Source: Bacteroidota bacterium | Lineage (GTDB): Bacteria; Bacteroidota; Bacteroidia; Chitinophagales; Chitinophagaceae | Reading direction: 5' to 3' | Assembly: GCA_018971025.1 (NCBI GenBank) | Contig: JAGWVE010000004.1 | Location: 1 to 64,000, forward strand | Length of the DNA: 64,000 nt | The notes under the pieces: model-generated | What the model saw: the letters and a program-made list of their open reading frames with translations, nothing else | Database searches by the model: none | What the model was told of the DNA's origin: nothing | Made by a program: the position numbers and the translations under genes | In this document: piece by piece, positions 1-64,000 of the stretch | Numbering within the stretch: position 1 is the stretch's first letter | Layout of the letters: the number at the start of each line of letters is the position of its first letter

Positions 1-734
1 TCTGGCGTTAATAAATTGGGCTCTATCGATGAAATTCTAAAGCGTTCTATTCCTTCAATGGCATCAAGTGCTTGTATCAGATCAAAAAAGGTTTCGGTAT
101 GTTTTTCGCCATTTGGACCTTTCCCAAAATCTCCTAAATTAACCCCTGTTAATACGATTTCTTTAGCGCCGCTAGCTGCCACCGTTTTGGCTTGTTCTAC
201 TACATTCGCTACAAGGTCACTTCTGCTTTTGCCCCTAGCCATGGGGATGGTGCAAAAAGAGCAGTTGTAATCACAACCGTCTTGTACTTTTAAAAAACAC
301 CTGGTTCGATCATTTTGAGAAAAAGAAGCCGTAAAGCCTGTTACATCTGCAATATCACAACTACAAATAGTAGTAGGGTTTCCTTTTGAAAGGGAGCTAA
401 TATGGCTGGCTAGGTTAAATTTTTCGGCAGCACCTAATACAAGGTCAACCCCTGGAATTTCTGCTATTTGGGCCGGTTTTAACTGGGCATAACAGCCTGT
501 TATTACAACAAAACTTTCGGGCGCCCTTTTTTGAATGCGGCGTACAATTTGTCTACATTCTTTGTCTGCATTGTCTGTAACAGAACAGGTGTTGATGACG
601 TACACGTCGGCTAGATCTTCAAACTCTTTTTTGTCAAAACCTTCTAATGCTAGCATTCTAGAAAGGGTAGAGGTTTCCGAAAAGTTAAGTTTGCAGCCCA
701 GTGTATGAAAGGCAACGGTTCTATTTTGACTCAT
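1..734 (-). CDS. mtaB: tRNA (N6-threonylcarbamoyladenosine(37)-C2)-methylthiotransferase MtaB-like radical SAM protein (3' part truncated by window edge)
   Basis: Minus-strand translation from ATG at 734: MSQNRTVAFHTLGCKLNFSETSTLSRMLALEGF...; radical SAM motif CDYNCSFCTIP; absent from the ORF track because it runs off the edge. Confidence 0.85.
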   Translation of the reverse strand, partial: MSQNRTVAFHTLGCKLNFSETSTLSRMLALEGFDKKEFEDLADVYVINTCSVTDNADKECRQIVRRIQKRAPESFVVITGCYAQLKPAQIAEIPGVDLVLGAAEKFNLASHISSLSKGNPTTICSCDIADVTGFTASFSQNDRTRCFLKVQDGCDYNCSFCTIPMARGKSRSDLVANVVEQAKTVAASGAKEIVLTGVNLGDFGKGPNGEKHTETFFDLIQALDAIEGIERFRISSIEPNLLTP

Positions 735-867
735 GAGCCCACAAAGATAAGCAGGATCAAGGATTTTTTAACCCTTAATAGTATCTTAAAATACGAAATA
801 ATAGGCTTTGGGCTTTCCATTTTACGATTAAAAAGTTATGTTTGTCTGTCTTTTAAAACGAAGAATT

Positions 868-3800
868 ATGCTTTTTACTAGAATTAATAATTTAATTGGA
901 TGGGTTGTGTTTGTGATAGCTGCATCTGTGTACATTTTAACTGCAGAAGCAGGGGGTAGTTTATGGGATTGTGGCGAGTTTGTGAGTAGTTGTTTTAAAG
1001 TTCAAATTCCGCATCCTCCTGGAGCCCCTTTATTTGTAATTATAGGTCGTGTATTTATTGTTTTGTTTGGCAACAATCCCTTAACGGCTGCTAAGGCTGT
1101 TAATATCATGAGTGCGCTTGCTAGTGCCTTTACTATTTTATTTTTATTTTGGACGATCACCCATTTTGCGCGCAAAATAATGGGCATCAAAACTTCTGAT
1201 ACCCTTTCAGCTGGTCAATGGATCAGTGTAATGGGTGCTGGTGTAGTGGGTGCTTTGGCTTATACTTTCAGTGATTCATTTTGGTTCAGTGCTGTAGAAG
1301 GTGAAGTATATGCATTGTCTTCTTTCTTTACGGCTATTGTATTTTGGGCCATTTTAAAATGGGAAAATCATGCAGATGAAGTGGATGCCGACAAATGGAT
1401 TGTCTTTATATTTTTTATGATGGGCTTATCTATTGGTGTTCACCTTTTAAACCTATTAACCATTCCTGCCATTGTCATGGTATATTATTTCCGTAAGCAA
1501 GATAGTTTCAACTATGCTGTTATTCGTAAATGGTTTGTGCGCATTATTGGTATTGGTGGAGTGCTTGCTTTTGTTGTTGGTTTATTAATGGCTAATGCCG
1601 AAGTAAATCCGGAACGTGGCGTAGAAATGGATAGCACATTAGGTGGCCTTATGTTATTAGGTACGCTTGCTGCTATTGGGTTATTATATTTTGTAGAATC
1701 TAGAGATAAAGCTGCTAAAAAAACGTACGGCGGCATTTATATCTTTTTTGTAATTGCATGTGCAATTACCGGCATTGTTCAAGTAGGAGTGATTCAATAT
1801 ACGGTTAAGTTTGCGGGTGCCTTTGACCGCATATTTGTAAATAGTTTTGGCCTTCCGTTTTTTACAGGATTCACCACATTTTTTGTATTGATGGCTGGAC
1901 TCATTTGGTATGGGTTAAAGGTAGCAGCAGCAAAAGGTTGGTCAATGTTGCGTCTAGGAATTTGGTGTTTGACATTTATGTTAATCGGTTACAGTAGCTA
2001 TGTAACCACCATGATTAGAAGTAGCGCCAATCCATCGGTTGATATGTACAATGTAGACAACCCCATTAGTTTGGTTGGCTATTTAGGTCGTGAACAATAT
2101 GGTGATTTCCCATTATTATACGGACAAAAATTTAATGCAAGACCCATCGATGTTAAAAACACGGGTATGCGTTATCAAAAATCTACAGACAAATACATAG
2201 AGCTAGGCGAAGACCGTAAATATGTTTTTGCTGCAGAAGATAAAATGATTTTTCCACGTGTTTGGGATATGAGCAATGATCAAAATCATGCCGATTATTA
2301 TGCTTATTTCTTAGGCATCAATAGACAGCAGGATGGCACTTACGAGCGTTCTCCTAATCAGGCTGATAATATCAAGTACTTCTTCCAATACCAATTAAAT
2401 TGGATGTACTTCAGGTATTTCATGTGGAATTTTGCAGGTAAACAAAATGATAACCAAGGATTGTTTGCGGGCAATGTAAGAGATGGTAACTGGATTACCG
2501 GTATTGCGCCTATCGATAATTTAATTTATGGCGATCAGTCTGCGCTTCCTGATAGTTTAAAAAACAACAAAGCGCACAATACACTTTTTGCACTTCCCTT
2601 TATTTTGGGATTGTTAGGGATGTACTTCCATTACAAGAAAAAGAAAACAGATTTCGGTGTTAACTTTTTGATGTTCTTCTTTACTGGTTTTGCAATTGTA
2701 CTTTATTTAAACCAACCAGGGTATCAGCCTCGTGAGCGTGACTACGCTTATGTAGGAAGTTTTTATGCTTTTGCAGTATGGATTGGATTAGGCGTTTTAA
2801 TGGTTAAAGAATTATTGAGCAAATCTTTATCTCAAACAACTGCGGCGGGTATTGCAACGATTGTTTGTTTATTAGCTGTGCCAACTTTAATGGCAAGCCA
2901 AGAATGGGATGACCATGATAGAAGTAACAAAGTGATTGCTAGAGATTTAGCCAAAGACTATCTAGAAAGTTGTGCTCCCAATGCAATACTATTTACGTTT
3001 GGCGACAATGATACCTATCCACTTTGGTATGCACAAGAAGTAGAAGGAATTCGAAAAGATATTCGTGTTATCAACTATAGTTTATTAGGAATTGATTGGT
3101 ATATCAATCAGCTTCGTTACAAAGTAAATGAAAGCCCTGCCATTGATGTGATTTGGTCTGCAGATCAAATTGAAGGAAGTAAGCGCGACTATATCGAGTA
3201 TAAGCCAAACCCTTCTATGCCAGATGATAAGTTTTACAACTTATATGACATAATGAAAAATTATGTGGGCAAAGACAATCCAGATAATGATTATAGCTTC
3301 CCGGTTAAAAATGTAACTGTTCCTGTAGACGTTGCTGCTGCTATAAAAAATGGCACAGTAAATGCAACGGATAGTGTTGTTGCATCTTTAGATTTTTCAT
3401 TACCGCGCAATGCCTTAATGAAAAACGAATTAGCAGTATTAAACATTATTGCTGCTAACAATTGGAAGCGTCCAATTTACTTTACAAATGCTGGTGCAGA
3501 ACTAGGCTTTGATCAATACTTACGTAGAGATGGTTTAAGCTACCGATTAGCGCCTGTTAAAAATAGCAAAGTAAATACCAATTGGATGTTGGATAAATTA
3601 ACCAACAAGTTTTCTTTTGGCAATGCGGATAAACCTGGTGTTTATTTTGATGAAGAAAATAGAAGACACTTAAATGGTATCCGTTCTGCATATGCCGAAC
3701 TTGCCATTGACCTAGCTTCTAAAAATAGAAAAGAAGACGCAAGAGCTGTGTTAAATAAAGTAGACAAAATGATGCTTGAAAGCAATTTTGGGTATGGCTT

Positions 3801-4086
3801 AACGAGCAGAGGGAACCTTCATAACAGAAATTCATTATTATTTTTAGAAGCATGTTATTTAGCTGGAGATAAAGCCCTTATTCAAAAAGTGAGTACTGCT
3901 GTTAAAAAAGATTTACAGCAACAAGTAAACTACTACAATACGTTAACGGGCATGAAAGCCGATAATATGGCGCAGGAAAAACAAACGGCAGAATCATACT
4001 TGCAAGCACTCGGTCAAATGCAATCAATGTACAATCCGTCTGTTGAAATTCCGGGTAAAGTAATGTCTAAAGAAACAGAGAAATAA
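868..4086 (+). CDS. DUF2723 family multi-pass membrane protein (putative protein O-glycosyltransferase-like)
   Basis: N-terminal GWVVFVIAASVYILTAEAGGSLWDCGEFVSSCFKVQIPHPPGAPLF is typical of DUF2723; ATG at 868 is more likely than 838. Confidence 0.85.
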   Translation: MLFTRINNLIGWVVFVIAASVYILTAEAGGSLWDCGEFVSSCFKVQIPHPPGAPLFVIIGRVFIVLFGNNPLTAAKAVNIMSALASAFTILFLFWTITHFARKIMGIKTSDTLSAGQWISVMGAGVVGALAYTFSDSFWFSAVEGEVYALSSFFTAIVFWAILKWENHADEVDADKWIVFIFFMMGLSIGVHLLNLLTIPAIVMVYYFRKQDSFNYAVIRKWFVRIIGIGGVLAFVVGLLMANAEVNPERGVEMDSTLGGLMLLGTLAAIGLLYFVESRDKAAKKTYGGIYIFFVIACAITGIVQVGVIQYTVKFAGAFDRIFVNSFGLPFFTGFTTFFVLMAGLIWYGLKVAAAKGWSMLRLGIWCLTFMLIGYSSYVTTMIRSSANPSVDMYNVDNPISLVGYLGREQYGDFPLLYGQKFNARPIDVKNTGMRYQKSTDKYIELGEDRKYVFAAEDKMIFPRVWDMSNDQNHADYYAYFLGINRQQDGTYERSPNQADNIKYFFQYQLNWMYFRYFMWNFAGKQNDNQGLFAGNVRDGNWITGIAPIDNLIYGDQSALPDSLKNNKAHNTLFALPFILGLLGMYFHYKKKKTDFGVNFLMFFFTGFAIVLYLNQPGYQPRERDYAYVGSFYAFAVWIGLGVLMVKELLSKSLSQTTAAGIATIVCLLAVPTLMASQEWDDHDRSNKVIARDLAKDYLESCAPNAILFTFGDNDTYPLWYAQEVEGIRKDIRVINYSLLGIDWYINQLRYKVNESPAIDVIWSADQIEGSKRDYIEYKPNPSMPDDKFYNLYDIMKNYVGKDNPDNDYSFPVKNVTVPVDVAAAIKNGTVNATDSVVASLDFSLPRNALMKNELAVLNIIAANNWKRPIYFTNAGAELGFDQYLRRDGLSYRLAPVKNSKVNTNWMLDKLTNKFSFGNADKPGVYFDEENRRHLNGIRSAYAELAIDLASKNRKEDARAVLNKVDKMMLESNFGYGLTSRGNLHNRNSLLFLEACYLAGDKALIQKVSTAVKKDLQQQVNYYNTLTGMKADNMAQEKQTAESYLQALGQMQSMYNPSVEIPGKVMSKETEK

Positions 4087-4088
4087 GA

Positions 4089-5216
4089 TTAAATAATTTC
4101 CTTTAGTTTGGCAACCACAACATCAATTTCATTTTTGGTGTTGTGTTTGCTAAATGAAAATCTTACGGTGGTAATGTCAGGGTTGTTATTGATGGCCCTA
4201 ATAACGTGCGATCCAGCATTGGCGCCACTGCTGCAGGCACTTCCACCACTAGCACAAATATGATTGATATCTAAATTAAAGAGGAGCATTTCACTTTTAC
4301 TAGATGCTGGAAAATTAACGCTTAAAACAGTGTATAAAGCCTTTCCTAAAGGATCTCCATTAAAGGTAACACCTTCTATATTTTGCAAAAGGCTATCCAT
4401 CATATAGCGCTTAAGCTCATCAATGTAAACGCTGTCTTTTTCAAATTGTTCTGTTGCAATTTCTAGTGCTTTTGAAAAACCAACAATGCCATATAAGTTT
4501 TCGGTACCTGCACGCATATTGCGTTCCTGTGCACCACCATGTACCAAAGGGTTTATTTTAATTGATTCATGGATATATAAAATGCCAACGCCTTTTGGGC
4601 CATGAAATTTGTGTCCAGCCCCTGTAATAAAATGTACGGGTGTATTTTTTAAATCAAAAGGAAAGTGGCCTACCGTTTGCACCGTATCGCTATGAAAAAT
4701 AGCATTGTAGGTATTGCAGAGGTTACCTATCTCGTGTAAATCAATCATGTTGCCAATTTCATTGTTGGCATGCATGAGGGTTACCAAACATTTGTCGGTG
4801 CTGTTTTTTAACAGCGTTTCTAAATCTGAAATATCTATATGTCCATTTGGTAAAAGCTTCACATAACTTAATGTTGCAGCGCCTGTTTTTTGTAAATGTT
4901 CTACAGTATGGCTGGTAGCGTGGTGCTCGATGGGAGAAGATATAATATGCTTGCAACCTAAATCTTTGACGGCAGCACGAATGGCCGTATTGCTACTTTC
5001 TGTGCCACCACTTGTGAAAAATATTTCTGAAGGGCGGGTGTTTAAAATAGCAGCTACTTTTTTTCGCGCATTTTCTATGGCTAAGCGTGTTTCACGGCCA
5101 TAACTATAAATTGAGGAAGGATTTCCAAAATGTACCGTTAAATAAGGCATCATCGCCTCAAGTACCTGTGGGTCTAATGGGGTAGTGGCCGCATTGTCTA
5201 GATAGATCCTTTCCAT
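4089..5216 (-). CDS. cysteine desulfurase family protein (NifS/IscS-like, PLP-dependent)
   Basis: MERIYLDNAATTPLDPQVLEAM...; GAGHKFHGPKGVG lysine motif; ASGGSACSSG Cys loop. Confidence 0.9.
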   Translation of the reverse strand: MERIYLDNAATTPLDPQVLEAMMPYLTVHFGNPSSIYSYGRETRLAIENARKKVAAILNTRPSEIFFTSGGTESSNTAIRAAVKDLGCKHIISSPIEHHATSHTVEHLQKTGAATLSYVKLLPNGHIDISDLETLLKNSTDKCLVTLMHANNEIGNMIDLHEIGNLCNTYNAIFHSDTVQTVGHFPFDLKNTPVHFITGAGHKFHGPKGVGILYIHESIKINPLVHGGAQERNMRAGTENLYGIVGFSKALEIATEQFEKDSVYIDELKRYMMDSLLQNIEGVTFNGDPLGKALYTVLSVNFPASSKSEMLLFNLDINHICASGGSACSSGANAGSHVIRAINNNPDITTVRFSFSKHNTKNEIDVVVAKLKEII

Positions 5217-5248
5217 ACTATCAAAGATAAGAATTTGTAATTTATTGC

Positions 5249-6634
5249 TTAGATACCTGCTTCCTGGATGTCTTTCATTAGTTTTTGGGCAATATTGTCT
5301 GCTACATTTTGAGAATTGCTTTCGGCGTAAATTCTGATAATAGGCTCGGTATTGCTAGATCTTAGGTGTACCCAATCCGACTCAAAATCAATTTTTAAGC
5401 CGTCTTCAGTGTTGATGGAGTGATTTTTGTATTTATCCTTTAGATGGCTAAATATCTTTTCCAAGTCAAAACCTGGGGTAAGTTCAATTTTGTTTTTACT
5501 CATGAAATAATCGGGGTAGGTATTTCTAAGTTGTTGCACTGTTTTTTTCTCTTTGGCTAGATGCGATAAAAATAATGCGATACCAATTAAAGCATCTCGG
5601 CCATAATGTAATTCAGGAACGATAATGCCACCATTGCCTTCACCACCAATCACCGCGTTTGTAGCTTTCATTTTTGCAACAACATTTACTTCTCCAACTG
5701 CACTTGGTGTATAAGTGCCGCCATGCTTTTCAGTAACATCTCTAAGAGCTCTTGTAGAAGACATATTACTTACCGTATTGCCTTTTTTGTTTTGCAAAAC
5801 ATAGTCGGCAACTGCAACAAGGGTATATTCTTCTCCAAATAAAGTGCCGTCTTCACAAACAAAGCAAAGCCTATCTACGTCAGGGTCTACAGCGATTCCC
5901 ATGCTTGCATTTTGTTTTAAAACTTCGCTGCATAGTTCTCGTAGGTTTTCGGGAAGTGGTTCAGGATTGTGTGCAAAACGACCATTTACTTCAGCATTAA
6001 TTACGGTAATATTGGTTACGCCTAAAGCTTCTAATAATTGAGGCACGGCAAAGGCGCCAGAACTATTAATGGCATCCACAACAATCGAGAAATTACTTGA
6101 CTTGATAGCATCTACAGCCACCAACGGATGCGCAAGAATGGCTTTAATATGCGTGTCTAAGGCAGTGTCATTTTTGGTTTGCGTTCCTAAATGATCTACA
6201 CTAGCAAAATTATATTTGTCTTCTTTTACAATATCTAATAAAGCAGCGCCATCGGCGCCACTGATAAATTCTCCTTTGTGGTTGAGTAATTTAAGTGCAT
6301 TCCACTCTTTGGGGTTATGGCTTGCTGTTAAAATAATACCACCAGCTGCTTTTTCAAAAACCACGGCCATTTCTACGGTGGGTGTAGTGCTTAAACCTAG
6401 GTCTATAACATCGATGCCTAGGCTTAATAGGGTATTTACCACAAGTGATTGTACGATTTCGCCACTGATACGGCCATCTCTGCCAATCACTACTTTTTTA
6501 TTGCCATTGGAACTGGCTAAAAGCCATGAACCATAGGCTGCCGAAAAACGGACAATATCAAGCGGGCTCAATGATTCATTTGGTGCTCCACCAATCGTGC
6601 CTCTAATGCCTGAAATACTTTTAATTAACGCCAT
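5249..6634 (-). CDS. glmM: phosphoglucosamine mutase
   Basis: TASHNPKEWNALK active-site serine loop, DPDVDRL metal-binding loop, GEGNGG loop. Confidence 0.85.
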   Translation of the reverse strand: MALIKSISGIRGTIGGAPNESLSPLDIVRFSAAYGSWLLASSNGNKKVVIGRDGRISGEIVQSLVVNTLLSLGIDVIDLGLSTTPTVEMAVVFEKAAGGIILTASHNPKEWNALKLLNHKGEFISGADGAALLDIVKEDKYNFASVDHLGTQTKNDTALDTHIKAILAHPLVAVDAIKSSNFSIVVDAINSSGAFAVPQLLEALGVTNITVINAEVNGRFAHNPEPLPENLRELCSEVLKQNASMGIAVDPDVDRLCFVCEDGTLFGEEYTLVAVADYVLQNKKGNTVSNMSSTRALRDVTEKHGGTYTPSAVGEVNVVAKMKATNAVIGGEGNGGIIVPELHYGRDALIGIALFLSHLAKEKKTVQQLRNTYPDYFMSKNKIELTPGFDLEKIFSHLKDKYKNHSINTEDGLKIDFESDWVHLRSSNTEPIIRIYAESNSQNVADNIAQKLMKDIQEAGI

Positions 6635-6717
6635 ATCTTTTCATCATTAAAGCTGCAAACATAAATCAAATTTGTTGCTTTGCTTACCCTAATTTCGCAT
6701 GAGTTTTAAACAATAAT

Positions 6718-7470
6718 ATGAGCAAAAAGGGTTGGTTTACAGATTGGTTTAATTCTAGCTATTATCATGCATTGTATCAGCACCGAGATGATACAGAGGC
6801 GCTTCAATTCATCCATAATTTACTAGCTTATTTAAAGCCCATGCCACACGCAAAAATGCTGGATATAGCTTGCGGAAAGGGGAGGCATAGTAAAGCATTG
6901 TTTGACGCTGGATTTGATGTTGTAGGAATAGATTTATCTCCTGCATCTATAAACGCAGCTTCTAGCATGAAAACCAATGGGTTGACATTTTCGTGTCATG
7001 ATATGCGGGAAACTTTTAGAAACAACTATTTCGATTACGCATTTAATTTTTTTACCAGTTTTGGTTATTTTAATTCGGACGAGGAGCATCAGTTGGCTAT
7101 ACAAGCGATGTCTAATAATTTAAAAGAAGGCGGAACGCTCGTGATAGATTATTTAAATGTTAGCATTGTTGATTCTACCTTAGATCTTGCTACCGAAACC
7201 CAAATAGATGGTTTTCATTTTCAAATTAAAAAGTGGCAGGATCCTTTGTTTTTATACAAAGAAATAAAAGTAGTAGATGCCCTTACCCAAGAAGAGTTAG
7301 GCATTTTTGAAGAGAAGGTTAGAAAATACACCTTACACGATTTTATGGATTTTATGCAAAAAGCAGGGCTAACTATTGTTGCAACATTTGGCAATTACCA
7401 GCTAGATCCATTTAATCCTGAAAACGCCGATCGGTTAATTATAGTGGCTCAAAAGCATCTAAATTCTTAG
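6718..7470 (+). CDS. class I SAM-dependent methyltransferase
   Basis: MLDIACGKGRHSKALFDAGFDVVGIDLS motif I and downstream fold. Confidence 0.85.
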   Translation: MSKKGWFTDWFNSSYYHALYQHRDDTEALQFIHNLLAYLKPMPHAKMLDIACGKGRHSKALFDAGFDVVGIDLSPASINAASSMKTNGLTFSCHDMRETFRNNYFDYAFNFFTSFGYFNSDEEHQLAIQAMSNNLKEGGTLVIDYLNVSIVDSTLDLATETQIDGFHFQIKKWQDPLFLYKEIKVVDALTQEELGIFEEKVRKYTLHDFMDFMQKAGLTIVATFGNYQLDPFNPENADRLIIVAQKHLNS

Positions 7471-7484
7471 TATCTTTAATTATC

Positions 7485-8087
7485 ATGTATTTGTTAATGC
7501 AGCCTTTTTTTAAATCTTTAGCGGTGTTAGATCAATCCTTGTTTATATGGATTAATCAAAAAGCAACGCATCCTTTTTTGGATGCCATTTTGCCGCTTAT
7601 GCGCGAATCCACTTTTTGGATTCCGCTTTATTTATTTCTTATCATTTTTGTATTTGTAAACTTTGGTAAAAAAGGGTGGATTTGGTTATTGTTTGCTGCA
7701 TTAACGGTTTTATTAACCGATCAAATTAGTAGTGGACTCATTAAAAACTTTGTACAACGTCCAAGGCCTTGTTTTGACCCAAATTTTTATAGCCAGGTTC
7801 GGTTGTTATTAGATCACTGTTCTGGTGGTTATAGTTTTACATCTTCGCATGCGACCAATCATTATGGTATTGCAGCTTTTTTATTTGCAACACTTGGATC
7901 TTATTTTGGTCGTTGGAAATACTTGTTATTTGTGTGGGCTTCACTCATTTGTTATGCACAAGTTTATGTTGGTGTGCATTATCCATTGGACGTCATTGTA
8001 GGTGCGATACTTGGCTATATCATTGGCTCCATTGTTTACATGGCATATCAAAAATTAGATCATTTACAAGATACACATGAGTCATAA
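7485..8087 (+). CDS. PAP2 family phosphatase
   Basis: KNFVQRPRPC, SFTSSHATNHYG and VGVHYPLDVIVGA motifs. Confidence 0.85.
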   Translation: MYLLMQPFFKSLAVLDQSLFIWINQKATHPFLDAILPLMRESTFWIPLYLFLIIFVFVNFGKKGWIWLLFAALTVLLTDQISSGLIKNFVQRPRPCFDPNFYSQVRLLLDHCSGGYSFTSSHATNHYGIAAFLFATLGSYFGRWKYLLFVWASLICYAQVYVGVHYPLDVIVGAILGYIIGSIVYMAYQKLDHLQDTHES

Positions 8088-9738
8088 GTTTTTTGTAATA
8101 TCCTTGTTTGCAGCTTGCCTTATATGTATTATTGGCATGCTAGGTATTCCTTTAATTGACATTGATGCTGCTCAATATGCATCTATGAGTAGAGAAATGG
8201 CGGATACAGGCAATTATTTACAACTCTACGATTTAGGTGCAGATTACCTAGATAAACCGCCGTTGTTATTTTGGTTATCTTCTATGAGTATTCAATTATT
8301 GGGTGTTCATGATTGGGCCTACCGTTTACCTTCTATACTTTGTTTGGGGCTAGCATTATGGTCTACCTATAGGTTTACACTTTTGTACTACAATACTTTA
8401 ACAGCACAGCTTGCAACACTAGTGCTCGCTACATCACAAGCCTTTATTTTAATGGCCCATGATGTTAGGTGTGATACCATGCTTATGGGTTTTGTGATGT
8501 TTAGTATTTGGCAATTAGCGGCCTGGTATCAAAGTAATGTATGGAAGCATTTTGTGATGGCATTTGTTGGTATCGGACTTGGAATGTTAACCAAAGGGCC
8601 TATTGCATTGGTTGTACCGGGCGTAAGTTTTACCATCCATTTTTTATTGCAGCGTAATTGGAAACAATTTTTTAGGTGGGAGTATATAATAGGGATTGTT
8701 ATAGTAGCCCTGATGCTCATTCCAATGAGTATTGGACTGTATACGCAGTTTGATTTACATCCCGGGATTCTTATTCATGGCGTGCCTATACAATCGGGCC
8801 TACGATTTTATTATTGGACACAAAGTTTTGGCAGGTATACCGGTGAAAATGTATTCAATGAAATGAATCATTTTACTTTTCTTTTAGAAAATATGCTTTG
8901 GAGTTTTTTGCCTTGGATATTTATTTTTTTAACAACCCTTGTACTATCTATTAAGGATCTTATCAAGGACAAATTAAAACTGCAAAGCCATCAAGAATTT
9001 ATTGCTACAGGTGGATTTATACTAACCTATTGCATGCTGGCTAGAAGTCAGGCGCAGCTACCGCATTATATTTTTGTGGTATTACCGCTTGCTGCCATTG
9101 TTACTGCTAAAGGGCTTTATCAAATCTATTTTTCGGAGGGCTTTGTAAAGCTGCAAAAAATATTCTTATATTTTCATGGGTTTATTTTTTCTATTTTATG
9201 GATTGCCATATTAGCGATTGTTTATTTCGTTTTTACGGATATGCCTGTTTACGTAAAAGTAATCGCTAGCTTTGGTGCTTTGTATTTCGGGTATGTTTTA
9301 TTGATGAAGCAAACAGTGCTGCCTAAGTTTCTATATCTAGCAGTTTATACCATCCTTGGCGTGAATCTACTTTTAAATACTTCTTTTTATCCAAAATTAT
9401 TAAAGTATGAACTAGGGGTTTCTGCGGCTTCATTTATCAATCAAACTAAGTTGCCAAAAAACAATATTTACTTGTATGAAATAGATGAGAGTAGGGCACT
9501 GCATTTTTACGGCAATCATTCGTTTGAACGTATTTTTGATAGCTCACTTTTAAAGCCGCAACAAATTTTAATAACCAAGGCGTCAAGCTACTCGGCGCTG
9601 AAACAAAAGTTCCCTGCATCAAGTATACTTTATAAAAATGCCTATTTTGGGGTGAGTATGCTTACGTTACCATTTTTAAATCCAGCTACAAGAGATAAAG
9701 AAGTAACCCCTTATATTATCGTAGCTTTGGCAAAGTAG
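8077..9738 (+). CDS. glycosyltransferase family 39 (ArnT/PMT-like) membrane protein
   Basis: DIDAAQYASMSREMADTGNYLQLYDLGADYLDKPPLLFWL N-terminal motif; multi-TM; overlaps the PAP2 gene end. Confidence 0.8.
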   Translation: MSHKFFVISLFAACLICIIGMLGIPLIDIDAAQYASMSREMADTGNYLQLYDLGADYLDKPPLLFWLSSMSIQLLGVHDWAYRLPSILCLGLALWSTYRFTLLYYNTLTAQLATLVLATSQAFILMAHDVRCDTMLMGFVMFSIWQLAAWYQSNVWKHFVMAFVGIGLGMLTKGPIALVVPGVSFTIHFLLQRNWKQFFRWEYIIGIVIVALMLIPMSIGLYTQFDLHPGILIHGVPIQSGLRFYYWTQSFGRYTGENVFNEMNHFTFLLENMLWSFLPWIFIFLTTLVLSIKDLIKDKLKLQSHQEFIATGGFILTYCMLARSQAQLPHYIFVVLPLAAIVTAKGLYQIYFSEGFVKLQKIFLYFHGFIFSILWIAILAIVYFVFTDMPVYVKVIASFGALYFGYVLLMKQTVLPKFLYLAVYTILGVNLLLNTSFYPKLLKYELGVSAASFINQTKLPKNNIYLYEIDESRALHFYGNHSFERIFDSSLLKPQQILITKASSYSALKQKFPASSILYKNAYFGVSMLTLPFLNPATRDKEVTPYIIVALAK

Positions 9739-9763
9739 ACCTACACCAAACGATACTTCATTC

Positions 9764-11041
9764 ATGACAGAGATTTTTATAATTCTAGGACTGATACTTA
9801 TTAACGGTTTCTTTTCTATGGCCGAAATTGCACTTGTTTCTGCCAGAAAAGCTAGGTTAGAGGCCCAGGCAGACAAGGGAGATGTAGATGCTAAAAGAGC
9901 GCTAAAGCTAGCCAATCATCCAGATACGTTTTTATCTACCATTCAAATTGGTATTACACTTGTTGGTGTTTTAACTGGTATTTATTCGGGTGGCACATTT
10001 AAAGAGCCGCTTACGAACTGGTTAGCTCAATTTGCACTAATTGCACCTTATGCGCAAACAGTTGCTACACTCATTATTGTTATTGTATTAACCTATGTTT
10101 CGCTTGTACTTGGTGAACTAGTTCCTAAGCGCATAGGTTTAAGCAATCCAGAAGGTATTGCAAAATCGGTGTCTGTGGTGATGCAATGGGTTACATTTAT
10201 TATGTATCCTTTTATATGGTTGTTGAGTGCGTCTTCGCATTTAATTATGCGCATTTTACAAATGAAGCCCAATGATAATCAGGTAACAGAGGAAGAAATT
10301 AAAGCCATCATTAGTGAAGGTACGGAGCAAGGAACGATTGAAGAGGCAGAGCAAGAAATCATCGAACGCGTATTTCATTTAAGTGATCGAAATATTACAT
10401 CACTCATGACTCACCGAAGTGATATTTTATGGTTAGAGTCAACCAAAACGGTTGCTGATGTAAGAGCGCATATGCCTGAAACCTTGCATTCGATGTATCC
10501 AGTGTGTGAAGGAAGTATTGATCAAATAAAAGGGGTTGTTTCATTAAAAGATTTATTTGTAGCGGATGGAACGCAGCTTGTTAGCGCAGTTGCTAAAGAA
10601 GCAAAGTATGTGCCAGAAAATAACTCGGCCTATCAGGTGCTAGAAAGTTTTAAGCAATCTAAAATTCACCACTGTTTTATTGTCAATGAGTACGGATCTA
10701 TCGAGGGGTTGATTACGCTCAACGACATACTAGAGGCCATTGTGGGGGATATTCCACAAGCAGAAGACCAGGATTATGAAATTTTAAAAAGAGCCGACGG
10801 TAGTTATTTAATTGATGCGCAACTGCCTTTCTATGATTTCTTAAGTTACTTTGATAAAACAGAATTTATGATGCAAGGCGATCAAGAATTTGATACGCTT
10901 GCAGGTTTTATTATTCATTCTTTAGAAAAAATTCCTACAACAGGAGAAACGCTTACTTGGAAAACGTTTAGTTTTGAAATTGTAGATATGGATCAGCACC
11001 GTATAGATAAAATACTTGTAACGCTTTTGGAGCAGGAATAA
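9764..11041 (+). CDS. hemolysin family / CNNM-CBS-CorC domain protein
   Basis: FFSMAEIALVSARKARLE; CBS pair (YGSIEGLITLNDILEAIVGDI); C-terminal CorC domain. Confidence 0.88.
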   Translation: MTEIFIILGLILINGFFSMAEIALVSARKARLEAQADKGDVDAKRALKLANHPDTFLSTIQIGITLVGVLTGIYSGGTFKEPLTNWLAQFALIAPYAQTVATLIIVIVLTYVSLVLGELVPKRIGLSNPEGIAKSVSVVMQWVTFIMYPFIWLLSASSHLIMRILQMKPNDNQVTEEEIKAIISEGTEQGTIEEAEQEIIERVFHLSDRNITSLMTHRSDILWLESTKTVADVRAHMPETLHSMYPVCEGSIDQIKGVVSLKDLFVADGTQLVSAVAKEAKYVPENNSAYQVLESFKQSKIHHCFIVNEYGSIEGLITLNDILEAIVGDIPQAEDQDYEILKRADGSYLIDAQLPFYDFLSYFDKTEFMMQGDQEFDTLAGFIIHSLEKIPTTGETLTWKTFSFEIVDMDQHRIDKILVTLLEQE

Positions 11042-11530
11042 TTAAAAAATAAAATTGGCGGTTCTGCTCGGGTAGTCTAGTTTAAAAGTCTTTTCTGTAC
11101 CCTTAGACTTTACGTGTATAATATTTACTTGTGAATTTTCTAAATCATATAAAATATCACAATCAATTCCTACCGTATTTGCACTATTAATATTTTGTGC
11201 TTCAAAATAACACCAGGTGCTTTCTTTTTGTTGCTCAAAGCCAATGATGGTATAATTGACAGGTTTTCCATTTACAATTACAGTGAGGTGCTTTGATATA
11301 TACTTTTGAATTTCTTCATTCACAAAAGCTCTATTGGTTGGTTGTAGGATATCTATTTTAGTAGTGGTATATTTTTGTAGCGTTTTTTCTAAATCTTCAT
11401 TAAAAATGCGAACGCTCATTTCTAAGCTTCTCTCTTTTGCATTGTGGTTGATATCTATAACAGATACAAAAAATGGGTGCAATATGGCAAGAAGGCTGGT
11501 GAGCGTCCAATGAATTAGTATATTTACCAT
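11042..11530 (-). CDS. DUF6702-like hypothetical protein
   Basis: HPFFVSVIDINHNAKERSLEMSVRIFNEDLEKTL pattern common next to HupE/M1 peptidase genes in Bacteroidota. Confidence 0.65.
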   Translation of the reverse strand: MVNILIHWTLTSLLAILHPFFVSVIDINHNAKERSLEMSVRIFNEDLEKTLQKYTTTKIDILQPTNRAFVNEEIQKYISKHLTVIVNGKPVNYTIIGFEQQKESTWCYFEAQNINSANTVGIDCDILYDLENSQVNIIHVKSKGTEKTFKLDYPSRTANFIF

Positions 11531-11575
11531 CGTATCCTGATCTTTATTACAAATGTCTAACTAAAATTTGATTTT

Positions 11576-12160
11576 ATGCATGCGTTTTGGATGTATACCC
11601 AAATAGGATTTAATCATATTGCCAATTTATCTGGCATGGATCATATTTTATTTGTGGCTGCTTTGTGTATTCGCTATCAACTATCAGATTGGAAAAAGTG
11701 GCTAGTTCTTATCACTGCTTTTACTATTGGGCACTCTATAACCCTTATTTTAAGTGTCTTTAATTACCTCGATTTTTCTACAGCTTGGATTGAGTTTCTG
11801 ATTCCTATTACTATTCTTATTACATCAATTAATAATATGTTTGTAAAACAGTTTAGTTTCAAGACCCGTTTTCCCGTTATTTACTTTTTTGCCCTATTTT
11901 TTGGACTTATTCACGGGTTAGGATTCAGTTTTTACCTAAAAAGCCTGCTAGGATTACAGCAAAATATAGCTCCAGCCTTATTGGCGTTTAATTTGGGGCT
12001 TGAAATAGGTCAAATTCTGATAGTGATGGCTATTTTAGTTATTTCTTTTATATTCGTTTCGCTTTTAAGAGCCCCTAGAAGAGACTTTGTTTTGATTGTC
12101 AGTGGTGGCATTTTTGCACTCTCTCTTCAAATGGCAATTGAGCGGTATTTTAATCTATAA
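11576..12160 (+). CDS. HupE/UreJ family membrane protein
   Basis: GFNHIANLSGMDHILFVAALCIRYQ...FTIGHSITLIL; FGLIHGLGFSFYLK. Confidence 0.8.
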   Translation: MHAFWMYTQIGFNHIANLSGMDHILFVAALCIRYQLSDWKKWLVLITAFTIGHSITLILSVFNYLDFSTAWIEFLIPITILITSINNMFVKQFSFKTRFPVIYFFALFFGLIHGLGFSFYLKSLLGLQQNIAPALLAFNLGLEIGQILIVMAILVISFIFVSLLRAPRRDFVLIVSGGIFALSLQMAIERYFNL

Positions 12161-12171
12161 TCAATTACGCT

Positions 12172-14562
12172 ATGAAGCAATTTTTTGCATTTTTAATGTT
12201 TGTTGCAGTGAGCACCGTTTCATTTGCTCAAAACATTCAAAACAATCCAACCTCAAATCACGGAAACAAGTTTGAGCAGTTAGGTACCATTTTAGCTACG
12301 CCCAACGAGTACAGAACTGCTAGTGGTGCACCTGGGCCAAAGTATTGGCAACAACGTGCCGATTACAACATCAAGTGTGAGCTTGATGAAGCCAATTTAA
12401 AATTAAAAGGAAGTGAAACCATCACTTACTTTAACAACTCTCCAGATGCTTTAACCTATTTATGGTTACAGCTCGATGAAAATGAACACAGCACCATCAA
12501 TAAAGCCGATTTTCAGGATGGAAGTTCATTGCGTCAGGTTTCTGAATCTTCTATTAAAGCTTTAGAAGATGCAAAAAAAGACAATGGCTATGGTCATATT
12601 ATTTCTAAAATTACAGACGCAACTGGTAAGGCATTAAAATACACCATCAACCAAACAATGATGCGTATTGATTTACCAGCTACATTGTTACCAGGTCAAA
12701 AATTTGTTTTAAATATTGATTGGTCTTATAAAATTTCTGACCGTTTGGTATTTAGAGGAAGAGGTGGGTATGAATTTTTCCCTGAAGATGGAAATAGCGT
12801 ATTTACCATGGTACAATGGTTCCCAAGACTTTGCGTATACTCTGATTTTCAGGGATGGCAAAACCATCAATTTACCGGTAGAGGCGAATTTGCTTTAACT
12901 TTTGGTAATTATAATGTAGCGATTACTGCACCTGCCGACCACGTAATTATGGGTACTGGTGAGTGTCAAAACTATGCGCAAGTATTATCTGCTGCTCAGT
13001 TAGCTCGTTGGAAAACGGCGCAAACAGCAAAAGATGTTGTTGAAGTTGTAACATTGGATGAAGCAAAAAATGCAGAGAAGCAAAAAAGTACTGCTAAAAA
13101 AACATGGGTATTTAAAGCAGACAACGTACGTGATTTTGCATGGGGTTCGAGTCGCAAATTTGTTTGGGATGCAATGCCTACTTATGTAGAAGGTAAGAAA
13201 GTGATGTGTATGAGTGGTTATCCTAAAGAAGCATATAATTTATGGAGAAAGTATTCTACTAAAGTAGTAGCACATACCATTCGTTCTTATTCTAAGTTTT
13301 CTATTCCTTATCCTTACCCTGTAGCACAAAGTATAGAAGCGTCTAATGGTATGGAATATCCAATGATTTGCTTTAACAACGGCCGTACTAATAAAGATGG
13401 CACCTATAGTGAAGCTACTAAACTAAGTATGATTGGTGTTGTAATACATGAAGTAGGCCATAACTTTTTCCCAATGATTGTGAACTCTGATGAGCGTCAA
13501 TGGTCTTGGATGGATGAAGGTTTAAATACTTTTGTTGAATATTTAACCGAAGAATTATTTGATAATAAATACCCTACACGTAGAGGGCCTGCATTTAGTA
13601 TTGTTGATTATATGAAAGCGCCTAAAGATCAATTAGAGCCAATTATGACCAACAGTGAAAATATTATTCAGTTTGGCCCTAATGCTTATGCTAAACCAGG
13701 AACTGCTTTAAATATTTTACGTGAAACCGTAATGGGTAGAGAATTATTTGATTTCTCATTTAGAGAATATGCTAGACGTTGGGCATTTAAACACCCTACA
13801 CCTGCCGATTTATTTAGAACCATGGAAGACGCTAGTGCCGTAGATTTAGATTGGTTCTGGAGAGGTTGGTTTTATGGTATCGATGCTTGTGATATTGCTA
13901 TTGATACGGTTGCGCATGCTGTATATGATGCATCTGCACAACCCCGTGGTGGCGGTATGATGGGTGGTAGAAATGGTGGCGGCATGAAATTAGGTTTAGA
14001 TAAGCCAACACTTAATAGTTTTGAGGATATTTCTAAAATTAGAAATAGAGAAGACAAGTCTATCATTTTTGCAACAGATGCTGATACCTCATTAAGAGAT
14101 TTTTACTGGCGCTATGCAAGAGGTATTGAGCCTTATGATTCAGTAACCAAAAATAGCATGCCTTCATTTGGAGCACCAGAAGCACTTTCTAATGAAGAAA
14201 AAGCAAACTATAGCAATGTGCATTTATATGAAATTACTTTTAGCAATAAGGGTGGTCTTGTAATGCCAATCATTGTTGAATTTACCTACAAAGATGGCAC
14301 CAAAGAAACAGAACGTATTGGTGCTCAAATTTGGCGTAAAAATGAAAACAAAGTGTCACGTGTGTTTATGTCTCGTAAAGAAGTAGCGAGCATTAAATTA
14401 GATCCAATGCGTGAAACTGCGGATATCAACGAAACCAATAATTTCTGGGGTAACGTAAGTGCAGAGCCTAGTAAGTTTACGTTGTTCAAACAACGTGCGC
14501 TTGGAAGAGGTCAGTCATTTGGCTTAAATCCAATGCAAGCTGCTCAAGAAAAGAAAAAATAA
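12172..14562 (+). CDS. M1 family metallopeptidase, secreted
   Basis: Signal peptide; HEVGHNFFPMIVNSDERQWSWMDEGLNTF zinc motif (HExxH...E). Confidence 0.9.
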   Translation: MKQFFAFLMFVAVSTVSFAQNIQNNPTSNHGNKFEQLGTILATPNEYRTASGAPGPKYWQQRADYNIKCELDEANLKLKGSETITYFNNSPDALTYLWLQLDENEHSTINKADFQDGSSLRQVSESSIKALEDAKKDNGYGHIISKITDATGKALKYTINQTMMRIDLPATLLPGQKFVLNIDWSYKISDRLVFRGRGGYEFFPEDGNSVFTMVQWFPRLCVYSDFQGWQNHQFTGRGEFALTFGNYNVAITAPADHVIMGTGECQNYAQVLSAAQLARWKTAQTAKDVVEVVTLDEAKNAEKQKSTAKKTWVFKADNVRDFAWGSSRKFVWDAMPTYVEGKKVMCMSGYPKEAYNLWRKYSTKVVAHTIRSYSKFSIPYPYPVAQSIEASNGMEYPMICFNNGRTNKDGTYSEATKLSMIGVVIHEVGHNFFPMIVNSDERQWSWMDEGLNTFVEYLTEELFDNKYPTRRGPAFSIVDYMKAPKDQLEPIMTNSENIIQFGPNAYAKPGTALNILRETVMGRELFDFSFREYARRWAFKHPTPADLFRTMEDASAVDLDWFWRGWFYGIDACDIAIDTVAHAVYDASAQPRGGGMMGGRNGGGMKLGLDKPTLNSFEDISKIRNREDKSIIFATDADTSLRDFYWRYARGIEPYDSVTKNSMPSFGAPEALSNEEKANYSNVHLYEITFSNKGGLVMPIIVEFTYKDGTKETERIGAQIWRKNENKVSRVFMSRKEVASIKLDPMRETADINETNNFWGNVSAEPSKFTLFKQRALGRGQSFGLNPMQAAQEKKK

Positions 14563-14580
14563 TAAAAGACTAGTAATATT

Positions 14581-14615
14581 AAAGCCACTTGAATTATCTT
14601 CAAGTGGCTTTTTTT
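14581..14615 (+). terminator. intrinsic terminator after the M1 peptidase gene
   Basis: AAAGCCACTTGAA-ttatc-TTCAAGTGGCTTT followed by T-run. Confidence 0.85.
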
Positions 14616-14630
14616 ATATAAATCATTCGT

Positions 14631-15455
14631 ATGAAAAATATTGTAACCGTTTTTGTTTGTTTATGCATTGTTCTTGTCACAAATGCAGCACGCGTTGACA
14701 CCATTGAAGTATATAGTAATGCCATGCATAAAAATATTAAAGTAGCTGTTGTAGTGCCAAACAATCAGGCGGGGCAAATAGGTGTAAAATTTCCGGTTGT
14801 TTATTTGCTGCATGGATACAGTGGCAACTATGGAAGTTGGTTAAAAGATGCACCTCAGTTACAAACCAGAGCCGATCAATATCAAATAATGTTGGTATGC
14901 CCAGATGGTGGATATGGAAGTTGGTATTACGATAGCCCCATCAATGATTCTATAAAATATGAAACATTTATAACCCAGGAGTTACTGTCCTACATTGATG
15001 CACATTTTCCAACAAGTGCTAATAAAGATCACCGTGCGATTACAGGGCTTAGTATGGGTGGCCATGGTGGTTTGTTTTTAGGAATACGTCATGCTAATTT
15101 ATTTGGAAATGCAGGTAGTGTTTGTGGTGGGGTAGATATTAGGCCTTTTCCTAACAATTGGGATATCAAAAAATCATTAGGAACGATTACGGAACAGCCT
15201 CAAAACTGGGAGGATTATTCGGTTGTTAATATTGCTAAAAATCTAAAGCCGTATCAGCTGCATATTATATTTGATTGTGGCGTTTCAGATTTTTTTATTG
15301 ATGTTAACCGTTCACTTCATCAAATATTACTCGCCAATAAAATTGATCACGATTACACCGAACGGCCTGGTGGGCATAACAAAGCCTATTGGGGTAATAG
15401 TATCGATTATCAATTGCAATATTTTGCAAAAAGTTTTATGGTTGCCATCAAATAA
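14631..15455 (+). CDS. esterase family alpha/beta hydrolase, secreted
   Basis: FPVVYLLHGYSGNYGSWL; AITGLSMGGHGGL nucleophile elbow; GGHNKAYW. Confidence 0.85.
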   Translation: MKNIVTVFVCLCIVLVTNAARVDTIEVYSNAMHKNIKVAVVVPNNQAGQIGVKFPVVYLLHGYSGNYGSWLKDAPQLQTRADQYQIMLVCPDGGYGSWYYDSPINDSIKYETFITQELLSYIDAHFPTSANKDHRAITGLSMGGHGGLFLGIRHANLFGNAGSVCGGVDIRPFPNNWDIKKSLGTITEQPQNWEDYSVVNIAKNLKPYQLHIIFDCGVSDFFIDVNRSLHQILLANKIDHDYTERPGGHNKAYWGNSIDYQLQYFAKSFMVAIK

Positions 15456-15459
15456 TAGT

Positions 15460-16152
15460 TTAGCCACCCGTTTTGCCGTCTACTATTTTTTTGCCTTTAT
15501 TTTTCTTTTGAAACTCGAGAACTTCTTTAGGAATTATTTTTTTGGTAGCCGTATCTGATTTTGTTCTGAGCGAACTTGTGTTTGGTAACGAATCACTCGA
15601 ATCAGCTAACGTTTCTTTTTTTGCATTCGGGTCTTGTAATACATCTAAAATCCAGTGCTCGGTTCTTAATTTTTGACCCGTATACGGGTCAAAAATTTTC
15701 CAAGTGCCATGCTTTAATGATGCACCTGTTGTTTTAACGATTACCTTTTCGTACATATTTGGATTGTTGATGTCCTGCACATCAATGGTATCATAGGGTT
15801 TTGAGGGGTCAATGGCTTTCCAAGATTCTTCTCTTTCGATACCCTGAATCGTATAATAAGAGCTGATGCCATTTTTAAGTCCCCATTTATAATTTTCAAT
15901 GGCCATGGGGTCACCTAGTAAATTAAATCGGCGCCAAGTGCCTTCTTTTTTATCATTGATAAAAACCCCTTCCTCGATATAACCTCTTTCACCTCTAATA
16001 GGTGGTATTTCAATTTTCCATTTGCCCCTTTTTGCACCGTTCGCTTCTGTGCAATTGATGGTATCGCCTTTAGATGTGATTTTAAAGGTTTTACACTGTG
16101 CATTAAGGCAGGTATAAAATAGTATAGAAAAAAGGGTAAAAAGAAGGCGCAT
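15460..16152 (-). CDS. secreted hypothetical protein with MORN/YwqK-like segments
   Basis: Signal peptide MRLLFTLFSILFYTCLNAQ; repeated KRGKWK / KEGTWRRFN / KHGTWKIFDPYTGQ elements; ATG 16152 preferred over 16170. Confidence 0.6.
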   Translation of the reverse strand: MRLLFTLFSILFYTCLNAQCKTFKITSKGDTINCTEANGAKRGKWKIEIPPIRGERGYIEEGVFINDKKEGTWRRFNLLGDPMAIENYKWGLKNGISSYYTIQGIEREESWKAIDPSKPYDTIDVQDINNPNMYEKVIVKTTGASLKHGTWKIFDPYTGQKLRTEHWILDVLQDPNAKKETLADSSDSLPNTSSLRTKSDTATKKIIPKEVLEFQKKNKGKKIVDGKTGG

Positions 16153-16197
16153 TTTCTTACATTTAATCACTTAAAAATACAAATTATAAGTACGACT

Positions 16198-18684
16198 ATG
16201 AGAAAAATACTCAGTTTTTGTCTTTTGCTAACAATGTCATTGTACAGCACTGCTCAAATTAAACCTACATCAGCTTCAGAAAGATTATCCTCTTTTGAAC
16301 AGCGTAAAAAATTATTGGAGGCTTCCACTATTAACTCGGTACCCTTTAGAAATATTGGCCCAAGTGTCATGAGTGGAAGGGTGGTAGACATAGCCGTTAA
16401 TCCAGAAGACCCTACTAATTTTTATGTTGCATATGCTACGGGGGGACTTTGGCATACGGTTAACAACGGGCAAAGTTTTACCCCAGTATTTGATTCAGAA
16501 GCTATTCTTACCATTGGTGCTGTCGCTGTAAACTGGAAAAACAATATTATTTGGGTGGGTACCGGTGAAGTAAATAGTAGTAGATCTTCATATGCTGGTA
16601 TTGGTGTTTATAAATCTATGAATGGAGGAAAGTCTTGGGATTATTTAGGTCTTCCAGAAAGTCATCACATAGGTAAAATTGTTATCAATGAAATGGAACC
16701 CAATACTGCGTGGGTTGCTGTTTTAGGTCATTTATATTCTCCTAACAAAGAGCGTGGTGTATATAAAACCACAGATGGCGGAAAAAATTGGAAACAAACT
16801 TTATTTGTTGATGTTAATACGGGTGCGGTAGATATTGATATTGATCCAAAAAATCCATCCAATGTATATGCGGCTATGTGGTATAAAACTAGAACGGCTT
16901 CTAATTTTGAAGAGTCTGGTAAAACGAGTGGCATTTATAAAAGTACGGATGGTGGTGATACTTGGAAGCAAATGAATACACCAGGTGCAGGTTTCCCTAA
17001 TGGAGATGGTGTGGGACGAATTGGCTTAGCGGTGTATCCACAAAATCCATCTACAGTTTTTGCTGTGGTGGATAATAATTTTCATCAACCAGATACAGCC
17101 TTACAAAAAGCTGCAGATACCAGCAGGTATGCGCTTCGTGATTTTAAAGATTTAACCAAAGAGGGGTTTGCTGCACTGGATGAAAGAAAGTTAAATGCTT
17201 TTATTCGTTCGCCCCGTAATCAAATACCAGCAAAGTATACTGTTGTTGGTTTAAAAGATGCAGTAAAAAATGGAACATTAGCACCAACTTGTATTTGGGA
17301 TTTCTTATATGATGCTAACACGGCTTTATTTGAAACACCAATTTATGGCGCCGAATTATACCGAAGTGATGATGGTGGTGCTACATGGAAAAAAACGCAT
17401 GATAAAACCATTGGTATATATAGTACCTATGGATACTATTTTGGTAAAGTATTTGTAAGTCCTACCAATGCCAATAAAATTGCATTGACAGGTGTAGGCG
17501 TAGTGTTAAGTACCGATGGTGGTAAAACATTTAAAGAAATTGGTAAAGAAAATGTGCACTCAGATCATCACTTTGTATGGATGAATGGTAAGCGTGATAG
17601 TCATATGATTATTGGCAATGACGGTGGTTGTAATATTACTTATGATGACGGTGAACATTGGTTTAAAGCCAATACTCCAGCCGTTGGACAATTTTATAAC
17701 ATTGCATTTGATATGGCCAAGCCATACAATGTCTATGGTGGCTTACAGGACAATGGTACCTGGTATGGTTCTAGTACTAACAAAGAAAATTATGACTGGT
17801 ATGATAGTGGTCATAATCCTTTTACTGGCATCAATGGTGGGGATGGTATGCAAGTGCAAGTAGATTTGCGTGATAATAAAACCATTTATAGTGGTTCTCA
17901 ATTTGGTGCATATTCTCGTCAAAATTTAGTTACCAAAGAGCGAAAGTCGGTTAGGCCTTCTCGTGATTTAGGCGAAACCGCACTTCGTTACAATTGGCAA
18001 ACACCTATTTTGTTAAGTAAGCATAATCAAGATGTATTTTATTATGGAAGCAATAAATTTCACCGTTCATTTAATAGAGGTGACAGTTTAGTTACCCTTA
18101 GCGCAGATTTAACCACCAACCCAGTGCAAGGGGATGTGCCTTTTGGAACTTTAACCACAATAAGTGAGAGTCCAATCAAGTTTGGTCTTATTTACGTTGG
18201 TTCTGATGATGGAAATGTACAAATCAGTAAAGATGGTGGTTATAGTTTTTCACTTTTAAATAAAGGCTTACCAAAAGGGTTATATGTAAGTAGAGTAGTA
18301 GCGAGTGCTTTTAACGAAGCGCGCGTATATGTTACTTTAAATGGCTACCGTAACGATCATTTTAACGCGTATGTTTACCGTTCAGATGATTATGGTACCA
18401 CATGGAAGCAAATAATGAAGGATCTTCCTGTTGAGCCCGTAAACGTTATTAAAGAAGACGTAACAAACGAAAATATTTTATACGTAGGTACAGATGGTGG
18501 TTTATATGTAAGTACGGATGCTGGTAATAGTTCTATGATGTGGAACAAAGGCCTACCTACAAGTGTGCCTGTGCATGATATTGCAGTACATCCGCGCGAC
18601 AATGAAATTATACTAGGTACGCACGGCCGTAGCTTATACATTGCTCCATTAGGTGCATTACAAAAAGCTGCGCTAAAGAAGTAA
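16198..18684 (+). CDS. secreted BNR/VPS10 (sortilin-type) beta-propeller glycosyl hydrolase-like protein
   Basis: Repeated Asp-box motifs: STDGGDTWKQM, RSDDGGATWKK, STDGGKTFKE, SKDGGYSFS, RSDDYGTTWKQ. Confidence 0.85.
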   Translation: MRKILSFCLLLTMSLYSTAQIKPTSASERLSSFEQRKKLLEASTINSVPFRNIGPSVMSGRVVDIAVNPEDPTNFYVAYATGGLWHTVNNGQSFTPVFDSEAILTIGAVAVNWKNNIIWVGTGEVNSSRSSYAGIGVYKSMNGGKSWDYLGLPESHHIGKIVINEMEPNTAWVAVLGHLYSPNKERGVYKTTDGGKNWKQTLFVDVNTGAVDIDIDPKNPSNVYAAMWYKTRTASNFEESGKTSGIYKSTDGGDTWKQMNTPGAGFPNGDGVGRIGLAVYPQNPSTVFAVVDNNFHQPDTALQKAADTSRYALRDFKDLTKEGFAALDERKLNAFIRSPRNQIPAKYTVVGLKDAVKNGTLAPTCIWDFLYDANTALFETPIYGAELYRSDDGGATWKKTHDKTIGIYSTYGYYFGKVFVSPTNANKIALTGVGVVLSTDGGKTFKEIGKENVHSDHHFVWMNGKRDSHMIIGNDGGCNITYDDGEHWFKANTPAVGQFYNIAFDMAKPYNVYGGLQDNGTWYGSSTNKENYDWYDSGHNPFTGINGGDGMQVQVDLRDNKTIYSGSQFGAYSRQNLVTKERKSVRPSRDLGETALRYNWQTPILLSKHNQDVFYYGSNKFHRSFNRGDSLVTLSADLTTNPVQGDVPFGTLTTISESPIKFGLIYVGSDDGNVQISKDGGYSFSLLNKGLPKGLYVSRVVASAFNEARVYVTLNGYRNDHFNAYVYRSDDYGTTWKQIMKDLPVEPVNVIKEDVTNENILYVGTDGGLYVSTDAGNSSMMWNKGLPTSVPVHDIAVHPRDNEIILGTHGRSLYIAPLGALQKAALKK

Positions 18685-18703
18685 AAAAATATTGATATTT
18701 ATT

Positions 18704-18735
18704 ATAAAACACGCACTATTCGGTGCGTGTTTTAT
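18704..18735. terminator. bidirectional terminator-like hairpin between convergent genes
   Basis: ATAAAACACGCAC-tattcg-GTGCGTGTTTTAT; overlaps the stop of the minus-strand rluA-type gene. Confidence 0.7.
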
Positions 18736-19768
18736 TTTGTACATACCCGCTCCATTTTTGAACAGCTGCTAACATATCATCCGGAATAGCTGCTTCGAAT
18801 TTGATAAATTCGTTGGTGGTTGGATGTACAAATCCAAGTGTCGTAGCATGTAGTGCGCACCTTGGACAGGCGTCAAAACAATTGTCTACAAACTGTTTGT
18901 ATTTGGTATAAATAGTGCCCTTTAAAATGCGGTCTCCACCATATTCGTGGTCGTTAAATAAAGTATGACCAATATGCTTTAAGTGAACTCTAATTTGGTG
19001 TGTACGGCCGGTTTCTAATACGCAACTAATCAGGGTTACATAATTGAATCTTTCTATTACCTTGTAATGTGTAATGGCGTGTTTGCCTATATCACCTTCT
19101 GGATAGGCGTCAAACATTTTTCGGTTTTGTTTGTGTCGTGCAATATTTGCAACAATGGTTCCGCTGTCTTCCGCAACATCACCCCAAACAAGTGCTGTGT
19201 ATTTTCTTTCTACGGCATGGTTAAAAAATTGCTTGGCTAAATGTGCTGCAGCTTCGGCAGTTTTAGCTAAAACAATTAAACCCGTTGTATTTTTATCGAT
19301 GCGGTGCACAAGTCCAAAACGTGGTAATGTTTGCTCGTCTATATTTGGATTTTGTTGTTGTAAATGATAAGCAACCCCGTTTAATAAAGTACCTGTATAA
19401 TTTCCAACACCAGGGTGCACCACCATGTTGGGTGGTTTATTAATGACCATAACTGCGTCATCTTCAAAAACAATATTGAGCGGGATGTTTTCAACTTTTA
19501 AAACATGTGTTTCAGGATTTACGAGGCTCATGATTAATATCTCGTCACCTGGTCTTACCTTGTAGTTGCTTTTAACATTTTTGCCATTTACGGTTAAAAA
19601 ACCTGCTTCAATACTTTGTTGAACCTTGCTTCGGGTGGCACCTTCCATATGTGTTTGTACCCATTTGTCTATGCGAAAGGGTTCTTGGCCCTTGTCTATA
19701 ACAAAGGTTTTTCTTTCGTAGAGGGTTTCTGCGCCTTCTTCATTAAATAAATCAATATCCGGTTCCAT
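18716..19768 (-). CDS. RluA family pseudouridine synthase
   Basis: S4-type N-terminus; GLVHRIDKNTTGLIVLAKT catalytic motif; GRTHQIRVHLKHIGH. Confidence 0.9.
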   Translation of the reverse strand: MEPDIDLFNEEGAETLYERKTFVIDKGQEPFRIDKWVQTHMEGATRSKVQQSIEAGFLTVNGKNVKSNYKVRPGDEILIMSLVNPETHVLKVENIPLNIVFEDDAVMVINKPPNMVVHPGVGNYTGTLLNGVAYHLQQQNPNIDEQTLPRFGLVHRIDKNTTGLIVLAKTAEAAAHLAKQFFNHAVERKYTALVWGDVAEDSGTIVANIARHKQNRKMFDAYPEGDIGKHAITHYKVIERFNYVTLISCVLETGRTHQIRVHLKHIGHTLFNDHEYGGDRILKGTIYTKYKQFVDNCFDACPRCALHATTLGFVHPTTNEFIKFEAAIPDDMLAAVQKWSGYVQNKTRTE

Positions 19769-19795
19769 AGTTGCAAAAATAGCCCCAAACCTTCC

Positions 19796-19803
19796 TACTT
19801 TTG
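19796..19803 (+). promoter_or_regulatory. candidate Bacteroidota -7 promoter element (TAnnTTTG) for lipB
   Basis: TACTTTTG four nt before the lipB ATG; TTG at 19771-19773, 22 nt upstream, could serve as the -33 element. Confidence 0.45.
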
Positions 19804-19807
19804 TGCA

Positions 19808-20521
19808 ATGCAGCAGGAAGTTTTTTTTGAGGACTTAGGTACCAGAAGGTACAAAGAGATTTGGGCCTACCAAGAGTCTTTATTAAGTGAGAATTCGGCT
19901 ATTAAAGCCAGTTACCGAAGCCAAAATGAAATTCCGGTGCAGGATTGGCCTACTAAAAATCATTTGTTGTTTGTAGAACATCCGCCTGTGTATACCCTTG
20001 GTAAAAACGGAAACGCCGCTAATGTGCTGATGACCACGGCTTTTATGGAAGCAAATGGTATCGATTATTTTCATATCAATAGAGGAGGAGATATCACTTT
20101 TCACGGCCCAGAACAATTGGTGGGTTATCCTATTTTGGATTTAGAAAAATTTAAAACAGATTTGGGATGGTACCTGCGTAGTTTAGAAGAAGTCATTATT
20201 CAAACACTTGCGCATTATAGCATTGTTGCGGGAAGAAGTGCAGGTGAAACGGGTGTTTGGTTGGATCCTGATAATAAAAAATTAGCACGTAAAATTTGTG
20301 CGATGGGCATTAAATGTAGCCGTTGGATTACCATGCATGGATTTGCACTGAACGTAAATACCGACTTGTCTTATTTTAACAATATTGTTCCTTGTGGCAT
20401 ACCTGATAAACAGGTTACGTCTTTACAAAAAGAATTAGGTCGTGCAGTGCCTATGCAGGAAGTAAAAGATTTGGTCAAACAAAATTTCGAACAAATTTTT
20501 GGTGCTACTTTAAAAGATTAA
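19808..20521 (+). CDS. lipB: octanoyl-[ACP]:protein N-octanoyltransferase
   Basis: VEHPPVYTLGKNGNAANVL; RGGDITFHGPEQLVGYPILDL; GETGVWLD. Confidence 0.92.
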   Translation: MQQEVFFEDLGTRRYKEIWAYQESLLSENSAIKASYRSQNEIPVQDWPTKNHLLFVEHPPVYTLGKNGNAANVLMTTAFMEANGIDYFHINRGGDITFHGPEQLVGYPILDLEKFKTDLGWYLRSLEEVIIQTLAHYSIVAGRSAGETGVWLDPDNKKLARKICAMGIKCSRWITMHGFALNVNTDLSYFNNIVPCGIPDKQVTSLQKELGRAVPMQEVKDLVKQNFEQIFGATLKD

Positions 20522-21394
20522 AGTTCCTTTTTTAAAAGAACGGTTTCCTTGTAGTCCGCCCGAATGAATCACTAAAATTTTTGAAGAAGGGTTAAATTTC
20601 CCTTTGCTAGCAAGGTCAAAAGCGCCGTATAGTAATTTTGCAGTGTATACAAAATCTAGCGGTACCTCCATATTTGAATAGCAATCATTCATAAAATGGA
20701 TTAGTGCTGGCGTATGTTTTGCATAGCCGCCAAAATGATAATCATGAATGATTTCAAAACTTTTGTTGACTTCCTCATCAGTTAAGAGTTTCTTTATTGC
20801 TGTGTCAATAGATATATTGTTTTTTAAAACAGAGATGCCAATTATTTTTTGATGTTGCATTGCTGCTTTAATAAGTCCGGCCATCATGGTACCAGTGCCC
20901 ACTGCACAAATGATGGTGTCATAACTGCTGGTGTCTTTTATAGATAGCATTGATTTTGCACCATCTGCGCCTTTAACACCGTAACCGCCTTCCGGTATCC
21001 AGGCCCAATTTGGATTTTCATTATTAGCAATAATCTTTTCTTTTTGGTCAAAATCTTCTCTAGAAACAAAATGGAGTGTCATACCATTTTGGATGGCATC
21101 GGTTAGGGTAGGTGAAAGGTTTGTTGGTTTTTCACCTCTAATAAATCCAACCGTTTTGAGTCCCATAATAGCGCCATATTTTGATGTGGCTACAATATGA
21201 TTAGAATAGGGGCCGCCAAAAGTGGCAACGGTTGTTTTGCCGTTATCTATTGCATCTTTTACATACAATTGAAGTTTAAACCATTTATTGCCACTTACAA
21301 CAGGATCGAGTGTGTCTGCTCTTAATATATTGATATTTAATGTTTTACCACATAATGCGCTGATATCTTGTATATAAATATTATTAATATTCAT
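20510..21394 (-). CDS. 1-aminocyclopropane-1-carboxylate deaminase/D-cysteine desulfhydrase family PLP enzyme
   Basis: VSGNKWFKLQLYVKDA; FGGPYSNHIVATSKYG; AVGTGTMMAGLIKA. Confidence 0.82.
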   Translation of the reverse strand: MNINNIYIQDISALCGKTLNINILRADTLDPVVSGNKWFKLQLYVKDAIDNGKTTVATFGGPYSNHIVATSKYGAIMGLKTVGFIRGEKPTNLSPTLTDAIQNGMTLHFVSREDFDQKEKIIANNENPNWAWIPEGGYGVKGADGAKSMLSIKDTSSYDTIICAVGTGTMMAGLIKAAMQHQKIIGISVLKNNISIDTAIKKLLTDEEVNKSFEIIHDYHFGGYAKHTPALIHFMNDCYSNMEVPLDFVYTAKLLYGAFDLASKGKFNPSSKILVIHSGGLQGNRSFKKGTLIF

Positions 21395-21455
21395 GTGTAT
21401 TTTATAGCAACTATTTTAAAGAATGATTTAGCTTCGCAGCCATTAAAATACGCTT

Positions 21456-22358
21456 ATGAAACCAACTTTAGTGATTCTTGCAGCCGGTATGGCAAGCCGT
21501 TACGGTAGCATGAAACAGATTCAGTCTTTTGGACCTAGTGGCGAAACTATCATGGATTATTCAATTTATGATGCGATGCAAGCTGGTTTTGGTAAAATTG
21601 TTTTTATCATCAGAGAAGATTTTAGTGAGCAATTTAAGGCAATTTTTGAGCCAAAGTTAAATGGCAAAATTGAAACAGATTATGTTTACCAACATTTGTC
21701 TGCTTTTACAGAAGGCAAAACCATAACCCCAGAACGTGTAAAACCTTGGGGTACTGCGCATGCAGTGCTTTGTTGCAAAGGGAAATTAAATGAACCTTTT
21801 GCAGTTATCAATGCAGACGATTTTTACGGAAGAGACGCTTTTATGCAAGCAGCAGCTTTTCTAAACAATCAGTGCAACGATCAAACCTATTCTATCATTG
21901 GATATGAATTAGGTAAAACATTAAGTGATAACGGTACCGTAAGTAGAGGCGTATGTAATGTAGACGCTGATGGTAATTTATTAGACATCAACGAGCGTAC
22001 AAAAATATTTAAGAACGAAGATGGTGTGATTGTATATGAAGACAATGATGCGTTGTTTCCATTAACGCCAGATACCATTGTTAGCATGAATTTTTTATGT
22101 TACCCACCAAGTTTTGTGGCGCTTTGTGAGTCCGAATTTTCTAGATTTTTAGATGCACAAGGGATGGATATGAAATCAGAATTTTTCTTACCATCTGTTA
22201 CCAAGCATTTTGTAAATGCTAAACTTGGTAATGTAAAAGTAGGTACTACATCTGCCAGCTGGTTTGGTGTTACGTATAAAGAAGATGCACCTGTTGTTCA
22301 AGCTAGCATTACTAGTTTAGTAGAAAAGGGATTGTATCCAAGTAATTTGTGGGGATAG
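21456..22358 (+). CDS. nucleotidyltransferase family (sugar-phosphate NTP transferase-like)
   Basis: LVILAAGMASRYGSMKQIQSFGPSGETIMDYSIYDA; FAVINADDFYGRDAF. Confidence 0.82.
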   Translation: MKPTLVILAAGMASRYGSMKQIQSFGPSGETIMDYSIYDAMQAGFGKIVFIIREDFSEQFKAIFEPKLNGKIETDYVYQHLSAFTEGKTITPERVKPWGTAHAVLCCKGKLNEPFAVINADDFYGRDAFMQAAAFLNNQCNDQTYSIIGYELGKTLSDNGTVSRGVCNVDADGNLLDINERTKIFKNEDGVIVYEDNDALFPLTPDTIVSMNFLCYPPSFVALCESEFSRFLDAQGMDMKSEFFLPSVTKHFVNAKLGNVKVGTTSASWFGVTYKEDAPVVQASITSLVEKGLYPSNLWG

Positions 22359-22380
22359 GATTGTAATAATTTATTACAAT

Positions 22381-23487
22381 TTATTTATCAAAAGACTTTA
22401 CATAAAATACGCAAGACTCAAGTGTTGCGATTTGCTTTTTACGTGATAGTCGACTAATGCTTGTACGCGTTGCTATTTTAATGTCTTTGCTGCCTTCATT
22501 GCTAGCATTATAATCATTTACAACTTTGTAAATATTATTTGATTTGAGCGCAAATACAACACCTTCTAGTTGCGCTTCTCTGGTACTAAGTACACCTACA
22601 ACTTCGCCAGCGTTATCAAATACGGGTGCGCCAGAGTTACCTGGGTTAGCACTCATTTGTAATTGATAGGAAAGTGAGTCGCCTTCGTAACCGCTTCTAG
22701 CACTTAAATAACCAGTACCATAAACGATCTCATTTCTAGGATATCCAAGTGTAAATATTTCTTCGCCTAAATCGGTGGTTGATTTACGAATAGAATAGGG
22801 TAGTGATTTTTTAGAAGTATAATCTGCGTCATCAATTTTTAAGATGGCTAAATCTTTTTCTTGATCGATTAAAGCTATTTCAGCAACATATTCTTTACCG
22901 TTATTATCAACTACAATGGCGCCCGTTCCTTTGATAACGTGTGCGTTGGTTATGATAAAGCCTTTGGCATCAATTAAAAAACCAGAACCACCGCTAATAA
23001 ATTTAACGCCAGCAGGTAATTTGCTTTTTACTTCATTGATAAGTTTGCCTTGGTATTGCTGACTTTTTTTAATGGCAGCGATATCGTTGCTTAATTGTTG
23101 AATTTGGCTGTTATGGCTTACAGGAGAAAGGTATAAAGCTAGACCACTAATAAATAAAGCAATTACACCTCCAACAGATGCGGCAATAGAAGCTACTTTT
23201 TTATACTTATGGAATAATTGTACAATTTTAGCACCACTAGAAACAGTTGCACTGTTTGTAATATCGCCGCGTTCTAATAATGTTTGGTGCGTTTGTGCAA
23301 GCGTTTGTTTGATAGATTTGATAGCGCTATATTGGTTTATTTGCGCTAAGAACATGGCGTGTTCTACCACCATTTGGTCAATTTCTGGGGTATTTTTACG
23401 AACCAATTCAAAAGCAGCCTTTTCTTGGGCATCCATTTGGTTGTCCAGGTACTTTTCGATGGTTTCTAATAAAATTAAATCTTCCAT
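22381..23487 (-). CDS. membrane protein: anti-sigma-like N-terminus, one TM helix, trypsin-like (S1C/HtrA-type) protease domain
   Basis: N-term ETIEKYLDNQMDAQEKAAFELVRKNTPEID; TM VASIAASVGGVIALFISGLALYL; triad motifs TNAHVIKG, EKDLAILKID, NPGNSGAPV. Starts 20 nt after the sigma gene. Confidence 0.8.
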   Translation of the reverse strand: MEDLILLETIEKYLDNQMDAQEKAAFELVRKNTPEIDQMVVEHAMFLAQINQYSAIKSIKQTLAQTHQTLLERGDITNSATVSSGAKIVQLFHKYKKVASIAASVGGVIALFISGLALYLSPVSHNSQIQQLSNDIAAIKKSQQYQGKLINEVKSKLPAGVKFISGGSGFLIDAKGFIITNAHVIKGTGAIVVDNNGKEYVAEIALIDQEKDLAILKIDDADYTSKKSLPYSIRKSTTDLGEEIFTLGYPRNEIVYGTGYLSARSGYEGDSLSYQLQMSANPGNSGAPVFDNAGEVVGVLSTREAQLEGVVFALKSNNIYKVVNDYNASNEGSKDIKIATRTSISRLSRKKQIATLESCVFYVKSFDK

Positions 23488-23507
23488 GTTTACTTAATAT
23501 GAGTTAT

Positions 23508-24074
23508 CTACTCTCCAATATTATATTGCGCAAAAAACAACTTTTTAAGGCGCATCAAACATTTATACTTTTGGTTTTTGGCATTGTCGGAGTTGGTATA
23601 ACCAAATTCGGCAGCCAAAGCTTGCATATCCATTTTTTGAAGGTAATAGCCTTCTAATAGACTTTTGCAAGGTTCGCCTAGGCTTTTTAGGGCTCTATCC
23701 ATTATGGCATAGGCGGCATCGTGCTTAGCATGGGCTTCAAGGTCGTCATCCACTGAGATACTTTCTTCCAAATTGTCAATCGGGTGCGTAAAGCGCCCCT
23801 TTTGTTGAAGCCTTTTAAGCCATAGTCTGCGGCATACGGAATATACATACGTTTTAATTTGACAGGTTAAGACAAATGATTCGGTTTGTGCTTTTTCATA
23901 TAGCGCAATCATTGCTTCCTGAAAAACGTCCTTTGCATCGTCATAAGAGCCGTTATTTGCTAAAATGAAGGTTTGAATGGTACTAAAATTCTCTTTGTAG
24001 AGAAGTTCAATAGCAGCCGAATCATTGTTAGCCAGCCCCTTTAATAATGCTTGTTCGTTACTCGTAGCTTTCAC
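23508..24074 (-). CDS. ECF-type sigma-70 family RNA polymerase sigma factor (GTG start)
   Basis: AIELLYKENFSTIQTFILANNGSYDDAKDVFQEAMIALYEKA region 2 and a C-terminal region-4-like helix-turn-helix; start codon is GTG at 24074-24072 behind AGGAG. Confidence 0.85.
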   Translation of the reverse strand: MKATSNEQALLKGLANNDSAAIELLYKENFSTIQTFILANNGSYDDAKDVFQEAMIALYEKAQTESFVLTCQIKTYVYSVCRRLWLKRLQQKGRFTHPIDNLEESISVDDDLEAHAKHDAAYAIMDRALKSLGEPCKSLLEGYYLQKMDMQALAAEFGYTNSDNAKNQKYKCLMRLKKLFFAQYNIGE

Positions 24075-24081
24075 TAATACT

Positions 24082-24115
24082 CCTTTTAATACACTTTAGG
24101 GTATAAAAGTAACCC
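24082..24115 (-). promoter_or_regulatory. promoter-like element upstream of the sigma gene, GGGTTAC-N17-TATTAAAAGG
   Basis: Minus strand GGGTTACTTTTATACCCTAAAGTGTATTAAAAGG; 25/34 identical to the element at 24160-24193 on the plus strand. Confidence 0.6.
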
Positions 24116-24159
24116 AATATAGCCTGAAAACTTTTTTTTCAAAAAAAAATGGGTTTGAC

Positions 24160-24193
24160 GGGTTACCTTTTTACCCCTTCGGGTATAAATAGG
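24160..24193 (+). promoter_or_regulatory. promoter-like element upstream of the small lipoprotein, GGGTTAC-N17-TATAAATAGG
   Basis: GGGTTACCTTTTTACCCCTTCGGGTATAAATAGG; same layout and orientation relative to its gene as the sigma gene element. Confidence 0.6.
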
Positions 24194-24222
24194 CACATTC
24201 ATTCAAACAAAAACCCAAAAAA

Positions 24223-24393
24223 ATGAAAAAAGTATTCGCAATTTTAGCTGTAGTAGCTTTCGTAGCATGTAACTCAGGTGAAAACAAAGAAGCAACTGCA
24301 GACACTACTGCTGTTGACACAACTGCAACTGTATCTGCTGATACAACTGCTGTTGACACAACTGCTGCTGCTGTTGATACAACTAAGCACTAA
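24223..24393 (+). CDS. small lipoprotein (56 aa) with AVDTT-type repeats
   Basis: MKKVFAILAVVAFVACNSGENKEATADTTAVDTTATVSADTTAVDTTAAAVDTTKH*; lipobox AFVAC; below the size cut-off of the ORF track. Confidence 0.75.
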   Translation: MKKVFAILAVVAFVACNSGENKEATADTTAVDTTATVSADTTAVDTTAAAVDTTKH

Positions 24394-24493
24394 TTTTAAA
24401 ACATTAGCTAGATTGTTTAGGGCCTAAACGGTCAAAACTAGCTTGCCGGTTTCAACAATCTATAAGATTTTCATATGGCAAGCAATCGTAAAT

Positions 24494-24527
24494 AGCCTTC
24501 TTGTTTCTACAAGAGGGCTTATTTTTT
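24494..24527 (+). terminator. intrinsic terminator downstream of the small lipoprotein gene
   Basis: AGCCTTCTTG-tttcta-CAAGAGGGCT (one G-U) followed by TATTTTTT. Confidence 0.65.
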
Positions 24528-24639
24528 ACTAGTAGTATTTGTGGTTTGTGTTGCGTTTTACGTGACTGTATCACTAAAAACTAAAGTTTGTTAGTATAAA
24601 ATTTCTGATCTCTTTTTCAAAATGAGTAATATTTATTCT

Positions 24640-24647
24640 TATATTTG
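24640..24647 (+). promoter_or_regulatory. candidate -7 promoter element (TAnnTTTG) for the phe leader
   Basis: TATATTTG, 7 nt before the leader-peptide ATG; no clear -33 TTTG. Confidence 0.4.
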
Positions 24648-24654
24648 AAATGCA

Positions 24655-24744
24655 ATGAGAGAATTATTATCAAATACTTGGTTTAGTTTCTATTACTATT
24701 ACTTCTTTACCAAAAGGAGCCGGGTATTATATGTATTAGCTTAA
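24655..24744 (+). CDS. Phe/Tyr-rich leader peptide of the aromatic operon (attenuator)
   Basis: MRELLSNTWFSFYYYYFFTKRSRVLYVLA*: W-F-S-F-Y-Y-Y-Y-F-F run immediately upstream of a terminator and pheA. Confidence 0.85.
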   Translation: MRELLSNTWFSFYYYYFFTKRSRVLYVLA

Positions 24745-24792
24745 TTAAAAATTTTTACATACAATCCCGGCCAATTGGCCGGGATTTTTTTT
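24673..24792 (+). promoter_or_regulatory. ribosome-mediated transcription attenuator with alternative RNA pairings 1:2, 2:3 and 3:4
   Basis: 1:2 = 24673-24684 with 24717-24728; 2:3 = 24719-24728 with 24763-24771 (one bulge); 3:4 = 24763-24772 with 24777-24786. Confidence 0.8.
24763..24792 (+). terminator. attenuator terminator hairpin upstream of pheA
   Basis: AATCCCGGCC-aatt-GGCCGGGATT plus TTTTTT; perfect 10-bp stem. Confidence 0.9.
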
Positions 24793-24798
24793 AAGTAT

Positions 24799-25671
24799 AT
24801 GCCAACAAAAAACAAAATATCAAGAAAGCCTGTAAATGACCTGGGTATTGCTATTCAGGGATACGAAGGAAGTTTCCACCAGGTGGCTGCGCGTACTATT
24901 TTTGGTAAAGACGTATCTGTGGTGCCTTGTGCGAATTTCAGGGAGCTGATTAAAAAAACAGCAAATAAAAAAGAAACGGCGGGTGCCATGATGGCCATCG
25001 AAAACTCAATTGCCGGAAGTATTTTACCCAACTATAATTTACTACTTGGTTCTAAATTAAAAGTAACGGGTGAAGTGTATTTATCAATTAGTCAAAATTT
25101 GCTCGTTAATAAAGGGGTTTCATTATCCGATATCAAAGAAGTGCATAGTCATCCAATGGCGCTTTTACAGTGTTTAGATTACCTCGAAAAAAACAATTGG
25201 AAATTAGTAGAAACAGAGGATACAGCGCTGAGTGCCAAACACCTTCAGCAACATAGGTCTAAACATGTGGCGGCAGTGGCTAGTAAATTAGCTGCAGAGC
25301 TTTTTAATTTGGATATTGTTGGGCCTGATATTCAAACGCAAAAAAATAATTTTACTCGGTTTTTGGTCTTGGAAAGAGCTACTGATGTTATAGAAGATGT
25401 GCTAGCAAATAAAGCTTCCATTTATTTTCAAACCAATCATACCAAAGGGGTGCTCGCTAAAGTGCTTACGCAAATTGCAAAGCACGATGTAAACTTATCT
25501 AAGTTACAAAGCATGCCTATTCCAGGAAGTAATTTTAAATATGGTTTTTTTGCTGACATGGAATTTGATCATCGTAAAAGATTTGATCAAGTATTACATG
25601 CAATAACAGATTTAACAAATAGTGTAAGAATTTTTGGGGTATACCAAAAAGGTAAAATGCAAAAAGGGTAG
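24799..25671 (+). CDS. pheA: prephenate dehydratase
   Basis: IAIQGYEGSFHQVAA; AMMAIENSIAGSI; ACT domain; NFTRFLVLER. True start is ATG at 24799; the track start (TTG 24775) lies inside the terminator. Confidence 0.9.
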   Translation: MPTKNKISRKPVNDLGIAIQGYEGSFHQVAARTIFGKDVSVVPCANFRELIKKTANKKETAGAMMAIENSIAGSILPNYNLLLGSKLKVTGEVYLSISQNLLVNKGVSLSDIKEVHSHPMALLQCLDYLEKNNWKLVETEDTALSAKHLQQHRSKHVAAVASKLAAELFNLDIVGPDIQTQKNNFTRFLVLERATDVIEDVLANKASIYFQTNHTKGVLAKVLTQIAKHDVNLSKLQSMPIPGSNFKYGFFADMEFDHRKRFDQVLHAITDLTNSVRIFGVYQKGKMQKG

Positions 25672-25673
25672 TT

Positions 25674-26843
25674 ATGGAAATGAAACTAGCAGCAAGATTA
25701 GACGGCATTGGTGAATATTATTTTTCACAAAAGCTGCGTGAAATTGAACAGTTAAATAAAGCGGGTAAACAAATTATAAACTTAGGTATTGGTAGTCCAG
25801 ATTTGGCGCCACATCCTGAAGTGGTAAAGGCTTTGCAAGAAGCGGCTGCTCCAGATAATGTACACGCCTATCAATCTTATAAAGGATCTCCGGTGTTACG
25901 TAATGCCATTTCAAGTTGGTATCAAAAATGGTATGGTGTCACGTTAGATCCTGAAACCGAAGTGCTACCGCTTATTGGAAGTAAAGAAGGTATCATGCAT
26001 ATTTGTATGACATATCTAAATGCTGGTGATCAGGCGCTCATTCCAAACCCTGGTTATCCAACCTATAGCAGTGCAGTAAAATTAGCAGGTGGCGAACCCG
26101 TTTATTACGATTTAACCCTTTCTGGTAATTGGGAGCCAGATTTAGCGGCACTCGAAAAAACAGATTTATCTAAAGTAAAAATAATGTGGGTGAATTATCC
26201 GCATATGCCAACTGGTCAACTTCCTTCAGATCATTTTTTTGAAGCCCTTATTGCATTTGCAACCAAGCACCAAATATTAATTTGTCATGACAATCCGTAT
26301 AGTTTTATTTTAAATGAAACACCTAAAAGTTTGCTTGCTGTTAAGGGCGCCAAAGAAGTAGTGGTAGAATTAAATTCTTTAAGTAAAAGTTCCAACATGG
26401 CTGGTTGGAGAGTAGGCATGTTGGCTGGAAAAAAAGAACGTATCGAAGAAGTGTTAAGGTTTAAATCCAACATGGATAGTGGTATGTATTTACCCATTCA
26501 ACTAGCAGCAGCAAAGGCGCTTAGCCTTGGTAAAGATTGGTACGATAGCATTAATGTTATTTATAAAACGCGTAGAGAAAAAGTTTTTGAACTACTCGAC
26601 TTATTACATTGTACCTATTCTAAAACACAGGTAGGCATGTTTGTTTGGGCTAGTATACCAAGTAATTACGTCGATGGTTTTGCGCTTAGTGACAAAGTGC
26701 TCTATGACGCCAATGTTTTTATTACACCTGGCGGCATTTTTGGTACGGGCGGTAATGGTTTTATTAGAATTAGTTTATGTGCACCTGTAGAGCGTTTTGA
26801 ATTAGCAATCGAAAGGGTAAAAAATGCAGGTATTGCTTTATAA
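25674..26843 (+). CDS. class I/II aminotransferase (probable aromatic aminotransferase)
   Basis: INLGIGSPDLAPHPEVV; LSKSSNMAGWRVG PLP-lysine motif; located between pheA and tyrA. Confidence 0.88.
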   Translation: MEMKLAARLDGIGEYYFSQKLREIEQLNKAGKQIINLGIGSPDLAPHPEVVKALQEAAAPDNVHAYQSYKGSPVLRNAISSWYQKWYGVTLDPETEVLPLIGSKEGIMHICMTYLNAGDQALIPNPGYPTYSSAVKLAGGEPVYYDLTLSGNWEPDLAALEKTDLSKVKIMWVNYPHMPTGQLPSDHFFEALIAFATKHQILICHDNPYSFILNETPKSLLAVKGAKEVVVELNSLSKSSNMAGWRVGMLAGKKERIEEVLRFKSNMDSGMYLPIQLAAAKALSLGKDWYDSINVIYKTRREKVFELLDLLHCTYSKTQVGMFVWASIPSNYVDGFALSDKVLYDANVFITPGGIFGTGGNGFIRISLCAPVERFELAIERVKNAGIAL

Positions 26844-26854
26844 ATTGTAGAACA

Positions 26855-27694
26855 ATGATTGTAACAATAATTGGTACGGGTTTAATTGGTGGATCCATGG
26901 CGCTTACTTTAAAAGAGAAAGGCTTTGCCACAAAAGTGATTGGCGTAGATGCGAGTGAGCAGCATTTGACCAAGGCGCTTGCATTAGGTATTATTGACGA
27001 AGCGCATTCTTTACAAGATGCCGTTGCGCTTTCTGATGTAATTATTATTGCTACTCCAATTAATGCTGCAGAAAATATACTGCCTCAAATATTAGCTATT
27101 GCATCTAAGCAAGTGGTGATGGACGTTGGCTCTACCAAAAACAATATTTGTAAAATTGTGGCCTCGCATCCAAAACGTGGCAGGTTTGTAGCAACGCATC
27201 CAATGTGGGGTACCGAGTACAGTGGACCGGAAGCAGCTGTTAAAAATGCCTTTACAGACAAGGCTACGGTTATTTGTTCTAAAGAAGCCAGCGACCCAGA
27301 TGCTGCTGCCCTGGTGGAGCAGGTGTATCAGACCCTGGGAATGCACCTTTTGTACATGGACGCTGCCGCCCATGATGTACATGTTGCATATATTAGTCAT
27401 ATTTCTCATATAACATCTTTTGCCCTTGCAAACACTGTTTTAGAGAAGGAAAGGGAAGAAGATGCCATTTTTGAACTGGCAAGTGGTGGTTTTGAGAGTA
27501 CGGTTCGCCTTGCAAAGAGTAATCCAAGTATGTGGGTTCCTATTCTCATGCAGAATAAAGAGAACGTTTTAGACGTTCTTAATGAACATATCTCTCAATT
27601 AAGAAAATTTAAGGCAAGCTTAGAAAAGGAAAATCCCGATTATTTGCTTGAATTAATTGAGAAAGCCAATGGTATAAAGCGGATTTTAAAGTAG
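26855..27694 (+). CDS. tyrA: prephenate dehydrogenase
   Basis: VTIIGTGLIGGSMALTLKEKG; THPMWGTEYSGPEAA; HVAYISHISHITSFAL. Confidence 0.88.
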   Translation: MIVTIIGTGLIGGSMALTLKEKGFATKVIGVDASEQHLTKALALGIIDEAHSLQDAVALSDVIIIATPINAAENILPQILAIASKQVVMDVGSTKNNICKIVASHPKRGRFVATHPMWGTEYSGPEAAVKNAFTDKATVICSKEASDPDAAALVEQVYQTLGMHLLYMDAAAHDVHVAYISHISHITSFALANTVLEKEREEDAIFELASGGFESTVRLAKSNPSMWVPILMQNKENVLDVLNEHISQLRKFKASLEKENPDYLLELIEKANGIKRILK

Positions 27695-27755
27695 TCTGCT
27701 TTGTTAAAAACAGGCTTAAAACAAAGAAAAAACAGGCAAAGCACTACCTTATAAG

Positions 27756-27763
27756 TACCTTTG
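27756..27763 (+). promoter_or_regulatory. candidate internal -7 promoter element (TAnnTTTG) upstream of the DEAD-box helicase
   Basis: TACCTTTG, 18 nt before the ATG, in the 87-nt gap after tyrA. Confidence 0.45.
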
Positions 27764-27781
27764 CCGCAAAATTTTTAATAC

Positions 27782-29491
27782 ATGACGACATTTGAAGAGT
27801 TGGGAATTGACGCTAGATTGATTCAGTCAACCACAGAATTAGGGTACGTGAACCCTACAGCAATCCAAGAACAAGCGATCCCGGTTTTACTTAGTGGAAC
27901 CAAGGATTTTATTGGCTTGGCACAAACAGGAACAGGAAAGACAGCCGCATTTGGACTACCTCTATTACATATTATAGATGAAAAGGCAAAATATCCACAA
28001 GCACTTGTTGTTTGTCCTACTAGAGAACTTTGCATGCAAATTGTAAAGGAAGTTGAACTATTTAAGAAATACATGCCAGGTATTTCTGTGGTAGCCGTTT
28101 ATGGCGGTACCTCTATTGGCTTACAAATTAGAGACTTAAAAAGAGGGGTACAAATTATTGTGGCTACCCCTGGTCGATTAATTGATTTAATTGAACGTAA
28201 AGCAATCAACCTCGAACAAATTCAATATGTTGTTTTAGATGAGGCAGATGAAATGCTTAACATGGGCTTTCAGGATGATATCGAATTCATCTTAAAAAAT
28301 ACACCACAACGCGAAAGTACTTGGTTGTTTAGTGCAACCATGCCACCAGAAATTAGAAAGGTGAGCAAGCGTTACATGAAAGATCCTGTAGAAGTAACGG
28401 TTGGAAAAGTCAATACCTCTAATAAAAGTATTGACCACCAATATTATGTTACAACGGCGCAACACCGTTACCAAACCCTTAAAAGAATCATTGATTTTAA
28501 CCCGGGTATTTATGGTATCATTTTTACTAGAACTAAAATTGATGCGCAAGAAATTTCTGAGCGTTTAACCCGCGAAGGTTATGATATTGACGCATTACAT
28601 GGTGATCTTACGCAAGGACAGCGTGACAAAGTAATGGGGCAGTTTAGAGATAAAACTTTACAACTCCTAATTGCTACAGACGTTGCTGCGAGAGGGATTG
28701 ACGTACAAGGTATCACACACGTTATCAACTACGAATTACCGGATGATGTAGAAGTATATACACACCGTAGTGGTAGAACAGGACGTGCAGGACTTCAAGG
28801 TATTTGTATTTCAATTGTACACTCAAAAGAGATGTACAAGTTTAAGCAAATTGAACGCATCAACAATTCTAAGTTTTCTAAACTAGATATTCCAAGTGGT
28901 AAAGATGTTTGCCGCAAACAATTTTTCTTTTTCATGGAAAAATTATTGTCTGCAGATATTAGCCACGGCGATTATGAAACATATGTTCCTATGCTTGCCG
29001 AAAAATTTGCTGATGTAAGCAAAGAAGATGTGCTTAAGCGTGTAGCTGCTATGGAATTTGACAGGTTCTTAAAGTATTACGAAAACGCAGAAGACCTCAA
29101 CCATAGAGACAAGGGTAGACGTGAACAAAGTGATGCGCCGGATCAAGCAAGACGTAGAGATGGAAGAGACCGTGATGGTGGAAGAGGTGATAATAGAAAA
29201 GAATATGCAAGAGGTGGTGGTAATGGTTACAGCAGACTTTTTGTAAACCTTGGTACTAAAGATGGTTTTTATAAAGCAAGCTTTTTACAATTTATCCTAG
29301 ACATGAGTGATCTTAAAAAAGAAGCTCTTGGTAGAATTGACATGAAGGATATGAATTCTTGGATTGAAATCGAAAAAGGTGCCGCTAAACAAATGGTGAG
29401 TGCCCTTGATGGTAAAAACTATAAGGGTAGACGCATTCGTATGAATGATGCCGATAGTGGTGGAGAACGTAGACCAAGAAGAGGAGAATAA
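27782..29491 (+). CDS. DEAD/DEAH box RNA helicase with DbpA-type C-terminal RNA-binding domain
   Basis: AQTGTGKTAAFGLPLL, PTRELCMQ, VLDEADEML, SATMPPE, HRSGRTGRAG; RG-rich linker; C-term RLFVNLGTKDGFYKASFLQFILDMSDL...GRRIRMNDAD. Confidence 0.9.
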   Translation: MTTFEELGIDARLIQSTTELGYVNPTAIQEQAIPVLLSGTKDFIGLAQTGTGKTAAFGLPLLHIIDEKAKYPQALVVCPTRELCMQIVKEVELFKKYMPGISVVAVYGGTSIGLQIRDLKRGVQIIVATPGRLIDLIERKAINLEQIQYVVLDEADEMLNMGFQDDIEFILKNTPQRESTWLFSATMPPEIRKVSKRYMKDPVEVTVGKVNTSNKSIDHQYYVTTAQHRYQTLKRIIDFNPGIYGIIFTRTKIDAQEISERLTREGYDIDALHGDLTQGQRDKVMGQFRDKTLQLLIATDVAARGIDVQGITHVINYELPDDVEVYTHRSGRTGRAGLQGICISIVHSKEMYKFKQIERINNSKFSKLDIPSGKDVCRKQFFFFMEKLLSADISHGDYETYVPMLAEKFADVSKEDVLKRVAAMEFDRFLKYYENAEDLNHRDKGRREQSDAPDQARRRDGRDRDGGRGDNRKEYARGGGNGYSRLFVNLGTKDGFYKASFLQFILDMSDLKKEALGRIDMKDMNSWIEIEKGAAKQMVSALDGKNYKGRRIRMNDADSGGERRPRRGE

Positions 29492-29516
29492 TTTTTAATA
29501 CTGGTTAAATATTTTT

Positions 29517-30602
29517 ATGGAACAAGCAATCGAAACAAAAACAGGAGTGGAAGCGCTTCTACAAAAAAGACCCTTAATTATTTCTGGCCCCTGCAGTGCA
29601 GAAACAGAAGAACAAGTAATTCAAACAGCTACAAGACTGGCAGCTACTGGTAAAGTAGATATATTACGTGCTGGTATTTGGAAGCCACGTACGCGTCCAG
29701 GTAGTTTTGAAGGTATTGGTACCAAAGGGTTGCCTTGGTTACAGCAAGCAAAAAAAGCATCTGGTTTACCTGTTGCGATTGAAGTTGCTACTGCTAAACA
29801 AGTAGAAGATGCACTCCATTTTGGTGTTGATGTTTTATGGATTGGTGCTAGAACCACCGTAAATCCATTTAGTGTGCAAGATGTTGCGGATGCACTTAAG
29901 GGAGCAGATGTTCCTGTATTAATTAAAAACCCAATCAATCCAGATTTAGAATTATGGATTGGTGCTGTAGAGCGCGTTGCTAATGCAGGCATTAAAAATA
30001 TTGGTTTAATCCATAGAGGCTTTAGTTCTTATGGTAATACCGAATATAGAAATGCGCCGATGTGGCATTTGGCTATCGAAATGAAACGCCGTAATCCAGG
30101 TATGTTGCTCATTAATGACCCTTCACATATTTGTGGTAGAAGAGATATTTTATTAGACGTTGCTCAAAAAGCAATTGACTTAGATTTTGATGGTTTAATC
30201 ATCGAAAGCCATATCGATCCTGACAATGCTTGGAGTGATGCGAAGCAACAAATTACACCAGAGCGTTTAGGTGAAATGATTGGTTCTATTGTATGGAGAA
30301 CCGAAGAAATTGATTCTGAAGAACTACACGCAGTAATGGAAAAAATGCGTCAGCAAATTAACCAGCTTGATGATGAATTGCTTCAACTGATTGGTCAACG
30401 TATGAAAGTAGCTGATAAAATTGGTCAGTACAAAAAAGACAATAACATCACCATTTTACAAACCAATAGATGGAATGCTATTTTAGAGCGTGCCTACGAA
30501 AGAGGCGAGAAACTTGGTTTAAGCAAAGAATTTATTACAAAGTATTTTGATGCGGTGCATATGGAAAGTATCAACCACCAAAACAAAATCATGAATTCCT
30601 AG
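29517..30602 (+). CDS. bifunctional 3-deoxy-7-phosphoheptulonate synthase / chorismate mutase
   Basis: RPLIISGPCSAETEEQV; DILRAGIWKPRTRPGSFEGIG; C-terminal MRQQINQLDDELLQLIGQRMKVADKIGQYK chorismate mutase helix. Confidence 0.92.
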   Translation: MEQAIETKTGVEALLQKRPLIISGPCSAETEEQVIQTATRLAATGKVDILRAGIWKPRTRPGSFEGIGTKGLPWLQQAKKASGLPVAIEVATAKQVEDALHFGVDVLWIGARTTVNPFSVQDVADALKGADVPVLIKNPINPDLELWIGAVERVANAGIKNIGLIHRGFSSYGNTEYRNAPMWHLAIEMKRRNPGMLLINDPSHICGRRDILLDVAQKAIDLDFDGLIIESHIDPDNAWSDAKQQITPERLGEMIGSIVWRTEEIDSEELHAVMEKMRQQINQLDDELLQLIGQRMKVADKIGQYKKDNNITILQTNRWNAILERAYERGEKLGLSKEFITKYFDAVHMESINHQNKIMNS

Positions 30603-30605
30603 TTG

Positions 30606-31625
30606 ATGAAAAAAAAGGTTTTTCATTTTTCAGGTAAACCTGTTAACTATTATTTTGATGCTTCTTTTGATGCGTTAAAAAACATTGTGCCCATAGCATC
30701 ATCTGTAATTATTACAGATGAAAATGTATTTGAAGCCCATAAAAAAAAGTTTAAGGGCTGGGCTACCATTGTATTAAAACCTGGTGAGCAGTATAAGGTA
30801 CAGCAAACCGTTGATGTAGTTATTGATAGGCTCATTGAACTTGGGGCCGATCGTCAATCTACTTTAATTGGTGTTGGCGGCGGTGTCATTACGGATATTA
30901 CAGGATATGTAGCAAGTATTTACATGCGCGGTATAGCGGTAGGTTTTGTGCCTACTTCTTTACTTGCCATGGTAGATGCTTCTATTGGTGGAAAAAACGG
31001 TATTGATGTTGGTGTATACAAAAACATGGTGGGCATTATTCGCCAACCTAGTTTTTTACTCTTTGATACCAGCTTTTTAAAATCCTTACCATTATCCGAA
31101 TGGCAAAATGGTTTTGCAGAAATTATTAAGCATGGTGCAATTAAAGATGCTACATTAATTAAACAATTGCAATCGAATTCGCTAGCTAAGTATAAAAAAG
31201 ACTTTGCATTAACAGCAAAACTAGTGGAGCGAAATGTAATGATAAAAACCAAAGTGGTACTTGCTGATGAATTTGAAAAGGCAGATCGTAAACTTTTAAA
31301 CTTTGGTCATACCCTTGGGCATGCGCTAGAAAATACATACGAGTTAAGCCATGGACAGGCCATTAGTATTGGCATGACATATGCTGCTGTGATAGCCGAA
31401 CAATTGATACAATTTAAAGGCAGAGATACACTCGTTGCACTTTTGGAAAAGTATGGGTTACCAACCTATGCTTCTTTTAACATTGCTAAAGCTATTTCTA
31501 TTTTGCAAAAGGATAAGAAAAAAACAAAAGATGCAGTGCATTATATTTTGTTAGAAAAAATAGGTAAAGGTGTTATTCAAACCATTCCATTTGTAACACT
31601 TGAAAAAATATTTAAAGGCATTTAG
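30606..31625 (+). CDS. aroB: 3-dehydroquinate synthase
   Basis: LIGVGGGVITDITGYVASIYMRG; KNMVGIIRQP; NFGHTLGHALE. Confidence 0.92.
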   Translation: MKKKVFHFSGKPVNYYFDASFDALKNIVPIASSVIITDENVFEAHKKKFKGWATIVLKPGEQYKVQQTVDVVIDRLIELGADRQSTLIGVGGGVITDITGYVASIYMRGIAVGFVPTSLLAMVDASIGGKNGIDVGVYKNMVGIIRQPSFLLFDTSFLKSLPLSEWQNGFAEIIKHGAIKDATLIKQLQSNSLAKYKKDFALTAKLVERNVMIKTKVVLADEFEKADRKLLNFGHTLGHALENTYELSHGQAISIGMTYAAVIAEQLIQFKGRDTLVALLEKYGLPTYASFNIAKAISILQKDKKKTKDAVHYILLEKIGKGVIQTIPFVTLEKIFKGI

Positions 31626-31627
31626 GT

Positions 31628-32905
31628 ATGATAAAAGCACGCGTAACGCCTTCAACAATTACGGGTACCATTACTGCACCTGCTAGCAAAAGTAGCATGC
31701 AGCGTGCTTGTGCGGCCTCTTTAATCAGAAAAGGCGAGACAATTATTAAAAATCCAGGCGTAAGTAATGATGACTTGGCAGCAATTGATGTTATTCAAAA
31801 ACTTGGTGCCGTTGTTACCACACTTGATAATGGAGATTTACATATTATATCAGGTGGCGTAAACCCTGCAAGTAATACCATTAATTGCGGAGAGAGTGGT
31901 CTTGGAATTCGAATGTTTACACCCATTACTGCTTTAAGTAGTGATCCAATAACCATAACTGGGATGGGTAGTTTAACTACAAGGCCCATGCATTTCTTTG
32001 ATGAAATATTACCACAAATAGGTGTATCTATTACATCTGATGCTGGTAAATTGCCATTGCACATTCAAGGGCCTATTAAGCCTCAAAATATTACGGTAGA
32101 TGGATCCCTTAGTTCTCAGTTTTTAACTGGGCTGTTAATGGCTTACGGTGGTGCAGGTGCAAGTGATTGTACCATTACTGTATCCAATCTAAAAAGCAAA
32201 CCCTACATAGATCTTACACTTGCTGTCATGCAGCATTTTGGTTGGAACGTTTCATGTATCAATCATGAACAATTTGTTTTTTCGGCACCTAACAATGCGC
32301 TAGATCATTCAACGATTACGTATCAGGTAGAAGGGGATTGGAGTGGTGCATCTTTTTTACTAGTGGCTGGTGCAATAGCTGGAGGCATTGTTGTAGAAGG
32401 GTTAGATCCTTTTTCTACGCAAGCAGATAAAGCTGTATTACAAGCTTTAATTGATTGTGGTTGTCAAATTTCTATTCAACCTACAAAAATTGAAATTGCG
32501 CCACTGCCTTTAAAAGCATTTCATTTTAATGCCACCGATTGTCCCGATTTATTTCCGCCACTTGTTGCACTTGCATCTTTTTGTGAAGGTAAAACGGTGA
32601 TAGAAGGTGTGGGTAGACTTGCCCACAAGGAAAGTGATAGAGCGCTTACTTTGCAAGAAGAGTTTGGAAAATTAGGCGTGTCGATTGTATTGCAAGACGA
32701 TCTTATGATTATTGAAGGCGGAAAGGGTGTACGTGGTGGTATTGTTCATTCGAGACACGATCACCGCATTGCGATGGCATGTGCTGTTGCTGCATTAAAA
32801 GCAAATGGTGTTGTTGAAATTGAAGATGCTGATGCGATTAATAAATCGTACCCAAATTTTTACAAAGACCTTTCGTATCTTACTGCTACCGTTGATTACA
32901 AATAA
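31628..32905 (+). CDS. aroA: 3-phosphoshikimate 1-carboxyvinyltransferase (EPSP synthase)
   Basis: APASKSSMQRACAAS; GESGLGIRMFTPI; DGSLSSQFLTGLLMA; KESDRALTLQEEF; RHDHRIAMACAVA. Confidence 0.92.
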   Translation: MIKARVTPSTITGTITAPASKSSMQRACAASLIRKGETIIKNPGVSNDDLAAIDVIQKLGAVVTTLDNGDLHIISGGVNPASNTINCGESGLGIRMFTPITALSSDPITITGMGSLTTRPMHFFDEILPQIGVSITSDAGKLPLHIQGPIKPQNITVDGSLSSQFLTGLLMAYGGAGASDCTITVSNLKSKPYIDLTLAVMQHFGWNVSCINHEQFVFSAPNNALDHSTITYQVEGDWSGASFLLVAGAIAGGIVVEGLDPFSTQADKAVLQALIDCGCQISIQPTKIEIAPLPLKAFHFNATDCPDLFPPLVALASFCEGKTVIEGVGRLAHKESDRALTLQEEFGKLGVSIVLQDDLMIIEGGKGVRGGIVHSRHDHRIAMACAVAALKANGVVEIEDADAINKSYPNFYKDLSYLTATVDYK

Positions 32906-32929
32906 CCGCTAGTAATAAATTTTATACCC

Positions 32930-33937
32930 ATGAACACATTTGGACATTTATTTCGAGTACATATTTTTGGCGAATCACATGGTGCTTGTGTTGGCATCAC
33001 AATTGATGGTTGTCCTGCAGGATTGCCATTACAAGAATCAGATTTCTTAGAAGATACCGAAAGAAGAAAAGGAGGTGTTCAAAAAGGTACCACACCGCGT
33101 AAAGAGGATGACTTACCTATTTTTAAATCAGGTATTTTTAAAGGCTTTACTACTGGTGCTCCCATTACTATTTTATTTGAAAACAACAATACAAGATCCG
33201 AAGATTACGATAAGCACCGCGAAGTTCCGCGTCCTGGTCACGCCGATTTTACAGCGCATGCAAAATATGGTGGCTTTGAAGACTACAGAGGTGGTGGACA
33301 TTTTAGTGGACGATTAACAGTATGCTTAGTAGCTGCTGGCGTGATTGCAAAAAAATTATTGGCAACAACGAATGCTATTAAAGTTCATTCAACCATTCTA
33401 GAAATAGGCGGTGAAACAGATTTGGAAAAAGGTTTACAAGTAGCTATTGATGCAAAAGATAGCATTGGTGGTATTGTTGATTGTACAGCTTCCAATTTGC
33501 CCGTTGGCTTAGGAGAACATTTCTTTGATTCATTAGAGTCTGTGTTATCGCATGCGGTATTTTCTATTCCTGCCGTTCGAGGGATCGAGTTTGGAACAGG
33601 TTTTGCAGCTGCAAAAATGTTTGGCGTAAACCATAATGACGCCATTATGGATGCATCTGGAAAAACAAGTACCAATCATGCTGGTGGAATTGTAGGAGGT
33701 ATTTCCAATGGCAACAACCTTTATTTTAAAATTGCCATTAAACCAACCGCTTCAACCCCAAAAGAGCAGCAAAGCTGGAATTGGGAGCGCAATATTGTAG
33801 AACCATTTTCCGTTAAAGGAAGGCATGATTTGTGCATTGCACTAAGGGTGCCTGTTGTTTTGGAAGCGGTAACTGCTATGGTTTTAGCGGATATGATGCT
33901 TCGAGCGCAAAAAATGCCACTTATAATAAAGGATTAA
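32930..33937 (+). CDS. aroC: chorismate synthase
   Basis: FRVHIFGESHGACVGITIDGCPAGL; RPGHADFTAHAKYG; RGGGHFSGRLT. Confidence 0.95.
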   Translation: MNTFGHLFRVHIFGESHGACVGITIDGCPAGLPLQESDFLEDTERRKGGVQKGTTPRKEDDLPIFKSGIFKGFTTGAPITILFENNNTRSEDYDKHREVPRPGHADFTAHAKYGGFEDYRGGGHFSGRLTVCLVAAGVIAKKLLATTNAIKVHSTILEIGGETDLEKGLQVAIDAKDSIGGIVDCTASNLPVGLGEHFFDSLESVLSHAVFSIPAVRGIEFGTGFAAAKMFGVNHNDAIMDASGKTSTNHAGGIVGGISNGNNLYFKIAIKPTASTPKEQQSWNWERNIVEPFSVKGRHDLCIALRVPVVLEAVTAMVLADMMLRAQKMPLIIKD

Positions 33938-33941
33938 ACCT

Positions 33942-34247
33942 ATGGATTCTAACTATATCTACCATATTACTACTGCCGCCGCTTGGTCAAAAGCTCAAGA
34001 AGTTGGTGAATATATTGCCGATAGTTTAGCCATTGAAGGCTTTATTCATTGCAGTGCTGAAGCGCAAGTAGAAGGCGTTTTAGAAAGATATTATAAAGGT
34101 CAAACCAATTTAGTTAAACTGACCATCGATAAATCTAAGGTAACCCATCCACTTATTTATGAATTAGCCGGTTCAATAAATGAGGTTTTCCCGCACATAC
34201 ATGGACCTATTAACTTATCTTCCGTAGTATTAGTAGAAGATATCTAA
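33942..34247 (+). CDS. DUF952 family protein
   Basis: IYHITTAAAWSKAQEVGEYIADSLAIEGFIHCSAEAQVEGVLERYYKGQ. Confidence 0.85.
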   Translation: MDSNYIYHITTAAAWSKAQEVGEYIADSLAIEGFIHCSAEAQVEGVLERYYKGQTNLVKLTIDKSKVTHPLIYELAGSINEVFPHIHGPINLSSVVLVEDI

Positions 34248-34360
34248 ATTATTGGTTTACATAATATTGTAAAGCTTTTTTGTTATTTTAATTGAATCGA
34301 TTACGGCTTCTTTCTATAATTTATTAGCGTTTACCAGTTACAGTTTGTATTTTTAAGTAG

Positions 34361-34810
34361 ATGATTAAACGTATCCTGCATATCTTTTTGTTGACTGTCA
34401 CCACATTCGTATTTGCTAATGCAAATGCCCAGGTTGATTCTACTGATGCGTTATCGATAGTTACGTTTAACGAAATCCAGTACAAGGTTGTTGGAAAAGT
34501 CAAAAAAGGGAAGGCTAGTTTTTATAGCTTAAAGTTTGAGGGTCGAAAAACAGCCACTGGTAATAAATTTAGTCATCAAAATTATACCGCTGCGAGTAAC
34601 ACCTTTCCCTTAGGCACGCTCGTTTTAGTTACCAATCCCAAAAACAAACAGTTTGTTGTTGTCAAAATCAATGATAGAATGAGCAAATCCATGTCCAAAA
34701 AGGGTAGAATTGTGGATCTTACTAGTTTGGCAGCTAAAGAATTAGGTATTTTTAAGCTTGGAATTGGGTCTGTTTGGGTTCAAAAAGTGGTAAAAAAGGC
34801 TGATAAGTAG
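34361..34810 (+). CDS. RlpA-like septal ring lytic transglycosylase/double-psi beta-barrel protein
   Basis: GKASFYSLKFEGRKTATGNKFSHQNYTAASNTFPLGTLVLVTN; VKINDRM. Confidence 0.85.
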   Translation: MIKRILHIFLLTVTTFVFANANAQVDSTDALSIVTFNEIQYKVVGKVKKGKASFYSLKFEGRKTATGNKFSHQNYTAASNTFPLGTLVLVTNPKNKQFVVVKINDRMSKSMSKKGRIVDLTSLAAKELGIFKLGIGSVWVQKVVKKADK

Positions 34811-34882
34811 TTTTTACACCGATTGGGGTAAATTAATACCTTAGTTTTTGATTAAATTTTTCTCAAAATCAGTTTCAGCTTG

Positions 34883-34890
34883 TATTTTTG
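34883..34890 (+). promoter_or_regulatory. candidate -7 promoter element (TAnnTTTG) for the ompA-like gene
   Basis: TATTTTTG 23 nt before ATG 34914; no obvious -33 TTTG. Confidence 0.35.
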
Positions 34891-34913
34891 CAATAATTAA
34901 TAAAAAACTGTTT

Positions 34914-36278
34914 ATGAAGAAATTTCTCTTTTCTTTAATCGTGATTGGTATGGCTGTTTCTGCATCTGCACAAACAACTCCAATCAGTTATAAAAAAAGA
35001 CCATCATTAGGATTTCATTTCCTTTTGCAAGACATGACTACTGCCGAGTTAATTGGTAAAAATTCAATGTCTTCTGTATTAACAAACAACCAATGGACTA
35101 AAATTAGAGATTTAGATCCTGGTATGTCTTTTCAATACGTAGAAGGTCTTACAGACTATATTGATGTTCAAGTTTCACTTGGTGCTTCTTTTGTTAGATA
35201 TCCTTTTTATGCTAAATCTGGTGTTCCAGTTCCTGCTACTAAAAAGTTATTATTAGAAACAGATGCTGCCCTAAATATCAAATTGTTAAAGGACAATCAC
35301 TTTATGGTTCCTTACCTAACATTTGGTGTTGGTGCTTCCATGTATGGTGGTACTCATTTTGCGGCTTATGCGCCAGCAGGTATGGGTTTCCAATTTAACT
35401 TAGGAAATGATAATTTCTTAACTACAAATTTTGTGTACAAAGCTTCTATGTCTTCTTTAGCAGTTAATCATATTGCTTACAATATTGGTATCGTTTCTCC
35501 TTTTAAGGATAGACCAGAGCCTGTTAAAGTAACACCTCCACCACCACCGCCTCCAGCTCCAGAAAAAGATTCTGACAACGATGGTATTGTTGATAGTAAA
35601 GACAAATGTCCTACTGTAGCAGGTGTTGCAAAATACGATGGTTGTCCAGTTCCTGATACTGACAACGATGGTGTGAATGATGAAAATGACAAATGCCCAA
35701 CTGTAAAAGGTTTAGCTAAATACCAAGGTTGTCCTATTCCTGATACTGATAAAGATGGTATCAATGATGAAGAAGACAAATGTCCAACAGTAGCTGGTGT
35801 TGCTCGTTACCAAGGTTGTCCAGTACCTGATACAGACAATGATGGTGTTAATGACGAAGAAGATAAGTGTCCTACACTTGCTGGTGTTAAAGAAAACAAT
35901 GGTTGTCCTGCAATCAAGCAAGAAGTTTCAAAAGCTGTTGCTGATGGTGCTAAAAAAATCACATTTGCAACTGGAAGTGCTAAATTGGCTTCAAGTTCTT
36001 TCAAAGGGTTAAATAAAGTAGCTAAAGCGTTAAATGACGATGCTAACTTAAAATTATCTATCGAAGGACATTGTGATAACACAGGTTCTGATGCAGTAAA
36101 CGATCCATTATCTGAAAACCGTGCTAAGAGCGTTCAAACATACCTTACTTCAAAAGGTAAAGTAGATGCTGCTAAAATTAGCGTTGCTGGTTTTGGTTCT
36201 AAGCAACCTATTGCTGATAATAAAACTGCAAAAGGTCGTACCGCTAATAGAAGAGTAGAATTGAAATTGAAATACTAA
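34914..36278 (+). CDS. OmpA family outer membrane protein with thrombospondin type-3 repeats
   Basis: Signal peptide MKKFLFSLIVIGMAVSASAQ; poly-Pro linker; TSP3 repeats; C-terminal OmpA motif LSIEGHCDNTGSDAVNDPLSENRAKSVQTYL. Confidence 0.9.
   Translation: MKKFLFSLIVIGMAVSASAQTTPISYKKRPSLGFHFLLQDMTTAELIGKNSMSSVLTNNQWTKIRDLDPGMSFQYVEGLTDYIDVQVSLGASFVRYPFYAKSGVPVPATKKLLLETDAALNIKLLKDNHFMVPYLTFGVGASMYGGTHFAAYAPAGMGFQFNLGNDNFLTTNFVYKASMSSLAVNHIAYNIGIVSPFKDRPEPVKVTPPPPPPPAPEKDSDNDGIVDSKDKCPTVAGVAKYDGCPVPDTDNDGVNDENDKCPTVKGLAKYQGCPIPDTDKDGINDEEDKCPTVAGVARYQGCPVPDTDNDGVNDEEDKCPTLAGVKENNGCPAIKQEVSKAVADGAKKITFATGSAKLASSSFKGLNKVAKALNDDANLKLSIEGHCDNTGSDAVNDPLSENRAKSVQTYLTSKGKVDAAKISVAGFGSKQPIADNKTAKGRTANRRVELKLKY
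35568..35911 (+). repeat. four tandem TSP3-type repeats within the OmpA-like CDS
   Basis: D(N/K)DG(V/I)(N/V)D..DKCPT(V/L)(A/K)G(V/L)..Y.GCP(V/I)PDT repeated four times. Confidence 0.85.
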
Positions 36279-36300
36279 TACGTATTTTACAATAGATATT

Positions 36301-36334
36301 AAAAGAGCTGCCTTACGGCAGCTCTTTTTTTTTG
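36301..36334 (+). terminator. intrinsic terminator after the ompA-like gene
   Basis: AAAAGAGCTGCC-ttac-GGCAGCTCTTTT plus T-run. Confidence 0.88.
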
Positions 36335-36344
36335 TCAAAATTTT

Positions 36345-38786
36345 TTAAAGCGGATCTACATTGATAACAATGCTCACTGATCTATATCTTTTATTTGTTT
36401 GCAGTATCAGAATTTGTTGTTGCAACCTATTTTTAAAAGTGCCAATACTCACTTGTTGTTTTGGAATCTTACAAAGTAGTTCCCATAAATACTGGTTTCT
36501 AATACGGTCAACAAGGGGTTGTGCTGGCCCAGTCATATATTTACCGTAAGTACTGCTTAAGCCCCGCATTAATATATTTGCTGCCTCCTGTGCTATATTT
36601 TTATCTACGTGCTTACAGGTAATTAATATAATTCGTGAAAACGGAGGATAATTAAATGCCTGCCTATTGTGTATTTCAAAATCAAATAGTGCTGGATAAT
36701 TGTGTGCTTGTACAAATTGTAATACTGGATGATTGGCCTGACTTACCTGAATAAGTACCTTTCCTTGATCATCTTTTCGTCCGGCACGACCACTCACTTG
36801 CTCCATCAGTTGATAGGCTTTTTCATTGACCCTAAAATCTGTGAAGCTTAATATGCCATCGGCGTCTATAATACCTACTAGGTTTACGTGTTCAAAATCC
36901 AGCCCTTTAACCACCATCTGTGTGCCTACCAGTATATCTATGGAACGTTGTTCAAATAATTTTATGAGGGCATCGTGTTCATTTTTACCTTTTACACTAT
37001 CATGATCCATACGAGCAATACGCGCATCAGGTAATAATTCCGAAAGTAGTTCTTGTATTTGCTCGGTTCCAAAATTCTTTTGCGTAAACTGGTTGCTACC
37101 ACAAGCGGCGCACTGATGCACAACCGGGTAATTGCTGCCACAGTAATGGCAGGTTAAGGTGTTTTTTGCTTTATGGTAGGTGAGTGTTACATCACACTGT
37201 TTACACTGTGGAATCCATCCACAGGTATCGCAAATCATGTAAGGGGCATAGCCTCTTCGATTCTGAAATAAGATAACCTGTTTATTTTTTGCAAGTGTTT
37301 CTTGTATAGCTGCTATAAGAGGTTCGGTGAGGGCTACTTTTCCTTTTTTAGGTAATTTTTGAACATTGATAATATCAATGGTGGGTAGTGTTGCAGCGCC
37401 AAAGCGTTCTTGTAAAGTTACCAGTCCAAATTTTTGTTGAAGCGCATTGTAATACGATTCAATAGAAGGGGTAGCGCTACCGAGTAATACTTTGGCATTA
37501 AAGAGTGTGGCATAATATATAGCAGCGTCTCTTGCATGGTAACGTGGTGCAGGATCTTGTTGTTTGTAGGATGGGTCATGCTCTTCGTCGGCAATAATGA
37601 GTCCTAAATTTTTGAACGGTAATAAAAGAGATGACCTAGCGCCTAATACAACTTTTATTTGTCCAGTGTTTACTTTATTCCAAATTTCAACGCGTTCGTT
37701 GGCATTAAATTTTGAATGGTAAATAGCAATTTTGTCGCCAAAATAATACTGTAACCTGCGTATCATTTGCGCCGTTAAAGCAATTTCGGGAAGCATGTAT
37801 AATGCCTGCTGACCCTTTGCTATAAAGGATTCTATGAGTTTTATATAAATCTGCGTTTTACCACTGGCCGTTACACCATGCAGTAAGCAAACAGGTTTTG
37901 TGTCAAATAAGGAAACAAGATTATTGTACGCATTTGTTTGTGCTTCAGATAGGGTATACGTGTTTTCTAATTCGGCATTATTGATTCCATAATGGAACCG
38001 GTCTACCGCTTTTTTTTCGGCGATTAAAATTCCTTTTTCGATAAGCCCTTTTAATTGTGCTGCATTTGCACCTGCCTTTTTTAATAGTTCTGATTGGATA
38101 ACGGTATCCTGCGTTTTTTGTAAATGGATAAACGCAAGTAACAGTTCCATTTGTTTGGGTGCCTTTGTCCAGTTGTTTAAAAGCGTTTCGATACTTGCTT
38201 CACTGCTATAGGTTTCTGATAACCGAATAAAGGTTTCTCTTTTTGCTTTGTATTTATCTTTTAATGCTTCCCAAATAAAGCATACTTCTTTTTCAATGAG
38301 TTTTTTAATGAGTGGATATACATGCGAACTATCAACGAGTTGTTGCACTTCAGAAAGTCTTAATTCCTTTTTGATGTGCAGAGCTTCGGATACTACATAT
38401 TCATTGTCGTTTAAATCAGAAAAATCGAGTGTGCGGTCTTCATTCCAAATTAATATACTTTCGCTGGTTAATTTCAAATTGGCCGGAACAGCAGCTTGCA
38501 TTACTTCCCCTTCTGTACACATATAATAAGACGCAATCCATTCCCAAAATTCTAGTTGTGTAGGATGTAAAATGGGCGTTTCGTCTATGACCTGTAAGAT
38601 TTCTTTGGGTTCAAAAGCAGCAGGCTTTTCGAGAGTAATTTTTTTAATAATGCCTGCATATTTTTTGTTGCGACCAAGTAATACTTCCACTCTAATACCG
38701 GGGCTTACGAGTGCCTGAAACCTAGCAGGGATAGCCCATGTATAGTTTTTAGGTAAGGCAAGTGGTATTATAATTTCTGCAAACAA
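36345..38786 (-). CDS. priA: primosomal protein N' (replication restart helicase)
   Basis: LLHGVTASGKTQIY; DEEHDPSYKQQDPAPRYHARDAA; zinc-binding Cys pairs CDTCGWIPQCKQCDVTLTYHKAKNTLTCHYCG. Confidence 0.93.
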   Translation of the reverse strand: MFAEIIIPLALPKNYTWAIPARFQALVSPGIRVEVLLGRNKKYAGIIKKITLEKPAAFEPKEILQVIDETPILHPTQLEFWEWIASYYMCTEGEVMQAAVPANLKLTSESILIWNEDRTLDFSDLNDNEYVVSEALHIKKELRLSEVQQLVDSSHVYPLIKKLIEKEVCFIWEALKDKYKAKRETFIRLSETYSSEASIETLLNNWTKAPKQMELLLAFIHLQKTQDTVIQSELLKKAGANAAQLKGLIEKGILIAEKKAVDRFHYGINNAELENTYTLSEAQTNAYNNLVSLFDTKPVCLLHGVTASGKTQIYIKLIESFIAKGQQALYMLPEIALTAQMIRRLQYYFGDKIAIYHSKFNANERVEIWNKVNTGQIKVVLGARSSLLLPFKNLGLIIADEEHDPSYKQQDPAPRYHARDAAIYYATLFNAKVLLGSATPSIESYYNALQQKFGLVTLQERFGAATLPTIDIINVQKLPKKGKVALTEPLIAAIQETLAKNKQVILFQNRRGYAPYMICDTCGWIPQCKQCDVTLTYHKAKNTLTCHYCGSNYPVVHQCAACGSNQFTQKNFGTEQIQELLSELLPDARIARMDHDSVKGKNEHDALIKLFEQRSIDILVGTQMVVKGLDFEHVNLVGIIDADGILSFTDFRVNEKAYQLMEQVSGRAGRKDDQGKVLIQVSQANHPVLQFVQAHNYPALFDFEIHNRQAFNYPPFSRIILITCKHVDKNIAQEAANILMRGLSSTYGKYMTGPAQPLVDRIRNQYLWELLCKIPKQQVSIGTFKNRLQQQILILQTNKRYRSVSIVINVDPL

Positions 38787-38801
38787 GGGGCCAATTTTGT
38801 G

Positions 38802-39623
38802 CTAAAATACGCTTAAAACAGTTGGGTACTTACGGTATCTTTTAAGTCCTTCTTCCATTTGTAGGTATGCTCTTTCTTTAAGAACTGGTAGGTCTTCCAT
38901 GGTTAAACCTGCTACTGGAATATCTGCTAAATATACAACCCTGCTTTTGCCTGGGGTAATCGTAAAAACAGAACTAAAATGCATGCGCTCGATGGTATCA
39001 ATAAATAAGAGCGGCTTGATAGGCGTTTGTGTTTCAATGGCAATTCGGAAAGCACCATCAAAAAAAGATTTTAAGGGCTTTTCAGATTCATTAAATGTTC
39101 CTTCTGGAAATATAAATATGGATAACCCGTCGGCGATGGCTTGTTTTAAGGCCCTAACACTTTGAGATCTTCTTTCGGCATTACTGCGGTCTACCAGTAT
39201 AACCGCTTTACTATAGATCCAACCAAATACAGGAATTTTAGAAGATTCGTATTTTCCTAGTATGCGCAGTGGGCTATGTGCTATACGAACAATGGGAGGG
39301 ATGTCCATATAGGAATTGTGGTTGGCTATAAAAATATATTGCCTGCTTTTTTCATGTGCTATTTCATGAATTTCTTGATGCCTAACGCCTAAAAAAAAGT
39401 ACCAAACCGTTGCCCAAATTTTGCATAAGTGATAAATGAAGTTGCCGCCCGTTACCCTCCCAAATGGCAGGGATAAAAACACAAAAGGCATAACTGATAG
39501 CATCACCAATATAAATGTAATAAGTGCGTAAATACTATAGATATACCGTACTAAATGTACCACCCTTTTCATAGGTGCTAACTTAAGCAATATTCTAGTA
39601 AACGCATTAAAAATGGCGGCCAA
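38802..39623 (-). CDS. lysophospholipid acyltransferase family protein (PlsC-like)
   Basis: IANHNSYMDIPPI (HX4D) and FIFPEGTFNESEKPLKSFFDGAFRIA. Confidence 0.87.
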   Translation of the reverse strand: MAAIFNAFTRILLKLAPMKRVVHLVRYIYSIYALITFILVMLSVMPFVFLSLPFGRVTGGNFIYHLCKIWATVWYFFLGVRHQEIHEIAHEKSRQYIFIANHNSYMDIPPIVRIAHSPLRILGKYESSKIPVFGWIYSKAVILVDRSNAERRSQSVRALKQAIADGLSIFIFPEGTFNESEKPLKSFFDGAFRIAIETQTPIKPLLFIDTIERMHFSSVFTITPGKSRVVYLADIPVAGLTMEDLPVLKERAYLQMEEGLKRYRKYPTVLSVF

Positions 39624-39670
39624 ATAGATTGGACCGCCACTTTTTTCGATTGCTTGCTATATCTGAACTA

Positions 39671-40690
39671 TTAAAACGCGTATACTGCGGCTAGCACAAA
39701 GTTTGAGGCGCTGCTAGCGGTTCCTGTTTTGGTGCTAAATAGGGGTGAATTACCACTATCCATTCTAAATTCAGGAATAAGGGTTAGTTTTTTTACTTTA
39801 ATCTTACCAGATAAAGTGGTAGCATTCACATTTCCAAGGCCTAGTGGATTAATTTTTCTATCGCTAAAAAAGTCTTCCCTAAGGGTCAATCCAAATTTTT
39901 CTGAAATATCATAGTTAACATACAATGCTTCTGACGACCAACTACTTGTTGTTGCACCAATTTTTTGTTGATTGATACTACCATCAAATGCAGCGCTTAC
40001 TTTGCTTGATAAAGTAGCTAGTAATACCACATTATACTGTGTGGTAATATCACCATGAACAAAATTGAAATAACTTTTTAGTTTATCATTGCTGGTTGCT
40101 GTACTAAACTGTGCAATGATATATTTTGGTTTACCATTAAAGCTGGAATAGTCTGTAGGGTCAACTAAGCCCACCATAAGTGCAGATTTTCCGCCTAAAG
40201 AAACATCTGCTTTAAAACCTGTATGGAAAAACGGACCGTAAGAAAATCCATAAGACATGCTATAATTTCTATTGCTGGTAGCATCTAATAATTCGTAACC
40301 TACATGGGTAGCAAATTTACCCGCTGTTATTTTTAGTTTATCAGTTACGGCGTAAGACAGCGTTGCTTGTTTGATGTTTGTTAATACATCATGATCGTTG
40401 TAGGAGAACTCATCTGCTCTTTTTCCTGCGCCTGCGTCTAGGGAAGCTGTAAATTTTCCAAATGTTTGGTCAATTTTAACACTTGCCATTCCAAGTTTAA
40501 ATGCGTTATAAGAATTGGTGAAACTTGTAAGGTTGTTATTGCTTCCACCGCCGTCTTTTGTTAATGCTCTATAATATCCGTCTACGTAGGCAGTAATAGT
40601 GGTGCTTGATTTTTTTGTACTATCTTTTTGTGCAATTGCGGGAACTAGGGTAAAGCAAATTGCACTAGCAATTAAAATTTTCTTTAACAT
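39671..40690 (-). CDS. outer membrane beta-barrel porin
   Basis: Signal peptide MLKKILIASAICFTLVPAIAQ; alternating beta-strand pattern ending in ...ASNFVLAAVYAF. Confidence 0.75.
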   Translation of the reverse strand: MLKKILIASAICFTLVPAIAQKDSTKKSSTTITAYVDGYYRALTKDGGGSNNNLTSFTNSYNAFKLGMASVKIDQTFGKFTASLDAGAGKRADEFSYNDHDVLTNIKQATLSYAVTDKLKITAGKFATHVGYELLDATSNRNYSMSYGFSYGPFFHTGFKADVSLGGKSALMVGLVDPTDYSSFNGKPKYIIAQFSTATSNDKLKSYFNFVHGDITTQYNVVLLATLSSKVSAAFDGSINQQKIGATTSSWSSEALYVNYDISEKFGLTLREDFFSDRKINPLGLGNVNATTLSGKIKVKKLTLIPEFRMDSGNSPLFSTKTGTASSASNFVLAAVYAF

Positions 40691-40715
40691 TGTAATGGTT
40701 TTTAGTTAACTAAGG

Positions 40716-40761
40716 GGTACAGTCTTAAATTCTGGTCAGAGAATTTATACAAGACTGTACC
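40716..40761 (-). other. long intercistronic RNA hairpin between amt and the porin gene
   Basis: Plus strand GGTACAGTCTT-AAATTCT-ggtcag-AGAATTT-atac-AAGACTGTACC: 18 paired positions with a 4-nt bulge. Confidence 0.7.
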
Positions 40762-40769
40762 TTTTTTAT

Positions 40770-42131
40770 TTAAATTTTATGTGGGTTTCTACCATATTTT
40801 TCATCGTGTTGTGTAGCATCTAAACCAATCTCTTCTTCTTCTTGGCTTACACGTAATGGAAGCATTAAGCTAATAACTTTAAAAATAAGTAGTGACACAA
40901 AAAAGCTATACGCTACAACAATTACAAGCGCTTTTACTTGCGTGATAAAAAATTCGGTATTACCATAAATTAAACCTTCTGCGCCTGCACCATTAACGCT
41001 TTTCGTTGCAAAAATGCCTGTCATTAACATACCTACCATACCACCAACTCCATGACAAGGGAAAACGTCTAAGGTGTCATCCAGTTTAGATTTAGACTTA
41101 TAATAAACTGCAAGATTAGAAATGATGGCTGCAACAAAGCCAATAAAAATACTTTGCGGTACAGCTACAAAACCTGCAGCAGGCGTAATGGCAACTAAGC
41201 CTACAACTGCGCCAATACAAAAGCCAAGTACTGATGGTTTTTTGCCACGCATAACATCAAAAAACATCCATGACAAACCAGCAGCAGCAGCAGCTGTATT
41301 GGTTGTTGCAAAGGCTGATACAGCTAGTGCATTTGCACCAAGTGCAGACCCTGCATTAAAACCAAACCAACCAAACCATAATAAACCTGTTCCAATTAAT
41401 ACATAAGGAATGTTAGCAGGCGGAATTTCTTGTTGTTCTAAATGTGCTTTTCTACGTTTTAAAACAAGGGCTCCAGCTAACGCGGCGCAACCTGCCGAAA
41501 TATGTACTACGGTACCTCCGGCAAAATCTAGTGCGCCCATTTTAAATAAAAATCCCTCAGGATGCCATGTCCAATGCGCAATTGGCGCGTAAACAAATAA
41601 GCTAAATAATACAATAAATAAAATGTAGGAAGTAAACTTTACTCTTTCCGCAACAGCGCCCACAACAAGTCCTGGCGTGATGATGGCAAACATGAGTTGA
41701 AATAATGCAAATAAACCTAGCGGGATGGTGGGGGCTAAGCTCCAAGGTGCACCACTATTAATACCTTTCATGAACAAGTGCGTCATTGGATTGCCTATAA
41801 TACCTCCAATAGATTCACCAAAACATAAACTGTATCCAACCGTTACCCATATAATGGTAACCACGCCCGTAGCTACCACACTTTTAATCATGGTAGAAAT
41901 TACATTTTTACGGTGTACCATTCCTCCATAAAAGAAGGCAAGGCCTGGGGTCATTAAAAACACTAAAGCCGTTGCTACAATTATCCAGGCAATATCTGCA
42001 CCATTGTAGGCACCTGCTTTGTCTTCAAAGCTTAATTCCGGTGGAGCAAATATGGCTAATATAGCCACAATGAGTAGAACCAAAAAAGGAGCTACATTGT
42101 AAACGTTTAGTTTTTTCTGATACATAAACAA
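40770..42131 (-). CDS. amt: ammonium transporter
   Basis: DIAWIIVATALVFLMTPGLAFFYGGMVHRKNVISTM; FAGGTVVHISAGCAALAGAL; PCHGVGGMVGML. Confidence 0.93.
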   Translation of the reverse strand: MFMYQKKLNVYNVAPFLVLLIVAILAIFAPPELSFEDKAGAYNGADIAWIIVATALVFLMTPGLAFFYGGMVHRKNVISTMIKSVVATGVVTIIWVTVGYSLCFGESIGGIIGNPMTHLFMKGINSGAPWSLAPTIPLGLFALFQLMFAIITPGLVVGAVAERVKFTSYILFIVLFSLFVYAPIAHWTWHPEGFLFKMGALDFAGGTVVHISAGCAALAGALVLKRRKAHLEQQEIPPANIPYVLIGTGLLWFGWFGFNAGSALGANALAVSAFATTNTAAAAAGLSWMFFDVMRGKKPSVLGFCIGAVVGLVAITPAAGFVAVPQSIFIGFVAAIISNLAVYYKSKSKLDDTLDVFPCHGVGGMVGMLMTGIFATKSVNGAGAEGLIYGNTEFFITQVKALVIVVAYSFFVSLLIFKVISLMLPLRVSQEEEEIGLDATQHDEKYGRNPHKI

Positions 42132-42285
42132 ATAAGTTTTAATTATAATGTAATGATTACAACACTAAATTAATTAAATAAATGAATAATTATTTAAAAT
42201 ATATAAACATATAATTTTTTGTAATGTGAATTGTATTTTGAAGATAAATCTCAATTTATCATCGAAAAGCTTATAAAATAGGCAC

Positions 42286-42317
42286 AAAAAAGCCTGATTT
42301 ACAAAAAATCAGGCTTT
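42286..42317 (-). terminator. intrinsic terminator after gltD (minus strand)
   Basis: Minus strand AAAGCCTGATTT-tttgt-AAATCAGGCTTT plus T-run. Confidence 0.85.
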
Positions 42318-42341
42318 GAGTATATTATATTACAAAATTAA

Positions 42342-43811
42342 TTATATATTAATTAAGTAGCTTTTGTCTTTAGATTCTAAGGAAGAAGCGCCCATTAGGT
42401 ATTCATCAACCTTTCTTGCACATTCTCTACCTTCACTAATAGCCCATACAACTAGTGATTGTCCGCGTCTAGTATCACCAGCAGCAAAAACTTTATGTAC
42501 GCTTGTATTATAGTCAGATTCATTGGCTAATACATTACCTCTAGCATCAAGTTCTAAGCCTAAATCTTGAATAAAGCCTTTGTGTTGCGGGTGTAAAAAG
42601 CCCATAGCTAAAAATGCCTTTTGACAAGGGATAATTCGAGTAGTACCTTCAATTTCTTCAAATCTGGCAGGTTTATCTGGCGTAGAGGCTTTCCATGCTA
42701 GGTCTACGAGTTCAATTCCTGTAAGCTTACCATTTTCACCAATAAATCGTTTGGTTAATACTGCCCATTCTCTACTCACGCCTTCTTCGTGAGAGCTTGA
42801 TGTTTTGAGTGTCATAGGGTAGGTAGGCCAAGGCATAACGTCTGTTCTAGAAACGGGTGGTTTTGGCATAAGCTCTAACTGTGTAACAGAATTTGCACCC
42901 TGTCTATTTGAAGTACCCACGCAATCACTTCCTGTATCACCACCACCAATAACTACAACATCTTGACCTGTTGTAAGTATGTCTTTACCTGCAACTTCTT
43001 TATTGCTTACTCTTTTATTTTGTTGCTTTAAAAAATCCATAGCAAAATAAACGCCTTCTAAATCTCTGCCAGGGATATCTAAATCTCTAGGGATAGTAGA
43101 ACCCGCCGCAATTACAACAGCGTGATAATCATTCATGATATCATCAATCGATATGTTTACACCAACATGGCTATTGCATTTAAAAGTTATACCTTCTTGT
43201 TCCATTAATTGGATACGTCGATCAATGACCCATTTTTCTAGTTTGAAATCAGGGATACCATATCTTAACAATCCTCCAGGTGCATCATCTCTTTCAAAAA
43301 CTGTTACATGATGACCAGCATAATTTAATTGTGCAGCAGTAGCAAGGCCAGCAGGACCTGAACCAATCACCGCAATTTTTTTGCCGGTTCTTAGGTTTGG
43401 ATTTTTTGGTTGTACAAATCCTTTTTCAAAAGCTATTTCAATAATATGCTTTTCAATTTCCTCGATGGTAATTGCTGGTTGATTGATGCCAAGTACACAT
43501 GCGCTTTCGCAAGGAGCTGGGCAAATTCGTCCCGTAAATTCAGGAAAATTATTGGTAACACTTAGTAATTCGTATGCTTCTTCCCAATTGTTGTTATATA
43601 CAGCGTCGTTAAATTCTGGAATGATATTTCCCAAAGGACATCCATTATGACAAAATGGTACACCGCAGTTCATGCATCTTCCAGACTGCTCATTTAATTT
43701 TTGATCAGAAAAACGTTCTACAAATTCTTTGTAGTCTTTTACCCTTTCTTGTGGAGCTCTTTTATTTGGAAGCTCTCTTGTAAATTCAATAAATCCGGTA
43801 GGCTTACCCAT
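42342..43811 (-). CDS. gltD: glutamate synthase small subunit
   Basis: CMNCGVPFCHNGCPLGNIIPEFND; GSGPAGLATAAQL; GGGDTGSDCVGTSNRQG. Confidence 0.93.
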   Translation of the reverse strand: MGKPTGFIEFTRELPNKRAPQERVKDYKEFVERFSDQKLNEQSGRCMNCGVPFCHNGCPLGNIIPEFNDAVYNNNWEEAYELLSVTNNFPEFTGRICPAPCESACVLGINQPAITIEEIEKHIIEIAFEKGFVQPKNPNLRTGKKIAVIGSGPAGLATAAQLNYAGHHVTVFERDDAPGGLLRYGIPDFKLEKWVIDRRIQLMEQEGITFKCNSHVGVNISIDDIMNDYHAVVIAAGSTIPRDLDIPGRDLEGVYFAMDFLKQQNKRVSNKEVAGKDILTTGQDVVVIGGGDTGSDCVGTSNRQGANSVTQLELMPKPPVSRTDVMPWPTYPMTLKTSSSHEEGVSREWAVLTKRFIGENGKLTGIELVDLAWKASTPDKPARFEEIEGTTRIIPCQKAFLAMGFLHPQHKGFIQDLGLELDARGNVLANESDYNTSVHKVFAAGDTRRGQSLVVWAISEGRECARKVDEYLMGASSLESKDKSYLINI

Positions 43812-43822
43812 CTATAAAAAAT

Positions 43823-46800
43823 TTAAATCGCTTTTTGATTGTTTTTTTCTTTTTGTAACAGTACTGCTTTGTAATCTCTAGGAAATACTTTTACAAAATG
43901 TGCTAATTGATTTTCAAAATCAGACATGATAAATTGAGCCACTTTACTTTCAGTTAAAGTTGCATGATCACCAATCATTTGATGTAAATATTTTTTATCT
44001 GATTCGTTTAAGGGATCTAGATCCACCATTTCGGTATTGCATTTATCAGCAAAATTTCCAGCTGTGTCATATATGTATGCGATACCGCCACTCATACCTG
44101 CTGCAAAGTTCCTGCCTGTTTCACCTAAAATAACCGCTTTGCCACCCGTCATATATTCGCAACCATGATCACCTACACCTTCTACAACAACCTCTGCACC
44201 AGAGTTTCTTACAGCAAAACGTTCGCCGGCTTTACCTCTAATAAATGCTGTACCAGCTGTAGCGCCATAGAGTGCAACATTTCCAATAATACTATTTTGC
44301 TCTGCAACAAATTGAGCTTGTTTGCTTGGGTAAATAATAAGTTTAGCGCCGCTTAGTCCTTTGCCAAAATAATCATTGGCATCACCTTCAATTTCTAGCG
44401 TAACACCTTTTGTGTTAAAAGCTCCAAAGCTTTGGCCTGCAGTACCTGTAAATGTATAATGAATGGTACCTTCTGGTAACCCTGCTGCTTTATATTTTTT
44501 GGTGATTTCGTTGGATACAATGGTGCCGGTAGTTCTATCAATATTAGTGATAGGGAAAGAAGCTTTAACTTTTTTGCCAGACTCAATAGCATCTTTGGCA
44601 GCTTCTAATAATTTCCAATCTAATACTTTAGAAAGTTCATGATCCTGCGCTTCTTGTTTGTATAAACCAGTTGTAGCGTCTGCAGGTTCTTTGTATAAAA
44701 TACTGGATAAATCTAATTTGCTGTATTTCCAATGCGTAATATCATTACGCATTTCTAGTGCATCTACTTGGCCTACCATTTCATCAATGGTTTTAAATCC
44801 AAGCTCCGCCATTATTTCACGGAGTTCTTGTGTAATAAATGTAAAGAAGTTGACAATATGATCTGGGTTTCCTGTAAAACGTTTGCGCAATTCAGGATCC
44901 TGTGTTGCCACGCCAACAGGGCATGTATTTAAATGGCATTTGCGCATCATGATACAACCTTCTACAATGAGCGCTGCAGTGGCAACGCCCCATTCTTCGG
45001 CGCCTAAGAGCGTTGCAATGGCAATGTCTCTACCCGTTTTCATCTGACCATCTGCTTGCACCGTAATTCTTGAACGCAATTTATTTTTTACCAGTGTTTG
45101 ATGTGTTTCTGCGAGACCTAGTTCCCAAGGAAGTCCTGTATGTTTAATAGAACTAATAGGAGAGGCCCCCGTTCCGCCATCATGTCCCGCAATCAGTACC
45201 ACATCGGCTTTTGCTTTAGCCACACCAGCTGCGATGGTTCCAACGCCTGCTTTTGATACAAGCTTTACGTTGATTCGTGCTGCGCGGTTTGCATTTTTTA
45301 AATCAAAAATTAATTGAGATAAATCTTCGATAGAATAAATATCGTGGTGTGGTGGTGGAGAAATCAAGCCAACACCTGGTGTTGCATTTCTTGTTTTTCC
45401 AATCCAATCATCTACTTTATGTCCTGGCAATTGTCCACCTTCTCCGGGCTTTGCACCCTGTGCCATTTTAATTTGTAATTCGTCGGCTTCAGTTAGATAA
45501 TAACTATCTACACCAAATCTTGCACTAGCAACTTGCTTGATAGAAGAACGCATTGAATCACCATTTTCAAGCGGTGTATAACGCTTTTCGTCTTCTCCAC
45601 CTTCGCCTGTGTTGCTCTTTCCGCCTAAACGGTTCATGGCAATGGCAAGTGTAGTATGCGCTTCCCAAGAAATAGAACCAAAAGACATGGCACCTGTTGC
45701 AAAACGTTTGTAAATATTTGCTGCAGGTTCTACTTCATCAATTGAAATACTTGGTCTAACTTTTTTAAATTTAAATTGACTACGAAGGGTAGCTGCTTTT
45801 TCAGATTGATCGTTAATGAGTCTTGCGTATTTTTTATACACATCAAAATCGTTAGACTTGGTAGCGTGTTGTAATAAGTGAATGGTTTGCGGGTTAAACA
45901 AATGGAATTCACCTTTGCGCTTCCACTGATACACGCCACCAACAGTAAGTCTATTAACGGATATTTGTTTTTTAGGAAATGCAAAATAATGTTTGGCCAT
46001 AATTTCTTTAGCCATTTCGTCAAGTCCCATGCCTTCAATACGCGATGTGGCACCTGTAAAATACGTGTCTACTACTTTTTTGTTTAGACCAATGATTTCA
46101 AAAATTTGAGCCCCTTGGTAAGATTGTAAAGTAGAGATGCCCATTTTTGAAAAGACTTTTAAGAGTCCATCATTAACGGCTTTGATATAATTCTTTTTGA
46201 GTTTGTCAATTTCTAATGTGGTATCTAGTTTGCCAGATATTTTCATATCTCTAATACTCGAAAGCGCTAGGTATGGATTAATGGCGGTTGCCCCAAATGC
46301 AACAAGGCATGCAAAATGATGTACTTCCCAAACATCACCAGCTTCTACAATGATACCTACCTGTCCACGGTATCCTTTTCTGATAAGATGGTGATGAATG
46401 GCTGCAGTAGCAAGTAAAGAAGGGATAGGCGCGTGATCCGAATCAATTGCTCTATCTGTTAAAATAATGACTTCAAAACCATCTTCTACGGCGTCAACAG
46501 CATAACGGCAAAGTCTATCCAATCCGGCCTTTAAAGAACCTGGTTTATTGTCTGCTCTAAAATAAGTTTGAAGTGTTTTAGCCTGGAAAATACCGGTATC
46601 TATACTTCTAATTTTTTCTAAATCGTGATTGGTAAGAATGGGATGCTTTAACGCAACGCAGTGACAAGCAAGTGGATCTTCCGATAATATATTACCATTG
46701 CTACCAGCAAAAGAGGCTAGCGACATCACCATACGCTCTCTGATAGGATCGATAGGCGGATTGGTTACCTGCGCAAACAATTGTTTAAAATAACTACTTA

Positions 46801-48349
46801 TATGTTGTGGCTGGTCACTTAAAATAGCAAGTGGGGTATCTGTACCCATCGAGCCAATTGGTTCTTTACCATCAATGGCCATAGGAGCAATGATGGTATT
46901 TAAATCTTCGGTAGAATAACCAAATACTTTTTGGTATTTAAAAACTTGGTCAGGCTCAAGGTGCGTAAACATAACGCGCGGCGCTGGAAGTTCTTCTAAT
47001 TTAATTTTATATTGGTTGAGCCAATCACCGTAAGGTTTTTGACTACAAATATTTTGTTTTAATTCTTCGTCACTGATGATACGACCTTGCTCCATATCTA
47101 CAACAAACATTTTCCCAGGTTGTAGTCGTCCTTTTTCAATAACGGTAGAAGGATCGATAGGAAGTACACCTGTTTCAGAAGCCATAATAACACGGTCATC
47201 ATTTGTTACACAGTAGCGTGAAGGTCTTAGTCCGTTTCTATCAAGTGTAGCACCAATTATTTTTCCATCTGTAAAAGAAATAGAAGCAGGGCCATCCCAT
47301 GGTTCCATAAAACATGCATGGTATTCGTAGAAAGCTTTTTTAGTGGCATCCATACTTTCGTTACCATCCCAGGCCTCTGGTATCAGCATCATCATTACAT
47401 GTGGCAAAGATCGGCCACTCATAAACAATAGCTCGATCATGTTGTCGAGGCATGCAGAGTCAGATTGTCCTGATGTTACAATAGGTAACAACATTTCCAT
47501 TTCTTCTTTAGAAAAGTTAGGTGTATTAAAACCTTTTTCACCGGCACGTAACCAGTTTAAATTTCCTTGTAGCGTATTAATTTCACCATTATGCGCAATG
47601 TATCTAAAAGGTTGTGCTAGTTTCCAAGAAGGAAAAGTATTGGTAGCAAATCTAGAGTGCACAAGGCCAAACGCAGAAACAACACGCTTGTCATTTAGGT
47701 CTGTGAAATAATCACGCACCTGCATGCTGGTAAGCTGTCCTTTATAAATAATTGTTTTATAAGAAAGTGAAGCAATATAAAATCCAACTTCATCTTTTTT
47801 GATGCTATTGTTTATCGTATGCGAAGCATAATTTTTAAGCACAAATAATTTGCGTTCAAATGCTTCGGGTGAATCGATTGTATCGGGGCATTTAATAAAT
47901 ACATGCTCCATGCTAGGTTCTACAGATAGTGCAGTTAAACCAATATCTTTTGTGTTAACAGGTACTTTACGGTAGGTAATAATTTCAAGTCCTAATTTTT
48001 CGGCAGTTCTGTCAAATATTTCACGACATTCTTCTTTTAACGCATTGTCTTTAGGAAAAAATAAAACACCTACCGCGTATTTACCAAAGTCTGGTAAATG
48101 TGCACCTAGTGCAATACATTCATCAAAGAAAAATTCGTGTGGAATTTGAATCATAAGTCCAGCACCATCACCTGTATTTTTTTCGAAGCCAGAAGCACCA
48201 CGGTGCTCCATGTTTTCTAGTACGGTAAGGGCATCAGAAATATTCTGATGAGACTTAATGCCTTTGATATTGGCAACAAAACCGATGCCGCAAGCATCGT
48301 GTTCAAAAGCGGGATCATACAACCCCTGGTTGTTTTTAGAAACAAGCAT
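43823..48349 (-). CDS. gltB: glutamate synthase large subunit
   Basis: [14 protein letters not shown] (N-terminal Cys amidotransferase); FMN/Fe-S region [21 protein letters not shown]. Confidence 0.95.
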   Translation of the reverse strand: [1508 protein letters not shown]

Positions 48350-48492
48350 GTGAAACCTCAGTTAAAGTTCAGGAATAAAGCAAACTATGGCAGGCAATCG
48401 TGACCGTAAATTAATTAAAAATCACTTAAAAGTAAAATGAGATTTTAACTAATACATTATAGTAAAACAAACAAACGATAGTTTATGTAATA

Positions 48493-49320
48493 CTATTGGA
48501 TGAAAACAAAATAATTTGATGGGAAATCAAAACTAATTTCAGGTATATTGTTCGTTTCAAAAATTCCATACACGGTGCTTCCTGTTCCTGTCATAGCAGC
48601 GTATAAAGCGCCTTTTTGGTAGAGCGTTTCTTTGATATTTTCTAGTTCAGGATACGCTTGAAATATGGGCACTTCAAAATCATTGATGAGTGTATCTCGC
48701 CAAGAACTGATGGGTAATTGCAATATTTCTGGAATATGTGTGCTTGGTTGCTTGGGTGTAATAAAAGAAAATGCAGTTTTAGTTGATATGCCAATGCCCG
48801 GATTTATTATAACAATGGAATAGCCATCTAGGTTAACATTTGTAGGTGTAAGGATTTCGCCTCTACCAGTAGCAAATGCTGGACTATTTAAAATAAAAAA
48901 TGGACAATCACTCCCTAGTGTTAATGCATACTGCATGAGTTTATTCTGGGATATCTGTAAATCAAAAAGTTGATTGAGTAATGTTAGCGTAAATGCGCCA
49001 TCTGATGATCCTCCACCAAGTCCTGCGCCCATGGGAATATTTTTATGCAAATGCATTTTTATGTTGGGGATATTGGGAAAGTCTTTTTTTAACAACCAAT
49101 ATGCTTTGCAACATAAATTATCGGATGTATCTCCGTTAATAGCTAAGCCAGAACTTGTAAATGTTAGGGGGGCTGTAATGTCTGCGTCTGCAGTAATTAT
49201 TTCTAAAGCATCTGTAAGTGAAAGTGGATAAAAAACTGTTTCTAGTGCATGAAAACCATCTGCTCTTTTTTGTGTGATACGCAGTCCTAGATTGATTTTG
49301 CAGGTAGGAAAACAAATCAT
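48493..49320 (-). CDS. ispE: 4-(cytidine 5'-diphospho)-2-C-methyl-D-erythritol kinase
   Basis: KINLGLRITQKRADGFHALETVFYPL; IPMGAGLGGGSSDGAF; MTGTGSTVYGIF. Confidence 0.92.
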   Translation of the reverse strand: MICFPTCKINLGLRITQKRADGFHALETVFYPLSLTDALEIITADADITAPLTFTSSGLAINGDTSDNLCCKAYWLLKKDFPNIPNIKMHLHKNIPMGAGLGGGSSDGAFTLTLLNQLFDLQISQNKLMQYALTLGSDCPFFILNSPAFATGRGEILTPTNVNLDGYSIVIINPGIGISTKTAFSFITPKQPSTHIPEILQLPISSWRDTLINDFEVPIFQAYPELENIKETLYQKGALYAAMTGTGSTVYGIFETNNIPEISFDFPSNYFVFIQ

Positions 49321-49916
49321 TTGCTTTTCCTTTTATGTATCTCGTCGCGTATGGCAATTGCTCTTATATAATCTTCATTTTCAAGCACTTCTTGCAGTAA
49401 TTGTTCTAGTGCAATTAAATCTAGTTTGGTAATATCATCCTGATCTTCGAAGGGTTGCTCTGCGCCACCAACGGCTTCTATTTTTTGTTTACTTACACCA
49501 CCTTCATCCATTAAAATGCCTGCATTGTCTAAGATGTGTTCGTAGGTGTAAATGGGGCAACCAAACCTAACAGCTAATGCGAGGGCATCAGAAGTACGAG
49601 AGTCTATTTCGATGGTATCATGGTCTGTAAAGCAAACCAATTTGGCATAAAAAATACCCTCCTGTAAATCGTTGATAATGATTTCTTGTAATTCTACATG
49701 AAACGCCGTCATGAAGTTTTTAAGTAAATCGTGGGTGAGGGGTCTGCTAGGATGCATATCTTCTAAAGCAACAGCAATAGCTTGCGCTTCAAAACCACCA
49801 ATAACAATGGGAAGTCTACGAATACCGCCACCCGCTTCACCCAATACTACAGCATAAGAATGCGATTGGGTAATGCTATGGGAGAGGGCTACTATTTCGA
49901 GTTCTATTTTTTTCAT
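49317..49916 (-). CDS. bifunctional nuclease family protein (DUF151) with UvrB/C motif
   Basis: LGEAGGGIRRLPIVIGGFEAQAIAVALE; SRTSDALALAVRFGCPIY; C-term LEQLLQEVLENEDYIRAIAIRDEIHKRK; overlaps the ispE start. Confidence 0.87.
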   Translation of the reverse strand: MKKIELEIVALSHSITQSHSYAVVLGEAGGGIRRLPIVIGGFEAQAIAVALEDMHPSRPLTHDLLKNFMTAFHVELQEIIINDLQEGIFYAKLVCFTDHDTIEIDSRTSDALALAVRFGCPIYTYEHILDNAGILMDEGGVSKQKIEAVGGAEQPFEDQDDITKLDLIALEQLLQEVLENEDYIRAIAIRDEIHKRKSK

Positions 49917-49971
49917 AGACAACACGAAATTAATTCAAAAAATATAGAATTGAACAGTAGGCGTATAAAAA

Positions 49972-50937
49972 CTAAGCCGAAGCTTTCATTTTTTTAATTG
50001 CTTCTGTTAATTTAGGCACCACTTCAAAGGCGTCACCTACAATTCCATAATCGGCAGCTTTAAAAAACGGGGCTTCCGGATCTTTGTTAATGACTACAAT
50101 AGTTTTACTTCTGTTTACGCCAGCAAGGTGCTGGATGGCGCCAGATATACCAATGGCAATATATAAATTAGGAGCAACCTGCACACCTGTTTGACCCACG
50201 TGCTCGTGGTGTGGACGCCAATGAGCGTCTCCAACAGGTCTAGAACAGGCTGTTGCAGCGCCAAGCTCTTTAGCAAGGTCTAGTAAAATTCCCCAGTTTT
50301 CAGGGCCTTTTAAACCTCTTCCGCCACTTACTACTATGTCGGCTTCCGTTAAAGAAATTTCGCCACTCGTTTTGTTTAGGGCAGTAATTTTTACTTGACC
50401 TGGCGTTACAGTAATTTCTAAAGGAGTTGTTGTAGCAGTTGTTGCAGCGCCACCCACAACTTTATAACTATTAGGACTAATCGCAATTATTTTTACGGCT
50501 GTAGTTATCGAAACATTGGCAAATGCTTTTCCAGAAAATACAGATTTTTTTACAACAAAACCAGCACTTGTATTGGGAAGCGCAATAGCGCCCGTTACAA
50601 GCCCTGCTTTTAATAATGCAGATACACCAGCACTCAATGCTTTACCCGTTTGGTTATGTGAAAACACGAGGGTTGTAGCGCCTACTTTTGTAGCAGCAGC
50701 AGCAATCGTTTTTACAAATACTTGTGCATCAAAATTTGAAAGAGATGCATCCGATATTTGATAGATGTTTTTTAAGTTGTATTGACCCAGTGTACTTATA
50801 TCTTCTGTAACCGTACCTAATAATAAACCATGTACTTCGGTGCCTAACTGAGCAGCAACAGCAGCACCATATGAAATAGCTTCTAGTGTGCTTTTTTTAA
50901 TTTGATTGTCTTGATGATCTATATATACGAGTACCAT
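49972..50937 (-). CDS. etfA: electron transfer flavoprotein subunit alpha
   Basis: [85 protein letters not shown]. Confidence 0.94.
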
Positions 50938-50957
50938 AATAAAATTGTTGAAATGAA

Positions 50958-51701
50958 TTAAATAGCTTTTGCTTCTTCGTGTAAAAGTTTTACCAGTTCT
51001 TCTACGTTATCTGCACTTACAAGTTTTACACCTGCTTTTGGAGCCGGCAATTCAAAACTTTCGATACTTGTTAAAGTGTCTGCTGTAGAGGGTTCTAGCA
51101 CTTTTAATGGTTTGGTACGTGCAGCCATAATACCGCGCATGTTTGGTATTCTTTGTTCTGCCACACCTTTTTGGCAACTCACAACGACAGTAGAATTTAC
51201 CGTTAACACTTCTTCACCACCTTCAATTTCTCTGGTGATGGTAGAAGTATTTCCTTCTATAGAATAAGAGGTTACGAGAGATAAGTAAGGGGTATCTAAA
51301 ATAGCAGCAAGCATGCCACCTACACTAGCACCATTGTAATCGATGGTTTCTTTGCCTGTAAAAATTAAATCATATTTTTCGGTGTTGGCAACTGCTGCAA
51401 TTTGCGCAGCCACATAATAACTATCTGAACTATCTGCGTTGACCCGAATGGCTTCATCTCCACCAAGTGCAAGTGCTTTTCTGATAATTGGTTCTGCATC
51501 TGCTAAACCTACTGTTAACAAATGAATGATAACGCTAGGGTCTTTTTCTTTTAATTCAATGGCACGAACAAGTGCATACCATTCGTCGTAAGGATTGATG
51601 ATCCACTGAACACCTGCTTCATCAAATTTTTTGGCACCATCTGTAAAGGCAATTTTAGCAGTGGTGTCTGGTGTTTTACTAATACAAACTAATATTTTCA
51701 T
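50958..51701 (-). CDS. etfB: electron transfer flavoprotein subunit beta
   Basis: MKILVCISKTPDTTAKIAF; INPYDEWYALVRAIELKEK; TGKETIDYNGASVGGMLA. Confidence 0.94.
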   Translation of the reverse strand: MKILVCISKTPDTTAKIAFTDGAKKFDEAGVQWIINPYDEWYALVRAIELKEKDPSVIIHLLTVGLADAEPIIRKALALGGDEAIRVNADSSDSYYVAAQIAAVANTEKYDLIFTGKETIDYNGASVGGMLAAILDTPYLSLVTSYSIEGNTSTITREIEGGEEVLTVNSTVVVSCQKGVAEQRIPNMRGIMAARTKPLKVLEPSTADTLTSIESFELPAPKAGVKLVSADNVEELVKLLHEEAKAI

Positions 51702-51786
51702 GTGGTCTAATTTGTGTTGTTCAAATACATAGTTGTTTATGCAACTAATTGCAAATATAGGTAGGATTTTAATTACAAAGTTCGGC

Positions 51787-51794
51787 TATCTTTG
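51787..51794 (+). promoter_or_regulatory. candidate -7 promoter element (TAnnTTTG) for the TPR protein
   Basis: TATCTTTG four nt before ATG 51799; no clear -33 element. Confidence 0.35.
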
Positions 51795-51798
51795 GTTT

Positions 51799-52110
51799 AT
51801 GGACCGGATAGAAAAATTACTAGGTTTTTTGGCCCAGCAGCCTACAGATAACTTTTTAAGGCATGCGTTAGCCCTCGAGTATATCAAAATAGGAAAAGAC
51901 GAAGAGGCCAAGGCATTGTTCACTGCTATTGTAACAGAAACGCCTAGTTACGTGGGCACATACTACCATTTGGCCAAATTGCTTGAAAAAATGCAGCAAA
52001 CGACTGAGGCCATTACATGGTATGAAAAGGGGTTAGAAGCCTGTAAATTAGCAGGGGACAAGCATGCCTATTCCGAATTGCAAGCTGCCTACGAAGACTT
52101 AATATATTAA
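51799..52110 (+). CDS. small tetratricopeptide-repeat protein
   Basis: MDRIEKLLGFLAQQPTDNFLRHALALEYIKIGKDEEAKALFTAIVTETPSYVGTYYHLAKLLEKMQQTTEAITWYEKGLEA. Confidence 0.75.
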   Translation: MDRIEKLLGFLAQQPTDNFLRHALALEYIKIGKDEEAKALFTAIVTETPSYVGTYYHLAKLLEKMQQTTEAITWYEKGLEACKLAGDKHAYSELQAAYEDLIY

Positions 52111-52119
52111 TAAGACCGA

Positions 52120-52275
52120 TTAACTTCCTCTAGAACCACCTGTTTTGATAGGTTTTTTGCCAACAGTTACCGCTTTGGTACCAGGTTTAGCAATAAATTT
52201 AGATCCTTGCGCTTTGTTGGCCTGGTTTTTAGTGCCAGGTTTGCCTGCTTTAGAATTATTTACGGGTAAAGCCAT
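52120..52275 (-). CDS. small basic protein (51 aa), function unknown
   Basis: MALPVNNSKAGKPGTKNQANKAQGSKFIAKPGTKAVTVGKKPIKTGGSRGS*; missed by the ORF track length cut-off. Confidence 0.55.
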   Translation of the reverse strand: MALPVNNSKAGKPGTKNQANKAQGSKFIAKPGTKAVTVGKKPIKTGGSRGS

Positions 52276-52344
52276 TTTTTAAAAATTTATATTCAAATAT
52301 ACGATTTACCGTTAGCTAATAGGTGAATGGCTTAATTTTATTCC

Positions 52345-53331
52345 ATGTTTTTATTAGAGGTACGTGAAGTTGCAAAAAATCATGCTGGCGGTGACTATGC
52401 CAAAACCATTTCTTTTACTTTGCCTAAGGGGCAAAAACTAGCGATAGCTGGAGAAACCGGATCTGGTAAAACCACGCTTTTAAAACTGATAGCAGGGTTA
52501 CTGGAACCCAACACAGGATCGGTGTTTTTTAATGGTGAACGTGTATTAATGCCTAGTGAGCAGCTTATTCCTGGACATCCAAAAATTGCTTTTTTATCGC
52601 AACATTTTGAACTTCGCAACAATTATAGGGTAGAAGAGCTTTTAGACATGGCTCGAAAAATTCCGGAAGCCAGGGCTAATCATATTTATAAAATATGTAG
52701 AATAGAGCATTTGCTTGCGCGTAAAACCAATCAAATTTCTGGTGGTGAAAAACAGCGTATCGTTCTTGCGCAATTACTTACAACGGAGCCATCTTTATTA
52801 CTACTAGACGAGCCATTTTCGAACCTCGATAAAATTCATAAGCAAATCATGCAAGAAGTGATTGCAGATATTGCTATGCATTTTGATACCACTTGTATTT
52901 TAGTATCGCATGATGCGGCTGATTTACTTCCATGGGCAAATAGAATGCTTCTCATTAAAGATGGTGCAGTTATTAGAGATGATAACCCTGATACTATTTT
53001 TTATAAACCGAGTAATGAATATGAAGCGGCACTTTTAGGTACTTGTAATTGTATCAGTGCTGCTATGTTTCCGGCTATTACAACACTAGTGCCAAACGCA
53101 AATATCGAACAGCAAATATTTATTAGGCCTACGCAAATAGTTTTGGAAAAGCCTGCTGCTGAAGGGTTGCAAGGCAAAGTAACAGCTGTTTTATTTATGG
53201 GTAGCTATTATATGGTACAGGTACAATTAGATGGCTTGGTGTTGCAAGTGGCTAGTTTTGAATCTAGTATAACTGTAGGAGAAACTTATGCCGTAAGGTT
53301 GCGCGAAAACGCTAAGTATCATGTATTATAA
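52345..53331 (+). CDS. ABC transporter ATP-binding protein with TOBE-like C-terminus
   Basis: GETGSGKTTLLK Walker A; QISGGEKQRIVLAQLL signature; LLLLDEPFSNLD Walker B; C-terminal FIRPTQIVLEKP.... Confidence 0.88.
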   Translation: MFLLEVREVAKNHAGGDYAKTISFTLPKGQKLAIAGETGSGKTTLLKLIAGLLEPNTGSVFFNGERVLMPSEQLIPGHPKIAFLSQHFELRNNYRVEELLDMARKIPEARANHIYKICRIEHLLARKTNQISGGEKQRIVLAQLLTTEPSLLLLDEPFSNLDKIHKQIMQEVIADIAMHFDTTCILVSHDAADLLPWANRMLLIKDGAVIRDDNPDTIFYKPSNEYEAALLGTCNCISAAMFPAITTLVPNANIEQQIFIRPTQIVLEKPAAEGLQGKVTAVLFMGSYYMVQVQLDGLVLQVASFESSITVGETYAVRLRENAKYHVL

Positions 53332-53892
53332 AGTAAGCCTATTAGAAAGTTCTACATTTATTTTTTCAAAGAAATGGGCGGGTGTAAAATTTCGCCAATT
53401 TTCCATTTCCATAAGCTCTATATAGTAGTGCAACTTTTTTTGTCTAAAATCTTGTTGTGTTTGCGCTGGCATATTAATAGCAACCATCCAGCCATTTTCT
53501 TCAGAAGCTTCTTCGTACCACTCTTGATAGTATTCTTTATCGCTACTGTGAAAATTTAAAACGTTTTCACAAATCAAAATAAATTTACAAATCCCTTTTT
53601 TAGATAATTGATCTACAATTTCTCTTTTGAGTTCCATGATGTCATTTTCAATAGCATCATTCCATTCACCCATTAATTCTAAAATGGCATACTGCTCGTC
53701 ATAGTCTACAAACAATATTTTTAGATAGAGAGTACGGCTGCCAAAATCATCCCATTGTGGATGTATATAGTAATTGTAAATAACCTGCGTAAACTCAAAT
53801 TCGGAGTAAGTGCGACCGTAAAAAGGCGACTTAGGATCTTCTTCGGCGGTGTATAAATGTCTCCAATTAAAAAAAGGCTCTATGTTATGCAT
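53326..53892 (-). CDS. conserved hypothetical protein
   Basis: Complete 188-aa ORF in a gene-dense context; no motif recognised. Confidence 0.65.
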   Translation of the reverse strand: MHNIEPFFNWRHLYTAEEDPKSPFYGRTYSEFEFTQVIYNYYIHPQWDDFGSRTLYLKILFVDYDEQYAILELMGEWNDAIENDIMELKREIVDQLSKKGICKFILICENVLNFHSSDKEYYQEWYEEASEENGWMVAINMPAQTQQDFRQKKLHYYIELMEMENWRNFTPAHFFEKINVELSNRLTL

Positions 53893-53901
53893 GCCAATAA
53901 A

Positions 53902-54723
53902 TTATGAACCCAAATAAGCTTCGGTCGCTTTTTTAACAGAACCATGCTCGAGTAATAATGCTTTAGCTGCTTCGTAATTGGTGCTATTAATTTGTTTCAT
54001 AAGCATGTGTACGCCTCTGTCTACCAATTTTTCATTGGTGAGTTGCATGTTTACCATTTTATTATCCTCTACACGGCCAAGTCCAATCATTACGGCAGTT
54101 GAAATCATATTCAGTACTAGCTTTTGTGCAGTACCGCTTTTCATTCTAGTACTCCCGGTAACAAATTCGGGACCTACCACTACTTCGATTGGGAACTTTG
54201 CAGCATCCGATAAGGGAGAACCTGGGTTACATGAAATACTTGCGGTAGTAATACCATTTTCGTTACATTTTTGAAGGGCACTAATCACATAAGGTGTTGT
54301 GCCACTTGCTGCAAGACCAATCACTACATCGTTTGGATTAATATTATGCGCTTGTAAATCAAGCCAGCCTTGATGGGTATCATCTTCGGCATTTTCTACG
54401 GCATTGGTAATGGCATGCTCGCCACCTGCAATAATACCAATAACGAGTCCGTAGGGTACGCCATAGGTTGGGGGACATTCGCTTGCGTCAACAATGCCAA
54501 GCCTGCCACTGGTACCTGCACCCAAATAAAATAAACGACCACCTTGTAACATTTTTTCGATCGCAATACTCACTACTTTTTCTATATCGTTAATGGCTGC
54601 AGCTACTGCAACTGGTACTGTTTGATCTTCTTTATTGATACTTGTAAGAACCTCCATTACGGACATATCTTGTAATTGTCTGTAATTAGAATCTTGTTCT
54701 GTAATTCTTGTAAATGGAGCCAT
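53902..54723 (-). CDS. murQ: N-acetylmuramic acid 6-phosphate etherase
   Basis: RLFYLGAGTSGRLGIVDASECPPTYG; GLAASGTTPYVISAL; TGSTRMKSGTAQKLVLNM. Confidence 0.94.
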   Translation of the reverse strand: MAPFTRITEQDSNYRQLQDMSVMEVLTSINKEDQTVPVAVAAAINDIEKVVSIAIEKMLQGGRLFYLGAGTSGRLGIVDASECPPTYGVPYGLVIGIIAGGEHAITNAVENAEDDTHQGWLDLQAHNINPNDVVIGLAASGTTPYVISALQKCNENGITTASISCNPGSPLSDAAKFPIEVVVGPEFVTGSTRMKSGTAQKLVLNMISTAVMIGLGRVEDNKMVNMQLTNEKLVDRGVHMLMKQINSTNYEAAKALLLEHGSVKKATEAYLGS

Positions 54724-54729
54724 GTAAAT

Positions 54730-55572
54730 TTATTTGTGGTAGGTAATTAAGCCTTCCATGGGCGCTTTTAAAACTTTACCCAATTCTAATTCGTAGGTAT
54801 GACAAAGTTCTTTTAAAACATCTTTAAAACCATAAGCTACACTACCCACAAAATTGATAGGTAGTTTCCAGCTTTCTTTAAACTTATAGAGATGTGTAAA
54901 AAAGAAATCGTTTAAACCATCTTCAATGATATTTTCAATCATGTAATGCCCTCTATTCTCGCTTAAAAATATTGCAAAGGTAGCAAGGTATCTATTAGCA
55001 AGCGGTTGCTTGTATACTTGGTTTAAAATATCGTCCTTGCTAGTATTGAACCGTTTGTTAAAACGAGCCATCAGCTCTTCGTCAAATGTTTGGTACAAAT
55101 AATATTGTACCACTTTTTTGCCTAGGTAGGCGCCACTGCCTTCGTCCCCTAAAATATACCCAAGCCCCGGACTATTTTTAGCAATTTTGCTGCCATTGTA
55201 ATAGCCTGCATTGGCACCCGTGCCTAAAATACAGGCAATCCCTTTTTGTTTGCCACAAAGAGCTCTAGCGGCTGCGTCTAAATCATTGTTGATTTCAATT
55301 TTTGCTTTGCTAAATAAGCTTTTTAAAACACTATTGATGACTTTGGCATTAGCCGGATTGGCTAAACCTGTGCCATAAAAAAATATGTTTTTAGGAGGGA
55401 AGTTTTTGATTTTTGGTAGTAAGTGCTTTTCTAAAAGCGCTTTGATTTGAGCGGTAGATAAAAAATAGGGGCTGAGGCCATCTGTAAGTATGGTCTTTTT
55501 TTTCTTGCCATCTACCAGTAAACACCACTCACATTTGGTAGCTCCACTGTCTGCAATTAAAGTTACCCGCAT
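54730..55572 (-). CDS. BadF/BadG/BcrA/BcrD-type ATPase / N-acetylglucosamine kinase-like
   Basis: LIADSGATKCEWCLL; ACILGTGANAGYYNG; LGYILGDEGSGAYLGKKVV; adjacent to murQ. Confidence 0.82.
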   Translation of the reverse strand: MRVTLIADSGATKCEWCLLVDGKKKKTILTDGLSPYFLSTAQIKALLEKHLLPKIKNFPPKNIFFYGTGLANPANAKVINSVLKSLFSKAKIEINNDLDAAARALCGKQKGIACILGTGANAGYYNGSKIAKNSPGLGYILGDEGSGAYLGKKVVQYYLYQTFDEELMARFNKRFNTSKDDILNQVYKQPLANRYLATFAIFLSENRGHYMIENIIEDGLNDFFFTHLYKFKESWKLPINFVGSVAYGFKDVLKELCHTYELELGKVLKAPMEGLITYHK

Positions 55573-55714
55573 AATTTTTTAGTTTAAAAATAATACTACG
55601 AAGTACGAAAATATCTCTGACAAAATACTCTTTATCTCACTATTATTTAAGGTTTTAGGCCAATTTTATGCTTTTAAATAGGATATTTGTAAGGACGCCT
55701 AAATAATTAAAAAA

Positions 55715-57307
55715 ATGAATGATCAAAAAAAGAAAATTAGTTTGTGGTTACCAGTTTTGTTGTCTTTGGTGATGGTGGTTGGTATGACGATAGGGTATCA
55801 GTTACGTGATAATACCGCTGGCGGTAAGTTTTTAGGTTTTTCTGGACGAAGTTCGGTGCAAGAACTGGTATCTCTCATCAATAGTAAATATGTAGATCCG
55901 GTAGCTTCTGATAGTATCAATGCATTGGTTGCTGACGCGTTACTTTCTCATTTAGATCCACACTCTGCGTATATCCCTGCCAAAGATTTGGAAGCATTTA
56001 ATGATGATATAGCTGGAAGCTTTATGGGTATTGGTATCGAATTTCAACTTTTACACGATACTTTAAACGTCATGAATGTGTTTAAGGATGGCCCTTCGTT
56101 TAAAGCAGGTTTACAAGTGGGTGATCAAATTTTAACCGCCAACGATTCTTTACAATTATCCGGTAAAAATATTGACGCAGACTGGATTCGATCTAAGCTT
56201 AGAGGGCCTGAAGGTAGTACCGTAAAAATTACTGTTTTACGGGATCAAAAAAAGCAAAACTTTACCATTACTAGAGGTGTTATTCCGGTTTCGCCAATAG
56301 ATGCCGCCTATATGATTCAACCTACTGTTGGATATATTAAAATCAATAAGTTTTCTGAGAGAACCTATGAATCTTTTATGGAGTCTTTAGAAAAATTGCA
56401 AAAAGCGGGTATGCAATCGATGGTGCTAGACCTTAGGGGTAATGGAGGCGGTTTATTGCAGGAAGCCGTTGATATTGCCGATGAATTTTTAAGTGACAAT
56501 AAATTGATTGTTTACACCGAAGGTGCCAATAGTAAAAGGAATGATTTTATTTGTAAACGTCCAGGTTTATTTGAAACGGGTAAAGTTACGGTGCTCATAG
56601 ATGAGACATCTGCGTCTGCTAGTGAAGTATTGGCTGGTGCACTACAGGACTGGGATAGAGCAACTATTATTGGAAGAAGATCTTTTGGTAAAGGTCTTGT
56701 GCAGCAACAGTTTAACTTAACCGACGGAAGTGCCGTAAGGTTAACGATTGCAAGGTATTACACGCCACTTGGTAGAAATATTCAAAAAACCTATGCAGTG
56801 GGAAAAGAAAAATATGAACAAGAATTAGAAGATCGTTATCACAATGGGGTATTGGATAAAACAGATTCAAGTGTTTTAAAAGGTAAAAAATATAAAACAC
56901 CCGCTGGTCATATTTTATATGGTGGAGGAGGGATTACCCCCGATATAATTGTACCACTTGCTGCAAGTTTACAGGACACTTTAATAATGCAATTGTACTT
57001 GTCTAACACCCTTTCTAATTTTGTTTACCAGTTGTATAAAAACAACCGTGTATATTTTACTTCTTTTAAAACGCCGGATGCGTTTGCAAAAGACTTTAAT
57101 CCGGGAGGAGCAGAATGGAATGCTTTTGTGGCCGCAGCTGCAAAAGACAATATCGTAGCAATTAATGTTTCTGCTGCTGGCAAAGTCTATTTATTACAAA
57201 CGATTAAGGCTCTCATGGCCCGCCAAATATGGAGATCTGAAGGGTATTATCAAATACTCAATAGTAAAGATTCTACGCTTGCTAAAGCATTGCAGCAATT
57301 AAAATAA
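55715..57307 (+). CDS. S41 family C-terminal processing peptidase with PDZ domain
   Basis: VDPVASDSINALVADALLSHLDPHSAYIPAKD; PDZ; DLRGNGGGLLQEAVDIADEFL; SASASEVLAGALQDWDRATIIGRRSFGKGLVQ. Confidence 0.92.
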   Translation: MNDQKKKISLWLPVLLSLVMVVGMTIGYQLRDNTAGGKFLGFSGRSSVQELVSLINSKYVDPVASDSINALVADALLSHLDPHSAYIPAKDLEAFNDDIAGSFMGIGIEFQLLHDTLNVMNVFKDGPSFKAGLQVGDQILTANDSLQLSGKNIDADWIRSKLRGPEGSTVKITVLRDQKKQNFTITRGVIPVSPIDAAYMIQPTVGYIKINKFSERTYESFMESLEKLQKAGMQSMVLDLRGNGGGLLQEAVDIADEFLSDNKLIVYTEGANSKRNDFICKRPGLFETGKVTVLIDETSASASEVLAGALQDWDRATIIGRRSFGKGLVQQQFNLTDGSAVRLTIARYYTPLGRNIQKTYAVGKEKYEQELEDRYHNGVLDKTDSSVLKGKKYKTPAGHILYGGGGITPDIIVPLAASLQDTLIMQLYLSNTLSNFVYQLYKNNRVYFTSFKTPDAFAKDFNPGGAEWNAFVAAAAKDNIVAINVSAAGKVYLLQTIKALMARQIWRSEGYYQILNSKDSTLAKALQQLK

Positions 57308-57312
57308 ACAAC

Positions 57313-58083
57313 ATGAAAAAACTATTTTTCACCATTGCCTCTATATGTATGTTACAACAAATGAAGGCCCAAGACACAAAAATTATTGCACATAGAGGTG
57401 CTTGGAAAGAATTTAACCTGCCAGAAAATTCTATAGCATCCCTACAAAAAGCCATTGAAATAAAAGCTTACGGAAGCGAGTTTGATGTACGCCGCACACT
57501 AGATGGCAAACTAGTAGTAAACCATGATCCAACGTATTTTGGCGACACCATTGAACTAAAAACCTATGAGGTGCTCAACGCAAAAAAGCTAAGCAATGGC
57601 GAAGACCTGCCCTTATTAGAAAATTATTTTAAAAAAGGCACTGCTTCCGATCATCACACACTACTTATTTGTGAGATTAAAGCAGCCTTATTAAGTAATA
57701 CTACAAGCCAACTAACAACCCTCGAAACACTGGAACTTGCTAAAAAACTAGGGATTGAAAATAGAATTATCTATATCAGCTTTGATTTTGAAGTGCTTCA
57801 AACCATTAGAGCAAATCGCCCTTCTGCAACTGTTTTATATTTAGAAAACAATAAGTCATTAGAAGAAGTGATAGCGGCTAAATTTAATGGCATTAATTTT
57901 AATTATGCTCAGTTTTTAGGTAACCCATCGATAGCTGCAAATGCTAAAAAGCAACATTTAATGCTAGGTAGTTGGACCGTAAACAAGGATGAAGATTTTA
58001 ATCATTTATTAGAGCAAGGTGTGCAATATATTACCACTAATTTTCCAGAACGTTATTTAACGCAACTAGATCATAAACACTAG
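57313..58083 (+). CDS. glycerophosphodiester phosphodiesterase family protein, secreted
   Basis: IIAHRGAWKEFNLPENSIASLQKAIEIKAYGSEFDVRRTLDGKLVVNHDPT. Confidence 0.88.
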   Translation: MKKLFFTIASICMLQQMKAQDTKIIAHRGAWKEFNLPENSIASLQKAIEIKAYGSEFDVRRTLDGKLVVNHDPTYFGDTIELKTYEVLNAKKLSNGEDLPLLENYFKKGTASDHHTLLICEIKAALLSNTTSQLTTLETLELAKKLGIENRIIYISFDFEVLQTIRANRPSATVLYLENNKSLEEVIAAKFNGINFNYAQFLGNPSIAANAKKQHLMLGSWTVNKDEDFNHLLEQGVQYITTNFPERYLTQLDHKH

Positions 58084-58100
58084 GAGCCGAGTAAAAAATT

Positions 58101-58148
58101 TTACATAAAAAAAGCCCTCCGATTTATCGGAGGGCTTTTTTTATGTAA
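58101..58148. terminator. bidirectional terminator, 22-bp perfect inverted repeat
   Basis: TTACATAAAAAAAGCCCTCCGA-ttta-TCGGAGGGCTTTTTTTATGTAA between convergent genes. Confidence 0.85.
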
Positions 58149-58160
58149 ATGAATATTTCA

Positions 58161-59744
58161 TTAGAAGTTTGTAGCTACGCCAGTATCCCACCATAAGCGA
58201 GTTGCAATATCATCTTTTGCACCTGCACCCATTTTAGAAACTGCATCTGTTACGCCAGCAGTGTTACCTGTTCTTTCTGCGTTAACAAAAGGCATTCTTT
58301 TAATGAACTCACCAGCAGGGATAACGCCCCAATCTGGACCTGAGTCATTTTTAGCAACTGTTGGAATTTTAGGATAACCTGTTCTTCTATGGTCTACCCA
58401 AGCTTCCAAAGTATTTGTAAAGGTTGCTAAATACTTTTGCGTTAATATTTTTTCCAATTTTAATTCTCTAGAATCAGCTTCATTCCAAGCAACTGTAATT
58501 GTAGAAGGAGTGGTAAAGTTGTTACGAGAATCGATTGGATCAACATAGTTAATAGGTTTGCTTGTTGCATCTGCTAAGTATGCATCTGCTCCACCAGCTC
58601 CCCAATCATCAAATGATAATTTAACGCCAGTTTCGTAGTTTGTTTTAGCGTCACCTGCACCTGTCCAACCTCTTAAAGCAGCTTCTGCTTTTAAGAAGTA
58701 AACTTCTGAAGCAGTAAAGTGTCTTCTAGTTTGAACGGTATTAAAGTCTGTAGAAACTTTAGAGAATGGTACACGTTGGATTTTTGCACCAATGTATGCA
58801 CCATTTCTAATGCCTTTATATGGTGAACTTGGATGGTCTGCATATAAAGCTGGATCTGTAACAGGAGAGAAGAATTTAGCAATTCTATTGTCCTTTAATC
58901 CCACCATAAATGATTCGATAGGGCCACCCATACGCGTATCATCCCACTGGAAACATATCATACCTACTGGCATAATGTTACCAAGTAATGAGATATTAAA
59001 ATTGTCTGCGTTGGTTGCAATTAAGCCAGCAGGATCTGCCATTGCTTTTTCACCTTGAGTTTTAGCAAGCGCTGGAGCAACTTTAGATAAACGAATAGCA
59101 AGTCTTAATCTTAAAGAGTTAACCACTTTCATCCAAGCAGAAATATTGCCTTTGTAGCTAGGGTCAAACTTTGCAAAACCTGCATATGTTTTATTAGCGC
59201 CAAATTCAGATTGGATGGTATCTAATTGAGCAAAGAAAGTATTGTATAAATCTGATTCTTTGTCATATAAGATAGTTGAAGCAGTAGAGCCATAGTTAGA
59301 GTAAATAATTGGACCATGAATTGCTGTTAAGCGAGACATTGACAATACTCTAATTAATTTAGCCCAAGTAGCAAATAATGGTAAACCATTGTCTTTTGCT
59401 AATTGAATTACTTGTTTAGATGGAGACATGATGTTGCCGTATTGACGACCCCAATATGAGTTCCAACGAATGTAATAGGTAGTGTTATTAACGTTACCAA
59501 CGAAATCAGTTGGTGTGTTCATGTAGCCCATCCAAGAGTCATAACAAAGGTCTTCTTGAGTTTGACTACCCTGATTACCATGCAGCTCGTACAACATACC
59601 AGAGAAAGGCGAACCTACTAGGTTGAAGTCTTGCTTAAGCATCTCATCAGAAATTTGATTCGGATTCTGATTGGTGGCTTGGAAATCTTTTGTACAAGAT
59701 CCAAAGGCAATTAGAATGATTGATGCAATAAATAATTGTTTCAT
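58161..59744 (-). CDS. SusD/RagB-like nutrient-binding outer membrane lipoprotein
   Basis: Lipoprotein signal MKQLFIASIILIAFGSC; SusD-like architecture; directly downstream of a SusC-like gene. Confidence 0.88.
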   Translation of the reverse strand: MKQLFIASIILIAFGSCTKDFQATNQNPNQISDEMLKQDFNLVGSPFSGMLYELHGNQGSQTQEDLCYDSWMGYMNTPTDFVGNVNNTTYYIRWNSYWGRQYGNIMSPSKQVIQLAKDNGLPLFATWAKLIRVLSMSRLTAIHGPIIYSNYGSTASTILYDKESDLYNTFFAQLDTIQSEFGANKTYAGFAKFDPSYKGNISAWMKVVNSLRLRLAIRLSKVAPALAKTQGEKAMADPAGLIATNADNFNISLLGNIMPVGMICFQWDDTRMGGPIESFMVGLKDNRIAKFFSPVTDPALYADHPSSPYKGIRNGAYIGAKIQRVPFSKVSTDFNTVQTRRHFTASEVYFLKAEAALRGWTGAGDAKTNYETGVKLSFDDWGAGGADAYLADATSKPINYVDPIDSRNNFTTPSTITVAWNEADSRELKLEKILTQKYLATFTNTLEAWVDHRRTGYPKIPTVAKNDSGPDWGVIPAGEFIKRMPFVNAERTGNTAGVTDAVSKMGAGAKDDIATRLWWDTGVATNF

Positions 59745-59765
59745 ACTAAATGTATTTAAAAAATT

Positions 59766-62700
59766 TTAGAAAGTAAACTTAACATTCACACCAAAAGATC
59801 TAGTAGAAGGTAAGCCAAACACGTCGTTAGACTGCATGCCGTTACCAGTGCTCATAGATTGTTCTGGATCAAATGGAGCATCTTTGTAGAAGAAGAATAA
59901 GTTTCTTCCAACTAAAGAGAAGTTCGCATCTTTAATGATTGAGTTAGGATTCTTAGATTTTAAGTTGTAACCTAAAACCAATTGGCCTAATCTTACGTTT
60001 GTTCTAGAAAATAAATAAGGTTCCATGATTTTATTTCTATCACCCACAGCAGAATAATAAATTGCTGGATCGATAGAGGTAACCGCTGTTGTACCTTGAA
60101 TAGCATTGATTGGCATCATGCCTTTATCTCTTGCATCAGCAGTTCTTTGGCTTACACCATAAGAATCTAAGAAAGCCTCTGTTTTAGAAAATGCAACTCC
60201 TCCAAACTTACCTTGAACAAGTACAGTAGCGTACCAGTTGTTGTAAGTGAAGCTGTTGTTGAAACCTAATAAGAAATCTGGGTTAACGTTACCAACTTTT
60301 TCTTGTGTTGCAGCTTTAGTTGGTACACCAGAAGTAGCGTTTAAGATAATTTGACCAGCAGTATTTCTTGCGAATTTGTAAATCCAAAGATCGTTGAAAG
60401 AACCACCAGCTCTAATTACAGAAGCAAAACCTTCATCATCACCACCTACTTGGTAGTTAGGGTTAGAAGCAATTAATTCTGCAATTAAGTTTTTGTTTTG
60501 AGAAACGTTAACAGCTGTTTTCCATTTGAAACTGTTACCGTTTATTACTTGTGCATCAACAGTTAATTCAAAACCTTTGTTTTCAATTCTACCTGCGTTA
60601 ACATAATAAGAAGTAAAACCAGAACCAGAAGGAGCTGCTAATGATAAGAATTGGTTGGTGCTGATATCTTTGTAATATGTGAAGTCTACACCAATTTTAT
60701 TCTTAAACAATTTCATTTCTAAACCATATTCATTGCCTTCAATAATTTCAGGCTTTAAATTGGTGAAAGGAACTTGCGTGTTTCTAGCGATACCACCAAT
60801 ACCAGTTGGACCACCAGAACCATTAATTGAGTTCCAAGGGTTAACTACGTTAAATGGAACCTCATTACCAGTTTGAGAATAAGATGCTCTTACTTTCATG
60901 TAAGAAATAACTTCTGGTAATTTAACCATTTGGCTCACAATACCAGATAAACCCACAGCAGGGTATAGGTAAGATTGGTTGCCAGTTAAAGCTAAGGTAG
61001 AAGCCCAGTCGTTACGAGCAGAAAGATCTACATAGAACATGTCTTTGTAACCTAACTGAACGTTTGCAAAAGCACCTTGCTTAATAGTTCTGTTAATGGT
61101 TTGGTTGAAGATAACGTTGTAAGGCATGTTCGCAAACGTAAAGAAGTTTGGATACATGAGCGCTACAGTACCGTTACCAACACTCATACCATTGTTAAAT
61201 GTGTTTTTTTGGTAACTCGCACCAGCAAGTGCTGATACAGAATAGCTGCCAAAAGTATTGTTGTACGTAAAGATACCGTCGGCGTATAAAGCCTGATCAT
61301 TGTATTTGGTATATGACCAAGTACCATTAGGGCTCACACTTACAGAGTTTCCACCTGCAGCATAACGGTTATCTCTTAACACATCATTGTAATCAATGTT
61401 AGCTCTTGTTTCAAACTTAACGTGCTTAGCAATGTCGTAAGATAATTTTACGTTGGCAATCACACGAGATGAAGTTTGTAATTTAGAGTTGTTGTTGATT
61501 TCCCAATAAGGGTTGTTTTGTTTTTCCTCGGTAGAGTACCAATTCATTTTATAAATGTTTCTATCAGGATTAAATACTTGATAGTTTGTTTTATAAGAAT
61601 TGAAATCTCTTTCACGCGCAAATAAATATAAACCAGTTAATGGGTTATTGTAATAACCTGCACCTGGGCGGTTCTTAGACTCTTCGTAAGCGAAGATTAC
61701 GTTAGAACTTACCGTTAACTTGTCATTAAATAACTTAGTAGATTGGTTTAATGTGATGTTGTGCTTTGTATAAGTGTTGGTTGGCATTACACCTTTAACA
61801 CTCATGTTAGCATAAGAGAAAAACGCAGTTGTTTTATCATTACCACCACTTACAGAAACTGAATTGGTAACGTTTACGCCAGTTTGGAAAAATTCCTTAA
61901 CGTAATTGTTTTGGTAATAGTTAGACTTTGTTTTAGACCAGTTATAGTCTGAACCATTAATAGCACCATATGAAAATTGTAAATCTGGAATACCAGAAAC
62001 TTGATCAATGATTGTGCTATGGTTAAAGTCTACAGTTGTTTTACCAGCTTTACCTTTTTTAGTAGTAATTACGATTACACCGTTTGCACCTTGGCTACCA
62101 TAAAGGATAGATGCGTTAGCGCCACGTAAAACGTTTACACTTTCGATGTCGGCAGGGTTGATAGATGATAAACCATCACCACCATCTGTACCACCGTAAG
62201 AACCAGGTTGACCACCTTTGTTGTTTACCATAGGTACACCATCAATAACGTACAAAGCTTCTGATGTTCCAATAAGTGATTTAGCACCTCTTAGAACTGC
62301 TTTGGTAGAACCACCAGCACCAGAGCTACTGATTTTAATGTCAATACCTGCTGCTTTACCGCTTAAGGCATCCATGAAGTTAAAGTTGGCGCCTTTTCTT
62401 AATTCGTCGCCACTTACTTGTTGAGAAGCATAGGTTAATGCTTTTTTCTCACGCTTCACACCAAGTGCTGTAACAACAACATCAGATAAATCTGAAGATT
62501 GAGTAGCAAGTGAAACTGAAACGCTAGATTGAGCTGCGCCCACGCTAACTTCTTTTGTAGCAAAGCCTAGAGAAGAAATTTCTAGAACTACATTACCTGC
62601 TGGAACTTTAATGCTAAAAGAACCATCAGTACTCGTTGAAGTAGCTGTTGTGCTACCCTTGATCTTAACGGTAGCTGCTGCTACTGCCTTGTTGTCCGGA

Positions 62701-62792
62701 CCGGTAACCTTCCCGGAAACTTGTCTTGTTTGTGCAAATGTTGCAGTAACCATGCACAAAACAGAACAAAAAACTAAAAGCAAACTTTTCAT
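59766..62792 (-). CDS. SusC/RagA family TonB-linked outer membrane protein
   Basis: Carboxypeptidase-regulatory-like N-term RQVSGKVTGPDNKAVAAATVKIKGS; plug VTALGVKREKKALTYASQQVSGDEL; INPADIESVNVLRGANASILYGSQGANGVIVITTKKGK. Confidence 0.94.
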   Translation of the reverse strand: MKSLLLVFCSVLCMVTATFAQTRQVSGKVTGPDNKAVAAATVKIKGSTTATSTSTDGSFSIKVPAGNVVLEISSLGFATKEVSVGAAQSSVSVSLATQSSDLSDVVVTALGVKREKKALTYASQQVSGDELRKGANFNFMDALSGKAAGIDIKISSSGAGGSTKAVLRGAKSLIGTSEALYVIDGVPMVNNKGGQPGSYGGTDGGDGLSSINPADIESVNVLRGANASILYGSQGANGVIVITTKKGKAGKTTVDFNHSTIIDQVSGIPDLQFSYGAINGSDYNWSKTKSNYYQNNYVKEFFQTGVNVTNSVSVSGGNDKTTAFFSYANMSVKGVMPTNTYTKHNITLNQSTKLFNDKLTVSSNVIFAYEESKNRPGAGYYNNPLTGLYLFARERDFNSYKTNYQVFNPDRNIYKMNWYSTEEKQNNPYWEINNNSKLQTSSRVIANVKLSYDIAKHVKFETRANIDYNDVLRDNRYAAGGNSVSVSPNGTWSYTKYNDQALYADGIFTYNNTFGSYSVSALAGASYQKNTFNNGMSVGNGTVALMYPNFFTFANMPYNVIFNQTINRTIKQGAFANVQLGYKDMFYVDLSARNDWASTLALTGNQSYLYPAVGLSGIVSQMVKLPEVISYMKVRASYSQTGNEVPFNVVNPWNSINGSGGPTGIGGIARNTQVPFTNLKPEIIEGNEYGLEMKLFKNKIGVDFTYYKDISTNQFLSLAAPSGSGFTSYYVNAGRIENKGFELTVDAQVINGNSFKWKTAVNVSQNKNLIAELIASNPNYQVGGDDEGFASVIRAGGSFNDLWIYKFARNTAGQIILNATSGVPTKAATQEKVGNVNPDFLLGFNNSFTYNNWYATVLVQGKFGGVAFSKTEAFLDSYGVSQRTADARDKGMMPINAIQGTTAVTSIDPAIYYSAVGDRNKIMEPYLFSRTNVRLGQLVLGYNLKSKNPNSIIKDANFSLVGRNLFFFYKDAPFDPEQSMSTGNGMQSNDVFGLPSTRSFGVNVKFTF

Positions 62793-62983
62793 AAGATTTT
62801 GTTTGGTCTGTTTAAAAATGGGTTAATAAATGAATTTGAGCAAGCAAATCCTAAATAATATTAAACAATAAGTATCTGATTGCCAAAATTTTCGGCGAAT
62901 TTAAGTAGATATTCACCGATATATGTTAAAATACAGGAAATTGGGGATAAAATAATATTAAGTAATACTTAAACGTATATAAT

Positions 62984-63814
62984 TTATTTTTTAAGTATAG
63001 ATCCAATCTCTTTCATGAGTAAACTAATACCAGGTTTCATCATTTCACCATGATCTAATCCTTCTAGTTCAAAAAGTTTGACATGTTTATTTTCGATGAG
63101 TTTCATCATTCTAAAAAAGTAAGCGTTTTCTTCATACCTACCTAACAGTTCCATTTCTCGATCACCGGTAATTAAAACAATAGGAGGTGTATTTTTCTTG
63201 ATATGGTAAATGGGTGCATATCCTTCAATTAAGGGTTGGTATTTTGATATTCCATTTTCATCGCGTATTGTATAATGCGTTATTACTTGAGGGCTTAATG
63301 GTAAAAGACCTGCAATAGAATCGGTACTGATGCCATACTTGGCTAACCATTTATTTTCGAGTCCAATCATGAGATCTAAATAGCCACCTGCAGAATGGCC
63401 TGATAAAAATATTTGTCGTGCATTTCCGCCATATTTTTCAATATTGCTAAACACCCATGCAGTGCCTGCTGCCGCGTCTTCAATGTATCCTGGAGCTTTT
63501 ACTCTGGGACTTAATCGGTATTCTATCGAAACAATTTCGTAACCATAATCGAGCAATTCTTTTGGAATAGATTTTGTTCCACCCGTAAGTCCTCCTCCAT
63601 GAAACCAAACAATAACTGGCGCTTTTGTTTTACCAATAGGTTTGTAAATATCAAGTAAACACTGTTCTTTTATATAGGCATTTGTGTCCCTAATATTTTG
63701 CGCATAATAGGGAACATTTTTAATGACTTCGTAATTGCTATTATTTTGTGCTGTTGCGCCTATTGCAAAACAAACAAATAGAAGTTGAATCTGAATTTTA
63801 AGTATCGTTTTCAT
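62984..63814 (-). CDS. secreted alpha/beta hydrolase (carboxylesterase-like)
   Basis: APVIVWFHGGGLTGGTK; IFLSGHSAGGYLDLMIGL; GLDHGEM. Confidence 0.85.
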   Translation of the reverse strand: MKTILKIQIQLLFVCFAIGATAQNNSNYEVIKNVPYYAQNIRDTNAYIKEQCLLDIYKPIGKTKAPVIVWFHGGGLTGGTKSIPKELLDYGYEIVSIEYRLSPRVKAPGYIEDAAAGTAWVFSNIEKYGGNARQIFLSGHSAGGYLDLMIGLENKWLAKYGISTDSIAGLLPLSPQVITHYTIRDENGISKYQPLIEGYAPIYHIKKNTPPIVLITGDREMELLGRYEENAYFFRMMKLIENKHVKLFELEGLDHGEMMKPGISLLMKEIGSILKK

Positions 63815-63880
63815 AGACCCTAAATTAATTTCTTTTATTTATACATTTTGAATTATCTTTTTATTTATAAATACCATTTT

Positions 63881-64000
63881 ATGAATAAAATATTACTTTC
63901 TGTTGCAGGTCTTTTATTTACTGGCTTGTTACAGGCTCAGGTAACTGTGGTAAAATTATTAACTGAAAATCAAGTGCATCCAAGTGGTGTGACCGCCTTA
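63881..64000 (+). CDS. secreted protein, N-terminus only (possibly glycoside hydrolase, truncated by window edge)
   Basis: MNKILLSVAGLLFTGLLQAQVTVVKLLTENQVHPSGVTAL...; signal peptide clear, family not provable from 40 aa. Confidence 0.5.
   Translation, partial: MNKILLSVAGLLFTGLLQAQVTVVKLLTENQVHPSGVTAL

Follow-up and report, generated by a model that had tools for sequence, protein, structure and literature searches.

The region in front of pheA is very probably a ribosome-mediated transcription attenuator, which would sense the charging of both Phe-tRNA and Tyr-tRNA and control the pheA, aminotransferase and tyrA genes, and probably the shikimate genes behind them. Its anatomy, its conservation among relatives, the selection on its codons and the covariation of its helices are established by the observations given below. 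The window, i.e. the whole 64,000-nucleotide stretch of DNA that was analysed, belongs to a 2.0-Mb assembly of 117 contigs, and the nearest named relatives of this genome are Sediminibacterium metagenome bins, which places it in Chitinophagaceae. The relevant features, with their basis in brackets, are:

24640-24647, forward strand: -7 box TATATTTG, matching TAnnTTTG of the Bacteroidota primary sigma factor, sigma-A (sequence)
24655-24744, forward strand: leader peptide ORF MRELLSNTWFSFYYYYFFTKRSRVLYVLA, 29 codons, ATG at 24655 and stop codon TAA at 24742-24744 (conserved among homologues)
24673-24684, forward strand: strand 1, partner of strand 2 (folding; partner-swap duplex energies)
24679-24708, forward strand: sensor codons 9-18, i.e. 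Trp, Phe, Ser, Phe, four Tyr and two Phe (sequence)
24717-24735, forward strand: strand 2 with its inner extension, within the leader ORF, partner of strand 1 or strand 3 (folding)
24756-24771, forward strand: strand 3 of the antiterminator, UACAUA of the inner helix plus AAUCCCGGC (folding; partner swaps and pair counts)
24763-24792, forward strand: intrinsic terminator 3:4, AATCCCGGCC-AATT-GGCCGGGATT, with U-run (sequence, folding, double changes in the relative clade)
24799-25671, forward strand: pheA, prephenate dehydratase, first gene under putative control (Pfam PDT, E 3.5e-55)
25674-26843, forward strand: class I/II aminotransferase (Pfam, E 1.9e-58; a relative in 82 of 83 flanked loci)
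26855-27694, forward strand: tyrA, prephenate dehydrogenase (Pfam PDH_N, E 3.4e-35; a relative in at least 71 of 83 loci, the flank being limited)
29517-32905, forward strand: DAHP synthase-chorismate mutase, aroB (3-dehydroquinate synthase) and EPSP synthase (Pfam)

The last three genes are probably in the same operon as pheA. Between tyrA and the DAHP synthase gene lies a gene for a DEAD-box RNA helicase with a DbpA-type RNA-binding domain (27782-29491). On the other side of the attenuator there is a lipoprotein-like small ORF (24223-24393, MKKVFAILAVVAFVACNSGENKE...) with Ala/Asp/Thr-rich repeats, and behind it a terminator-like site at 24494-24519 that would shield the attenuator from upstream transcription.

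The leader peptide and its codons

The 29-codon ORF and the cluster of Phe, Tyr and Trp within ten residues that a preliminary description of this DNA had reported were both re-found in the sequence, the cluster reading W-F-S-F-Y-Y-Y-Y-F-F at codons 9-18. Over both strands of the 64-kb window, it is the only short ORF with at least eight aromatic residues in ten, and also the only aromatic ORF followed by a terminator. A pattern search of the genome returned three overlapping matches, all at the pheA locus, and no further copies of the element.

DNA upstream of pheA was compared for 114 loci, nearly all from Chitinophagaceae. A leader was called as an ATG-started short ORF with at least six aromatic residues in ten, thresholds on which the homologue counts depend. 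Such a Phe/Tyr-rich leader is present in 109 of the 114 regions; leader, terminator and a strand complementary to the 5' arm of the terminator occur together in 107. The other five regions comprise two GTG-started leaders, one in which a contig edge truncates the leader but leaves the aromatic run visible, one weak case and one without a leader. A phylum-wide sample contains leaders in families f2, f3, f5, f8, f9, f11, f16, f19, f28 and f34, and none was seen in most sampled families outside the class, where pheA is more distant. Conservation in relatives was what the preliminary description had made its reading depend on; the relatives retain the leader with its aromatic run, the terminator and the competing pairings. 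Judged by sequence, the putative attenuator design is conserved throughout Chitinophagaceae and in several other families.

Upstream of some pheA genes, two Phe/Tyr-rich leaders are arranged in series (L057:1434-1672, L146:253-477, L126:1173 onwards and probably L127). In L057 and L146, both leaders come with a terminator and a complementary strand of their own; L126 and L127 have one or two terminators that are imperfect or were overlooked by the scan.

Across 77 dereplicated leaders, the aromatic block contains 435 TTY codons to 1 TTR codon in the ORF frame, compared with 181:161 in the +2 frame; part of this bias comes from picking aromatic-rich ORFs, with a threshold that left four of every ten residues free to be non-aromatic. 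The Phe and Tyr codons of the leader are under strong selection. The strand-2 CCGGG motif, in contrast, falls in every one of the three frames counted from the ATG (33, 20 and 4 cases), and the strand-2 region encodes RSRV or RPGM depending on the clade; the use of all three frames indicates that the C-terminal part of the leader is conserved as RNA rather than as peptide. We also observe that C-ending codons are commoner in the leaders of the 107 homologues (TTC in 207 of 648 cases, TAC in 173 of 363) than in the operon genes of the window (7 of 96 and 26 of 77), a rough comparison, the leaders being drawn from many genomes.

Phe and Tyr are both present in all 77 leaders, with means of 6.0 Phe, 3.5 Tyr and 0.2 Trp per leader. 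The surplus of Phe, and the fact that the known enterobacterial pheA leader is Phe-based, would fit an otherwise identical attenuator in which Phe is the sole real signal and the Tyr codons are filler within a T-rich block. This is unlikely, as no leader has lost Tyr, the first one always being at codon 5-14; the window has four Tyr in a row, and at least 71 of 83 loci keep this gene order with tyrA downstream. The codons thus suggest that Tyr is sensed besides Phe. A dense and conserved aromatic block could, on the other hand, belong to an arrest peptide that halts the ribosome when a free ligand or drug is present, as in TnaC, and not at hungry codons. However, how many Phe and Tyr there are, in which order and at what spacing varies freely, with Ser, Gly, Cys or Asn interrupting the run, and no fixed residue pattern is retained, in contrast to known arrest peptides, making this explanation very improbable.

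The -7 box TATATTTG corresponds to the TAnnTTTG consensus of the Bacteroidota primary sigma factor (PMC7366714). It ends 7 nt before the leader ATG, implying a predicted transcription start at about 24650-24652 and a 5' UTR of ~3-5 nt; the leader mRNA is therefore predicted to be nearly leaderless. Of 107 homologues, 82 have the box starting 12-18 nt ahead of the leader ATG, 49 of them at -15. In Chitinophagaceae, a -7 box is found at a similar distance before most hisG and several trpE leaders, whereas in the other sampled families it is usually farther from the leader or unrecognised. In published maps, 3.7% of Bacteroides 5' UTRs are shorter than 10 nt and 5.5% of Flavobacterium psychrophilum mRNAs are leaderless. 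The trpL attenuator of Sinorhizobium meliloti likewise has its leader ORF on a transcript starting at its own ATG (PMC7298713); it senses Trp and comes from an alphaproteobacterium, and the comparison with it concerns layout.

The alternative RNA helices

Folding of the region gave a minimum free energy of -36.1 kcal/mol (z -4.1), equalled by none of 200 shuffled sequences, with helices 1:2 and 3:4 both formed. The latter is the terminator, as had been proposed, with arms at 24763-24772 and 24777-24786 and a U-run at 24787-24792. These coordinates agree with the preliminary description, but its spacing of 7 nt to the pheA ATG at 24799 does not: the ATG follows 6 nt after the U-run. The pairing of strand 1 (24673-24684) with positions 24717-24728 of strand 2 is exactly as described before. 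For 2:3, the core of GCCGGG (24719-24724) with CCCGGC (24766-24771) stands, but the helix is longer than had been thought: it is an interrupted 15-bp helix of 6+3+6 bp, in which 24719-24724 pair with 24766-24771, 24726-24728 with 24763-24765 and 24730-24735 with 24756-24761. The antiterminator amounts to -17.4 kcal/mol and the terminator to -19.4 kcal/mol.

Among the homologues, strands fit their own partners better than those of other loci. For 2:3, duplexes with the own partner have a mean of -13.96 kcal/mol versus -12.25 (sd 0.17) when swapped; for 1:2 the values are -15.9 versus -12.7 (sd 0.34), and for the inner antiterminator helix -6.3 versus -5.1 (sd 0.20). In each case, none of 2000 swaps was as good. 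The base 5' of CCGGG in strand 2 co-varies with the base 3' of CCCGG in strand 3 (Fisher p 1.6e-7), the combinations being G/C in 37 cases, A/T in 14, G/T in 3 and A/C in 4. L067 shows a concerted change of strands 1, 2 and 3 (GCCGGAGG with CCTCCGG), and its 1:2 duplex reaches -25.3.

For pair counts the homologues were divided into two clades. In the relative clade (35 sequences), 88.5% of the 2:3 cells are paired, against at most 48% for slid versions of the helix, and there are 15 double changes where shuffling gives 3.7 (0 of 500 shuffles reach the observed number). Helix 3:4 has 35 double-changed cells versus 7.7 shuffled (0 of 500). The double changes in 1:2 are reached by 6 of 500 shuffles, a weaker result than for 2:3 and 3:4. 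In the clade of the window itself (24 sequences), 86% of the 2:3 cells are paired with little covariation beyond conservation, because the helices there vary too little; for 1:2, 72% are paired and the observed double changes are matched in 34 of 500 shuffles, which supports this pairing moderately. All these shuffle tests retain shared ancestry and are inflated by the relatedness of the sequences. RNAalifold on a 69-sequence alignment gave the terminator alone, since the two registers of strand 2 were misaligned. Judged from these alignments, pairings 2:3 and 3:4 covary, and 1:2 does so less strongly.

The element thus has the parts that define the attenuator class: a short leader ORF rich in codons for the amino-acid products of the operon, an intrinsic terminator between leader and first gene, a mutually exclusive antiterminator kept by compensating changes (more weakly so in the clade of the window) and, in 1:2, a candidate protector or pause hairpin.

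Proposed switching mechanism

A Phe/Tyr-rich peptide followed by two competing hairpins implies that slow translation of the leader should turn the operon on. The 77 leaders were modelled with a ribosome footprint reaching from 18 nt upstream of the first A-site base to 12 nt downstream of it; the transcript extended to the terminator loop, and folding was allowed only beyond the downstream edge of the ribosome. A ribosome placed on the first codon for Phe or for Tyr lets 2:3 form with a mean probability of 0.73. On the stop codon this falls to about 0 because strand 2 is covered, a partly geometric result. As long as strand 3 has not been transcribed, strand 2 pairs mostly with upstream RNA (mean probability 0.75), and once the transcript is complete the terminator prevails (0.89). 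With no ribosome present, equilibrium favours 2:3 over 1:2 until strand 4 has been made, and termination in the untranslated state must therefore be kinetic in this model.

From the position of the -7 box, transcription would begin a few nucleotides before the leader AUG. When Phe and Tyr are ample, the ribosome would pass codons 9-18, reach the stop codon and cover strand 2, leaving 3:4 to pair and terminate transcription. When either is short, the ribosome would stall near codons 10-16 with strand 2 free, and 2:3 would form before strand 4 is made, permitting read-through, which is predicted to rise on Phe or Tyr starvation. If the leader is not translated, 1:2 may form first, followed by the terminator. 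The preliminary description had explained the switch by masking of strand 1 under a stalled ribosome. The conserved leader and competing pairings support this logic, but masking of strand 1 would not be the only switch, as strand 2 lies within the ORF and is covered at the stop codon. The model outcomes suggest that the switch is mainly a matter of which part of the leader the ribosome covers.

The same genome carries a His-rich leader before hisG (MKQFTHNHHHHFLPNG, L186) and a Trp leader before trpE (MKQVLNNKWWWHTNSNRGM, L210), each followed by a strong terminator and each with counterparts in relatives. Upstream of leuA, no Leu/Ile/Val-rich leader with a terminator behind it was seen.

Leader translation is itself deduced, and the terminator is strong enough that it could work alone; the region might then go untranslated and act as a constitutive terminator, an insulator or an attenuator that binds a protein, the ORF over its U-rich tract having arisen by chance. 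We consider this the least probable of the alternatives, given that the TTY bias is confined to the ORF frame, the promoter-to-ATG distance is near-fixed, the antiterminator is sequence-compensated and the hisG and trpE leaders match their amino acids. The ribosome-mediated attenuator is preferred.

Relation to known leaders and implications

Neither the window nor 20 pheA homologues gave a match at the cut-off of any Rfam family. At a relaxed E-value, weak matches to many families appeared, MicC, PyrR, Leu_leader and Phe_leader among them, all far below cut-off and mostly over the terminator hairpin. The Phe_leader family RF01859, the enterobacterial pheA attenuator, scores 25.9 bits here against a gathering score of 55, bearing out the earlier expectation that this model would miss the element. 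It shares with the window a Phe-rich leader ORF and a terminator and antiterminator before pheA; the window differs in having both Phe and Tyr codons, in placing strand 2 within the ORF and in its predicted control of pheA, aminotransferase and tyrA. Bacteroid-trp (RF01692, gathering score 49), the Bacteroidete tryptophan peptide leader, is a leader-peptide RNA of the same phylum, but has Trp codons and precedes trpE. It matches neither the window nor the 20 pheA homologues, and the Chitinophagaceae trpE leaders tested fall below its cut-off; the trpE leader of a sampled relative of the same class (L209) does match (66.5 bits, E 2.1e-6). PMC4833913 cites a comparative survey by Lopatovskaya et al. 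from 2010.

The best-documented cases of leader-peptide attenuation come from Proteobacteria and Actinobacteria, and a 2010 survey found none shown elsewhere besides its own Firmicutes case (PMC2965389). A transcriptome study of F. psychrophilum presents strong indications that amino-acid operons are attenuated through leader peptides, and describes a structured 5' element before pheA, conserved in Flavobacteriaceae and without an Rfam match (PMC9723704). Its pheA and hisG elements resemble the present one in the structured element before pheA and in the suggested attenuation; for pheA, the main text of that study specifies neither a peptide nor strands nor a mechanism (PMC9723704). The idea of attenuation is thus already known for the phylum from RF01692 and this report. 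Together with the Rfam result, these precedents indicate that the pheA leader is a distinct, unmodelled RNA family using an old, classical mechanism.

There is about an even chance that this is an undescribed family of joint Phe-and-Tyr attenuators, common across the class Bacteroidia, with an antiterminator drawn from the last codons of the leader, a nearly leaderless translation start in Chitinophagaceae and two copies in series in some lineages. The material for a covariance model of this Rfam-missing family is at hand, and many leader genes are unannotated. His, Trp and Phe/Tyr leaders in one genome, together with the codon selection and covariation at pheA, suggest widespread amino-acid regulation through a ribosome that translates just behind RNA polymerase in Bacteroidota, a phylum in which mRNAs generally have no Shine-Dalgarno site. 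Through these leaders, transcription-translation coupling in Bacteroidota becomes directly testable; if true, the spread of a joint Phe-and-Tyr attenuator would imply that coupling in this phylum is tight.
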